A program made the position numbers and the translations under genes. A DNA stretch of 39,508 nucleotides from a virus. Within the stretch, counting starts at the first letter, position 1, and every line of letters starts with the position of its first letter. Where the stretch lies: the IMG/VR virus record IMGVR_UViG_3300007734_000673, positions 1 to 39,508 of that record. One strand, given 5' to 3'. Of the stretch, positions 1-39,508 are shown in pieces. The notes below the pieces were generated by a model. The model was not told the DNA's origin, did no database searches, and worked only from the letters and a program-made list of their open reading frames with translations.

Positions 1-12
1 GGTCGTAAAAGG
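1..12. repeat. Terminal 12-bp direct repeat, left copy
   Basis: GGTCGTAAAAGG is identical to the last 12 bases of the window (39497-39508). This is what remains when a circular molecule is written linearly with a short overlap. It is also the length of lambda-type cohesive ends, and this phage has a lambda-type (GpA) terminase. The sequence alone cannot separate these readings. Confidence 0.7.
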
Positions 13-59
13 ACCGATCGTTCAATCTGTCAAAAATTTCTAGGTTCAACTCTACTACA

Positions 60-893
60 ATGACTAAGAAAAAACGGGAAGGGCCTGTCGTGTCTATCAT
101 CGAGCAGATCCCAACAACGGATCTCATTCCGTACGCGCGCAACAGTCGCACTCACAGTGACGAGCAGGTGGCACAGATCGCGGCCAGCATCCGAGAATTC
201 GGCTTCAACAATCCGGTGCTAATTGACGCTGAGAACACGATCATTGCCGGTCATGGTCGAGTGCTGGCCGCCGGTCGAATAAACCTTCAGACAGTTCCCT
301 GTCTTCGGTTGACGCATCTCACAGAGACTCAGAGACGAGCCTACGTTATTGCTGACAATCGGATCGCGTTGAACGCAGCATGGGATCAGGAGTTGTTGGC
401 CGTCGAACTAGCGGATCTTAATAGCGATGAATTTGACATGGGTCTGCTCGGGTTTGATGTTGATGAGTTGTCTTCATTGATGGGATTCGATGAACAAGCG
501 TCTGAAACGATAGGAGCCGACGGAGATGGCAAGTACACGAACAAAATCACTGCACCAGTATACGAGCCAAAGGGCGAGCGGCCACTAATTTCAGCTTTAA
601 TCGATCGAGACAAGACATTGAGCTTGATTGCGGAAATCGACATGTCTGAATTGCCGGAGGACGTTAAGGAGTTTATGCGTTTTTCTGCCGAACGTCACAC
701 AGTATTCAACTTCCGCCATATTGCGGAATACTACTGTCACGCAAATCCTACGCTACAAAACCTCATGGAGCGTTCAGGCATGGTCATTATCGACTTCAAC
801 AAAGCAATCGAATACGGGTTCGTGCATCTGACGGAGCGTCTCGGTGCACTGGCTGACATTGAGGAAGGAGACGCAGCCAATGGCGATGCGTGA
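60..893 (+). CDS. ParB-like nuclease-domain protein, phage DNA-modification type
   Basis: The N-terminal ~110 residues form a ParB/Srx-like domain: IPYARNSRTH, then IREFGFNNPVLID, the GHGR box at residues 64-67, and YVIADNRIAL. The C-terminal third carries a segment (KYTNKITAPVYEP, later ERHTVFNFRHIAEYYCHA) that I associate with phage ParB-type proteins next to DNA modification genes. The family can bind or nick DNA or hydrolyse nucleotide; the activity of this copy is unknown. ATG 60 has only a weak ribosome site. GTG 90, preceded by GGAAGGG, is in frame and may be the real start. The 3' end overlaps the glycosyltransferase gene by 14 bases, so the two are probably translated together. Two further ParB-domain proteins occur at 5143 and 25416. 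Confidence 0.8.
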   Translation: MTKKKREGPVVSIIEQIPTTDLIPYARNSRTHSDEQVAQIAASIREFGFNNPVLIDAENTIIAGHGRVLAAGRINLQTVPCLRLTHLTETQRRAYVIADNRIALNAAWDQELLAVELADLNSDEFDMGLLGFDVDELSSLMGFDEQASETIGADGDGKYTNKITAPVYEPKGERPLISALIDRDKTLSLIAEIDMSELPEDVKEFMRFSAERHTVFNFRHIAEYYCHANPTLQNLMERSGMVIIDFNKAIEYGFVHLTERLGALADIEEGDAANGDA

Positions 894-1767
894 AGACTTC
901 TGTGTGTTCATCCTGACTCACGGCAGACATGATCGGGTTCACACATATAACACGCTACTAAAGGCAGGCTACACTGGCAAAATCTACATCGTTATCGACG
1001 ATGAAGACAAGACAGCGGAGGAATACCGAAAGCGATTTGGCGACAAGGTGATTCAGTTCTGCAAGGCAGACGTCGCTAAGTGGACAGATGACGGGGACAA
1101 CTTCGGAATTCGCGGAGTTGTCTATGCTCGGAATGCCTGCTGGGGGTTGGCGCAAAGCGTGGGTGCCAAGTTGTTCATTGTGCTCGATGATGACTACACG
1201 CATTTCAATCTTAGATTCAAGTCAAACGGGCAAACGTGTACCGGGATGATCAAGAGCACAATGGATGATACGCTAAACGAAATGCTGGGGTTTTATCAAT
1301 CAACCACAGCGGCATCGATAGCGATGTCGCAGGGTGGTGATTGGATTGGGGGAGGGACTCCGGACAAGCGGCGACTCTCACGGAAGGCGATGAACACATT
1401 CATCTGTTCCACGGAAAGGCCGTTTAAGTTTTATGGGCACATCAACGAGGATGTAAACGCATATGTGACGGAAGGGAGAAAGGGCGTGTTGTTTTTCACC
1501 GTCATGCAGGCGTTCGTCAATCAACCGGATACGCAAACGCAAAATGGAGGTCTAACAGAGTTTTATCTTGATGTCGGCACCTACGTGAAATCGTTTTACT
1601 CGGTCATGTACGCGCCGTCATGTGTGAAAATCGGTCAGATCGGAGATCCCCGTGATCCGCACTATCGCATTCATCACAAGATCAACTGGAATAAGGCTGT
1701 CCCGAAGATCCTTCGTGAGCAGCACAAAGTCGGTTATTCTCCATGCCCGAAATTTGCTGATAATTGA
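880..1767 (+). CDS. TET-associated-type glycosyltransferase (TAGT-like)
   Basis: This 295-residue protein matches my memory of the phage TET-associated glycosyltransferase family, predicted to add sugars to modified bases in phage DNA. Visible landmarks are FILTHGRHDR near the N-terminus, IYIVIDDEDKTAEEY, VVYARNACWGLA, a metal/nucleotide-sugar type VLDDDY around residues 101-106, GHINEDVNAY near 190, and a C-terminal RIHHKINWNKAVPKILRE. The start chosen is ATG 880, nine bases after GGAAGGAG; an upstream GTG at 844 lacks this spacing. It overlaps the ParB-like gene. No TET/JBP dioxygenase is visible in the window, so the base it would glycosylate is unknown. A fragment of a cytosine-5 methyltransferase follows directly. 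Another DNA-directed glycosyltransferase role is the main alternative. Confidence 0.7.
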   Translation: MAMREDFCVFILTHGRHDRVHTYNTLLKAGYTGKIYIVIDDEDKTAEEYRKRFGDKVIQFCKADVAKWTDDGDNFGIRGVVYARNACWGLAQSVGAKLFIVLDDDYTHFNLRFKSNGQTCTGMIKSTMDDTLNEMLGFYQSTTAASIAMSQGGDWIGGGTPDKRRLSRKAMNTFICSTERPFKFYGHINEDVNAYVTEGRKGVLFFTVMQAFVNQPDTQTQNGGLTEFYLDVGTYVKSFYSVMYAPSCVKIGQIGDPRDPHYRIHHKINWNKAVPKILREQHKVGYSPCPKFADN

Positions 1768-1819
1768 TCAAACGCGTTTTTTAAGAAAACTGTCTGCAAT
1801 TGCAGGGTTTTTTACTCAC

Positions 1820-1993
1820 TGGAATCAATGCCGCACACTTACATTCCGCAAGTATAAACGACTCGGCAGCTTCCCAGACGATTACCACGCCAAGACAGAC
1901 AAGATTGGCAAATACATGATTAGCATGAGCGTACCGCCTCGCATGACTGAGGTAATCGCCCGTGCTGTAATAAACAAATGGTTGAGCCTATGA
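1820..1993 (+). pseudogene. C-terminal remnant of a DNA cytosine-5 methyltransferase
   Basis: The frame ending at 1993 reads RTLTFRKYKRLGSFPDDY, then IGKYMISMSVPPRMTEVIAR. This corresponds to the end of cytosine-5 methyltransferases: the LT..E..RL.SFPDD segment (motif IX region) and the motif X-type G..M..SVPP..M. Motifs I, IV, VI and VIII are absent because the upstream space is filled by the glycosyltransferase gene, which ends at 1767. No start codon with a ribosome site lies in frame just upstream. The remnant stop TGA (1991-1993) overlaps the next ATG (1990), so the ancestral methyltransferase was probably translationally coupled to that gene. I call it a decayed fragment. A recruited short peptide is possible but unsupported. 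Confidence 0.65.
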
Positions 1994-2325
1994 CAGAACT
2001 CCTGACAAATCCCCAAAATCGACGCAGCGACATCCGAATGATCGGAATGGCAATCCGTCAGGGTTGGAAGATACCGGAAGCCATCATGGATCAACTGCCG
2101 AAAGTTTTGGCGAATCTGGTTGTCAAATCCGAAGACGATCGAACGAAGATCGGGGCGGCACGCGTCTTAGTGGCCATGCACGGACAGAACCAGAATGAAG
2201 AGCCGGTCACGAAGTTTGTCGAACATCATCACGCTCATGAGCTGGGGCCTGTAACTGGAGAAAGCATTGACGAAAGACGGATTAGATTGCATCAGCAACT
2301 CGATCGACTCCGCAACAGAGACTGA
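1990..2325 (+). CDS. Conserved hypothetical protein upstream of terminase
   Basis: 111 residues. The core reads RSDIRMIGMAIRQGWKIPEAIMDQLP, followed by a helical segment with DDRTKIGAARVLVAMHGQN. I have seen this type of short helical protein just upstream of phage terminase genes, but I do not know its function. ATG 1990 overlaps the stop of the methyltransferase remnant (ATGA). An alternative in-frame ATG at 1978 has no better ribosome site. The 3' end overlaps the small terminase gene by 59 bases. No membrane segment or catalytic motif is visible. Confidence 0.6.
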   Translation: MTELLTNPQNRRSDIRMIGMAIRQGWKIPEAIMDQLPKVLANLVVKSEDDRTKIGAARVLVAMHGQNQNEEPVTKFVEHHHAHELGPVTGESIDERRIRLHQQLDRLRNRD

Positions 2326-2884
2326 CCTGCAAGCCATTGAGGCTGAGATACAGGCGTTGACGCAGAGTCATCAACGGCGATGGGTCGGCGAGACTCTCGG
2401 CGACATTGCCGAAGTATTTGGATTGTCTGTGCAGACAGTCAAACAGTGGCGGACAGAGACACCGGCGATGCCAGGCGAGCCGGGCAACTATCCGCTCAAG
2501 CCGATCATTCTGTGGCGACTGGCAAAATTATCTGGCAGCGATCTGGCGACGGCCAAGAAGCAACAAGATCTTGAACTAGGGCGGGTGCAACTCGAATCAA
2601 AGCAGCTTGAACTCGATCAAGAGCGAGGCCGGTTGCTCGATAGAACTGAAGTTGAGTTGTGGGCGGCAACGGCATTGATTGAAGCACGGGTGATGGTCAT
2701 GAGCCTTCCGGAAAAACTCTCAACATCAGCACCACCTGAGATGCGGGCTTTCATTCGCGAAGAGACAGATCGGCATTGTCGAGATGTTTTGACATCCTTG
2801 AGGCGTCGGCTAGAAATGGACGAGACAAATCAAACTGATCGCAACCAAATACCTACAGCCACCGGCGAAGATCCGGTCATCTGA
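2267..2884 (+). CDS. Terminase small subunit (Nu1-like)
   Basis: The protein would recognise phage DNA and hand it to the large terminase. An N-terminal helix-turn-helix is visible (LGDIAEVFGLSVQTVKQWR, residues ~43-61). A charged coiled-coil follows (KKQQDLELGRVQLESKQLEL) with the LLDRTEVE.W motif common in this family, then a helical C-terminus. The start is a TTG preceded by TGGAGA at a good distance. It lies immediately before the large subunit. Its last 70 bases overlap, in another frame, a stretch that reads like missing N-terminal sequence of the large subunit. Confidence 0.75.
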   Translation: MTKDGLDCISNSIDSATETDLQAIEAEIQALTQSHQRRWVGETLGDIAEVFGLSVQTVKQWRTETPAMPGEPGNYPLKPIILWRLAKLSGSDLATAKKQQDLELGRVQLESKQLELDQERGRLLDRTEVELWAATALIEARVMVMSLPEKLSTSAPPEMRAFIREETDRHCRDVLTSLRRRLEMDETNQTDRNQIPTATGEDPVI

Positions 2885-2906
2885 TTGGCTAGCCAAGAAC
2901 GTCACG

Positions 2907-4715
2907 ATGCCTGAGGGCACTGAGACGGGCGGGATGCCGTTTTCTCTCAAAGAATTCCCTCACGTTGACGGCGTTCTCGAATCGTTTGACGATCCAGACG
3001 TGCGGACGATCGTCCTTCAATGGGGGACGCGACTCGGCAAGACGACGACGTGTTTGAGTCTGATGGCCGAGCAGGCTGCGACGAATCCTCGTAACATGAT
3101 GTTTGCAAGCAGCACGGCGGCGGCTGCCGGTCGTGTTGTCGCGAGCAGGCTCTATCCGTTGTTCGATTCGACTGAGGGCGTACGATCGCAGCTGCTGCCG
3201 GATCATAGGCGAAGCAAGCTCGATGTCAGAATGCACGCATGCCGGATCTTCATTGGCTGGTCAGGGTCTGAGACATCACTAGCGGACGTCGGGGCGTATT
3301 TCGGTGTTGCTAACGAAATCGACAAGTGGAGCGGATCGGCCAGCGACGAGGCCGACAGTCTGGCGTTGTTCCTCAATCGACTCAAAGGATTTACAGACCA
3401 CAAGATCATTCTCGAATCAACGCCGACAATTAAAGGTCGATCACGTATCGAACATTGGATGGGTCGAAGCAATCAACATTTACGCTGGGTGCCGTGTCCT
3501 CATTGCGGCGAATACCAGATGCTCGTCAAAGGGTCGTACGGCGTCACCGGCGGCATCAAGTGGGATCGTGATCCGGACGGCAACAGCGACGCAGATACAG
3601 CGTTTGTGTCGGCATGGTATGAATGCGTCTGCTGTTCAGGACGGATTGAAAACTTCCATCGTGTGGAGATGCTGCGGCGTGGGATCTGGGCACCGGATGG
3701 GTGCACGGTCTCGAAGGATGGCCAGCTAGTCGGCACGGCAATCAATGCCGGATCTGACGTGGTCGGATTCGGGCCGTTGCCATCGTGGTACGCACTCACC
3801 GAAACATGGGGGTCTTTCGCCAGGGCGTGGATTCGCGCTAAAAAACGGCCGAGAGATCTACAGGACGTGGTCAACAGTTACATGGCCGAGACGTGGGAGG
3901 TTCGCAAAACAAAGTCAACGCCTGAGCGGATCGTCGAGCGGATCACGGGCACGACACCGAGGGGCATCGTACCGGAGGATGGACTGTTCCTCACGGTCAC
4001 GGTCGATCGTCAAGCAGCCGAAGGCGGGTTCGTGGTGTACCTGGTCTTGGCTCATGGTGCTGATGATCGGTGCTGGGCTGTGCAGTGGGGCGTCTCGACG
4101 AAGCTGACGGATATCTGGTCCTCAATTGTGCGTGCGACGTATCCGCATGCTGACGGCGGTCAAGGCCTCGTGCCGGTCGCGATGATGGTAGACTCAGGCT
4201 GGAACACTCGAGATACCTATCAATTCTGTGAGACTCATCCGGGCGTCATGCCGTGCAAAGGGTCGTCAACAGACCTAGGGGGACTGCCGTACAAAGTCGT
4301 GGTGCTGTCGGATGGAGCCGGCGGGCCGGGTCGTCGTGAGCTGTTGCATGTGGGAACGGACTACTGGGAGACAGACGTTCAATCACGACTCGAAGACAAG
4401 CTGGCTGGCGAGCCTGGATCATTGACGTTGCCGGAGGGATCGGGGCGGGACATTGAATTTGTCGCGCAAATCTGCAACGGACAACTCAAGGACGTGCTAG
4501 ACTCGAGGGGCAACGCTCGCATGATGTGGGTGAAAAAAGAAGAAAGCCAGCCGAACGATTTTCGGGACTGTCTGCGATATGGATTGTGCCTAGCGAGAGC
4601 GTGGCTTGATGACAACGGCGGACAGATGCCGTTGAGAACACAGAGCACTAGACCGGAGCGAAGAATTGTCCACAGCGGCGAGAAGAGACCAGACGGGAGG
4701 TCATGGCATGAGTAA
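2907..4715 (+). CDS. terL: Terminase large subunit, GpA family
   Basis: This is the ATP-driven DNA packaging motor and nuclease. Evidence is the Walker A-type WGTRLGKTT at residues 39-47 (Lys45), the GpA-type follow-on FASSTAAAAGRVVASRLYPL, an acidic ANEIDKW, the ESTPTIKGRSRIEHW segment, and two Cys pairs (PCPHCGE, ECVCCSG) typical of this family. A C-terminal nuclease half holds MMVDSGWNTRDTYQFC. ATG 2907 is the first conventional start. The in-frame sequence 2814-2906 has no stop and reads PPAKIRSSDWLAKNV, resembling the usual GpA N-terminus. The true start may therefore be non-standard and further upstream. Confidence 0.9.
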   Translation: MPEGTETGGMPFSLKEFPHVDGVLESFDDPDVRTIVLQWGTRLGKTTTCLSLMAEQAATNPRNMMFASSTAAAAGRVVASRLYPLFDSTEGVRSQLLPDHRRSKLDVRMHACRIFIGWSGSETSLADVGAYFGVANEIDKWSGSASDEADSLALFLNRLKGFTDHKIILESTPTIKGRSRIEHWMGRSNQHLRWVPCPHCGEYQMLVKGSYGVTGGIKWDRDPDGNSDADTAFVSAWYECVCCSGRIENFHRVEMLRRGIWAPDGCTVSKDGQLVGTAINAGSDVVGFGPLPSWYALTETWGSFARAWIRAKKRPRDLQDVVNSYMAETWEVRKTKSTPERIVERITGTTPRGIVPEDGLFLTVTVDRQAAEGGFVVYLVLAHGADDRCWAVQWGVSTKLTDIWSSIVRATYPHADGGQGLVPVAMMVDSGWNTRDTYQFCETHPGVMPCKGSSTDLGGLPYKVVVLSDGAGGPGRRELLHVGTDYWETDVQSRLEDKLAGEPGSLTLPEGSGRDIEFVAQICNGQLKDVLDSRGNARMMWVKKEESQPNDFRDCLRYGLCLARAWLDDNGGQMPLRTQSTRPERRIVHSGEKRPDGRSWHE

Positions 4716-5004
4716 CAAACGCAAGCCGACACAGGCAGCACCGGACAAGATACCGGACAAGATGCCGGAGGTCATCGACGCAAAATCGGCAGATAGGATA
4801 CCGCAGCACCGGAGATGTCACATCTGCTGGGATAGGTGTCGAGGCGTCGGGACGGTTTATTCGACTCACGAAAAAACACAGTACTTAAAGTGTCGGCATA
4901 CGCTGACGGAGTTTCCGCCGTGCGGTCATACTTGGAGCGTTCAAACTCGATCTCACAATGCCGTCTTTGTCAATCACCGCTGGGTCGTCGTTGACGGTCG
5001 ATAA
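4708..5004 (+). CDS. Small zinc-ribbon protein
   Basis: 98 residues. A basic N-terminus with a repeated PDKIPDKMPE precedes a probable zinc ribbon: RCHICWDRCRGVG, then a C in YLKCRH, and PPCGHTW. The Cys/His spacing suggests one bound zinc. Small zinc-ribbon proteins near terminase genes are common in phages, and nucleic-acid binding is a reasonable guess. ATG 4708 follows GGGAGG and overlaps the last eight bases of the terminase gene. Function is unknown beyond the fold. Confidence 0.65.
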   Translation: MSNKRKPTQAAPDKIPDKMPEVIDAKSADRIPQHRRCHICWDRCRGVGTVYSTHEKTQYLKCRHTLTEFPPCGHTWSVQTRSHNAVFVNHRWVVVDGR

Positions 5005-5079
5005 TGCGAGTGCTAAGTTTGTCGAAGTGTCAACGGCGGTTGACCAATAAACCGATCATTGAGGGGCGACCCTCTACGA

Positions 5080-5128
5080 AACACCCAGATGAATCACCGC
5101 CGTGATTTGTCTGGGTTGTTTTCGTTTT
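5080..5128 (+). terminator. Rho-independent terminator before the ParB-methyltransferase gene
   Basis: AACACCCAGATGAATCA (5080-5096) can pair with TGATTTGTCTGGGTTGTT (5103-5120), using G-U pairs, around a short CCGCCG loop, and is followed by TTCGTTTT. A smaller hairpin GAGGG/CCCTC lies just upstream at 5070-5083. The position, 15 bases before the next ATG, could also make it an attenuator. Confidence 0.6.
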
Positions 5129-5142
5129 ATGAGGTTGTTTCG

Positions 5143-6384
5143 ATGGCAAAGCTCAAGGGACTTGCAAAAGACGACGAAGCCAAGATCAGCGTTCATCCGG
5201 CGGCGGACTTGTTCCCAATGCTGTCAGATACCGAGCTTGCAGATCTCGCAAAGGACATCAAGGAGCACGGCCTCGTACATCCGGTCGTGATGTTCAAAGG
5301 CGTGCTGCTCGATGGTCGCAATCGTCTGGCAGCGTGTAAGATCGCGGATGTGGAGCCATCGTTCATCGAATACGATGGAGACGATCCGGTTACATTTGTG
5401 ATCAGCGTCAACATCATGCGTCGACAACTCGATCCGAGTCAGCGTGCGGGTGTTGCCGTCCAACTCGAACCGATGCTCGCGATCGAGGCGAAGATTAGGC
5501 AAGGTCAACGCACAGACATTGTCGCAAATTTGCGACAATGTAATCACGGCAAGGCTAGCGATCAGGCGGCAACAATGGTTGGTGTCTCAGGGCGGATGGT
5601 GCAATATGCCAAGGCGATCAAGAATGCAGATCCCGAAGCGTTCAATCAAATCATGGCAGGCGAGGTGACAGTTAATAAAGTCTGGCACGGGATACAAAAA
5701 CGCAAGCGTGAGGCGATCAAGGTTGCGCAGAATAATCAAGTGGAGATTCGCGCAACGGTCACGATCGCAGAATGCACGGAGTGGCTAGCAACTCAAGAAC
5801 TGTGCGATCTACTGCTGACCGATCCTCCGTACTCAACGGACGTACCTGACATCCAATCGTTCTCCGTCAGTTGGTTGCCGATCGCACTCGCAAAGGTGAA
5901 GTCAACGGGCCGAGCCTACGTTTTTATCGGATCTTATCCCGACGAGCTGTTGGCTTATTTAACGGTGTCAAAATCAATCACGGCAATGAAGCTGGAGAAC
6001 GTGCTCGTCTGGACGTACCGGAACACGCTAGGGCCGATACCGAAAATCAAATACAAAAACAATTGGCAAGCGTGCCTGTATTTTGTTGGGCCGGATGCTT
6101 CACCGCTCAACTGTCCAGAGATGCTCGAACAATTCAGCGTTCAGGACATTAGTGCACCAGATGGCCGACAGGGCGACCGATATCATGAGTGGCAAAAACC
6201 GATGGAAATTGCGGAGAGATTCATTCGTCACTCGACGACCGTAGGGCAACTGGTGCTCGATCCATTCTCAGGCACAGGGACGCATCTACTGGCGGCGGCA
6301 AAACTTGGTCGAGTTGCACACGGCTGCGACATCAACCAAACAATGATCGACATCGCAGTTAAGAGAGGATGTCACAATGTTTGA
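5143..6384 (+). CDS. ParB-domain / DNA methyltransferase fusion (beta-class N4C/N6A)
   Basis: 413 residues. The N-terminal ParB-like domain includes ADLAKDIKEHGLVHPVVMF and LLDGRNRLAAC, followed by a helix-turn-helix-like stretch (ASDQAATMVGVSGRMVQYAKA). The C-terminal methyltransferase has catalytic DPPY at residues 227-230 and the AdoMet site DPFSGTGT at 373-380. This motif order is that of beta-class amino-methyltransferases, so the product should be N4-methylcytosine or N6-methyladenine. ATG 5143 has GAGG upstream; an upstream in-frame ATG lies inside the terminator. The gene contains a perfect 26-bp palindrome (5516-5541). It sits between terminase and portal genes, so it may mark phage DNA near packaging. 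Confidence 0.85.
   Translation: MAKLKGLAKDDEAKISVHPAADLFPMLSDTELADLAKDIKEHGLVHPVVMFKGVLLDGRNRLAACKIADVEPSFIEYDGDDPVTFVISVNIMRRQLDPSQRAGVAVQLEPMLAIEAKIRQGQRTDIVANLRQCNHGKASDQAATMVGVSGRMVQYAKAIKNADPEAFNQIMAGEVTVNKVWHGIQKRKREAIKVAQNNQVEIRATVTIAECTEWLATQELCDLLLTDPPYSTDVPDIQSFSVSWLPIALAKVKSTGRAYVFIGSYPDELLAYLTVSKSITAMKLENVLVWTYRNTLGPIPKIKYKNNWQACLYFVGPDASPLNCPEMLEQFSVQDISAPDGRQGDRYHEWQKPMEIAERFIRHSTTVGQLVLDPFSGTGTHLLAAAKLGRVAHGCDINQTMIDIAVKRGCHNV
5516..5541. repeat. Perfect 26-bp palindrome inside the ParB-methyltransferase gene
   Basis: The half-site ACATTGTCGCAAA is followed without spacer by its exact reverse complement. It encodes DIVANLRQC in the linker after the ParB domain. A perfect palindrome of this length is not expected by chance in a sequence this size. 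It may be a protein-binding site or a strong RNA hairpin. Confidence 0.9.
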
Positions 6385-6901
6385 ATGGCAACAAGATAAC
6401 ATAGATTCTGCACACGATTTCAAGCGAGTCGTCTGGGATGTCATCAAGACGCAATGCGGCGGCGGAGTTCTCTATTCTTGCGAGAACAACGCATCAAAAG
6501 TTGCAGAATTATTAGACGTCAACTGCGGCATCGACTATCTGCAAGAGTTGTCATGTGGATTGCGAGGCATAGCGGTACGAATCCAGTGGGTTGACCTGGT
6601 GGGCTACGACACATTCACAATTCGTGCTTTGCGACCGAGTGGTTCAGAGACCGAAATGAATAAGCGTCTGCAAGTTGATCGCGGATTTATTAATCCGTAC
6701 TTAACTGTTCACGCATACATCAAGAAGCCGCGTGGAGTCGGAGATCTTGTGCAGGTTTTTGTCTGCAAGACATCGGAGTTGTACGCTTGCGTTCAAGCTG
6801 GCAAATACATCACACGAACCAACCCAGTTGACGGCGTTGAGTTTATCGCCGTTGATGTCTCCGACATCGTAGGTTGTTGGGTGTTTCGTAGCGACAGTTA
6901 A
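6377..6901 (+). CDS. Hypothetical protein
   Basis: 174 residues that I do not recognise. The protein looks soluble and of mixed alpha/beta composition, with no signal peptide, membrane segment or catalytic motif I can identify. ATG 6377 follows AGAGAGG and overlaps the methyltransferase gene by eight bases, so the two are likely co-translated. A link to DNA modification is suggested only by position. It ends 75 bases before the head-gene block. Confidence 0.6.
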   Translation: MFEWQQDNIDSAHDFKRVVWDVIKTQCGGGVLYSCENNASKVAELLDVNCGIDYLQELSCGLRGIAVRIQWVDLVGYDTFTIRALRPSGSETEMNKRLQVDRGFINPYLTVHAYIKKPRGVGDLVQVFVCKTSELYACVQAGKYITRTNPVDGVEFIAVDVSDIVGCWVFRSDS

Positions 6902-6952
6902 CGATGTTTTAGAGCGTCCACCAATCTAGCAATACTGGTAATGACGTAATGT

Positions 6953-6983
6953 TTGTCATGGCTTCAAATTGAGGCCATGACAA
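6953..6983 (+). promoter_or_regulatory. Hairpin covering the start codon of the gpW-like gene
   Basis: TTGTCATGGC (6953-6962) and GCCATGACAA (6974-6983) are perfect inverted repeats around an 11-base loop. The right arm contains the ATG at 6977. The structure could restrain initiation or act as an operator. The loop holds the only nearby GAGG. Confidence 0.5.
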
Positions 6984-7198
6984 CCTATGGCTCATCCGCA
7001 TCTGATCGACTGCTCGCAGTTCGCGAGGCGATCAACACGACGCTAACGGCGCAGAGCTACTCCGCTGCCGGGCGATCGAAGTCTATGGCCAGCCTCGGCG
7101 AGCTACGCAAGCTCGAAAAAGAGCTTATGGACGAGGCGTCGAACTCCGGCAACGGCTCGATGTGCAGCCTCGGCATGCAGCAGAGGTTCGGCCTATGA
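6977..7198 (+). CDS. Head-tail joining protein, gpW-like
   Basis: 73 residues just upstream of the portal gene, where lambda-type phages carry gpW. The pattern is typical: an N-terminal helix (ASDRLLAVREAINTTL), a small beta segment with SYSAAGRSKSMASL, and a second helix (GELRKLEKELMDEA). Such proteins complete the head before tail attachment. The stop overlaps the portal start (ATGA). The ATG lies within an inverted repeat. Assignment rests on size, position and helix pattern. Confidence 0.6.
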   Translation: MTTYGSSASDRLLAVREAINTTLTAQSYSAAGRSKSMASLGELRKLEKELMDEASNSGNGSMCSLGMQQRFGL

Positions 7199-9219
7199 AC
7201 GCCATTGAGCGCGTCATATCCGTTATCTCTCCAGCATGGGCACTGTCCCGCAGTTCGGCACGCGCGACGCTGAATCAGATCGAAGCGTTTGCTGGATCGC
7301 AAGGCGGTTACGAAGCCGGCAAGTTAAACCGCAACACCAAGGGGCGTCTCGGGTCAGCGATCAAAGAGCATGCGATACCAGTCGCACAGCTTGACCGATT
7401 GCGTTGGCAGTCGTGGAATCTGTGGCGGAACAATTCGTACGCTCGCAAGATTGTCCGCAGTCTCGAATCAAAAGTCGTGGGTCAGGGGATGCAGCCTGAA
7501 TCACAGGCCATCAACGACGACGGCACGCCGAACGTCGAGTTCAGGGCGAAAGCCAAAGCACTCTGGATGTCGATCCAAAGCGGCTTTGATTATCGCGGCA
7601 TGCCTGGTCGAGGTGGCGTGACATTCGGTGGCCTGCAACGGCTTGCGTTGCGTGCGTGCATCCTGTCGGGCGAGACGCTTCATCGTATCGTACCGATCAG
7701 CCAAGCCGATCAATTTCAGCGAGACATCCCCGTTCCGTTGACTCTACAGATGATCGACGCTGCGAGGCTGTCGGATCAAACGCATCCGCAGTACGGCGAG
7801 CAACTCAAGAACGGCAACACAGTCTATCGCGGCATTGAGATAGACACCGAAGGAAAGCGCATTGCGTATTACATCGGGCAATATTCGATCGGGATGAACG
7901 AGCAGACGTGGGGATCTCTGGTACGCATACCATCGGAGCAGATTGCACACCTGTTCATCGAAGACGACATCGACCAGATGCGTGGCGTACCGTGGTTCGC
8001 AGCGGCACTGCTCAACATGCGCGACACCGACGACCTGCAATACAACGTGCTGAAGGCGTCGGCGATGTCGGCGTGCGTGGTCATGGGTTATCGCCGGCCA
8101 ACGGGTGCGAGTCGATTCGGGCTTGCACAAAGCGGCGTTGCTGACGTTACGACCTCGGACGGTACGGACTTGACGGATGCTGACGGCAACCAGATCACAA
8201 AGTTGGAACCGGGCATGTTTGTTGACCTCGGGCGTGACGGATCTCTTGAAGGGTTTTCGCCCAATCAGCCAAACACAAATGCTGAAGCATTCATCCAGCA
8301 TATGTTGCGTGGTACAGCGGCAGGATTCAGCGGCGTCAAGTCATCGACGGTCACGGGCGATTATCGCGGATCGTCATTCTCGTCCGAACGGTCTGCGGAC
8401 AACGATACATGGCCGGAGATTCAGGCTCTGCAAGAGTGGTTCGCAACGTCGTTTTGCCAACCGACATACGAGAGCGTAGTTCGTGGCGGCGTTCTTGCCG
8501 GCTACTTCGATGGCATCGTTTCGCCAGAAGAATTTTCAGCTTCACCTGGTCGGTATACGCAGGCAAAATGGCAAGGGCCGATTCAGCTCTCGATCAATCC
8601 CGTTGACGACATCAACGCGGCATCAATGCGGATGCACTACGGCCTATCGTCACCACAGATGGAGGCGGCAAGGCAGGCCGTCAACTGGCGGGACGTGATC
8701 GCAGACGTGGCCGAATTCCGTGGTGCTGTCGAAGCGGCGGGCCTGCCGCCGGAGTACGCAAATTCGGTGATGGACGTGAACAGCCAAGACATTATCGCAC
8801 AGACGATGGCAGCAACTGCACAGCAGGATCTAGCGGCGAAGTCACTGAGGGGCAGGGCCAGCGAAGCGATCACCGCTCCTGATTACGTTTCATCAGCAGC
8901 GGCTCGCGGTCTCGAATGGAACGCTGACGGCAAGTCCGGAGACGGCGTCACGGACAAGACGATACGCGAAGCCAGAGACATGGCGAACGGCAGTATCAGT
9001 GAAGACAAAGTGCGGCGAATGGGGCCGTGGTTCGAACGTCACCAGTCGGACATGAGCGCACCAAAAAACGATCCATCAAACGAGGACTTCCCCGGTGCCG
9101 GAGCTGTCGCATGGGCACTGTGGGGCGGGCCGACATCGGGCGACATCATGCGCGCCGCCAAGTGGGCTCAAGGTGAAGTCGGAAGGCTCGATCGGCTCGC
9201 AGCAAAACAGGAGTCATGA
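7195..9219 (+). CDS. Portal protein, lambda family
   Basis: 674 residues forming the DNA entry ring of the capsid. Family features include LRWQSWNLWRNNSYARKIVRSLESKVVGQG near residue 65, GETLHRIVPI, the IAHLFIEDDIDQMRGVPWFAAAL segment, and KSSTVTGDYRGSSFSSERSA. The start ATG 7195 overlaps the upstream stop. After ~560 residues there is an extra C-terminal domain (IREARDMANGSISEDKVRRM, FERHQSDM, AVAWALWGG). I recognise it as a small module found attached to various phage head proteins, with no known function. Confidence 0.9.
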   Translation: MNAIERVISVISPAWALSRSSARATLNQIEAFAGSQGGYEAGKLNRNTKGRLGSAIKEHAIPVAQLDRLRWQSWNLWRNNSYARKIVRSLESKVVGQGMQPESQAINDDGTPNVEFRAKAKALWMSIQSGFDYRGMPGRGGVTFGGLQRLALRACILSGETLHRIVPISQADQFQRDIPVPLTLQMIDAARLSDQTHPQYGEQLKNGNTVYRGIEIDTEGKRIAYYIGQYSIGMNEQTWGSLVRIPSEQIAHLFIEDDIDQMRGVPWFAAALLNMRDTDDLQYNVLKASAMSACVVMGYRRPTGASRFGLAQSGVADVTTSDGTDLTDADGNQITKLEPGMFVDLGRDGSLEGFSPNQPNTNAEAFIQHMLRGTAAGFSGVKSSTVTGDYRGSSFSSERSADNDTWPEIQALQEWFATSFCQPTYESVVRGGVLAGYFDGIVSPEEFSASPGRYTQAKWQGPIQLSINPVDDINAASMRMHYGLSSPQMEAARQAVNWRDVIADVAEFRGAVEAAGLPPEYANSVMDVNSQDIIAQTMAATAQQDLAAKSLRGRASEAITAPDYVSSAAARGLEWNADGKSGDGVTDKTIREARDMANGSISEDKVRRMGPWFERHQSDMSAPKNDPSNEDFPGAGAVAWALWGGPTSGDIMRAAKWAQGEVGRLDRLAAKQES

Positions 9220-9220
9220 C

Positions 9221-11461
9221 ATGGCAACCCGTAACAGATCAGCGAGACGACATGAACACGATCAAAAGTCTATGGGCTTTCGTGCGTTCTCGATGCGGAC
9301 GAGCAGTCTCAACCTTGAAGACAGGTCAATCGAGGCGGATGTTTCTACCGAGAATCCGGTCGAGATGCCGGACTTCGTGCGTGGCGAAATGGTGCCAGAA
9401 ATACTGGTTAGCAGCGGCGCGATTCTACCGGCGTCACGGCAGGTTCCGTTCCTCGACTCGCACCAACGATCCAGCGTCAACAACCAACTCGGATCAGCCA
9501 GAGAACTAGCGGTCGTCAAGGACAAGTTGACCGCCAGACTGCAATTTTCATCGGCAGCCGAGGGCGAATTCACGAAGGTTCGTGAAGGCCATGTGACCGA
9601 TGTTTCAGCCGGTTATCAGATCCTAAAAAAGAAATATGTGGCACGTGGCGAGACAGCAACGATCGATGGCCGTGACTACACAGGGCCAGCGAACGTTGTG
9701 ACATCGTGGCGGCTGATGGAAGTTTCCTTGACGCCAATCGGGGCCGACTCGATGGCAAAAATGAGGGGGTTGAACCCCGAATCGTGGTTTTCTAACCCTA
9801 CAGAAAGCGAGTTTGTGATGAACGAAAAATTAAGAGCAGCGGCGGTATTGCGTGGGATGTCAATCAGTTTGACCGACGATGAGGCGCAGAGCTGGATCGC
9901 GGACAACATGTCAGCGGCACCAGCGGCATCAGCAGCACCGACCGGCGAAAAAATGGCCGACATGACACCGGAAGAAAAGAAGAAAAAAGACGAGGAAGCT
10001 GCAATGGCAGCAATGATGTCTGGCAAATCTCTTGACGCGCAAATCGAATTACGGGTAGCAAATGCCATCGCCAAATTTGAGCGACAGAGAGCGGCGTTCT
10101 TTATTGAGTCGGACGCTACTTGTAAGCTCGCAGGCAAGCCAAACGAAATCGATGCCTGTCGCAAGATGCAGACCATTGAGCAGGTCCGAGCACATCTGAC
10201 AGAAGTGCAGGCGAAAGACGGAATATCGATCGGATCAGGTCACAACCTTCGTACGGACAACAATGGGTTTGAGCGCATGGTTAAAGACATGCAAACTTCA
10301 TTGAGTCTGCGGGCGTTGAACACATCGAGCAGCAATTCTACTGCGATCGACTCTGTGTTTCCTGTCGAGCAACGCGGCAAAGGTCACTCAACATTTAAGC
10401 ACGCATCACCATGGCAGATGGCTGAAGAATTTGTGCGATCGAGCGGCATCGATACGAGGGGACTCACGCGCGAGACAGTGGCCATCTGTGCGATGTTCGG
10501 GCCAGAGCGCGCGGGTCTCGGTCAACGCGGCGACGCCGCATATCACGTCACGGGCAACTTCTCGAACGTCACGTTAGACGCCGTGAACAAAAGTCTGATG
10601 CTCGGCTATGTCGAGACCCCGAGCACATGGAAGGGGCCGATTCGACAAGCGGCGAGTGTGCAGGATTTCAAAACGATCAATCGAATTCGCATGGGCTCGA
10701 TTGCAAATCTGCCGGTCTGGAATGACAACAAGAATCCTGAAATGGCGTCATTCACGGACGCCAAAGAATCGTACGCTGTCGAAGCCAGGTCTCTGGAGAT
10801 CAGCTACAGCTTCAGGCTTCTCGTTAATGATGACATGGACGTTCTGAGTCGCACTCCTGCAATGATGGGTGCGGCGGCAGCTCGAACTGTCAACGCTGTC
10901 GCATGGTCTCAAGTCACCAGCAACCCGACGCTGGGTGCAGACAGCATTGCACTGTTCTCAGCGGCGACAGGTGCACGCAAGCGGTCAAACCTGACTACGG
11001 GGGCGGCAACTCCAACAGTGGCAACACTACAAACGTTGTCGAATCTGATGCGGCAAATGCGAGGCGAGAACACACCGGAAGGAGCCGAAAGCTCGGACAT
11101 CCTAAACCTGACGCCTCGCTATCTGGTCGGGCCATCAGCGTTGGACACGACCATCAAGCAATTGGTTTTGTCGGCGTACGATCCCGCAGCAAACCAGTTC
11201 CAGGTGTACAACACGGCGACTCAATTGATCCCTGTGATTGAGCCTCTATTGGATGCAAACTCGGCGACAGCGTTTTACCTGTTCGCCGATCCAAGCAACC
11301 AGATTGACACGATCGAAGTCACGTTCTTGGCGGGGCAAGAATCACCTGTGACACGGTCGTTCCTCGATGACCGCAACCTGTCTCAGTCGATAACGATCAT
11401 GCAGACCTTCGCGGCCAAGGCGATGAACCATCGCGGCGTTCAGAAGCACGCCGGGGTGTGA
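9221..11461 (+). CDS. Prohead protease-major capsid protein fusion
   Basis: 746 residues. The first ~180 are a prohead serine protease: FLDSHQRSSVNNQLG with candidate catalytic His81 and TDVSAGYQI with candidate Ser129. A linker rich in Ala, Glu and Lys (around 250-290: MTPEEKKKKDEEAAMA) resembles a scaffold segment. The C-terminal half is the major capsid protein, with the ASVQDFKTINRIRMG region, AVEARSLEISYSFRLLVNDDMDVL, and a C-terminal beta-rich part. ATG 9221 follows AGGAG. A single polypeptide carrying protease, scaffold and shell implies self-cleavage during head assembly. Confidence 0.85.
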   Translation: MATRNRSARRHEHDQKSMGFRAFSMRTSSLNLEDRSIEADVSTENPVEMPDFVRGEMVPEILVSSGAILPASRQVPFLDSHQRSSVNNQLGSARELAVVKDKLTARLQFSSAAEGEFTKVREGHVTDVSAGYQILKKKYVARGETATIDGRDYTGPANVVTSWRLMEVSLTPIGADSMAKMRGLNPESWFSNPTESEFVMNEKLRAAAVLRGMSISLTDDEAQSWIADNMSAAPAASAAPTGEKMADMTPEEKKKKDEEAAMAAMMSGKSLDAQIELRVANAIAKFERQRAAFFIESDATCKLAGKPNEIDACRKMQTIEQVRAHLTEVQAKDGISIGSGHNLRTDNNGFERMVKDMQTSLSLRALNTSSSNSTAIDSVFPVEQRGKGHSTFKHASPWQMAEEFVRSSGIDTRGLTRETVAICAMFGPERAGLGQRGDAAYHVTGNFSNVTLDAVNKSLMLGYVETPSTWKGPIRQAASVQDFKTINRIRMGSIANLPVWNDNKNPEMASFTDAKESYAVEARSLEISYSFRLLVNDDMDVLSRTPAMMGAAAARTVNAVAWSQVTSNPTLGADSIALFSAATGARKRSNLTTGAATPTVATLQTLSNLMRQMRGENTPEGAESSDILNLTPRYLVGPSALDTTIKQLVLSAYDPAANQFQVYNTATQLIPVIEPLLDANSATAFYLFADPSNQIDTIEVTFLAGQESPVTRSFLDDRNLSQSITIMQTFAAKAMNHRGVQKHAGV

Positions 11462-11476
11462 TGATCAGCAATAACG

Positions 11477-11505
11477 GGCCAGCCGTAGAGCGTCTACGGC
11501 TGGCC
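11477..11505 (+). terminator. Strong hairpin after the capsid gene
   Basis: GGCCAGCCGTAGA and its exact reverse complement are separated by GCG, giving a 13-bp GC-rich stem. The following ATTTGTTC is a poor U-tract. It may be a weak terminator or an mRNA-stabilising hairpin that keeps capsid transcript levels high. Confidence 0.6.
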
Positions 11506-11571
11506 ATTTGTTCGGTTCATACCGAGCGTCAATAGCGTCGGCCAAGAGGCCACAGAACCGAAGGACAGACC

Positions 11572-12252
11572 ATGACAGTAACACGCGGCGTCATCACCAA
11601 AGTCGAAAACTATGATCGAGCCCAAGCGTTCACGACCACTCCGGGCGAGGGCGGATGGACAATTGCTGACACATCGGCAGCAGGCACGCCAACCTATCTT
11701 TGCATCACAGAAGACGGCGGGGCAGCCAAGCTTACGCTGGCAGCTACCAGCGAAGCCGAGAATGTTTGCCTGTATTTGAACGACGTTTTGCCGTTAGATG
11801 TTGCAAGCCTGCACCGCATTGAATTTGTCGCAAAAGTTGCGGGGATCGACGCAGTCACAACGCTGGTATTCGGATTGGGCGACGCCCGTAACGACACGCC
11901 GGATAGCGTTACGACCAATTGTTGGTTCAGAATGGAAGGCAGCGTTAGCACGAGCAACATTGTTCTCGAGAGCGACGATGGCGTGACAGACAATGACGAC
12001 AAATCAAGTGGAGCAACGTTGTCATCGACGTATAAAAAATTCTTGATCGATTTCACAAATGGCATCAGTGACATTCGGTTCTATATCGACGGCGAACGAG
12101 TCGGATCGGCCACAACATTCACTTTGGCCGGCATCACCAGCGGACAGAATGTGCAACCGATGATCCAGCTGCAAAAAGCATCTGGAACCGGCGTACCGTC
12201 AATCACCATCGCACAGATCACGACTCAGCAGAAGTACGCTTACGGAACTTGA
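11572..12252 (+). CDS. Putative head decoration or structural protein
   Basis: 226 residues, beta-rich and without cysteine-pair or catalytic motifs. The central and C-terminal parts (LHRIEFVAKVAGIDAVTTLVFGLGD, SDIRFYIDGERVGSATTFTL, VQPMIQLQKASG) read like a lectin/jelly-roll sandwich. It sits between the capsid and head-tail connector genes, the usual place for decoration proteins. AAGGA precedes the ATG. Function is inferred from position and predicted fold only. Confidence 0.55.
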   Translation: MTVTRGVITKVENYDRAQAFTTTPGEGGWTIADTSAAGTPTYLCITEDGGAAKLTLAATSEAENVCLYLNDVLPLDVASLHRIEFVAKVAGIDAVTTLVFGLGDARNDTPDSVTTNCWFRMEGSVSTSNIVLESDDGVTDNDDKSSGATLSSTYKKFLIDFTNGISDIRFYIDGERVGSATTFTLAGITSGQNVQPMIQLQKASGTGVPSITIAQITTQQKYAYGT

Positions 12253-12255
12253 TCA

Positions 12256-12621
12256 ATGACACTTGCTGCACAGCTGGCCGATGATTTGTCGTCTGTGTTT
12301 TTTAACGCGGACGATTTCGGCGTAGCTATCACATATCGACGTGGCGGATCAGCAGTCGCGCTGACCGCCATCGTCGAGACTGACGTCTCTCAGATGCTGA
12401 CGACAATGGGCGTCACGCAAGTTTCGACGAGGACTTTTCAGGTCATCGCCAGCAAGCTCATCCTCGGTGCTTCAGTCGTCTTACCGTTACCGGGCGACAC
12501 GATCACCGAGGGTGCGACAACGTACATCATCCCAAAGCAAAAAGACCGACCGACGTTTGAATTCGTCGATGAAAACAATCTCATTTTGCGAATCAACACC
12601 ACACTACAGCGGATCCAATAA
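12256..12621 (+). CDS. Head-tail connector protein
   Basis: 121 residues. The N-terminus (DDLSSVFFNADDFGVAITYRRGG) resembles the short beta-barrel head-tail joining proteins of the gpFII type, which often begin with a 'FN-DEFA-T' pattern. The middle holds PLPGDTITEGATTYIIPKQKD. Position after capsid and before the tail completion genes supports a connector role. It is separated from the upstream gene by three bases and abuts the next start directly. Confidence 0.6.
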   Translation: MTLAAQLADDLSSVFFNADDFGVAITYRRGGSAVALTAIVETDVSQMLTTMGVTQVSTRTFQVIASKLILGASVVLPLPGDTITEGATTYIIPKQKDRPTFEFVDENNLILRINTTLQRIQ

Positions 12622-13080
12622 ATGGCAGCGGTCACGATATCGGCAGCAGAAGAGGCATGCACGGCGATCGTTGATCGAATCAACGCTGGTACGACGTACG
12701 CGCTGTCAATCGGGGCAACGTTTCGCGAGGAATACCTTGACGATCTGACGACGATGGGCGACGAGTTGCTTGTCGATGTCGTGCCGATCAGCGAGCAGCA
12801 GCTTACCGAGACTCTGGCCGTTGAGGATCGGACGCAGCACATAATCGGCGTTGAGATTCGCAAGAAATTTACAGCGATCGATCAGCAACTGGTCAACGAT
12901 CTCAAGGTGACGGTTCGACAAATCTTTCAGCAGCTTAACAACTACAACCTGTCGAGCGGACGAGTGCGGGTGTGGGAGGCGTCGCAACCAGAAATGGAAA
13001 ATCCCAATCGTCAGCTACTCGCCAGCCATTTGATTTTTCGTAGTCGCGTAATTTTGCGAGTTATTGTTGAGGTGCCCTAA
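12622..13080 (+). CDS. Putative tail terminator or completion protein
   Basis: 152 residues, an alpha/beta protein with ELLVDVVPISEQQLTETL and a helix (DLKVTVRQIFQQLNNYNL) followed by beta strands. Gene order (connector, this gene, HK97 gp10-like, tail tube) is where siphoviruses encode the neck or tail terminator protein. No catalytic motif is visible. Its last base is the first base of the next ATG. Confidence 0.5.
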   Translation: MAAVTISAAEEACTAIVDRINAGTTYALSIGATFREEYLDDLTTMGDELLVDVVPISEQQLTETLAVEDRTQHIIGVEIRKKFTAIDQQLVNDLKVTVRQIFQQLNNYNLSSGRVRVWEASQPEMENPNRQLLASHLIFRSRVILRVIVEVP

Positions 13081-13481
13081 TGAAATACGAACTTAAGCCA
13101 ACAGGATTTGCGGAACTCGAAGCGACGCTGGCACGGCTTGCGATCGACGATGCGGCGTCACTAGCACGGACGGCAGTCGTCGCAGGGATGAAGGTGCTGC
13201 GATGGGCTGGCGTACGAGCGTCGAAGGGCCGAATCAAACTTGAATGGTCAAGCGGACTGAGCGTCAGTGGCAACAACTGTCGCGGATCTGTCGGCCTGGG
13301 TTTGGGCGGATACAGATCGACCGTCTCAAGACCTCACGGCATGTACCTGGAAGATGGCACGAAATACATCGCAGCGACTCGGTTCGCGAGCAACGCACTA
13401 TTGGGCGCACAAGAAAAAGCAGCGGCAGCAATGACACGGGCGGCGAGTAAACGGGTCGAGTTCATGACACAGAAAGGCTAA
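13080..13481 (+). CDS. HK97 gp10-like tail completion protein
   Basis: 133 residues. The N-terminus (GFAELEATLARLA) and especially RPHGMYLEDGTKYIAATRFASNAL match the HK97 gp10 pattern, in which a 'xxLExGTxxxxARPF' motif precedes a C-terminal helix. Such proteins help join tail and head. The ATG overlaps the last base of the upstream stop codon, consistent with coupled translation. Confidence 0.7.
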   Translation: MKYELKPTGFAELEATLARLAIDDAASLARTAVVAGMKVLRWAGVRASKGRIKLEWSSGLSVSGNNCRGSVGLGLGGYRSTVSRPHGMYLEDGTKYIAATRFASNALLGAQEKAAAAMTRAASKRVEFMTQKG

Positions 13482-13484
13482 CAA

Positions 13485-13895
13485 ATGGCGATTCTCAAAG
13501 GCAAAGGCTGCGTTTTACAGCAGACTATCTCAAGCACTCTGACAGACGTAGCACAGGTCATGTCGTTGAGTGTATCGGGCGAAGCATCAGACACATTCGA
13601 GACGACCACACTGGGCGGGGTCGTGTTCAAAACGTTTTCGCAAACGGGCTACAGCTCACCCGGCACCGTCGATGCCGAGTTGTTTTTTGATCCGGCCTTG
13701 GCTGGACATCAGGCGATCGTCGCATTGATTAGCTCGCCAGCAGACTGCGTCTGGAAAATCAAATACTCAGACGCAGGTCCATCAAGTCTGTCATTTACGA
13801 GCGTCGGTACGAGTCTCGATCAAACGATAGTTATGAACGACGGTATCAAAGCAAAAATCAAATTAACTCGCAGCGGTGCACCAACGAGGGCGTGA
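13485..13895 (+). CDS. Major tail tube protein
   Basis: 136 residues. The sequence starts with KGKGCVLQQTISSTLTDVAQVMSLSVSG and continues with a DTFETTTLGG motif typical of tail tube proteins, then alternating beta strands. Position directly before the chaperone genes and tape measure supports the call. The protein would polymerise into the hollow tail tube. Confidence 0.75.
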   Translation: MAILKGKGCVLQQTISSTLTDVAQVMSLSVSGEASDTFETTTLGGVVFKTFSQTGYSSPGTVDAELFFDPALAGHQAIVALISSPADCVWKIKYSDAGPSSLSFTSVGTSLDQTIVMNDGIKAKIKLTRSGAPTRA

Positions 13896-13897
13896 TC

Positions 13898-14275
13898 ATG
13901 CAGGCCGAGACGATTAAAGAATTGGAGATTTACGAGCCATTGGCACCAGCCGAGTTAGTCGCACAATGCGAGCGGCGCGGCAAGTCTCTGTGGGCACCTA
14001 TCGGGACTATCATCGACGATGCGGATTGCTGGCGGCTGGTCATGATGGGCGTCGCCGTTGCGTACGACGACGAATGCCGAGACAAGACGGCACAGACTCC
14101 AGAGCAGCTGGCAGCAACGCAGCACGCAGCACGCAGGCTGTCAGCCGGCATCGATCCTGCCGACTTCGCGCGGTACGACTCCGGCGAGTTGGCCGGTTAC
14201 GACAAAAACGGTGCTGACATACCCGGGCCAAACGGCGTCTCGGCCGATGCCGACGATGAGGAGGATGACGAATAA
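13898..14275 (+). CDS. Small acidic tail-region protein, unknown
   Basis: 125 residues with a very acidic C-terminus (ADADDEEDDE). The central part (ERRGKSLWAPIGTIIDDADCWRLVMMGVA) is helical. I do not recognise the family. ATG 13898 is preceded by GAGGG at good distance; a GTG at 13892 overlapping the tail tube stop is an alternative. Its stop codon shares its last base with the start of the next gene. Lying between the tail tube and frameshift genes, it may assist tail assembly. Confidence 0.6.
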   Translation: MQAETIKELEIYEPLAPAELVAQCERRGKSLWAPIGTIIDDADCWRLVMMGVAVAYDDECRDKTAQTPEQLAATQHAARRLSAGIDPADFARYDSGELAGYDKNGADIPGPNGVSADADDEEDDE

Positions 14276-14613
14276 TGTCAGCCGAAGTACTGGTCAAGCT
14301 GAGAAAAAAACGGGGCTACCCGGTCGTGATCGATGATGAGACGTTCTACGTCAGATCATTGACGATCGGCGAACTTCAAAGGCTGGACAAGCTAGACGCA
14401 ACAAGCAAGACGGGCTTTGTTGTCGGGTGTGCATTGTGCACGCAACGAGGCGAGCCTGAGTTCATTCGGGCTGCGGATCAGACAGACGCAGCGTGGGCAG
14501 AGGAGGTGATCCAGTTACTGGACGACGTACCGACAGAGACGGTTCGGCAGCTGTCCGAAGGCGTGGCCAATATCGGAAAGATGCCGCCAGTTAAGGCAAT
14601 CCTAAAAAACTAA
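14275..14613 (+). CDS. Tail assembly chaperone (G-type)
   Basis: 112 residues. Short siphovirus tail chaperones in this position bind the tape measure protein. The sequence includes KKRGYPVVIDDETFYVRSLTIGEL, typical of this class, and a helical C-terminus. Its last codons are CTA AAA AAC TAA, containing the slippery heptamer AAAAAAC in the proper phase immediately before the stop. A fraction of ribosomes should therefore shift back one base and continue to 14930. Confidence 0.75.
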   Translation: MSAEVLVKLRKKRGYPVVIDDETFYVRSLTIGELQRLDKLDATSKTGFVVGCALCTQRGEPEFIRAADQTDAAWAEEVIQLLDDVPTETVRQLSEGVANIGKMPPVKAILKN

Positions 14614-14930
14614 GACGGGATTCTGCAACTCGATTGGCTGCACGATTAGCGAGAGCAGCCGGCAGAATCCATCCGATGGACTGGGTCGAAGTTTATGAAA
14701 GTCACACGCCGTACGAATGGCTAACGCAACAGGCGTTGGCCGTCGTCGATCCTTGGGGAGATGATAGAGCAGACATGCGAGCGGCGATCAACACGATAGC
14801 CGTTCGCGGCGACGGTGAGAGTCAATCAGAGGTCATGGACGTTTTGCTGGGATATCTTGAGATCAATAAGCGAGTTGAGCCGACAGTCGGGCCAGCGGCA
14901 ATGCGAGCAGCGATGGAGGCCATGCAATGA
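14275..14930 (+). CDS. Tail assembly chaperone, -1 frameshift product (G-T-type fusion)
   Basis: Shifting -1 at AAAAAAC (14604-14610) fuses the 112-residue chaperone to 106 more residues, making a product of about 218. The extension includes RLAARLARAAGRIHPMDWVEVYESHTPYEWL and ends just inside the tape measure start. Lambda G/GT is the precedent: the shorter form is abundant and the longer one recruits tail tube subunits. The downstream reading frame has no well-placed ATG of its own near its beginning, in agreement with expression by frameshifting. Confidence 0.8.
14604..14670 (+). promoter_or_regulatory. Programmed -1 frameshift signal
   Basis: Slippery AAAAAAC (14604-14610) is followed by a seven-base spacer. 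Then GGATTCTGC (14618-14626) pairs perfectly with GCAGAATCC (14662-14670). Nested inside, GGCTGC (14636-14641) pairs with GCAGCC (14655-14660). The phase, spacer and two-tier stem are those expected of an efficient stimulator. Confidence 0.85.
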
Positions 14931-16888
14931 GTTCTATCGGCGATCTGTCGATCTCGATTAGTGCGGACGCCAGCGAAGTCACCGCTGGCATGACCGAGAC
15001 ACGCAACCAGTTGCAGCAAACAACTACGGTCATTGTGCAGCAACAAGGATCCTGGCTGGCGTTCTCGACTTCCGTTCTATCTGTCGTCGGTGCCGTCATT
15101 GGGCCGATTTTGAAAGTTGTTACGTCTTATAAACAAATGCAGCTCGCAACAATGGGCATGACGGTCGCAAACACGATGGCTATACCGCCGACTCTCACGC
15201 TGGCGGGTGCAATGGCGTTCCTACTGTCACCGATCACGCTGATCATTGCAGGGTTGGCGTTGCTTGCGGCGGCTTTCTATTTTTTCAGCTCGTCAGCGAG
15301 CGACGCAGGCGATTCCACCGAGGACTTTGGCGACAAAGCCAAGAGGTTATCGATAGACGCAGAATCTACAGCAGGCACAATGTCTGGGCTCGGAGAAAGC
15401 ATGTCGGCTGCGTTCAGCGAAGGCATGAACACAGACGGGGCGACCAGCTCGCTTAAAAAAATGGACACCGAAGCGGGCAACGTACAGACAGCATTTGCAA
15501 CGCTGTACAATGAAACTGTCGGGCGACTGATTGACCTTGCCAACGTGATCGCAATGGCCGCAGGATCTCTTGTTCCGCTGGAGACAATGGCCAACATCGC
15601 AGCAGCAGGACTAAAGCTTCTTGCCGACACCGTTAATTATGTCGCCGGCGGATTTCGCATGGCGACGACAATTCTAGCGGCTGTCGGTATCGCACTGGAC
15701 ACCGGCACAGCACCGTCATACGCAGCAGGTGCAGCATACGTTCAGCTCGGCGAGGACACGACAGCGGCAACGAAAAAGTCGATCGAATTCACGCAGCATC
15801 TTGAATACGCGAAGACAGTTCACACCGATCTGGCTCTTGCGATTTCTTCGGCGGCAGATGCGACTCGGAGAGCAAGTGAAATTTCGGACATCGGCAAAAT
15901 GTTTGACGCCGATCAAATTGCGGCGGCGACAGACGAACTGAAATTGCAGGATGCGGCACAGATACAAGCACTGGCAACACAACGGGACGTGGCGTCAGCG
16001 GCACTGTCAGCGCAAAAAGCATCGATCGCAAAATCTGACGACCCGGCGGCTGCAAAAAAGAAATTTCTGGCAGACGAAAAAGCTGCAAACGCACTGATCG
16101 CAGCAAACGAAAAAGCATTCATCGACGACAGCAAGGCACGGCATGAGGCGTTGGCTAAACAGTCAAAGGGCGTCTCTGAAGGCACCATTGTTGATCCCGC
16201 GATTTTGGCAACGTCGAAGCAGTACGAGGACTCGCAATTAGCAATCAAAAAAATACTTCAGGGGGTCGATGAAAGCATCATCAAGGTAACCACCAGCGAA
16301 GACGAGCAGATGCGGGCGACCATGCGGGCCAACGGAGCCAGCATCGAAGAGATTGCGTTACTCGACAAAAAACTGCAAGCGCAAAAGCTGGCGACGGATG
16401 CAAAAGAAGCTGCGAAGCGTGCAGAAGATCAACTGAGAATTGCCGAGAAAAGGGGCGTCACCGACAGCATTGCAGCGAATGAGACGCTGGCGAAAAAACG
16501 TCAAGAACTCGATCTGTTGACGGGCGCAATCACACCAGCATCTGTGGCATTTAAAGAGCTCACGGATCAAGGATTCACGGGCGAGCAGCTCGATGAAATG
16601 GTCAAAATGACCGACGAGGTCAACAAGATCAAAGCCGACAAAAGCAAGTCATCTACAGCAGAGCCGACAGGCGGATCAGCGGCACTGCTTAAGGGGTCGG
16701 CTGGTGCGTTGTCTGCGATCTTTTCGGCGGGTCGCAATCCGCTCGGAGAACGACAGGCAAAGGCGGCGGAACAGACCGTTACAGAGGCTCAGAAAATTTC
16801 TGTCGCAATCGAGAAACAGACTTCCAAAATGTCGAACATGATGGCTGGCGACAACGGTGTCCGTGGCATGGGGATTAATCAATCGTGA
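14927..16888 (+). CDS. Tape measure protein
   Basis: 653 residues in the standard slot after the tail chaperones. The N-terminus (SISADASEVTAGMTETRNQLQQTT) is typical of tape measure proteins. A hydrophobic region follows (SWLAFSTSVLSVVGAVIGPI; LLSPITLIIAGLALLAAAFYFF), then long Ala/Lys/Glu/Asp-rich helices. Tail length scales with this protein; about 0.15 nm per residue would give a tail near 100 nm. The ATG overlaps the upstream stop (ATGA) and the end overlaps the next GTG. Confidence 0.85.
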   Translation: MSSIGDLSISISADASEVTAGMTETRNQLQQTTTVIVQQQGSWLAFSTSVLSVVGAVIGPILKVVTSYKQMQLATMGMTVANTMAIPPTLTLAGAMAFLLSPITLIIAGLALLAAAFYFFSSSASDAGDSTEDFGDKAKRLSIDAESTAGTMSGLGESMSAAFSEGMNTDGATSSLKKMDTEAGNVQTAFATLYNETVGRLIDLANVIAMAAGSLVPLETMANIAAAGLKLLADTVNYVAGGFRMATTILAAVGIALDTGTAPSYAAGAAYVQLGEDTTAATKKSIEFTQHLEYAKTVHTDLALAISSAADATRRASEISDIGKMFDADQIAAATDELKLQDAAQIQALATQRDVASAALSAQKASIAKSDDPAAAKKKFLADEKAANALIAANEKAFIDDSKARHEALAKQSKGVSEGTIVDPAILATSKQYEDSQLAIKKILQGVDESIIKVTTSEDEQMRATMRANGASIEEIALLDKKLQAQKLATDAKEAAKRAEDQLRIAEKRGVTDSIAANETLAKKRQELDLLTGAITPASVAFKELTDQGFTGEQLDEMVKMTDEVNKIKADKSKSSTAEPTGGSAALLKGSAGALSAIFSAGRNPLGERQAKAAEQTVTEAQKISVAIEKQTSKMSNMMAGDNGVRGMGINQS

Positions 16889-17760
16889 CAGTCACACTAT
16901 TCGACGAGATCCACCAGAACCGGCAGGGCAGCAGCGAAGGCCTTGCGAAGACGACGTCAAGTCGGTCGTGGCGAGTCGTCACCAACAATCGGTACGATGA
17001 CGATGTCTTCGTGATCCGGTACGGGCTGTCGTCAAATTTGTTGCCACAACTGTACTCACCGCACCCAAGCTGGCGGGCGTTAACAGCGCGCAAAGTCACG
17101 GCAACGAATCAAGCAGACTCACCACACCATTTCCTTGTGACTGTTGAATACTCGTCTGCGCCGCTCGACACTGAGGAGAAGGAAAAAGAAGACAATCCGG
17201 ATCCAACGACACGACCGGCGGTGATCAAATGGAATACTGTGCTGTATCGAGAAGCAGTCGAAAAAGACGTTGACGGCGAAGCCATCTTGAATTCAGCCGG
17301 CGACTATTTTGATCCGCCAATCGAGCGTGACCGATCGAACTGGACTTGTGTCGTCCGCAAGAACATGGCAAACCCGCCAACGTGGTTATTGGATTACAAC
17401 AACTGCCCGATCAACAGCTCGTCATTTGTTGTTGACGGCGTGCAGGTGCAGCAAAGAAAAGCTCGCCTGTCGATGATCGACATTGGCGAAAAGCAGATTG
17501 AAAACGACGTCAATTTTCGAACCGTGACGATCACGCTTGAGTTCAAGAAAGAGGGCTGGCAGGCGTCAATTTTAGATCAGGGATTGAAAGAGATCGATGA
17601 TGGCGAACTCAAGCCGATTATGGTCGATGGTAAGTCGATAACTTCACCGCAGCTATTGTCGGGCGGCATGCACATCGAAGCACCGACACCGGAAAACGCA
17701 GAGTTTTTAGAATACGACATCTACGACGAAAAAGACTTTTCAGTGTTGCCGCTAACGTAA
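16885..17760 (+). CDS. Putative distal tail protein
   Basis: 291 residues, beta-rich. The start is a GTG overlapping the tape measure stop. Segments include SWRVVTNNRYDDDVFVIRYGL, FLVTVEYSSAPL and an acidic EEKEKEDNPDP loop, with IENDVNFRTVTITLEFKKEGWQASILDQGL near the end. I do not recognise a named family. Its place right after the tape measure and its two-strand-rich parts fit a distal tail or baseplate hub component. Confidence 0.5.
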   Translation: MTVTLFDEIHQNRQGSSEGLAKTTSSRSWRVVTNNRYDDDVFVIRYGLSSNLLPQLYSPHPSWRALTARKVTATNQADSPHHFLVTVEYSSAPLDTEEKEKEDNPDPTTRPAVIKWNTVLYREAVEKDVDGEAILNSAGDYFDPPIERDRSNWTCVVRKNMANPPTWLLDYNNCPINSSSFVVDGVQVQQRKARLSMIDIGEKQIENDVNFRTVTITLEFKKEGWQASILDQGLKEIDDGELKPIMVDGKSITSPQLLSGGMHIEAPTPENAEFLEYDIYDEKDFSVLPLT

Positions 17761-17772
17761 TGGAGCTTAGAA

Positions 17773-19197
17773 ATGGCCGATAAAAATTGGACAGGCAACG
17801 CGAACAGTTTTTACGAGAAATACACTTTATTGGTCGGCGGGACGTGGCTTGCAGCTGACACAATCAGTCTCACGATAAGCAATAAAACAATCACGCTGAC
17901 GCTCGGCACGACTGTTACCACAGCACAGGTTGCGACCGACGTGGCGGCGATGTGGAACGGCAATCCTGCGTTGTCTAGCGGCTACACATCGACATCGACA
18001 GGCAATCTTGTGCCTGAAATGAACGAGGTCACAGCGACCGTATCGGGGTCAACGGTCACATTTACCGGCGACACGAGCGGACTCCCGTTCACGATGTCGA
18101 AGGCTCAATCATCGGCCAGCGGCACGACAACTCTAACGAACACCGTGGACGCGACCGGCGTCAACGATCTAGCGAATACCGGCAATTTTGCTGAGGCAGC
18201 GGCGTTGGCATCAACAAACACATTCCAGCTTGATCGGCCGGTGTCGATTCAGCATGGACTCGACCAATCGGCAGTCACGCTAACGGCGTGGAATGTGAGC
18301 GAGCGATTCACGGCGGCATCGTACGTCGGCTTGCCAGCACGACGATCGACAGGGTACGAAGAATATCGCGACACGTTTTTGAAAATCGGCTGCACGACGT
18401 TCAATTACTACGGATCGTCGGGGCTATTTAAGTGGAACGCAGGTTCAGTGCAAACAGCTGCAACAATGTTCACCGGCGGCTCGTCTATCGATGTCGGTCG
18501 ATCGGCGTTTCAATTCATTGGCACTCACGCCAGCAACACGGTCACTGTGTTGGGTGGAGATGTCGGGATTGCAGGCAACACCGGAGAGGTTGCAACGGTG
18601 CTGACGTTGAAGCAGACAGGCGGCAACGTCTATTGTGGGTCAGGCGCAACACTGACGACCGTCACCAAGGATGCTGGATCTCTGACGCTGAATAGCTCTG
18701 TCACGACGTTAGTCACGAATGACGGAGAGACTCGGATCAGGGGAGGCACGCACACGAATGTCACGATGGGCGGGGGCACACTGACCGCGACCGGGGGGAC
18801 GATTACCAACCTGCTGATGTTGCGTGGCACGGCTGTGCTGGGCCTAAACATGGGTGCGGCTAACAGTGTTACCAAAACATCCGGCACGCTCGACATGTAC
18901 ACGGCACCGACGACGCTGGTGAGCAATTCGGGCGACACATACATTCGCAATGCCGGAATGACGACCTGCACCATCAACAGTGGAACGTTCTACTGGGGTG
19001 CGTCATCCGCAACCATCGGCACGCTGAATTTGCAAAACTGTGTCTTCGATCTCGATTCGGGATCGACGGCGGCTTGCACTGTGACAACCTTAAACATCAC
19101 CGGCAACGTCGTTATACGAGACAGCGCGAAGAGACTGACGGTCACGAACAAGTATCCTTTCGCGAATGGGCGTATCACCTACACAGCACTGAGCTAA
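17773..19197 (+). CDS. Beta-helix-like tail structural protein
   Basis: 474 residues. The first ~120 form a Thr/Ser/Val-rich beta domain (TLTLGTTVTTAQVATDVAAMW). From about residue 250, short strands repeat every ~20 residues with Gly/Asn/Thr turns (TKDAGSLTLNSSVTTLVTNDGETRIRGG; TKTSGTLDMYTAPTTLVSNSGDTYIR). That pattern suggests a parallel beta-helix as in tail spikes. No catalytic residues are evident. It lies in the tail module and could be a minor tail or receptor-contacting protein. Confidence 0.6.
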   Translation: MADKNWTGNANSFYEKYTLLVGGTWLAADTISLTISNKTITLTLGTTVTTAQVATDVAAMWNGNPALSSGYTSTSTGNLVPEMNEVTATVSGSTVTFTGDTSGLPFTMSKAQSSASGTTTLTNTVDATGVNDLANTGNFAEAAALASTNTFQLDRPVSIQHGLDQSAVTLTAWNVSERFTAASYVGLPARRSTGYEEYRDTFLKIGCTTFNYYGSSGLFKWNAGSVQTAATMFTGGSSIDVGRSAFQFIGTHASNTVTVLGGDVGIAGNTGEVATVLTLKQTGGNVYCGSGATLTTVTKDAGSLTLNSSVTTLVTNDGETRIRGGTHTNVTMGGGTLTATGGTITNLLMLRGTAVLGLNMGAANSVTKTSGTLDMYTAPTTLVSNSGDTYIRNAGMTTCTINSGTFYWGASSATIGTLNLQNCVFDLDSGSTAACTVTTLNITGNVVIRDSAKRLTVTNKYPFANGRITYTALS

Positions 19198-19200
19198 TTC

Positions 19201-19596
19201 ATGGCAGTTTATGCGTTCGCCAGCGAGGACGATTTCAAGCGCGCAGTGCGAGCCATCAAGCTGTCTGAGTCGTCACGTCTGGACATCACCCGCCAGCGTG
19301 GCCGATGGCCGGTAGCGGGCAGTGGCGGCGAAAGCGGCATGGTCGAGGGTCGATTGACAAGCGATCTTGATCCTGCGGGCAATTCTTTTACGGGCGGGAC
19401 GACGTTCACTTTCACGTCGTATATCGACAGCGGCAGCAATGCAATGCCTAAAGTCTTGACACCAGGTGAAGGATATGATGGCGTCAATCGATCAACGACG
19501 CTGACAGCATCCGCAGGAGTGTATATCATCTGCGCCAAGATCAACGATGAGTGGCGACCGATCTGGGTTGACAGTAGCAACGTCTGCACGGAGTGA
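19201..19596 (+). CDS. Small tail-region protein, unknown
   Basis: 131 residues starting three bases after the beta-helix gene. The N-terminus is helical (ASEDDFKRAVRAIKLSESSRLD); the rest is Gly/Ser/Thr-rich beta sequence (RGRWPVAGSGGES, STTLTASAGVYIICAKINDEWRPIWV). I cannot assign a family. The immediate spacing on both sides places it in the tail operon, probably as a structural adaptor. Confidence 0.55.
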   Translation: MAVYAFASEDDFKRAVRAIKLSESSRLDITRQRGRWPVAGSGGESGMVEGRLTSDLDPAGNSFTGGTTFTFTSYIDSGSNAMPKVLTPGEGYDGVNRSTTLTASAGVYIICAKINDEWRPIWVDSSNVCTE

Positions 19597-19600
19597 ATCA

Positions 19601-22342
19601 GTGACCGGCCAAATTACGAGACGACCGTACACTGAGTGCCCGTATACATGGACTACTACAATCTCTAACATCAGCAATGGCAGTGGCACAGTCGGCGACA
19701 AGCAATGCTACGGCATGAACGTTGACGGCTACGACATGAAATTTCGGGCGTGCGATTCAACCGGCAACAAGCTGATTTGGGTCGGCCAATGTTTTATACC
19801 GTCTTTACCAGATGAAGATTGCTTGGCGAGAAACTGCTGCAATGTGACGACGTCGGTCGATGTTCCATCGTTTGGCGCAACGATACCTGTCAGCCAACAA
19901 GGGGTTGACGGCGAAAACAGTCAAAACGAAGATTTCGGGAGCATCGTAGAACGAGGAGCTCCCGAAACATTTTTTGAGCCTTATTTTGACACTGAAATAA
20001 AATACTTTTTTTCGGGCGGAAGATTTGAGCTTAACCAAATAAGTGACCCAGACAATCTTTTTTTAGCAACCCGCGCATGTTTGCCGCTGCAAGATTTCAA
20101 GCGAGAGATAGTCGGTGAGATTGCGTCGAATCAGTATTATATAGATGATGTTGGAACACCGATTTACCGCAACAAACTCATTCTAGGCAACCTCATTGTT
20201 TTAGTTCGTAATGCTATAGGCCCTACAGTACTGCCGTATATTATTTTTCCAGAATCTATAAATTGCGGCGTAAAAGACGCAGTTACTATTATTTCGGTTG
20301 AACCATCGGCTGGAGGCGTGAATTATCAATATCAAACCACCGACAATATTTACTACTACGACACAGATCCTGTTGGTTGCGAACGGACAACGACGGCCAC
20401 GCTGATTGGGTCGAGTGCTTTTAGTTTTTCAAATAACAACTATTTGTCGCCATACGACGAATTTGCACCGTCATCAGTTCAGATCACGACTAAATTTCGT
20501 CCTGGTAGAAATACACCAGAGGGCACAATCGGCCCTGATGACGGCGACCGTGGCAACGCGACGTGGACTCTTGAATACGACATCGAAGAAGAACTCTGGA
20601 CGCTGCACAGTTTTGATCGCATTGAAAATCCGATCTATACGCTAGTGGATGCCGATCCGTGCGTTGGCCTGACTAAGATCCTGACGCGAGTCGAAGGATC
20701 CGGCGACAACGGATGCGAGGTCTCACCCAATACCGTCACGATAACAAGAGGCTGTCCAGAGGATCTCAGCTATAGACCAAGAGACGCGCGCATTCGCACG
20801 CAATGTGCCCGCACGATCCAACGCAAGGGCTGCGATTGTCAGAACATGCCAATCGACGAGCGATGGCGATCTGTTGAGAAATGCGGGAGCATTTTAACAG
20901 CCGGCTGCGAAGACTACGGCGACGACGTAAAATGTCGATATCCAAAGAATCAATTGACGTGCAGCTTCTGCGGCGACGATGACATACCTTGCACATACGA
21001 GGCGTTGTTCGGCGGTGGCATCGTCGGCACGACTGGGCTCTGCGACATCATCTACAACGGGACAGACATTGCAGCGAGCACCGTCACGCTGCGTCAGAAA
21101 TGCCGATTTGAAGGGCCGTGCGATTGGGTTGCTGTCGGGCCGACAGGCGATCCAAGGGACGGCGTGGTCGGTCGCGAGCCGTACTGTTTGTTGTGCGCCG
21201 AATTCACCGTCGGATCGTGTGCGTCTAACTGCACATGGGAGGCGGTGCAAGCGGGATTGTGTCCAGCTAGCGGCAAGCCGGGGCTGTTGAATCCGCCAAT
21301 AAACATACTCGCAAAATGGGGCGTCTCATGGGTGCTGAATGTCGCAGAGCCAGCAACGCTGGCTTACGATCATCCGTCGTTCGGCGTGCTGGTCTACACG
21401 ACATCTGAGGACGAGCCGTTTTTGTGCGACAACGTCAACACGATGTACCTGACAGCTCAAGGCAACCTACCGGACGGCGTGATGCCTGAGTCGATCTGCG
21501 TGCGACCTCGGTACTCAGGCTGCGGCGGGTCGATGACGTACGACGTCAAGTCTACCGTTTACGACACGGTTGAGAATCAAATTGCTTGCTGCGATCCGGC
21601 TTGCGGATCAATCGGGCCGATACCGATCATCGTGCGCTGCTGCACCAATTTTGAGGAATGCTCGACAACGTTCACGGCGCAGACAACTCTTCTTGGCAAA
21701 GACTCACCGGCGGGGCCATCGTACCTGGGATCATGCACACTGCACGGCGTACTATGGACGGGCGTTTGCTACTGCGACGGCGTGCGTTGGAAGACGGACT
21801 GGTATTGTAAGTCGCCTCGAGAATTCTTCGTTACCACAACGCATACGCACACTTGCTGTCCGTTGACGCTGTCCATCGAGTATTGGCCGGATCAATTCGG
21901 CGGCGTCAAATGCTGCCCGGTTCAAGAATGCCAGTGCTGCGACACAAGCGGCGTTGATTACGAGACGCTGGACATGTCGATCACATTTCCCGGCGATTGT
22001 GCACAAGACCGACTACCGGCAGCGTGCACATTCTCGCGGCCAGTGACGATGTCGCTGAGCATGGTACGGGCGGGAACGTACCCAAACCATGTCTGGACGG
22101 TTGATCCGATTCTGTGCGATCCTGACTATGGATTCGATATGTCGGTGAGTTGTCTCGACGGCATTTGGAGCCTGTCTTACAATTTCGGCGGCGGCATACC
22201 AGCGGCATTGTGCAACCCGAACAGCGGAACGCTAACCGCGACCAACAACGCACTCTGTCCCGCGATTCTGCTCGAGTGGACGAATCCGATCGTCTGCGAC
22301 AATTCGTGCGTTTTGGTCAGCAATATTACGATCACCAGTTAA
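19601..22342 (+). CDS. Large cysteine-rich tail protein
   Basis: 913 residues with about 58 cysteines, many paired (RNCCN, IACCDPAC, VKCCPVQECQCC). This suggests an extracellular, disulphide-cross-linked tail tip or fibre. The start is GTG 19601, eight bases after GGAG; an in-frame ATG at 19547 would overlap the previous gene. Residues ~105-300 (DNA ~19915-20500) are nearly cysteine-free and the DNA is noticeably AT-rich, with a terminator-like hairpin at 19933-19967. This looks like an inserted or swapped domain. A receptor-binding role is inferred from position and composition. Confidence 0.6.
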   Translation: MTGQITRRPYTECPYTWTTTISNISNGSGTVGDKQCYGMNVDGYDMKFRACDSTGNKLIWVGQCFIPSLPDEDCLARNCCNVTTSVDVPSFGATIPVSQQGVDGENSQNEDFGSIVERGAPETFFEPYFDTEIKYFFSGGRFELNQISDPDNLFLATRACLPLQDFKREIVGEIASNQYYIDDVGTPIYRNKLILGNLIVLVRNAIGPTVLPYIIFPESINCGVKDAVTIISVEPSAGGVNYQYQTTDNIYYYDTDPVGCERTTTATLIGSSAFSFSNNNYLSPYDEFAPSSVQITTKFRPGRNTPEGTIGPDDGDRGNATWTLEYDIEEELWTLHSFDRIENPIYTLVDADPCVGLTKILTRVEGSGDNGCEVSPNTVTITRGCPEDLSYRPRDARIRTQCARTIQRKGCDCQNMPIDERWRSVEKCGSILTAGCEDYGDDVKCRYPKNQLTCSFCGDDDIPCTYEALFGGGIVGTTGLCDIIYNGTDIAASTVTLRQKCRFEGPCDWVAVGPTGDPRDGVVGREPYCLLCAEFTVGSCASNCTWEAVQAGLCPASGKPGLLNPPINILAKWGVSWVLNVAEPATLAYDHPSFGVLVYTTSEDEPFLCDNVNTMYLTAQGNLPDGVMPESICVRPRYSGCGGSMTYDVKSTVYDTVENQIACCDPACGSIGPIPIIVRCCTNFEECSTTFTAQTTLLGKDSPAGPSYLGSCTLHGVLWTGVCYCDGVRWKTDWYCKSPREFFVTTTHTHTCCPLTLSIEYWPDQFGGVKCCPVQECQCCDTSGVDYETLDMSITFPGDCAQDRLPAACTFSRPVTMSLSMVRAGTYPNHVWTVDPILCDPDYGFDMSVSCLDGIWSLSYNFGGGIPAALCNPNSGTLTATNNALCPAILLEWTNPIVCDNSCVLVSNITITS
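19933..19975 (+). repeat. Intragenic terminator-like hairpin
   Basis: TTTCGGGAGC (19933-19942) and GCTCCCGAAA (19958-19967) are perfect 10-bp inverted repeats around a 15-base loop, and a run of six T follows (CATTTTTTGAG). The structure lies inside a coding region, at the start of the AT-rich segment. Confidence 0.6.
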
Positions 22343-22355
22343 GGGAGCGGCGGCG

Positions 22356-22736
22356 ATGGCAGATCCACGATGGGCAGACATGACGATGCCGATGCGGGCC
22401 ATCTGCGACGGTACGCGGCAAATGACGCCTGAGCATCGCGCTGGCTTCGATGGGCCGTGCAACGACTGGCTATCCCGCGACGTACCGAAAGACATGGCCA
22501 TCGAGCATCACGGGCCGGAGGCACCGATCACGCCTCGCACACTGACACCAGCTGCACCGCCGGCACCGTTGCTCGGTGACGCGATATCGTCAGCACTATC
22601 GGCGATCGGTATCACAGAGGAGCGGGTGAGTGCCTGGCTAGGCAAGCCATGCGGATGCGGTGCGAGAAAGAAAAAGCTGAACGACCTGCACGCATGGTTT
22701 GCGGGAGATCGTTCAGCACCGCCGGTCGTCGAGTGA
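22356..22736 (+). CDS. Small protein with CGCG-type Cys motif
   Basis: 126 residues. The C-terminal part (AIGITEERVSAWLGKPCGCGARKKKLNDL) is a compact motif I associate with small phage proteins of unknown function near tail genes: Gly-Ile-Thr helix, then Cys-Gly-Cys-Gly and a basic LN helix. The middle is Pro/Ala-rich (PRTLTPAAPPAPLL). AAGGGAG precedes the ATG. It is the last gene before the strong terminator. Confidence 0.6.
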   Translation: MADPRWADMTMPMRAICDGTRQMTPEHRAGFDGPCNDWLSRDVPKDMAIEHHGPEAPITPRTLTPAAPPAPLLGDAISSALSAIGITEERVSAWLGKPCGCGARKKKLNDLHAWFAGDRSAPPVVE

Positions 22737-22761
22737 CAATAGTTCAAACTGAGTGGATATC

Positions 22762-22788
22762 AACCGACGTTCATCGTCGGTTTTTTTA
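22762..22788 (+). terminator. Rho-independent terminator ending the late block
   Basis: AACCGACG and CGTCGGTT form a perfect 8-bp stem around TTCAT, followed by a run of T. It separates the tail operon from the early promoter 35 bases downstream. Confidence 0.9.
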
Positions 22789-22822
22789 TTTCTATTTATT
22801 TCAAAAAACTTAAATAAATAGA

Positions 22823-22851
22823 TTGACAGCGACCGATGATGTGTTTATACT
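22823..22851 (+). promoter_or_regulatory. Sigma70-type promoter of the early operon
   Basis: TTGACA (22823-22828) is a perfect -35 box. After exactly 17 bases TATACT (22846-22851) is a five-of-six -10 box. AT-rich DNA upstream (22795-22820) could serve as an UP element. Transcription would start near 22858, about 40 bases before the first ATG. Confidence 0.85.
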
Positions 22852-22880
22852 AATAAACGTGACGAGCAACGAACAACACA

Positions 22881-22902
22881 AACACAAAGGGACACACGAT
22901 GA
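22881..22902 (+). promoter_or_regulatory. Shared translation leader, copy 1
   Basis: ACAAAGGGACACACGATGA with three further identical bases upstream recurs exactly at 23278-23299, and in modified form before csrA. The ribosome site is AAGGGA. The GGGA core could be a CsrA target. Confidence 0.7.
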
Positions 22903-23237
22903 CAACTGCTATTCGGTCAGCAATGGACAACTACAACGAGTGCGACGACGGTTTTAGCGGCTACGAACTGATGTGCGCTCTGCAGTCTGCAGTCAAGGAC
23001 GCGATCACTGACATTGCAGAACGGCACGGCTGCACAGTTTCGGACGAGACCGCAGGCAGCGGGAGCTATTACATTAGCATTGACCGAGATGATGCAGACG
23101 GAGAGGTTGACGTATCGCTGAAAATTCGCGTTTCAGACCATGCTGCTCGGTACGGATGCAACTGGTCGTTTGAGCCGACTGACAGTGACAAGTCGATCGC
23201 CAATGGCCTCGCGACAATCGAACGGAAGTGTCAGTGA
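22899..23237 (+). CDS. Early hypothetical protein
   Basis: 112 residues, acidic, the first gene after the early promoter. Visible parts are a helical N-terminus (GYELMCALQSAVKDAITDIAERHG) and a beta region with alternating Asp residues (YYISIDRDDADGEVDVSLKIRV). No known motif. Early promoter-proximal phage genes often encode host-takeover factors, but nothing in this sequence shows such a role. Confidence 0.6.
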   Translation: MTTAIRSAMDNYNECDDGFSGYELMCALQSAVKDAITDIAERHGCTVSDETAGSGSYYISIDRDDADGEVDVSLKIRVSDHAARYGCNWSFEPTDSDKSIANGLATIERKCQ

Positions 23238-23277
23238 TCTACCGCGGGCTATGTTGCCAGCGGGACAGAACGAAACG

Positions 23278-23299
23278 AACACAAAGGGACACACGATGA
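23278..23299 (+). promoter_or_regulatory. Shared translation leader, copy 2
   Basis: Identical over 22 bases to the leader at 22881-22902, including AAAGGGACACACGATGA. The downstream proteins are unrelated, so the conservation is in the non-coding part. It arose by duplication or is held by regulation. Confidence 0.7.
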
Positions 23300-23718
23300 A
23301 ACAATACCTCGAGTCATCTGAATGTATCAATTGGCTGCTGAACGACACCAACGCGAATTGGTCGCGTCAGGGCGCGCGAGCATTGGTGGCACATCTGGAA
23401 GAGCAGGAGATCGAGACCGACAACGAGCTCGAATTCTGCGTATATTATTGCCGCAAGAATTACACCGAATTTTCATCGGCGTTTGCGGCCGCGGTGTTCA
23501 ACGGCTGGGAACCGGAATCCGTCGATGATAACGATGATAACTCGAACGACGATTATGACGACGAAGATTACGTGCCATCAGATCAACAGATATACGATGC
23601 AACATTGTGGCTGGAGGATCGCACAACCGTGATTTTTGCCGAGTATGACAGGGTTGACCGTTGTGGACGGCACCCAGCGATTTCGTGTAACGCGGTGGTG
23701 ATTGAGAATTTTGCGTGA
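23296..23718 (+). CDS. Early acidic hypothetical protein
   Basis: 140 residues. The N-terminal half is helical (SSECINWLLNDTNANWSRQGARALVAHLEEQE). The middle is a highly acidic tract (DDNDDNSNDDYDDEDY). The C-terminus is beta-rich and holds two Cys. The acidic tract suggests DNA mimicry or disorder, but no family is recognised. The start ATG 23296 is set by the shared leader; longer readings would begin inside the previous gene. Confidence 0.6.
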   Translation: MKQYLESSECINWLLNDTNANWSRQGARALVAHLEEQEIETDNELEFCVYYCRKNYTEFSSAFAAAVFNGWEPESVDDNDDNSNDDYDDEDYVPSDQQIYDATLWLEDRTTVIFAEYDRVDRCGRHPAISCNAVVIENFA

Positions 23719-23742
23719 CGAACAGGTTTCGGTCGAGTTTTA

Positions 23743-23764
23743 AACACAGGGAGGGCACACGATG
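23743..23764 (+). promoter_or_regulatory. Shared translation leader, csrA copy
   Basis: AACACAGGGAGGGCACACGATG is the same leader with a changed centre. It contains ACAGGGA, which fits the ACARGGA core of the CsrA-binding consensus and overlaps the ribosome site. Autoregulation is the obvious inference. Confidence 0.65.
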
Positions 23765-23911
23765 TTGGTTTTATCGCGCCGGGTTGACGAGTCGATCCGC
23801 ATCGGTGATGCGGTTGTAACCATTATTAGCGTCGCTGGAGGTGTCGTCAAAGTCGGCATCGTCGCGCCACCGAGCGTCATCATCCTTCGCACAGAACTGG
23901 AGAAGCCGTGA
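23762..23911 (+). CDS. csrA: CsrA-family RNA-binding translational regulator
   Basis: 49 residues, beginning MLVLSRRVDESIRIGD and continuing with GGVVKVGIVAP and LRTEL. CsrA family hallmarks are all present: the MLxLxR start with Arg6-Arg7, the IGD turn, the V.GIxAP strand, and the late Arg (43 here, equivalent to Arg44 of Escherichia coli CsrA). CsrA dimers bind GGA motifs in mRNA leaders and block or alter translation. It lies third in the early operon behind a GGGA leader and overlaps the next GTG. It lacks the flexible C-terminal tail of longer homologues. It could retune host mRNAs, phage early mRNAs or both. Confidence 0.92.
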   Translation: MLVLSRRVDESIRIGDAVVTIISVAGGVVKVGIVAPPSVIILRTELEKP

Positions 23912-23985
23912 CCGTATTCGTTTTTTTAGGGACGCTGGCCGTCGTCAGCGTTGCCTTGTGTTTAATCGTCGAGAGGACAAGATGA
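23908..23985 (+). CDS. Single-span membrane micropeptide
   Basis: A GTG overlapping the csrA stop (GTGA) opens a 25-residue frame that is almost entirely one hydrophobic helix (VFLGTLAVVSVALCLIV) and ends with a basic ERTR. That topology is typical of tiny phage membrane peptides. No other evidence supports expression. The next 144 bases contain no gene or clear regulatory site. Confidence 0.45.
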   Translation: MTVFVFLGTLAVVSVALCLIVERTR

Positions 23986-24129
23986 CAAATCATGCGGAGT
24001 TTTCATAAATCATAGCATCGGCTTGGGCGGCAACACGAAGCGTCGATACTGCGTGGCGACGGCCACAAAGCATACCTAGTTCCCCGCCTGAGCTGGTGCA
24101 TTGTTTTCAGCATTTAACGCGGAGGTTCG

Positions 24130-24339
24130 ATGACAACGAGAAAAACTAGAGTTAAAGAAATGAAACCCCGCAAGCCGGGTGGCGGGCGTAAACACAGGCT
24201 GACAGTGCGGCAGATGGCGTCAATTCAAGCGTCTGCGGCATCGACGAAAGATCTGGCTGAGAAATACAAAGTCTCCAAGATGACGATCTGGAATTGTCGC
24301 AACAAGATAACATTGACAACAAAGGGGGAGAAACGATGA
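24130..24339 (+). CDS. Small HTH DNA-binding protein
   Basis: 69 residues, very basic. A resolvase/transposase-type helix-turn-helix is visible: LTVRQMASIQASAASTKDLA followed by EKYKVSKMTIWNCRN. The N-terminus is rich in Lys/Arg and Gly. It probably binds DNA as a small regulator. GGAGG precedes the ATG, and its stop overlaps the next start (ATGA). Confidence 0.65.
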   Translation: MTTRKTRVKEMKPRKPGGGRKHRLTVRQMASIQASAASTKDLAEKYKVSKMTIWNCRNKITLTTKGEKR

Positions 24340-24572
24340 CAGACATTGACGACCGACGCAGGGAGATCATGCGAAAACTAGACGAGCGGTACTACGCTCA
24401 CTATGCACGCATCGACGCAGAGACAGCCGACGAGCGAGCGTTACGGCTCGGACATTTGACGTCGATCGATTTGCGAATGCGGGGACAGCTACGCTATTCA
24501 AATGGCAAATGGGTCTATCATCATTCTGGCAATGCGGACACGGCAGGGAGCGACTATGACTATCGAGAGTGA
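24336..24572 (+). CDS. Hypothetical protein
   Basis: 78 residues, helical and charged (DIDDRRREIMRKLDERYYAHYARIDAETADERALRLGHL). No family is recognised. The ATG overlaps the upstream stop and follows AGGGGGAG. Its 3' end overlaps the annealing-protein gene by 17 bases. It may work with the recombination function, but only position suggests this. Confidence 0.55.
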   Translation: MTDIDDRRREIMRKLDERYYAHYARIDAETADERALRLGHLTSIDLRMRGQLRYSNGKWVYHHSGNADTAGSDYDYRE

Positions 24573-25260
24573 GGAGTTTGGAGAGCGGGCGGCGATCCGT
24601 GAATTCGATGGCCGCATGAGTAGGGAGGAGGCTGAACAGGCGGCGACAAAAGATTTAAATCCATCAACAACACCGGGGGGACAAATGCAGACAAGCGCGC
24701 AGATTAAAGAGTTGGCTGAGGCTTTATCAAAGGCACAGGGGCAGATGTCACCGGCCAAAAAAGACAAGGACAATCCGTTCTTTAAGTCAAAATACGCAGA
24801 CCTCGCTGCGATTTTCGACGTGATCCGAGGGCCATTATCGGCGAACGGACTAGCAATCGTGCAGGGAATTGAGGACGGTGCTGTCGGTGTAATCATTACG
24901 ACGAGATTGTTCCACTCATCAGGTCAGTGGGTCGAGTCAACGATGACGCTAAAGCCCACTAAAACAGATCCGCAGGGCGTCGCATCGGTCGCGACATACG
25001 GGCGAAGGATCGGGCTGCAAGCGTTGGTCGGCGTCGCGGCCGATGTGGACGACGACGGCAACGAAGCTTCAAAGCCATCGGTCAAGACGGCGGCGACACC
25101 AGTCAAGACAATCAGCGCGGCACAGCGAGATTTTAACGCATGGGTCAAGCCGTACATCGACAGCGGAGCTATCAGCAGCGACGATGTCAAGAAGTTGATC
25201 GCTGAGCACAAAAACGACTACGCGAACACATTGTTGACCTTAAAGTTGGCGTTGACTTGA
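24556..25260 (+). CDS. ERF-family single-strand annealing protein
   Basis: 234 residues. The family signature is clear: IKELAEALSKAQGQMSPAKK, then NPFFKSKYADLAAIFDVIRGPLSANGLAIVQG, TTRLFHSSGQWVESTMTL, and ASVATYGRRIGLQALVGVAADVDDDG. These proteins anneal complementary single strands in phage recombination and replication. The C-terminal part (FNAWVKPYIDSGAISSDDVKKLI) is a helical accessory domain. The ATG follows CAGGGAG. Partners nearby include SSB, a helicase and RusA-like and HNH nucleases. A terminator follows at 25351. Confidence 0.85.
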   Translation: MTIESEEFGERAAIREFDGRMSREEAEQAATKDLNPSTTPGGQMQTSAQIKELAEALSKAQGQMSPAKKDKDNPFFKSKYADLAAIFDVIRGPLSANGLAIVQGIEDGAVGVIITTRLFHSSGQWVESTMTLKPTKTDPQGVASVATYGRRIGLQALVGVAADVDDDGNEASKPSVKTAATPVKTISAAQRDFNAWVKPYIDSGAISSDDVKKLIAEHKNDYANTLLTLKLALT

Positions 25261-25350
25261 CGACTGATGACTTCTACGGGATTATGTCGGAGTGCGGGAC
25301 AAGCACGCGACAAACAATTTTTTCGTCGGACGGCCAGAAATGGTTGTCGG

Positions 25351-25391
25351 CCCGTCATCGCGGTTGTCCCTCGCGCTGGCGGGTTTTTTTT
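25351..25391 (+). terminator. Rho-independent terminator after the annealing gene
   Basis: CCCGTCATCGCG (25351-25362) pairs with CGCGCTGGCGGG (25372-25383), with one wobble and one mismatch, around a nine-base loop, and is followed by eight T. It rules out the longer start for the following gene. Confidence 0.85.
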
Positions 25392-25415
25392 ACGCCCATA
25401 CAGAAAGAACAGATC

Positions 25416-26330
25416 ATGACCAACTACACAATTCACCCAGCGTGTGCGGCGTTCCCTGACGTTGGACAGGATGAGATTGAAGCACTGTCAATGGACATCG
25501 GCCGCGTCGGTCTTCTGCTGCCGATCATAATTTGCAGAGGTCAAATTATTGACGGAAAAAATAGATTAGCAGCATGTCATTTAGCGGGCGTTGCGCCAAC
25601 ATATAAAGAATTCACGCTCGACGGATCGGCCGATCCTACAGAGAAGCAGATTTGGCAATATGCGTGCTCGATGAATTCGCGGCGGAGGCATCTGACGACC
25701 GGACAACGGGCGTTGATTGCAGTGCAAATGGTTGGCACATTTAACGGATTCAATCAGCACACCGATCAGAGGCGCGAGGGAATTACTACACCCTCCGAAG
25801 CTGCGGATTCGCTACGCATATCGAAAGATTCTGTGTCGCATGCCAAATCAGTTATTGCCAAAGGATCACCAAAACTGGTTGACGCCGTACGATCCGGCGA
25901 CGTGAGTTTGAACGATGCCTTTGAGGTGCTCGACGAGCCAAAGGCGATGCAATCCAAGGCCGTTCAATCTAAGCAAAAAGGGCAAGCCAAATCAGTCGTT
26001 GAGGCCGTTGAGCGCAATCGTGCGGCAAAAAAACAGCTTGAACCTGTGCTGCTGTCGATCGACGTCACTATCAATGAACAGCACAAGCGGATCGAGTCGT
26101 TCTGCCGAGCGTTGACGAAGTTTTTTGCCGACAACGTGCCGGACGATCCGTGGCTTGACGAAGGACAGCTTGAGATTGCAAGAAGTCAACTCGCGTCGTG
26201 TTGCGGTGCAATCCGGGTTATGAAAGCCAATTTGTTATGTTGTCCGCTCTGCGATGGCAAAGGCTGTACGCGGTGCCGTGGTTGTGGATACATGCCCAAG
26301 AATTCGTACCAAATGGCGGGCGGGCTATGA
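25416..26330 (+). CDS. ParB-like protein with C-terminal zinc finger
   Basis: 304 residues. The N-terminal ParB-like domain (IEALSMDIGRVGLLLPIIICRG, IIDGKNRLAAC) closely resembles that of the 5143 gene. Shared landmarks include RRRHLTTGQRALIAVQM and a helix-turn-helix-like region (EAADSLRISKDSVSHAKSVI). A long helical section follows. The end holds CCPLCDGKGCTRCRGCGY, a probable zinc-binding knot. ATG 25416 follows AGAAAGAA and the terminator; upstream in-frame codons cross the terminator and are rejected. The stop overlaps the helicase start, so the two are coupled. A DNA-binding loader or partition-like role is inferred. Confidence 0.8.
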   Translation: MTNYTIHPACAAFPDVGQDEIEALSMDIGRVGLLLPIIICRGQIIDGKNRLAACHLAGVAPTYKEFTLDGSADPTEKQIWQYACSMNSRRRHLTTGQRALIAVQMVGTFNGFNQHTDQRREGITTPSEAADSLRISKDSVSHAKSVIAKGSPKLVDAVRSGDVSLNDAFEVLDEPKAMQSKAVQSKQKGQAKSVVEAVERNRAAKKQLEPVLLSIDVTINEQHKRIESFCRALTKFFADNVPDDPWLDEGQLEIARSQLASCCGAIRVMKANLLCCPLCDGKGCTRCRGCGYMPKNSYQMAGGL

Positions 26331-28117
26331 CAGATCTATTCACGGCAAAACTCGCGGCGCGTTGTTCTATGGTGCCGAGAGACTACCAGCAGCACGCCAT
26401 TGACAATACATTTAGACTCTGGGCCGAGGGTCACGTTGGGGCTTTGTGTCGGTTGCCCACAGGTGCCGGTAAAACACTCACAGGAGCGATGATTGCTGAT
26501 ATCTGGCTGCAAAAATCAGAGGACAATCGGGTGTTGATTTTGGCACACGAACGCCAATTGATCGATCAATTCGCGCAAGAAGTCGAAGAAATCCTGCACA
26601 TCAGACCGGCGATTGAGATGGGCAACATTCATTGTACAGGTCGTGAAAAGATCATCGTAGGGTCGAGACAGACGCTATACGTCAAACGTGGCGAAGACGA
26701 TCGGGATCAATCCCGATTGTTCAAATTTCGCCCTGAACTGAATTGGCTTGTCATCTGTGATGAATCGCACCGCTGGACGCGGCATATGTCGAGTTGTAGA
26801 GAGATCGTGAGTTGGTTTGAGCAGAATCCAAATCATCGACGATTGGGCCTGACAGCGACCCCGGAGAGGACAGATAAGATTTTATTCACCGGACTATTCA
26901 CGGGCGTAGCCAGCGATTACAGGCTGCACGACGTGGACGGGGGGCCATCGGCTACCGGCGACGGGTGGGCCGTCCCGTACGATCAGCGATACATCGTCGT
27001 TGAGGGTGTTGATTTCAAGAACATACCGGAGATTGCGAAAGACTTTAATCAGCACGCACTCGAAGAAATCCTAGGAGAACAAGAGACGCTGGCAAGGCTG
27101 TGCGATCCGTTGCTTGATCTGGTCGGTCGTCGCAAGACATTGATTTTCAGCGTCACAACGACGATGGCTAAGAACGTCGCGCAATACATCAACGCCAAGC
27201 TAGGCCAGGAGGTGGCCAAAACGATCAACGGCGGCGATGCGGATGTTATGCGCAAAAACATATACCGACAGCATCAGGCGGGAGAATTTCAATTCTTGTC
27301 GGTCTGCGGATTGTGTCGCGAAGGGTACAACGATCCTAACATCCAGGCGATTGCGATATTTAGGCCGACAAAAAGTCGAAGCCTTGCCGAGCAGATGAAG
27401 GGCCGAGGATGTCGGCCAATGCGCGGCACGGTGTCTTCAGAAATGACGCCAGACGAGCGACGAGCGGCGATCCTGTGCAGCTGCAAGCCAACGTGCATGG
27501 TGATTGACCTGGTCGGTGCGACTGGCCTTGGTGACGTACCATCGACCGTTGACATTATTGCCAACGGTAAGCCAGACGATGTGATCGAACTCGCAAAGCA
27601 AAAGTTATTGAATCAGTCATCGGACGAAGTCGGCGACGTGGTCGCAGCGATTCGAGATGCTGAACAAGAGATCGCAGAAAAGAAGGCTGAGGCGAGAAAA
27701 TTGGCATTGCAGGCCAGCCAGGCAGAGGCCGATCGACGGGCGGCAATCAAGCTACAGGTAAACTACACCGAACGCACCGTTAGATCGGGGCAGGTCGGTA
27801 CAGGACACAGAGGGAAGCGTCATCCGAATCCGCCCAGCGACGCCATGTGCAAATTCTTGTGGATGCTAGGCGTGGACAATCCACAAAGCCTGTCGATGAA
27901 TCAGGGGCGGAAGGAGTTGGCAACACGCAGCAACGCACACGGGGGTAGATACATTGTTCGAGGTGGAATAAATCGGGGCAAACAACTCAAGGACTTGCCG
28001 CATGAGTGGCTGAGATCGGAGGGCAAACGGCGTAACGGTGACAACAATTTTGACCGTGAGTTTCAGCGTAATTTGGCGGAGTATCGGGCGGAATATTTAA
28101 GGGAGAACCAACAATGA
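26327..28117 (+). CDS. SF2 DEAD/DEAH-type helicase
   Basis: 596 residues. Motif I is LPTGAGKT (Lys49); motif II is DESH; motif III is LTATPER; motif VI is EQMKGRGCRP. The overall type is that of phage ATP-dependent helicases related to restriction-enzyme motor proteins. A Cys cluster (ILCSCKPTC) follows the second RecA-like domain. Then comes a charged coiled-coil (AEQEIAEKKAEARKLALQASQAEADRR) and a C-terminal domain with VRGGINRGKQLKDLPHEWL. It is probably the replication or recombination helicase, coupled with the upstream ParB-like protein and the downstream SSB (both ATGA overlaps). Confidence 0.85.
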   Translation: MTDLFTAKLAARCSMVPRDYQQHAIDNTFRLWAEGHVGALCRLPTGAGKTLTGAMIADIWLQKSEDNRVLILAHERQLIDQFAQEVEEILHIRPAIEMGNIHCTGREKIIVGSRQTLYVKRGEDDRDQSRLFKFRPELNWLVICDESHRWTRHMSSCREIVSWFEQNPNHRRLGLTATPERTDKILFTGLFTGVASDYRLHDVDGGPSATGDGWAVPYDQRYIVVEGVDFKNIPEIAKDFNQHALEEILGEQETLARLCDPLLDLVGRRKTLIFSVTTTMAKNVAQYINAKLGQEVAKTINGGDADVMRKNIYRQHQAGEFQFLSVCGLCREGYNDPNIQAIAIFRPTKSRSLAEQMKGRGCRPMRGTVSSEMTPDERRAAILCSCKPTCMVIDLVGATGLGDVPSTVDIIANGKPDDVIELAKQKLLNQSSDEVGDVVAAIRDAEQEIAEKKAEARKLALQASQAEADRRAAIKLQVNYTERTVRSGQVGTGHRGKRHPNPPSDAMCKFLWMLGVDNPQSLSMNQGRKELATRSNAHGGRYIVRGGINRGKQLKDLPHEWLRSEGKRRNGDNNFDREFQRNLAEYRAEYLRENQQ

Positions 28118-28503
28118 ATCAAATCGCACTAACCGGACACATTTCAGCAGATCCAATTTTAAAAAAGATAGCCAGCGGAAAGACCGTCTGCGTTTTCTCG
28201 ATTGCAGACAACGACGGATCAAAGGCGGCAGAGCATGTGACGTGGTTTGATTGCGAAGCGTGGGAGCGAACGGCAGACATCATCACGCAATATATCCGCA
28301 AAGGCGATCAGGTAAGCCTTTACGGTCGAATGCGGCAAGAGACTTGGAAAGACGATTCTGGTCAAAACAGATCCAAAATGAAATTGGTTGTCTCAAACGT
28401 TACGTTGCCAAAACGCACCGCTAGTCGTGACGATGTGCTGAGTCAGCCGGTCTGGGACAGCACGCCGGTCGTGAAAATGGACGAAACCGAAGCACCGTTT
28501 TGA
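28114..28503 (+). CDS. ssb: Single-stranded DNA-binding protein
   Basis: 129 residues with a bacterial-type OB fold: MNQIALTGHISADPILKKI, SGKTVCVFSIADNDG, TWFDCEAWERTADIITQYIRKGDQVSLYGRM and KLVVSNVTLP. The C-terminal tip ends in EAPF, close to the acidic PF-type tail used to recruit partners. Translation is coupled to the helicase (ATGA). It coats single strands during replication and annealing. Confidence 0.9.
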   Translation: MNQIALTGHISADPILKKIASGKTVCVFSIADNDGSKAAEHVTWFDCEAWERTADIITQYIRKGDQVSLYGRMRQETWKDDSGQNRSKMKLVVSNVTLPKRTASRDDVLSQPVWDSTPVVKMDETEAPF

Positions 28504-28523
28504 CAGCAGATGGAGGAGGGACA

Positions 28524-28895
28524 ATGGCCGGTAGTTGGTTAAAGATCGAGACGGCGACACCTCGCAAGATCGAGATCATATTGATCGCAGACGCTATGAA
28601 TTGCAGTCGGCGAGAAGCGTTTGCGATGTGCTTTGAGTTCTGGTCGTGGTGCGACATTGAGCTGAAGGATGGACATATTAAGCGTCTCGGTCTCGACGCG
28701 ATCGACGATGCTGCGGGTCTACCGAACGGGTTTTGCCGTTCGATGGCTGATGCTGGATGGCTACAAGTTGAGGCTGATCGAATCATTGTCACAAACTTTA
28801 TGAGGCACCTCGGACAGACGGCGAAGACGCGGGCCGATGGTGCCAGACGCGCTGCGAAATGCGCGACAAAACGACCGGCAGCAAAAAAGTGTTAG
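28524..28895 (+). CDS. Replisome-organizer-like winged-helix protein, short form
   Basis: 123 residues. The sequence (SWLKIETATPRKIEIILIADAMNCSRREAFAMCFEFWSWCD, then IDDAAGLPNGFCRSMADAGWLQVEADRIIVTNF) matches the N-terminal domain of phage replication initiators. Full-length homologues continue with a longer C-terminal region. Here the protein ends after a short basic tail rich in Ala, Arg and Lys. A strong GGAGGAGGG precedes the ATG. It may bind an origin; overlapping palindromes begin at its stop codon. Confidence 0.6.
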   Translation: MAGSWLKIETATPRKIEIILIADAMNCSRREAFAMCFEFWSWCDIELKDGHIKRLGLDAIDDAAGLPNGFCRSMADAGWLQVEADRIIVTNFMRHLGQTAKTRADGARRAAKCATKRPAAKKC

Positions 28896-28918
28896 AAATC
28901 TAACAAAACTTTGTTAGA
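28891..28918. repeat. Overlapping inverted repeats with three GTTAGA half-sites
   Basis: GTTAGA-AA-TCTAAC (28891-28904) and TCTAACAAA with TTTGTTAGA separated by AC (28899-28918) share the central half-site. Only one hairpin can form at a time. The segment sits at the 3' end of the replication gene within a 100-base spacer and may be an operator or origin element. A weak promoter-like TTGTTA/TAAGAT pair overlaps it. Confidence 0.7.
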
Positions 28919-28995
28919 AAAAGCGCAGCTAGATAAGATAAGAGAGAAGATATAAAGGCGAACAGCCGTCTTTTAACAAAAAAACAGGGGGGGCG

Positions 28996-29376
28996 ATGAC
29001 GAAAACATTGACGCCAATCGAGCTGGTGGCCTTCGGGATGCGGCTGGCAACGAGGGACGATACTAAGCTGCCGGACTCGGTATTCACCGGCGAGCTGTCT
29101 GAGATGTTTAGCGGCACCAGTGACAGTCGAAAGGCCGATCTGAGTCGATACCTAGCGACGATTGGCGTGTCGTGGACATCGGGGCCGGTCATTGACGCTG
29201 TGGCGGTGGCGATGGTGTCGGTGCGAGATCGTGCTGCTGCGGCTGAGATGCTGCGACAAGCACGCAGGGCGATCGATGCGACGCAGCGTGAATTTGATTA
29301 TCCAAACATATCAGGGGCCGATCGGCTGGCAGCTGTTGTATCAGCCTTGATGTCTGTCGAAGGGGCGTCACGATGA
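28996..29376 (+). CDS. Hypothetical protein
   Basis: 126 residues, mostly helical (VIDAVAVAMVSVRDRAAAAEMLRQARRAI; GADRLAAVVSALMSVEG). I do not recognise it and see no catalytic motif, signal or membrane segment. A very purine-rich site (AGGGGGGGCG) precedes the ATG. Its stop overlaps the next start (ATGA). Its place between replication and nuclease genes suggests an accessory role. Confidence 0.6.
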   Translation: MTKTLTPIELVAFGMRLATRDDTKLPDSVFTGELSEMFSGTSDSRKADLSRYLATIGVSWTSGPVIDAVAVAMVSVRDRAAAAEMLRQARRAIDATQREFDYPNISGADRLAAVVSALMSVEGASR

Positions 29377-29801
29377 GGCGACATCGAGACACCCGTCACA
29401 GCTTAAGCATCCGCTCAAAATACCGCAGCGACAACGCGCACTGTGAACTTTCAGCAATGCTAAAACACAACGGCCTGATTGAGTACATTGATGAAGGCCG
29501 GGTTGAGATACATCACATTGTGGGCGGCAGCGGCAGGGTCGATCTCGTCTCTAATTTGATTGCGTTGTCACCGTATGTACACCGTCTCGTTGAGCAGATG
29601 CCGATTGTGGGGCGTATAGCATGTCTGATTATTAAGGCGAGCAAAAATGAGATCGAGCCTTTAGAGTACCAAAAATGCAGCGGGCAACGCCTGCTAGGAT
29701 GGCTGGCCAATCACGAATCCGACGTGCCTGGTTGGATGATCGAAATGTACGATGAGTTGATGCTGATCGTCGAAGAGATTGAATGGGCGGATGATGAGTG
29801 A
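29373..29801 (+). CDS. HNH-like nuclease
   Basis: 142 residues. The core reads CELSAMLKHNGLIEYIDEGRVEIHHIVGGSG, then VSNLIALSPYVHRLVEQ. The EIHHI, the Asn of SNLIAL and the His of YVHRL correspond to the three HNH motif elements. Only one Cys of the usual zinc pair is present near the N-terminus, so zinc binding is doubtful. It likely nicks or cuts DNA during recombination or packaging. It overlaps both neighbours. Confidence 0.6.
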   Translation: MRRHRDTRHSLSIRSKYRSDNAHCELSAMLKHNGLIEYIDEGRVEIHHIVGGSGRVDLVSNLIALSPYVHRLVEQMPIVGRIACLIIKASKNEIEPLEYQKCSGQRLLGWLANHESDVPGWMIEMYDELMLIVEEIEWADDE

Positions 29802-30240
29802 AATATACGTCACAGAGCGAATCACACTGCTGCACGCAGCACGACTGCCGGTCGTGTTAACGAACGGAAACGACGGGCGAAACAAGCGTTGGTTTTCATC
29901 TGCCAAACTCAGGACACAAATTGAATTTATGTTGCGGCTCAATGGTCATGTGCGAAAAGAGCCATTCAACGAGCCGATTGTTCTCAGAATCACAAGGGTG
30001 CTGGCGCGGGCTCAAAAATTGTGGGACAGCGACAGTCTTGGGCGTGGCAACGCGAAAGAGCTGGTGGACTCGCTAGTTGCCTGCAAATGGTTTCGCGACG
30101 ATTCAGCGGCGTACATCACCGAGACGCGGTTCGTTCAATTCATACCGAAGCTTCGCGAAAAAATTGGCGGCACGATTGTTGAAGTTTTAAGGGTCGAACA
30201 AATTAAAGGGACAAACAATGACGAGACGACTAAGGTTTGA
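29794..30240 (+). CDS. RusA-like Holliday-junction resolvase, probable
   Basis: 148 residues. The pattern KLWDSDSLGRGNAKELVDSLVACKWFRDDSAAYI resembles the RusA catalytic region, where two Asp (here DSD), a Lys-rich helix with a third Asp, and a DD pair surround the metal site. Early parts (RLPVVLTNGNDGRNKRWFSSAKLRTQIEF) and a final beta strand (GTIVEVLRV) also fit. Overlap with the HNH gene and closeness to ERF and SSB support a recombination role. The match is a pattern call without alignment. Confidence 0.5.
   Translation: MSEIYVTERITLLHAARLPVVLTNGNDGRNKRWFSSAKLRTQIEFMLRLNGHVRKEPFNEPIVLRITRVLARAQKLWDSDSLGRGNAKELVDSLVACKWFRDDSAAYITETRFVQFIPKLREKIGGTIVEVLRVEQIKGTNNDETTKV
30205..30220 (+). 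promoter_or_regulatory. Leader resembling the csrA-type GGGA leader
   Basis: AAAGGGACAAACAATG is 14 of 16 identical to the AAAGGGACACACGATG core of the early leaders 7 kb upstream. It precedes the DUF6378-type gene. Confidence 0.5.
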
Positions 30241-30541
30241 GACACCGCAAGCACCGCCGGCAACGATTCTCGCTGAAGCTGATAACATTGCAGGCGAGGA
30301 TCGGTCGAGGGACTATGGTCACCCTCTCATCAATCATCAGCGGATTGCGGCGATCTGGAACGTTCAACTGGCCGGCATCCTGACGGCACCCATCACGCCA
30401 AGACAGGTGGCGTTGATGATGATTGGACTCAAGTTGGCAAGAGAAGCAAACACACCTAAGCGAGACAATTTGGTTGACGTCGCAGGTTATGTTAAGTGCA
30501 TTGAACTGATCGACTCTGAAACACAAAGGCTTGCAAAATGA
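30218..30541 (+). CDS. DUF6378-type phage protein
   Basis: 107 residues. The phrase ILAEADNIAGEDRSRDYGHPLINHQRIAAIWN, then TPRQVALMMIGLKLAREANTPKRDNLVDVAGYVKC, is characteristic of a very common phage family (DUF6378) with an all-helical, MazG-like look. The function is not established; nucleotide binding has been suggested by fold resemblance. It overlaps both neighbours (23 bases upstream; ATGA downstream). Confidence 0.75.
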   Translation: MTRRLRFETPQAPPATILAEADNIAGEDRSRDYGHPLINHQRIAAIWNVQLAGILTAPITPRQVALMMIGLKLAREANTPKRDNLVDVAGYVKCIELIDSETQRLAK

Positions 30542-30852
30542 TCATCACGACAATCGACGGGCGCAAAGTCAACACCACACTGGCGATTCAATCTTGGGTC
30601 GAAGAGACTCGAATGGAAGGCGATGTTTATATATCCATAAACACAAACTCTCCGTATCAAACTCAGAAGCTGTACCAATCGTCACAGCGAAACTTCTACC
30701 TCATCACCGAGAACAACTACCCTGAGGCGGTGGCCGACACGACCGAGCCATCGGCTACGTTTATCAGCGATCGTCAGGCGTGTGCGTGGCTCTGCAAGAA
30801 TTCGCATGCGCTGCCGGATTGTCTGGCGTCTCTCGACACGGAGCCGGAATGA
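30538..30852 (+). CDS. Hypothetical protein
   Basis: 104 residues. The first half is beta-rich (MIITTIDGRKVNTTLAIQSW; EGDVYISINTNS), the second is helical with ISDRQACAWLCKNSHALPDCL. No family is recognised. The start overlaps the upstream stop. The end meets a 16-bp repeat (30852-30867) that recurs after the cytosine methyltransferase. Confidence 0.55.
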   Translation: MIITTIDGRKVNTTLAIQSWVEETRMEGDVYISINTNSPYQTQKLYQSSQRNFYLITENNYPEAVADTTEPSATFISDRQACAWLCKNSHALPDCLASLDTEPE

Positions 30853-30867
30853 TGTTGACGATCGATC
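30852..30867 (+). repeat. Direct repeat flanking the C5-methyltransferase, left copy
   Basis: ATGTTGACGATCGATC. The partner at 32149-32164 (ATGTTGACGATTGATC) differs by one base. Both begin with ATG and could encode MLTID. Confidence 0.6.
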
Positions 30868-30942
30868 AATCTGGAGGAGTGTAAGACGCCGTTTGTGGAG
30901 ACAGTTAGAGAGGCGTTCCCGAGCGTGAAGGTGGTCAAATGA
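30865..30942 (+). pseudogene. Short coding-like remnant before the C5-methyltransferase
   Basis: This frame reads like the tail of a protein (LEECKTPFVETVREAFPSV) and its stop overlaps the methyltransferase ATG (ATGA). A stop at 30856 closes it upstream and there is no normal start. It could be the end of a gene that once preceded the methyltransferase elsewhere. This is a weak call on a very short sequence. Confidence 0.3.
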
Positions 30943-32135
30943 TTTACGGTTCGGTGTGCAGCGGCATCGAGGCTGCGTCTGTGGCTTGGCACCCGTTGGG
31001 CTGGAAGGCCTCGTTTGTGTCTGAGATTGATAATTTCCCCCGCGCCGTATTGGCGCACCATTACCCAGAGGTTCCGCTACATGGCGATTTCACCACCATC
31101 CAAAACGGACAATATGAGTCAATTGACCTTCTGGTCGGAGGAACTCCCTGTCAGTCATTCAGCATCGCAGGATTGCGAGGCGGACTGGATGATGACCGTG
31201 GCAACCTGGCCCTTGAATTCCTCAAGCTTGCTCAACGACTGCGCCCCCGATGGGTGGTTTGGGAGAACGTCCCCGGCGTCCTGTCAAGCAACAGAGGGCG
31301 GGACTTTGGTTCCATCCTCGCGGGCTTGGGGGAAGTCGGGTATGGGTTCGCCTACCGAGTTCTTGACGCTCAATATTTCGGCCTGGCCCAAAGACGCAAA
31401 CGTGTGTTCGTTGTCGGATATCTTGGAGACTGGCGACGTGCCGCAGCGGTTCTTTTTGAGCGCGAAAGCCTGTCAGGGAATCCTGCGCCGAGCCTTGAAA
31501 CGGGGCAAAGAGTTGCCAAAACAGTTACAGCAAGCCTTGGAACAGGTGGCGCAGACTACGATAAAAAAGAATTGATTGTCGGGATTGATTACGAGAACAA
31601 CGGTCACGGCCCAATCCGCAACCAATTAGGCGCAGGCGTATGGTGTGGGTTTAGAATGTTGTCGTTTGACGAATACGCTGCGGATGGCACGGCCAGCACA
31701 ATGAAAAGGCGTGATTACAAAGATGCGACGGATTTGGTTATTATGCCTTCGCATATTGTTCGCCAAGACACCGCAACGCTATCGGCAGCGGATAGTGGAT
31801 CGAATAGGACGCCGGTAATTGCATTCACCAGCAAAGACTACGGCGGCGATGCCACCGTTGATCTGTCACCAACCATGCGTTCGATGGGACATGCGGAAAG
31901 TCACGCTAACGGGGGTGGGCAGTTGGCGGTTTCATCGGCCTCCGCCGTTCGCCGCCTAACCCCCACCGAATGCGAGCGACTGCAAGGCTTCCCAGACGGT
32001 TACACAAACATCCCCTATCGCGGCAAACCAGCCGCAGACGGCCCCAGATACAAGGCTCTGGGCAATTCTATGGCGGTTCCAGTCATGCGCTGGATTGGCG
32101 AGCGGATTCAGATCGTGGACAACCTGCCATGCTAA
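30939..32135 (+). CDS. DNA cytosine-5 methyltransferase, intact
   Basis: 398 residues with all main motifs: I (SVCSGIEAASVAW), IV with catalytic Cys71 (GGTPCQSFS), VI (WENVPGV, Glu109-Asn110), VIII (AQRRKRVFVVG), a recognition region of about 190 residues, IX (RRLTPTECERLQGFPDGY) and X (YKALGNSMAVPVM). It should methylate cytosine in phage DNA, giving protection from host restriction or a substrate for further modification. It is flanked by near-identical 16-bp repeats, and a long alternative-frame ORF lies inside it (31114-31575). Codon choice, with more CCC, looks slightly different from neighbours by eye. These points suggest acquisition as a cassette. Confidence 0.92.
   Translation: MIYGSVCSGIEAASVAWHPLGWKASFVSEIDNFPRAVLAHHYPEVPLHGDFTTIQNGQYESIDLLVGGTPCQSFSIAGLRGGLDDDRGNLALEFLKLAQRLRPRWVVWENVPGVLSSNRGRDFGSILAGLGEVGYGFAYRVLDAQYFGLAQRRKRVFVVGYLGDWRRAAAVLFERESLSGNPAPSLETGQRVAKTVTASLGTGGADYDKKELIVGIDYENNGHGPIRNQLGAGVWCGFRMLSFDEYAADGTASTMKRRDYKDATDLVIMPSHIVRQDTATLSAADSGSNRTPVIAFTSKDYGGDATVDLSPTMRSMGHAESHANGGGQLAVSSASAVRRLTPTECERLQGFPDGYTNIPYRGKPAADGPRYKALGNSMAVPVMRWIGERIQIVDNLPC
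31114..31575 (+). other. Alternative-frame ORF inside the C5-methyltransferase
   Basis: In the +1 frame an ATG opens 153 codons that do not look random: WFGRTSPASCQATEGGTLVP, then CSLSDILETGDVPQRFFLSA and CQGILRRALKRGKELPKQL, ending in amphipathic helix sequence. I recall closely similar alternative-frame products annotated in other phages carrying this methyltransferase type. Conservation could be a by-product of methyltransferase constraint, so expression is unproven. Confidence 0.4.
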
Positions 32136-32148
32136 GAGATTACTATTT

Positions 32149-32164
32149 ATGTTGACGATTGATC
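32149..32164 (+). repeat. Direct repeat flanking the C5-methyltransferase, right copy
   Basis: ATGTTGACGATTGATC, one mismatch from 30852-30867. The interval between the two copies is about 1.3 kb and contains the remnant and the methyltransferase. Confidence 0.6.
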
Positions 32165-32198
32165 TTCACGGCGATACCGTTAACACAGGAGACAAATC

Positions 32199-32666
32199 AT
32201 GCGGGCAACGTACATCGGTGGACTGCTGGTTCTTGCCGCCTTTCTGTTCGGCGTATCGGAATTTGTTGCCATCCAAACCGAGCAGCAAATGCGAGCTACC
32301 GGCGGCACAGAAAACATTGTCAGTTTCATTCTTCAGCTGTTCCCGAAGCTCGCAGCATACGGTGCAATAATCACGGCGGTTGTGGGCTGGATCACGGGGA
32401 GTGTCACACCGACACCCGGGCCAAAGCCGGGGCCAGACATCGCAATCGAGACTGAGGTGGAGCTCATGCAGGCGATCATTTCATACCTCGCGAAAATGGA
32501 TGACGCAGCGAGACTCAACAGAGTGTTGTTAGCTTTAGTCGCAGAGATCCGGCTAAGATTCGCGAACACTCCTACGGTGGTGACAGCTGCGGGCGAACTG
32601 GCCAAGTCCATGACGCAAACGCTATACGTTGACCCGCCATCGCAGACAGGCAAATCGAGTTATTAG
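32199..32666 (+). CDS. Two-helix membrane protein, possible holin
   Basis: 155 residues. Transmembrane segments lie at ~4-24 (TYIGGLLVLAAFLFGVSEFVA) and ~43-67 (FILQLFPKLAAYGAIITAVVGWITG), followed by a Pro-rich hinge (TPTPGPKPGP) and a helical soluble tail. The two-span topology plus tail is compatible with a class II-type holin, and it opens the membrane/secreted gene cluster. ACAGGAG precedes the ATG. No sequence family is recognised. Confidence 0.5.
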   Translation: MRATYIGGLLVLAAFLFGVSEFVAIQTEQQMRATGGTENIVSFILQLFPKLAAYGAIITAVVGWITGSVTPTPGPKPGPDIAIETEVELMQAIISYLAKMDDAARLNRVLLALVAEIRLRFANTPTVVTAAGELAKSMTQTLYVDPPSQTGKSSY

Positions 32667-32678
32667 AACAGGCCAAGC

Positions 32679-33104
32679 ATGATGCTAGCAAGGCGAATAA
32701 TCCTGTCTGCGATGGTCTTTCTCAGCGGTTGTGGCATCAATCTGGTCAACGTCGTTGTGATCCCGGACGTTGCACCGATCACCGATCTGGGCAACAGATG
32801 CCTGATCGTTTACGAGTCAGCGGACGTGGCGAAGATGACAGCCAAGCAGCAAATGATCATCACTGGATCGCGTCTGCGTAAGTACCTCGACATGGCGTGC
32901 GTCAAGGACGGCTGGCGGATCATTGACGCTGATACTGAATTCACGGGCGGTGACGATGTGATCTGGGTTGAGGCCATGCGTCTGCCGCGTGACGGTGGGC
33001 CGTGGCTCATCTGCTCGACCGGCAAGCGTGGATTCAGCGGGCCGTTGCCTCAAGACATTGACAGCGTGATTGATCTGCTCGCAACGTATTTTGAGGCGAA
33101 GTGA
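32679..33104 (+). CDS. Predicted lipoprotein
   Basis: 141 residues. The N-terminus MMLARRIILSAMVFLSGCG is a lipoprotein signal with lipobox LSGC (Cys18). The mature part is alpha/beta (RCLIVYESADVAKMTAKQQM; DVIWVEAMRLPRDGGPWLICS). Lipoproteins in phage exit cassettes can be outer-membrane spanins, or they can block superinfection. This one is larger than typical spanins, so either is possible. It is followed with no gap by the cysteine peptidase. Confidence 0.6.
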   Translation: MMLARRIILSAMVFLSGCGINLVNVVVIPDVAPITDLGNRCLIVYESADVAKMTAKQQMIITGSRLRKYLDMACVKDGWRIIDADTEFTGGDDVIWVEAMRLPRDGGPWLICSTGKRGFSGPLPQDIDSVIDLLATYFEAK

Positions 33105-33800
33105 ATGGCATACGGCAAAGGCTTAATCCCAAGATCGTTTCGCGAAAACCCTGTAGGGAAATATTGCGCTGCGTTCCCATTTGCACCGATGGCCAATTCA
33201 GAGATCGACGACCGGATCGCGTTGATGGAGGCCGAGAAGGCGACGTTGCTCGACGTGCGTGGTTCGATCCCATCGACCGATCAAGGATCGCAGGGCTACT
33301 GCTGGGCACACTCGACGGTCTCGGCGATGCTTCTCCTGCGGGCAAAGCAGGGGCTACCATACGTTGAGTTGTCAGCTTATGGGATCGCAGCACCGATAAA
33401 AAAATTCAGAAACGAAGGCGGCTGGTGCCAAGAGTCTATGGATTGGATCACGACAAAAGGTTGTCCGTCATCTGCAACGTGGCCGATCCAGAGCATGAGC
33501 CGAGACAACGTGACAACCGCCATGCGTGAAGAAAGTCTGCTCTATCGGGTCACCGAATGGTATGACGGCGGCGACGATCCCAAACTATTCTGGACTGCGG
33601 TTGCGATGGGGTTCCCGGTCGTGTCAGACTTCAACGACTGGGGCCACAGCGTCTGCACGATATCGGCAAACAGAAAGAACAACACGGGGTTGATATGGAA
33701 TAGCTGGGGCGATCAGTGGGGCAAAAAAGGCGTTGGCGTACCTCAGGCACGATCACCGGTTCCGAACAACTGGATGGTTCCACGTGCGGGGACAGCATGA
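33105..33800 (+). CDS. Papain-like (C1A) cysteine peptidase
   Basis: 231 residues. The active site is plain: DQGSQGYCWAHS gives the oxyanion Gln60 and nucleophile Cys66, WGHSV gives His181, and WNSWGDQWGKKG gives Asn199 in the classic papain NSWG context. The short N-terminal 50 residues lack a signal peptide and a full inhibitory propeptide. Papain-family peptidases are unusual in phages. Its location between a lipoprotein and a secreted thioredoxin-like gene, in a block without any muralytic enzyme, suggests a role in breaching a protein-rich envelope, processing virion proteins, or host takeover. Confidence 0.85.
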   Translation: MAYGKGLIPRSFRENPVGKYCAAFPFAPMANSEIDDRIALMEAEKATLLDVRGSIPSTDQGSQGYCWAHSTVSAMLLLRAKQGLPYVELSAYGIAAPIKKFRNEGGWCQESMDWITTKGCPSSATWPIQSMSRDNVTTAMREESLLYRVTEWYDGGDDPKLFWTAVAMGFPVVSDFNDWGHSVCTISANRKNNTGLIWNSWGDQWGKKGVGVPQARSPVPNNWMVPRAGTA

Positions 33801-34153
33801 AAACAATCAGCATCCTGATATCAATCATGATCTGCTCGACAGCATCGGCCAGCGTATGGGCTATCACCGAGCGAGCTGCGCGAATGCCACCGGCGGCACC
33901 AGTGATGAAGCCGGTCGTCATGGTCTACGTCGCTGGCAATTGTCCAGCCTGCGACAAGGCTCATCGCGAGCTTGACGAGGCGGCTGGTCTGCCGTATGAG
34001 TTTCGTTTTTCTGCGGAGACGCCCGAATGGATGCGGGCCGATCCGAGGACATTGTATCCAACTTTTTATTGGCCGGCGGGAAAAGGACATCGCATGATCC
34101 GGGGATGGTATGGCATCGGTGCGACTGTCGAGGCAATTCGCAAAACGGAGTGA
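33797..34153 (+). CDS. Secreted thioredoxin-like protein
   Basis: 118 residues. An N-terminal signal peptide (MKTISILISIMICSTASAS) precedes a compact thioredoxin fold: VVMVYVAGNCPACDKAHREL with the redox pair Cys49/Cys52, then TLYPTFYW with the probable cis-Pro, and a final helix. It would act in the periplasm or outside the cell as a disulphide exchanger. ATG 33797 overlaps the peptidase stop, coupling the two. The phage makes a tail protein with about 58 Cys and other Cys-rich products, so a dedicated oxidoreductase is plausible. Confidence 0.7.
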   Translation: MKTISILISIMICSTASASVWAITERAARMPPAAPVMKPVVMVYVAGNCPACDKAHRELDEAAGLPYEFRFSAETPEWMRADPRTLYPTFYWPAGKGHRMIRGWYGIGATVEAIRKTE

Positions 34154-34158
34154 CGAAA

Positions 34159-34812
34159 ATGAATGAGCCGATGGAGCGACGGCGTGGACACATCATGGAC
34201 GAGATAAGCGAGCCAGCGACCATTGCACCGGCAATCGCGACGGCACTCGACTGGTGGCGGACACACATCGGCAGCGGGGTCATCACCGCAAGTTGGCATC
34301 GATCAGGACGGCAGGCACTGACAGTATTTGGTCGAGGCGAGTCGTGGGACGCACGGGACATCTACGGGCAGCTTGGATCGTTCAACGTTTCGGTCGATCA
34401 AATCGCGTTGCCGGTCAAGTCGGCCAACCTTCTGTACACGACGGACGGCGACAATCTCGATGTCGAGGTCTCGTTTAAGCTGCCGCTTAATAGGCTGTCG
34501 GTCAAATCCTCGATGCGTGGCGAGCCGATGCAATCGATGGGGATCACGCCCATGATCATTGTCAGCGTACTATCGATGGTCTGGAACCTGTTCAACACTC
34601 GATGTGATCTGATTCTTCCTGGCGAGATCTCGATGACGGGTGGAATTGAGGGCGACTCGCTTGAGATCGAGTTCAACAAGTTTCCTTCGATTCGGCTGAC
34701 TAGTCTGTTCACCATGCAGATGACGATCCTCAGCGTCTCAATCCGAGCCAAAGAAATCGTCATTCATCTCGACAGTGTGTTCTGTCCTGTCTGGCGGATT
34801 CCTGTTGTATGA
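34159..34812 (+). CDS. Hypothetical protein
   Basis: 217 residues not recognised. The N-terminal third (TALDWWRTHIGSGVITASWHRSGRQALTVFGRGESWD) is soluble; a moderately hydrophobic segment (TPMIIVSVLSMVWNLFN) lies near residue 135 and may be an amphipathic or membrane helix. The rest is beta-rich. The start follows GGAG. It overlaps the HNH gene (ATGA). Confidence 0.55.
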   Translation: MNEPMERRRGHIMDEISEPATIAPAIATALDWWRTHIGSGVITASWHRSGRQALTVFGRGESWDARDIYGQLGSFNVSVDQIALPVKSANLLYTTDGDNLDVEVSFKLPLNRLSVKSSMRGEPMQSMGITPMIIVSVLSMVWNLFNTRCDLILPGEISMTGGIEGDSLEIEFNKFPSIRLTSLFTMQMTILSVSIRAKEIVIHLDSVFCPVWRIPVV

Positions 34813-35231
34813 AAATTCAATACAGACTCTGGCGACTGGACACGCTGACGCTTTGTGCCATGCTGGCAGGATCGGCAATTGCGTTTGTTGCGTGCGATCG
34901 TTTAGACTCGCATCACCAAATTGTCGGCGGTGTGCGGTCGTCTCAGTGGCCTGCGGTGAGGGCGAAATACATGGCAGACGGTCATGATCGGTGTGCGGCG
35001 TGCGGGACTAAAACAGATCTGGAAGTGCATCACGTCGAAAGTTTCAGCCAGCACGCAGAGAAAGAGTTGGACGTGCAAAACCTGATCACACTTTGCAGGG
35101 AATGTCATTTTAGGATCGGCCATGATGCGGACGGCGACGGGCCTCAGAAGCCGAACTGGCGAACATCGAACCCAAACGCTCGCGAAGACGCGAAAAAGCA
35201 TCGCAGAAAATGGACTGGATATGATAACTGA
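34809..35231 (+). CDS. Membrane-anchored HNH endonuclease
   Basis: 140 residues. The C-terminal domain is a classic zinc HNH: CAAC (62-65), EVHHVE (His74-His75), VQNLITLC with Asn91, and CRECH (96-100). Unusually, it is preceded by a hydrophobic helix (LTLCAMLAGSAIAFVAC, ~13-29) that could anchor it in the membrane or act as a signal sequence. HNH enzymes in phages usually home, nick or assist packaging in the cytoplasm. A membrane or periplasmic location would suit attack on entering DNA (superinfection exclusion). It overlaps the downstream holin-like gene. Confidence 0.75.
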   Translation: MKIQYRLWRLDTLTLCAMLAGSAIAFVACDRLDSHHQIVGGVRSSQWPAVRAKYMADGHDRCAACGTKTDLEVHHVESFSQHAEKELDVQNLITLCRECHFRIGHDADGDGPQKPNWRTSNPNAREDAKKHRRKWTGYDN

Positions 35232-35652
35232 AGCCGTGCTGGTCAAGGGTGTGTTTCTGGCTGCGCTAGTGTCATTGGCTGGCGTGGGCGTGGTTATTGA
35301 ACGCTACGAATTTACATCGGACGAAGTGTTCATCTACAGCTTTCTCGGCGGCGTCATCGGGACGATTGTGAGCCTGTCAGTCTACGGTGCAGCAGACCTG
35401 CGAGAACTGTCGAGACACGCACTGGCAAACGTCGGCATCGCGTTTCTGTTCGGGCCTCCAATGGCGATTTACGTTTCAGAAGTGCTCGGACATGATATCA
35501 GCATTTATACCATCGTGAGCGTCAGCGGTTCGCTTGGGATCGGCGGCATGTTCGGACTGAAGACGCTGGGCCCAGTCGTGCTTGAGTCTGTTCGGGCGAG
35601 TGTTGGTAATGTCATCGAAAGTTTCTTTGCGCGAAGAAAGGACAAAGATTGA
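35221..35652 (+). CDS. Four-helix membrane protein, holin-like
   Basis: 143 residues with four likely transmembrane segments: VLVKGVFLAALVSLAGVGVV, FIYSFLGGVIGTIVSLSVYG, ANVGIAFLFGPPMAIYVSEV and IVSVSGSLGIGGMFGLKTLG. A basic C-terminus (FFARRKDKD) follows. Size and charge fit holin-type proteins that open the inner membrane at lysis. It overlaps the HNH gene by 11 bases and the next gene by four. Confidence 0.55.
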   Translation: MITEAVLVKGVFLAALVSLAGVGVVIERYEFTSDEVFIYSFLGGVIGTIVSLSVYGAADLRELSRHALANVGIAFLFGPPMAIYVSEVLGHDISIYTIVSVSGSLGIGGMFGLKTLGPVVLESVRASVGNVIESFFARRKDKD

Positions 35653-36161
35653 AAGACGTCAAGCCCGAGACGATCCTTGCGAGCGGCAAGGTGCGAGACA
35701 CACTGACCGCACCGAATCACGCTGTCTATTGCGATCGACATCGCACACCAGATGGGCGGGCGTGGCACAATTGTGGAGCGACGTCCCTTTGTGGGGCCAA
35801 GATGTCGTGCGTGCATCCGTTTTTGCCATACGCAAAAACGACATCGCATTGCATGAGTTGTGAAATTATCGTTCGAGATTTGAAGTATGACCTACAGGAT
35901 AAAAAGATGATGACTAAACTAAGGCGGGCGATGCTCGGCGTGATGTTGGCGGGATTCTGTTTGCCGGTGAATGCCTCGGTAACGAGAACGGTAACACGGG
36001 AGCCAATCGCCGTCACGGCAACAGCCGGCGATTGCGCTTGCAGCTGCGTGGTCTGTGATTGCTGCACGGTGAGGAAGACGGTCACACGCACACGGGCGGC
36101 AAATCCTTGTCGGTGCAAGCCGGCTACTGAGATCGTCAAAACGAGGACAGTCATTCGATGA
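35649..36161 (+). CDS. Cysteine-rich protein with an internal secretory start
   Basis: 170 residues from TTG 35649. The first ~85 hold several Cys/His (YCDRHRTPDG, CGATSLCGAKMSC, HCMSCE) and may bind zinc. At 35907/35910 two in-frame ATGs, preceded by CAGGAT, begin MMTKLRRAMLGVMLAGFCLPVNAS, a convincing signal peptide. It leads to a short mature protein rich in Cys (CACSCVVCDCC, CRCKP). The frame may encode two nested products: a cytosolic Cys/His domain and a secreted Cys-rich peptide. Internal initiation is an inference. Confidence 0.5.
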   Translation: MKDVKPETILASGKVRDTLTAPNHAVYCDRHRTPDGRAWHNCGATSLCGAKMSCVHPFLPYAKTTSHCMSCEIIVRDLKYDLQDKKMMTKLRRAMLGVMLAGFCLPVNASVTRTVTREPIAVTATAGDCACSCVVCDCCTVRKTVTRTRAANPCRCKPATEIVKTRTVIR

Positions 36162-36811
36162 CGACGACGACCTACAATTCTGGCTCTGGCAATTTCACGG
36201 TGCCAGCCGGCGTCACCTCACTCCAGATCGAGCTTTGGGGTGGTGGTGCCGGTGGAGGTCAGGGTAACGGATCCAGTTCTGGAGCTGGTGGTGGTGGCGG
36301 CGGCGCATACTGCAAAAAAAACGCACTGGTTGTCACACCGGGCCAGAACGTGGCTTACAGCGTCGGAGCGGCTGGCACAGGTGGCACAGGCGACGCTGGT
36401 GGGACAGGCACAGCAGGCGGCAACAGTACGGCTTCGACATCGCCGCAATATACAGCCAGTGGTGGTACTGCGGTTGGCCAGCCATCCAGCGGGGGTGATG
36501 GAGGCACTGCGAGCAACGGCGACACGAACACAGTCGGCAGCGACGGTGTCTCTCCAAGCGGCTTCAATGGCGGGGCTGGTGGTGCTGCTGGTGGGGCCGG
36601 TGGAGGTGCTGGCGGAGCTGGGGCGACGAACGGTGGCAGCGGACTCGGAGGCTCAGGCACGGCACCGGGTGGTGGTGGTGGTGGCGGTGCAGCGTTCGGC
36701 GATGTTGACGACGGTGGCCGTGGTGGAGCTGGTGCAGCTGGTCGGATCGTGTTTACATATACGGCTGCCGCAGCCGGTAATCGACGACGGCGAGTTCTCA
36801 TGACGGGATAA
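36158..36811 (+). CDS. Glycine-rich adhesin/tail-tip protein
   Basis: 217 residues. NFTVPAGVTSLQIELWGGGAGGG at the start and a long Gly/Ala/Ser/Thr tract define the glycine-rich domain found at phage tail tips, the counterpart of polyglycine sandwich adhesins. The end has a short beta tail (GRIVFTYTAAAAG) and basic residues. Such domains present receptor-binding loops. The gene overlaps the upstream stop (ATGA) and precedes the tail fibre. Confidence 0.75.
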   Translation: MTTTTYNSGSGNFTVPAGVTSLQIELWGGGAGGGQGNGSSSGAGGGGGGAYCKKNALVVTPGQNVAYSVGAAGTGGTGDAGGTGTAGGNSTASTSPQYTASGGTAVGQPSSGGDGGTASNGDTNTVGSDGVSPSGFNGGAGGAAGGAGGGAGGAGATNGGSGLGGSGTAPGGGGGGGAAFGDVDDGGRGGAGAAGRIVFTYTAAAAGNRRRRVLMTG

Positions 36812-36815
36812 TCAA

Positions 36816-38765
36816 ATGTTTTTAATGAAGCTCTCGACGGCTGCGACGATTGAGGTTGGGCCTTGCCTTGACTCGGCAGGGGCCGAATATACTGGCCTCG
36901 TCATCGGAGATCTTAGGCTCGTTAAGGCTGGCACCGGTGCGGCGATGGCTGCTAGTGCAACGCTCACGCATGTTGCGAATGGTCATTACACGCTCGTTTT
37001 TACGACAGGCAACACCGACACGCTCGGTACGCTGACGGTGTCATGCCACAAGTCAACGTATCAGATGCCGCGAGTCTTGATGCAAGTCATACCGGCAAAA
37101 ATCTACGATTCAATTGTGGCGGGCAGCGACAATCTTGAAGTCGATGCGATTCAATTACTCGGTACGGCGATCCTTACGCCAGCAACAGCAGGCACGCTTG
37201 ATGTTAACACCAAGCTGCTCGGCGGGGCGACAGTCACCGCGACGACGAGCGTCACGATACCAGCATCCTCAACGCTCGCAACGACTGCGGGTGCTGTCGG
37301 GTCGGTGACAGGATCTGTTGCAAGCGTCACGGGTTCGGTTGGCAGCGTGACCGGCAACGTGGGCGGCAATGTGACAGGATCTGTTGCAAGCGTTGTCGGT
37401 GCCGTGGGCAGTGTGACGGGTCTTACGGCGGCAAACCTTGACACAACTGTTAGCAGTCGCATGGCTACCTACGCACAGCCGACAGGATTCCTCGCAGCGA
37501 CATTCCCGTTGACCGTTGCCAGTTCAACCAACATCACGGCAGGCACGATAACGACCGTAACTAATCTCACAAATGCCCCGACGGCCGGCGATCTTACAGC
37601 GACGATGAAAGCAAGCGTTACGACGGCAGTACCGACAGTCGTACAGATCCAAAGCGGCCTTGCCACCCCGACAAACATCACCGCGGCGAGCGGGATCGCG
37701 GTGAGCAGCATAGGTGCAAACGTGGTCACGGCTGCGGCGTTGGCATCCGATGCCGTCAATGAGATCGCAGACCAGGTGTGGGACGAACTGTTGAGCGGAC
37801 ACACGACGGTCGGCTCTACAGGAGCAGGACTGTCTGCGGCTGGTGCTGCCGGCGACCCGTGGTCAACATTGATACCGGGGTCATACGGCGCAGGCACGGC
37901 CGGCAAGATCGTCGGCGACAACGTCAACGCTACGATAAGCAGTCGAGCGAGTCAGACGAGTCTCGATACGCTCGATGATTACGTTGACACTGAAGTTGCC
38001 GCGATAAAAACGAAGACCGATCAGCTGACATTTACTGTGGCCAATCAGATTGACGCGAACGCTTTGTCTGGTGGTGCCGGGCTTTCTGCCGCTCAAACGC
38101 GAGCAGCGTTGGGCATGGCGACGGCCAATCTTGACACGCAGATCGCGGGCCTTGCGACTCCAACAAACATAACAGCCGCAAGCGGCATCGCGGTGAGCAG
38201 CATAGGTGCAAACGTGATCACGGCATCTGCGTTGGCGACTGATGCTGTAAACGAGATTCAATCAGGCCTTGCGACACCAACAAACATCACAGCGGGAACA
38301 ATCACGACCGTAACTAATTTGACAAACGCGGCGACATCCGGTGACCTAACAGCGACCATGAAAAGTAGCGTGACGACAGCAGTACCAACGGTCGTTCAGA
38401 TCCAAAGCGGATTGGCGACTCCAACGAACATCACGGCCGGAACAATCACAACCGTAACAAATTTGACCAACGCTGCAACATCCGGTGATCTGACAGCGAC
38501 GATGAAAAGCAGCGTCACTGCGGCAGTACCGACGGCAGCGCAAAACTTCGCAGCGGTACTAACAACGGCACTCACTGAGTCATATGCGGCGGACAACGTG
38601 GCACCTACTCTGGCTCAAGCTATCATGCTGATTCAACAGAGCCTGCATGAGTTTGCGATATCATCAACGACACGCACGGTAAAGAAACTTGACGGCTCGA
38701 CGACAGCGGCAACGTTTACTCTCGACTCAGCGACGTCACCGACATCTACAACACGAGCGACATGA
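36816..38765 (+). CDS. Repetitive tail fibre protein
   Basis: 649 residues. The N-terminal ~110 form a beta domain (DLRLVKAGTGAAMAASATLTHVANGHYTLVF) commonly seen on fibre proteins. Then come short Val/Gly/Ser repeats (GSVTGSVASVTGSVGSVTG) and a 48-residue unit containing NITAGTITTVTNLTNA and GDLTATMK. The unit occurs at 37527-37670, 38280-38423 and, shortened, from 38424. Such repeats build trimeric fibre shafts. The C-terminus (SSTTRTVKKLDGSTTAATFTL) resembles fibre ends. A receptor-recognition role is likely. Confidence 0.8.
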   Translation: MFLMKLSTAATIEVGPCLDSAGAEYTGLVIGDLRLVKAGTGAAMAASATLTHVANGHYTLVFTTGNTDTLGTLTVSCHKSTYQMPRVLMQVIPAKIYDSIVAGSDNLEVDAIQLLGTAILTPATAGTLDVNTKLLGGATVTATTSVTIPASSTLATTAGAVGSVTGSVASVTGSVGSVTGNVGGNVTGSVASVVGAVGSVTGLTAANLDTTVSSRMATYAQPTGFLAATFPLTVASSTNITAGTITTVTNLTNAPTAGDLTATMKASVTTAVPTVVQIQSGLATPTNITAASGIAVSSIGANVVTAAALASDAVNEIADQVWDELLSGHTTVGSTGAGLSAAGAAGDPWSTLIPGSYGAGTAGKIVGDNVNATISSRASQTSLDTLDDYVDTEVAAIKTKTDQLTFTVANQIDANALSGGAGLSAAQTRAALGMATANLDTQIAGLATPTNITAASGIAVSSIGANVITASALATDAVNEIQSGLATPTNITAGTITTVTNLTNAATSGDLTATMKSSVTTAVPTVVQIQSGLATPTNITAGTITTVTNLTNAATSGDLTATMKSSVTAAVPTAAQNFAAVLTTALTESYAADNVAPTLAQAIMLIQQSLHEFAISSTTRTVKKLDGSTTAATFTLDSATSPTSTTRAT

Positions 38766-39049
38766 TGAGCATTGCAACAGTCATCACTCGGGGCTATGGG
38801 TCATTTGGCAGCATCGCGCTGGTCGTGCTGGCTGGGTACTCCCCCACAGAAATAGACGCTGTCGGATCGGCCTCGATGCAAGCGGGTGCGATCTACGTCG
38901 ATGGCGTGGCTGTCGGTGTGACATTCATTGACGGCGTCAAAGCCGGTACGACGTTCGCCGGCGGTGTTGCTATCTCGACTATCTATGTTGACGGATCGAA
39001 GCACGGATCAACGTATGTTGATGGTACAGGGCTTGGAGGCAATACATGA
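38762..39049 (+). CDS. Small repetitive tail-associated protein
   Basis: 95 residues. The N-terminus is hydrophobic (ITRGYGSFGSIALVVLAGY). The rest consists of short repeats of the form 'YVDGVAVG / FIDGVKAG / FAGGVAIS / YVDGSKHG / YVDG', each about ten residues. This suggests a small beta-solenoid or fibre tip. It overlaps both neighbours (ATGA). Confidence 0.6.
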   Translation: MMSIATVITRGYGSFGSIALVVLAGYSPTEIDAVGSASMQAGAIYVDGVAVGVTFIDGVKAGTTFAGGVAISTIYVDGSKHGSTYVDGTGLGGNT

Positions 39050-39450
39050 TCACGGTTCATCTAGGCGAGGCAATCGAGGATCGAGCATGTACGCTGCTCG
39101 GTCGATTCACAAGCATCACCGCGACAGGCGCGACATCGCCTCTACCGAGGGAGGGAGCGTTGATAAAAAAATCTGACGTCACTTCGATCGCGGCCAAGGC
39201 GTACGACTCAACAGGCACGCTGATAGTCTCGACAGTGCCAACAGCAGCCGACAACATTTATGACACGATCCAGACTGGGACTTACTGGACAAACCTGAAT
39301 GGTGGTGGCAACTTCAAATATCTGATGCCAGCGAGTGCGTTCCCGACGGGTGGAACTACGGTCAGCCTTGAAGTCACGATCACGCAGACCGATAGCACGC
39401 TGGCGACTGGGCTCTGGTCTGTCGTGGTGTATCCGCTGAATCAATCATAG
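39046..39450 (+). CDS. Tail-region structural protein
   Basis: 134 residues, beta-rich (VTSIAAKAYDSTGTLIVSTVP; TTVSLEVTITQTD; LWSVVVYPLN). It resembles small proteins encoded directly after phage tail fibres, which may cap or assist the fibre. No enzymatic motif is visible. The stop is followed at once by a ten-G run and the terminal hairpin. Confidence 0.55.
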   Translation: MITVHLGEAIEDRACTLLGRFTSITATGATSPLPREGALIKKSDVTSIAAKAYDSTGTLIVSTVPTAADNIYDTIQTGTYWTNLNGGGNFKYLMPASAFPTGGTTVSLEVTITQTDSTLATGLWSVVVYPLNQS

Positions 39451-39508
39451 GGGGGGGGGTGATCAAAGGTACTCCCAGCGGGGGGTACCCTATGCGGGTC
39501 GTAAAAGG
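39450..39508. other. Terminal non-coding segment with G-run, hairpin and 12-bp repeat
   Basis: Ten G (39450-39459) are followed by a hairpin: GGTACTCCC (39468-39476), AGCG loop, GGGGGTACC (39481-39489). The last 12 bases (39497-39508) equal the first 12 of the window. Together with bases 1-59 this would be the only intergenic space between the fibre genes and the ParB-like gene if the molecule is circular. Confidence 0.6.

Follow-up and report, generated by a model that had tools for sequence, protein, structure and literature searches.

A 49-residue CsrA-family protein without the C-terminal helix encoded by a tailed phage

Proteins of the CsrA/RsmA/RsmE family, for example E. coli CsrA and Pseudomonas RsmE, are about 60-75 aa long and consist of a five-strand core starting with MLxLxR and a C-terminal helix, H1, which is counted as part of the prototypical CsrA core (PMC7366521). 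L4 and R44 are critical RNA contacts (PMC7652899). Genes of this family are also found on mobile elements. In 2020, csrA was listed in 30 phages by Sobrero and Valverde (PMC7366521). For coliphage PTXU04, knock-down of csrA led to smaller plaques, and csrA was among the genes which were toxic or interfered with infection when expressed (PMC11879866). RsmQ, a CsrA homologue encoded on a plasmid, reprograms host translation (PMC9928087). Phage CsrAs are known from sequence, while their regulatory targets are almost unknown.

In this study, we analyzed the csrA gene of a virus whose complete IMG/VR record (IMGVR_UViG_3300007734_000673; 39,508 nt) is referred to as the window. The encoded protein shares with CsrA, RsmA and RsmE the five-strand core, the MLxLxR start and the equivalent of R44, but comprises 49 aa, lacks the helix and has one residue deleted near β-2. 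As a regulatory csrA of a tailed phage it resembles those of Pseudomonas, Vibrio and other phages (PMC7366521), gp28 of PTXU04 and the PHROGs families 9500, 5527 and 8397. When E. coli CsrA was used as query, 91 INPHARED records matched; at least one of them stems from a bacterial assembly. These phage CsrAs resemble gammaproteobacterial CsrA, whereas the protein studied here is shorter and hit only two INPHARED records, with E-values of about 7, in a tblastn search at default limits, which is uninformative for so short a query. RsmQ is likewise a CsrA homologue on a mobile element and takes over host translation control; its function in a Pseudomonas host was shown experimentally, whereas the window csrA is known here from its sequence. 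Phage csrA genes as such are already known, and what the window gene adds is a trimmed architecture.

The csrA reading frame is located on the plus strand with an ATG at 23762 and a stop codon ending at 23911, and its product is MLVLSRRVDESIRIGDAVVTIISVAGGVVKVGIVAPPSVIILRTELEKP. The preliminary description of this DNA had proposed a CsrA of 49 residues at this position and had suggested a profile search for verification. In this search, the Pfam CsrA profile PF02599 matched significantly with 58.2 bits (E 8e-16; cut-off 27), and residues 1-47 of the protein were aligned to profile positions 1-48, i.e. to the whole core that defines the family in Pfam. Also, the PHROGs entry 'CsrA-like regulator' was matched (E 2e-11), and a sequence search of the PDB returned solely CsrA, RsmE and RsmA chains with E-values down to 8e-8. 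An AlphaFold monomer model built from 34 homologues reached a mean pLDDT of 88.5, and its 14 top fold matches in the PDB were all CsrA/Rsm structures (probability 1.00; TM about 0.6-0.7), including complexes with RNA, FliW and CesT. In the alignment of the 34 homologues M1, L2, L4, R6, R43 and E45 are invariant. As described before from the sequence, the N-terminus (MLVLSRR) and the late arginine are present, the latter being R43, equivalent to R44 of E. coli. The designation 'full CsrA signature' holds for this N-terminal motif and the late arginine and does not extend to the C-terminal helix, which is gone, or to the core residue that is deleted. A record-wide search found no further CsrA in the 39.5-kb virus record. 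A chance short ORF was ruled out by the profile score and by the dN/dS values given below. Profile, structure, conservation and selection support the assignment of 23762-23911 as a genuine phage CsrA with its RNA-contact residues kept.

The chain ends six residues past R43, so that helix H1, which follows β-5 in other CsrAs, is absent, and the model has at most one helical turn at the C-terminus. Among the family features checked by sequence or model, H1 is the only one missing; membership in the Pfam family is independent of this helix. The 80 bacterial CsrAs found by profile have lengths of 57-253 aa, none being as short as 49 aa, and none of these 80 aligned relatives has the one-residue deletion in the β-1/β-2 region, near the start of β-2. 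Binding of FliW requires the CsrA helix and involves contacts to V51 and N55 (PMC7829508). The 49-aa protein has neither these positions nor the C-terminal extension of FliW-regulated CsrAs. Several shortened CsrAs have been described. A helix-deleted CsrA was still a folded dimer and had lost CesT binding, a mixture of helix-deleted and wild-type CsrA bound RNA, and in one crystal β-5 was disordered without the helix (PMC5864733). An E. coli allele encoding the first 50 of 61 CsrA residues had residual activity (PMC6686035), and C. jejuni CsrA lacking 25 C-terminal residues was unstable (PMC7829508). In the CsrAs known so far, FliW and CesT dock onto this helix; by analogy, its loss may allow an escape from such protein antagonists. 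Several planctomycete CsrAs, e.g. those of L040 and genome G084, also have tails unlike the E. coli helix, and the trimmed end may therefore be a legacy of an accessory CsrA from a host.

Four other IMG/VR contigs encode a 49-aa CsrA which is 92-96% identical and stops at the same codon, and the surroundings of these genes are partly syntenic with the window. Because the contigs were recruited with csrA as bait, their number is uninformative on relatives without csrA. For csrA across the five contigs, dS is about 0.6-1.6 and dN/dS 0.02-0.14. The same 49-aa frame and stop codon in all five contigs together with these values identify csrA as a selected phage gene under strong purifying selection. 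That a longer CsrA had been cut short by a frameshift or by the assembly was ruled out, as the five contigs share the stop codon, which overlaps the start codon of the next ORF. Contig L005 carries a second csrA encoding 53 aa (63-67% identical), and the fragment L034 contains only this second type, which does not have the one-residue deletion of the 49-aa type. Further repeated elements were noticed in the early regions of these relatives. Near-identical hairpins CCCGCTGGC-AACATC-GCCAGCGGG are situated between small early ORFs in L002, L003, L004, L005 and L034 (e.g. L003 about 470-493, 888-912 and 1450-1473); they are mostly without a T-run, and an ACAA(A)GG(G)A leader follows each of them. 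The hairpin immediately upstream of csrA in L003 and L005 has a T-run and is terminator-like. Between divergent operons of small genes, there is a palindromic region with two back-to-back TTGACA promoters (GTCAATAGATAATAT...ATATTGTCTATTGACA) at about 2008-2082 in L002, 148-214 in L003 and 2923-2986 in L004.

The virus record belongs to a tailed phage, encoding a GpA-type terminase, a portal protein and a fused protease-capsid protein. With the terminase, portal and capsid-protease genes on the same record and csrA also carried by syntenic viral contigs, csrA resides in a phage genome. Apart from csrA, some other features of the record were observed. Residues 569-681 of the portal protein (7162-9219) share 72-88% identity with a domain that recurs in numerous viral contigs unrelated in other respects (L120-L132), so that this C-terminal part is, judged from sequence, a mobile or fused domain. 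Genes for a TET-associated glycosyltransferase, ParB-like proteins and C5/N6 DNA methyltransferases (844-1767, 60-893, 5059-6384 and 30939-32135) probably form a DNA hypermodification set. The tail module ends with a Cys-rich protein of 931 aa (19547-22342), which has a homologue in L004 with 48% identity.

The late (tail) genes are separated from the csrA operon by a hairpin resembling an intrinsic terminator at 22762-22782 (plus strand; eight pairs, five of them G-C, with a T-rich tail). It is followed at 22823-22851 by a sigma-70-type promoter, TTGACA-17-TATACT, which agrees with the consensus at 11 of 12 positions and scores higher than any other promoter in the region. Behind this promoter, ORFs start at 22899, 23296 and 23762 on the plus strand, which confirms the earlier placement of csrA as third gene behind a near-consensus promoter. 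The first gene (22899-23237) encodes 112 aa without a known family in the family-library searches, and the second (23296-23718) encodes 140 aa with a weak match to phrog_9974 (function unknown) and homologues of 52-56% identity in L005 and L034. In these two relatives, similar TTGACA promoters precede homologous small genes. Genes 1 and 2 share an identical 21-nt leader, AACACAAAGGGACACACGATG, at 22878-22901 and 23275-23298; its part ACAAAGGGACA occurs twice, compared with 0.02 occurrences expected. Downstream of csrA, genes for a helix-turn-helix (HTH)-like protein of 69 aa (24130-24339, plus strand), an Erf-type single-strand annealing protein (24556-25260, plus strand; the first gene of a replication/recombination module), a ParB-like protein, a helicase and a single-strand binding protein (SSB) were identified by family searches. 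L005 and L034 encode the HTH-like protein with 81% identity, in both cases downstream of the second csrA. Given the replication/recombination genes downstream and the strong promoter, early expression of csrA is a reasonable inference from position and promoter sequence.

The SELEX consensus for CsrA is RUACARGGAUGU (PMC7652899). A CsrA-like site, ACACAGGGAGGG, at 23744-23755 (plus strand) matches it in 9 of 12 positions, lies over the csrA Shine-Dalgarno sequence and is a candidate autoregulatory operator. Among the leaders of the 50 genes called in the window, that of csrA has the highest score. In the csrA leaders of the five contigs 9, 8, 8, 8 and 9 of 12 positions match. For comparison, 60 further leaders from these regions were scored, using ORF starts from a simple script; nine of them have 8 matches, and a score of 9 does not occur. 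The difference has a Mann-Whitney p of about 3e-4, a significance that is overstated as the five leaders are homologous; also, leader scores are inflated because Shine-Dalgarno sequences contain GGA by nature. The CARGGA motif is kept in the csrA leaders of the relatives, and L005 retains CAGGGATG at the cost of a weaker Shine-Dalgarno sequence. With the top-scoring site in its own leader and CARGGA kept in the relatives, translational autoregulation of csrA is likely, and csrA itself would be its best supported target. ACARGGA is not enriched across the window (9 sites found, 8.4 expected). A phage-wide CsrA regulon based on this motif was therefore rejected, a broad phage regulon not being visible.

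Directly on the csrA stop codon (VTVFVFLGTLAVVSVALCLIVERTR), an ORF of 25 codons begins (23908-23985, plus strand), inside which a terminator-like hairpin is located at 23931-23952. Hydrophobic ORFs of 25-27 codons also follow csrA in L002 (2982-3059), L003 (1854-1937), L004 (3835-3915) and L005 (830-907), and in the window and L005 this ORF overlaps the csrA stop codon. The region 23908-23985 could be a conserved membrane microprotein gene, the csrA terminator, or both. Further downstream, a structured RNA of 95 nt is found at 24012-24105 on the plus strand, and at 2677-2771 in L005 and 1584-1678 in L034. A closing stem of 16 bp and an inner hairpin are accompanied by an invariant core, in which the hairpin loop GACG can pair with an upstream CGUC, forming a possible loop-strand pseudoknot. 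In each of the two stems, one pair is changed on both sides with pairing kept, and in the closing stem four more pairs are changed on one side, again with pairing kept. For the three sequences available, this covariation was not significant in a shuffle control (130/500), while sliding the partner destroyed the pairing. The two folded sequences were more stable than their shuffles, with z-scores of -2.9 and -3.4. No Rfam family was matched and no tRNA was found in the element. Two scans of the collection for the element gave only L005, L034 having been found via csrA, and none of 294 Planctomycetota contained it. A function as CsrA sponge of the CsrB type was rejected, since the RNA has no GGA. 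It occupies the leader of the HTH gene in the window and that of the second csrA in L005 and L034, and an identical Shine-Dalgarno block, TAACGCGGAGGT, follows it at the 3' side in the window and the relatives. It is likely a cis-regulatory element of the HTH/second-csrA gene pair.

With respect to the host, INPHARED terminases are 25-27% identical to that of the window (best E 1e-39), while 3 of 392 Planctomycetota genomes contain a closer terminase with 30-37% identity and E-values down to 1e-79; the latter apply to single genomes, so that the two sets are to be compared by identity or bits. At E 1e-60, no terminase was found in 289 Verrucomicrobiota genomes, and at E 1e-30, no portal protein in Planctomycetota. 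All three terminase-bearing planctomycete genomes have 12-17 CsrA copies, an association that rests on two of them because G027 was recruited through its CsrA. Among 99 sampled Planctomycetota, nine or more csrA genes are present in 5 and none in 61, and FliW is present in 33. The genomes G084, G105, G230 and G027 belong to a minority with 9-17 csrA genes, most genomes having none or one. In G084, which has a related terminase, the csrA best matching the window protein (57%) belongs to a putative prophage (L170), where it is 13 kb away from the terminase gene and immediately precedes a gene for phage replication initiation. It encodes 61 aa and has other gene neighbours than the window csrA. 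The prophage region (L170 3587-18361) contains the csrA/replication-initiation gene pair, then Roc-COR and TIR/NB-ARC/TPR genes resembling defence cargo, and then the terminase gene. In G230, homologues of terminase, portal and capsid form a block, and a csrA is found at a distance of 16 kb from it; one of several near-identical csrA copies of this genome has a type I-C cas8c (Csd1) gene about 6 kb away (L172 2048-3796 and about 9550-9702). Some planctomycete csrA copies are thus near prophage genes. From these sequence comparisons, in which two phyla were searched at depth, a planctomycete is our best guess for the host, held with somewhat better than even confidence.

Control of host mRNAs or of the phage's own genes by this CsrA is plausible by analogy to plasmid RsmQ and phage PTXU04 csrA. 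We consider it fairly probable that the protein is a phage CsrA trimmed to its β-strand core, made early, dimeric, and binding GGA leaders to repress itself and host mRNAs. Its gene would be transcribed early from the promoter upstream of the replication/recombination genes, and the product would form the usual strand-swapped homodimer. By binding to GGA leaders overlapping Shine-Dalgarno sequences, the dimer would block ribosomes, repress its own translation via ACACAGGGAGGG and hold down host mRNAs, as RsmQ does; perhaps it would also act on phage early leaders. As the C-terminal helix is absent, antagonists of the FliW type should fail to switch it off, and it would be a constitutive competitor of host CsrAs.

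An action mainly in cis or on phage messages, i.e. a timing device repressing early leaders including its own with little effect on the host, is possible though doubtful. Such a device would fit with the top-scoring CsrA-like site being that of the csrA leader itself, with the identical leader of operon genes 1 and 2 (ACAAAGGGACACACG), in which GGA lies over the Shine-Dalgarno sequence, and with the ACAA(A)GG(G)A leaders repeated before many small early genes in the relatives; however, these other leaders show no more than moderate agreement with the CsrA consensus (6-8 of 12), and the missing enrichment of ACARGGA in the window argues against timing of phage messages. The protein could also interfere with host CsrA as a dominant-negative partner in mixed dimers or as a competitor for CsrA-sequestering RNAs, without targets of its own. 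The purifying selection on L4, R6 and R43 makes this improbable, since a pure decoy would not need RNA contacts, even though the core strands for dimerization are kept, mixed dimers are conceivable with 12-17 csrA copies in the likely host genomes, and the RNA binding by mixtures of helix-deleted and wild-type CsrA (PMC5864733) fits a decoy. There is a very slight chance that csrA is a passenger without function in the phage, either recently captured from a host or a decaying remnant, for which its being shorter than all other CsrAs examined might speak. This explanation is already disfavoured by the dN/dS of 0.02-0.14 and the identical truncation point across the five contigs, and recent capture by an identity of only about 64% to the nearest cellular proteins of the scan.

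The reading as an early, helix-less repressor of its own and host mRNAs might be extended to a self-contained Csr circuit, in which a lineage of Planctomycetota phages would combine a minimal, antagonist-proof CsrA, evolved under strong selection, with a new leader RNA controlling a second csrA in relatives, in hosts whose own CsrA paralogues number at least twelve and are partly prophage-borne; we regard this extension as rather unlikely. Prophages are one suggested source of the large csrA families of 12-17 copies in some Planctomycetota. As a natural minimal CsrA, the 49-aa protein would allow a clear test of whether a core lacking the helix for antagonist docking represses translation constitutively.
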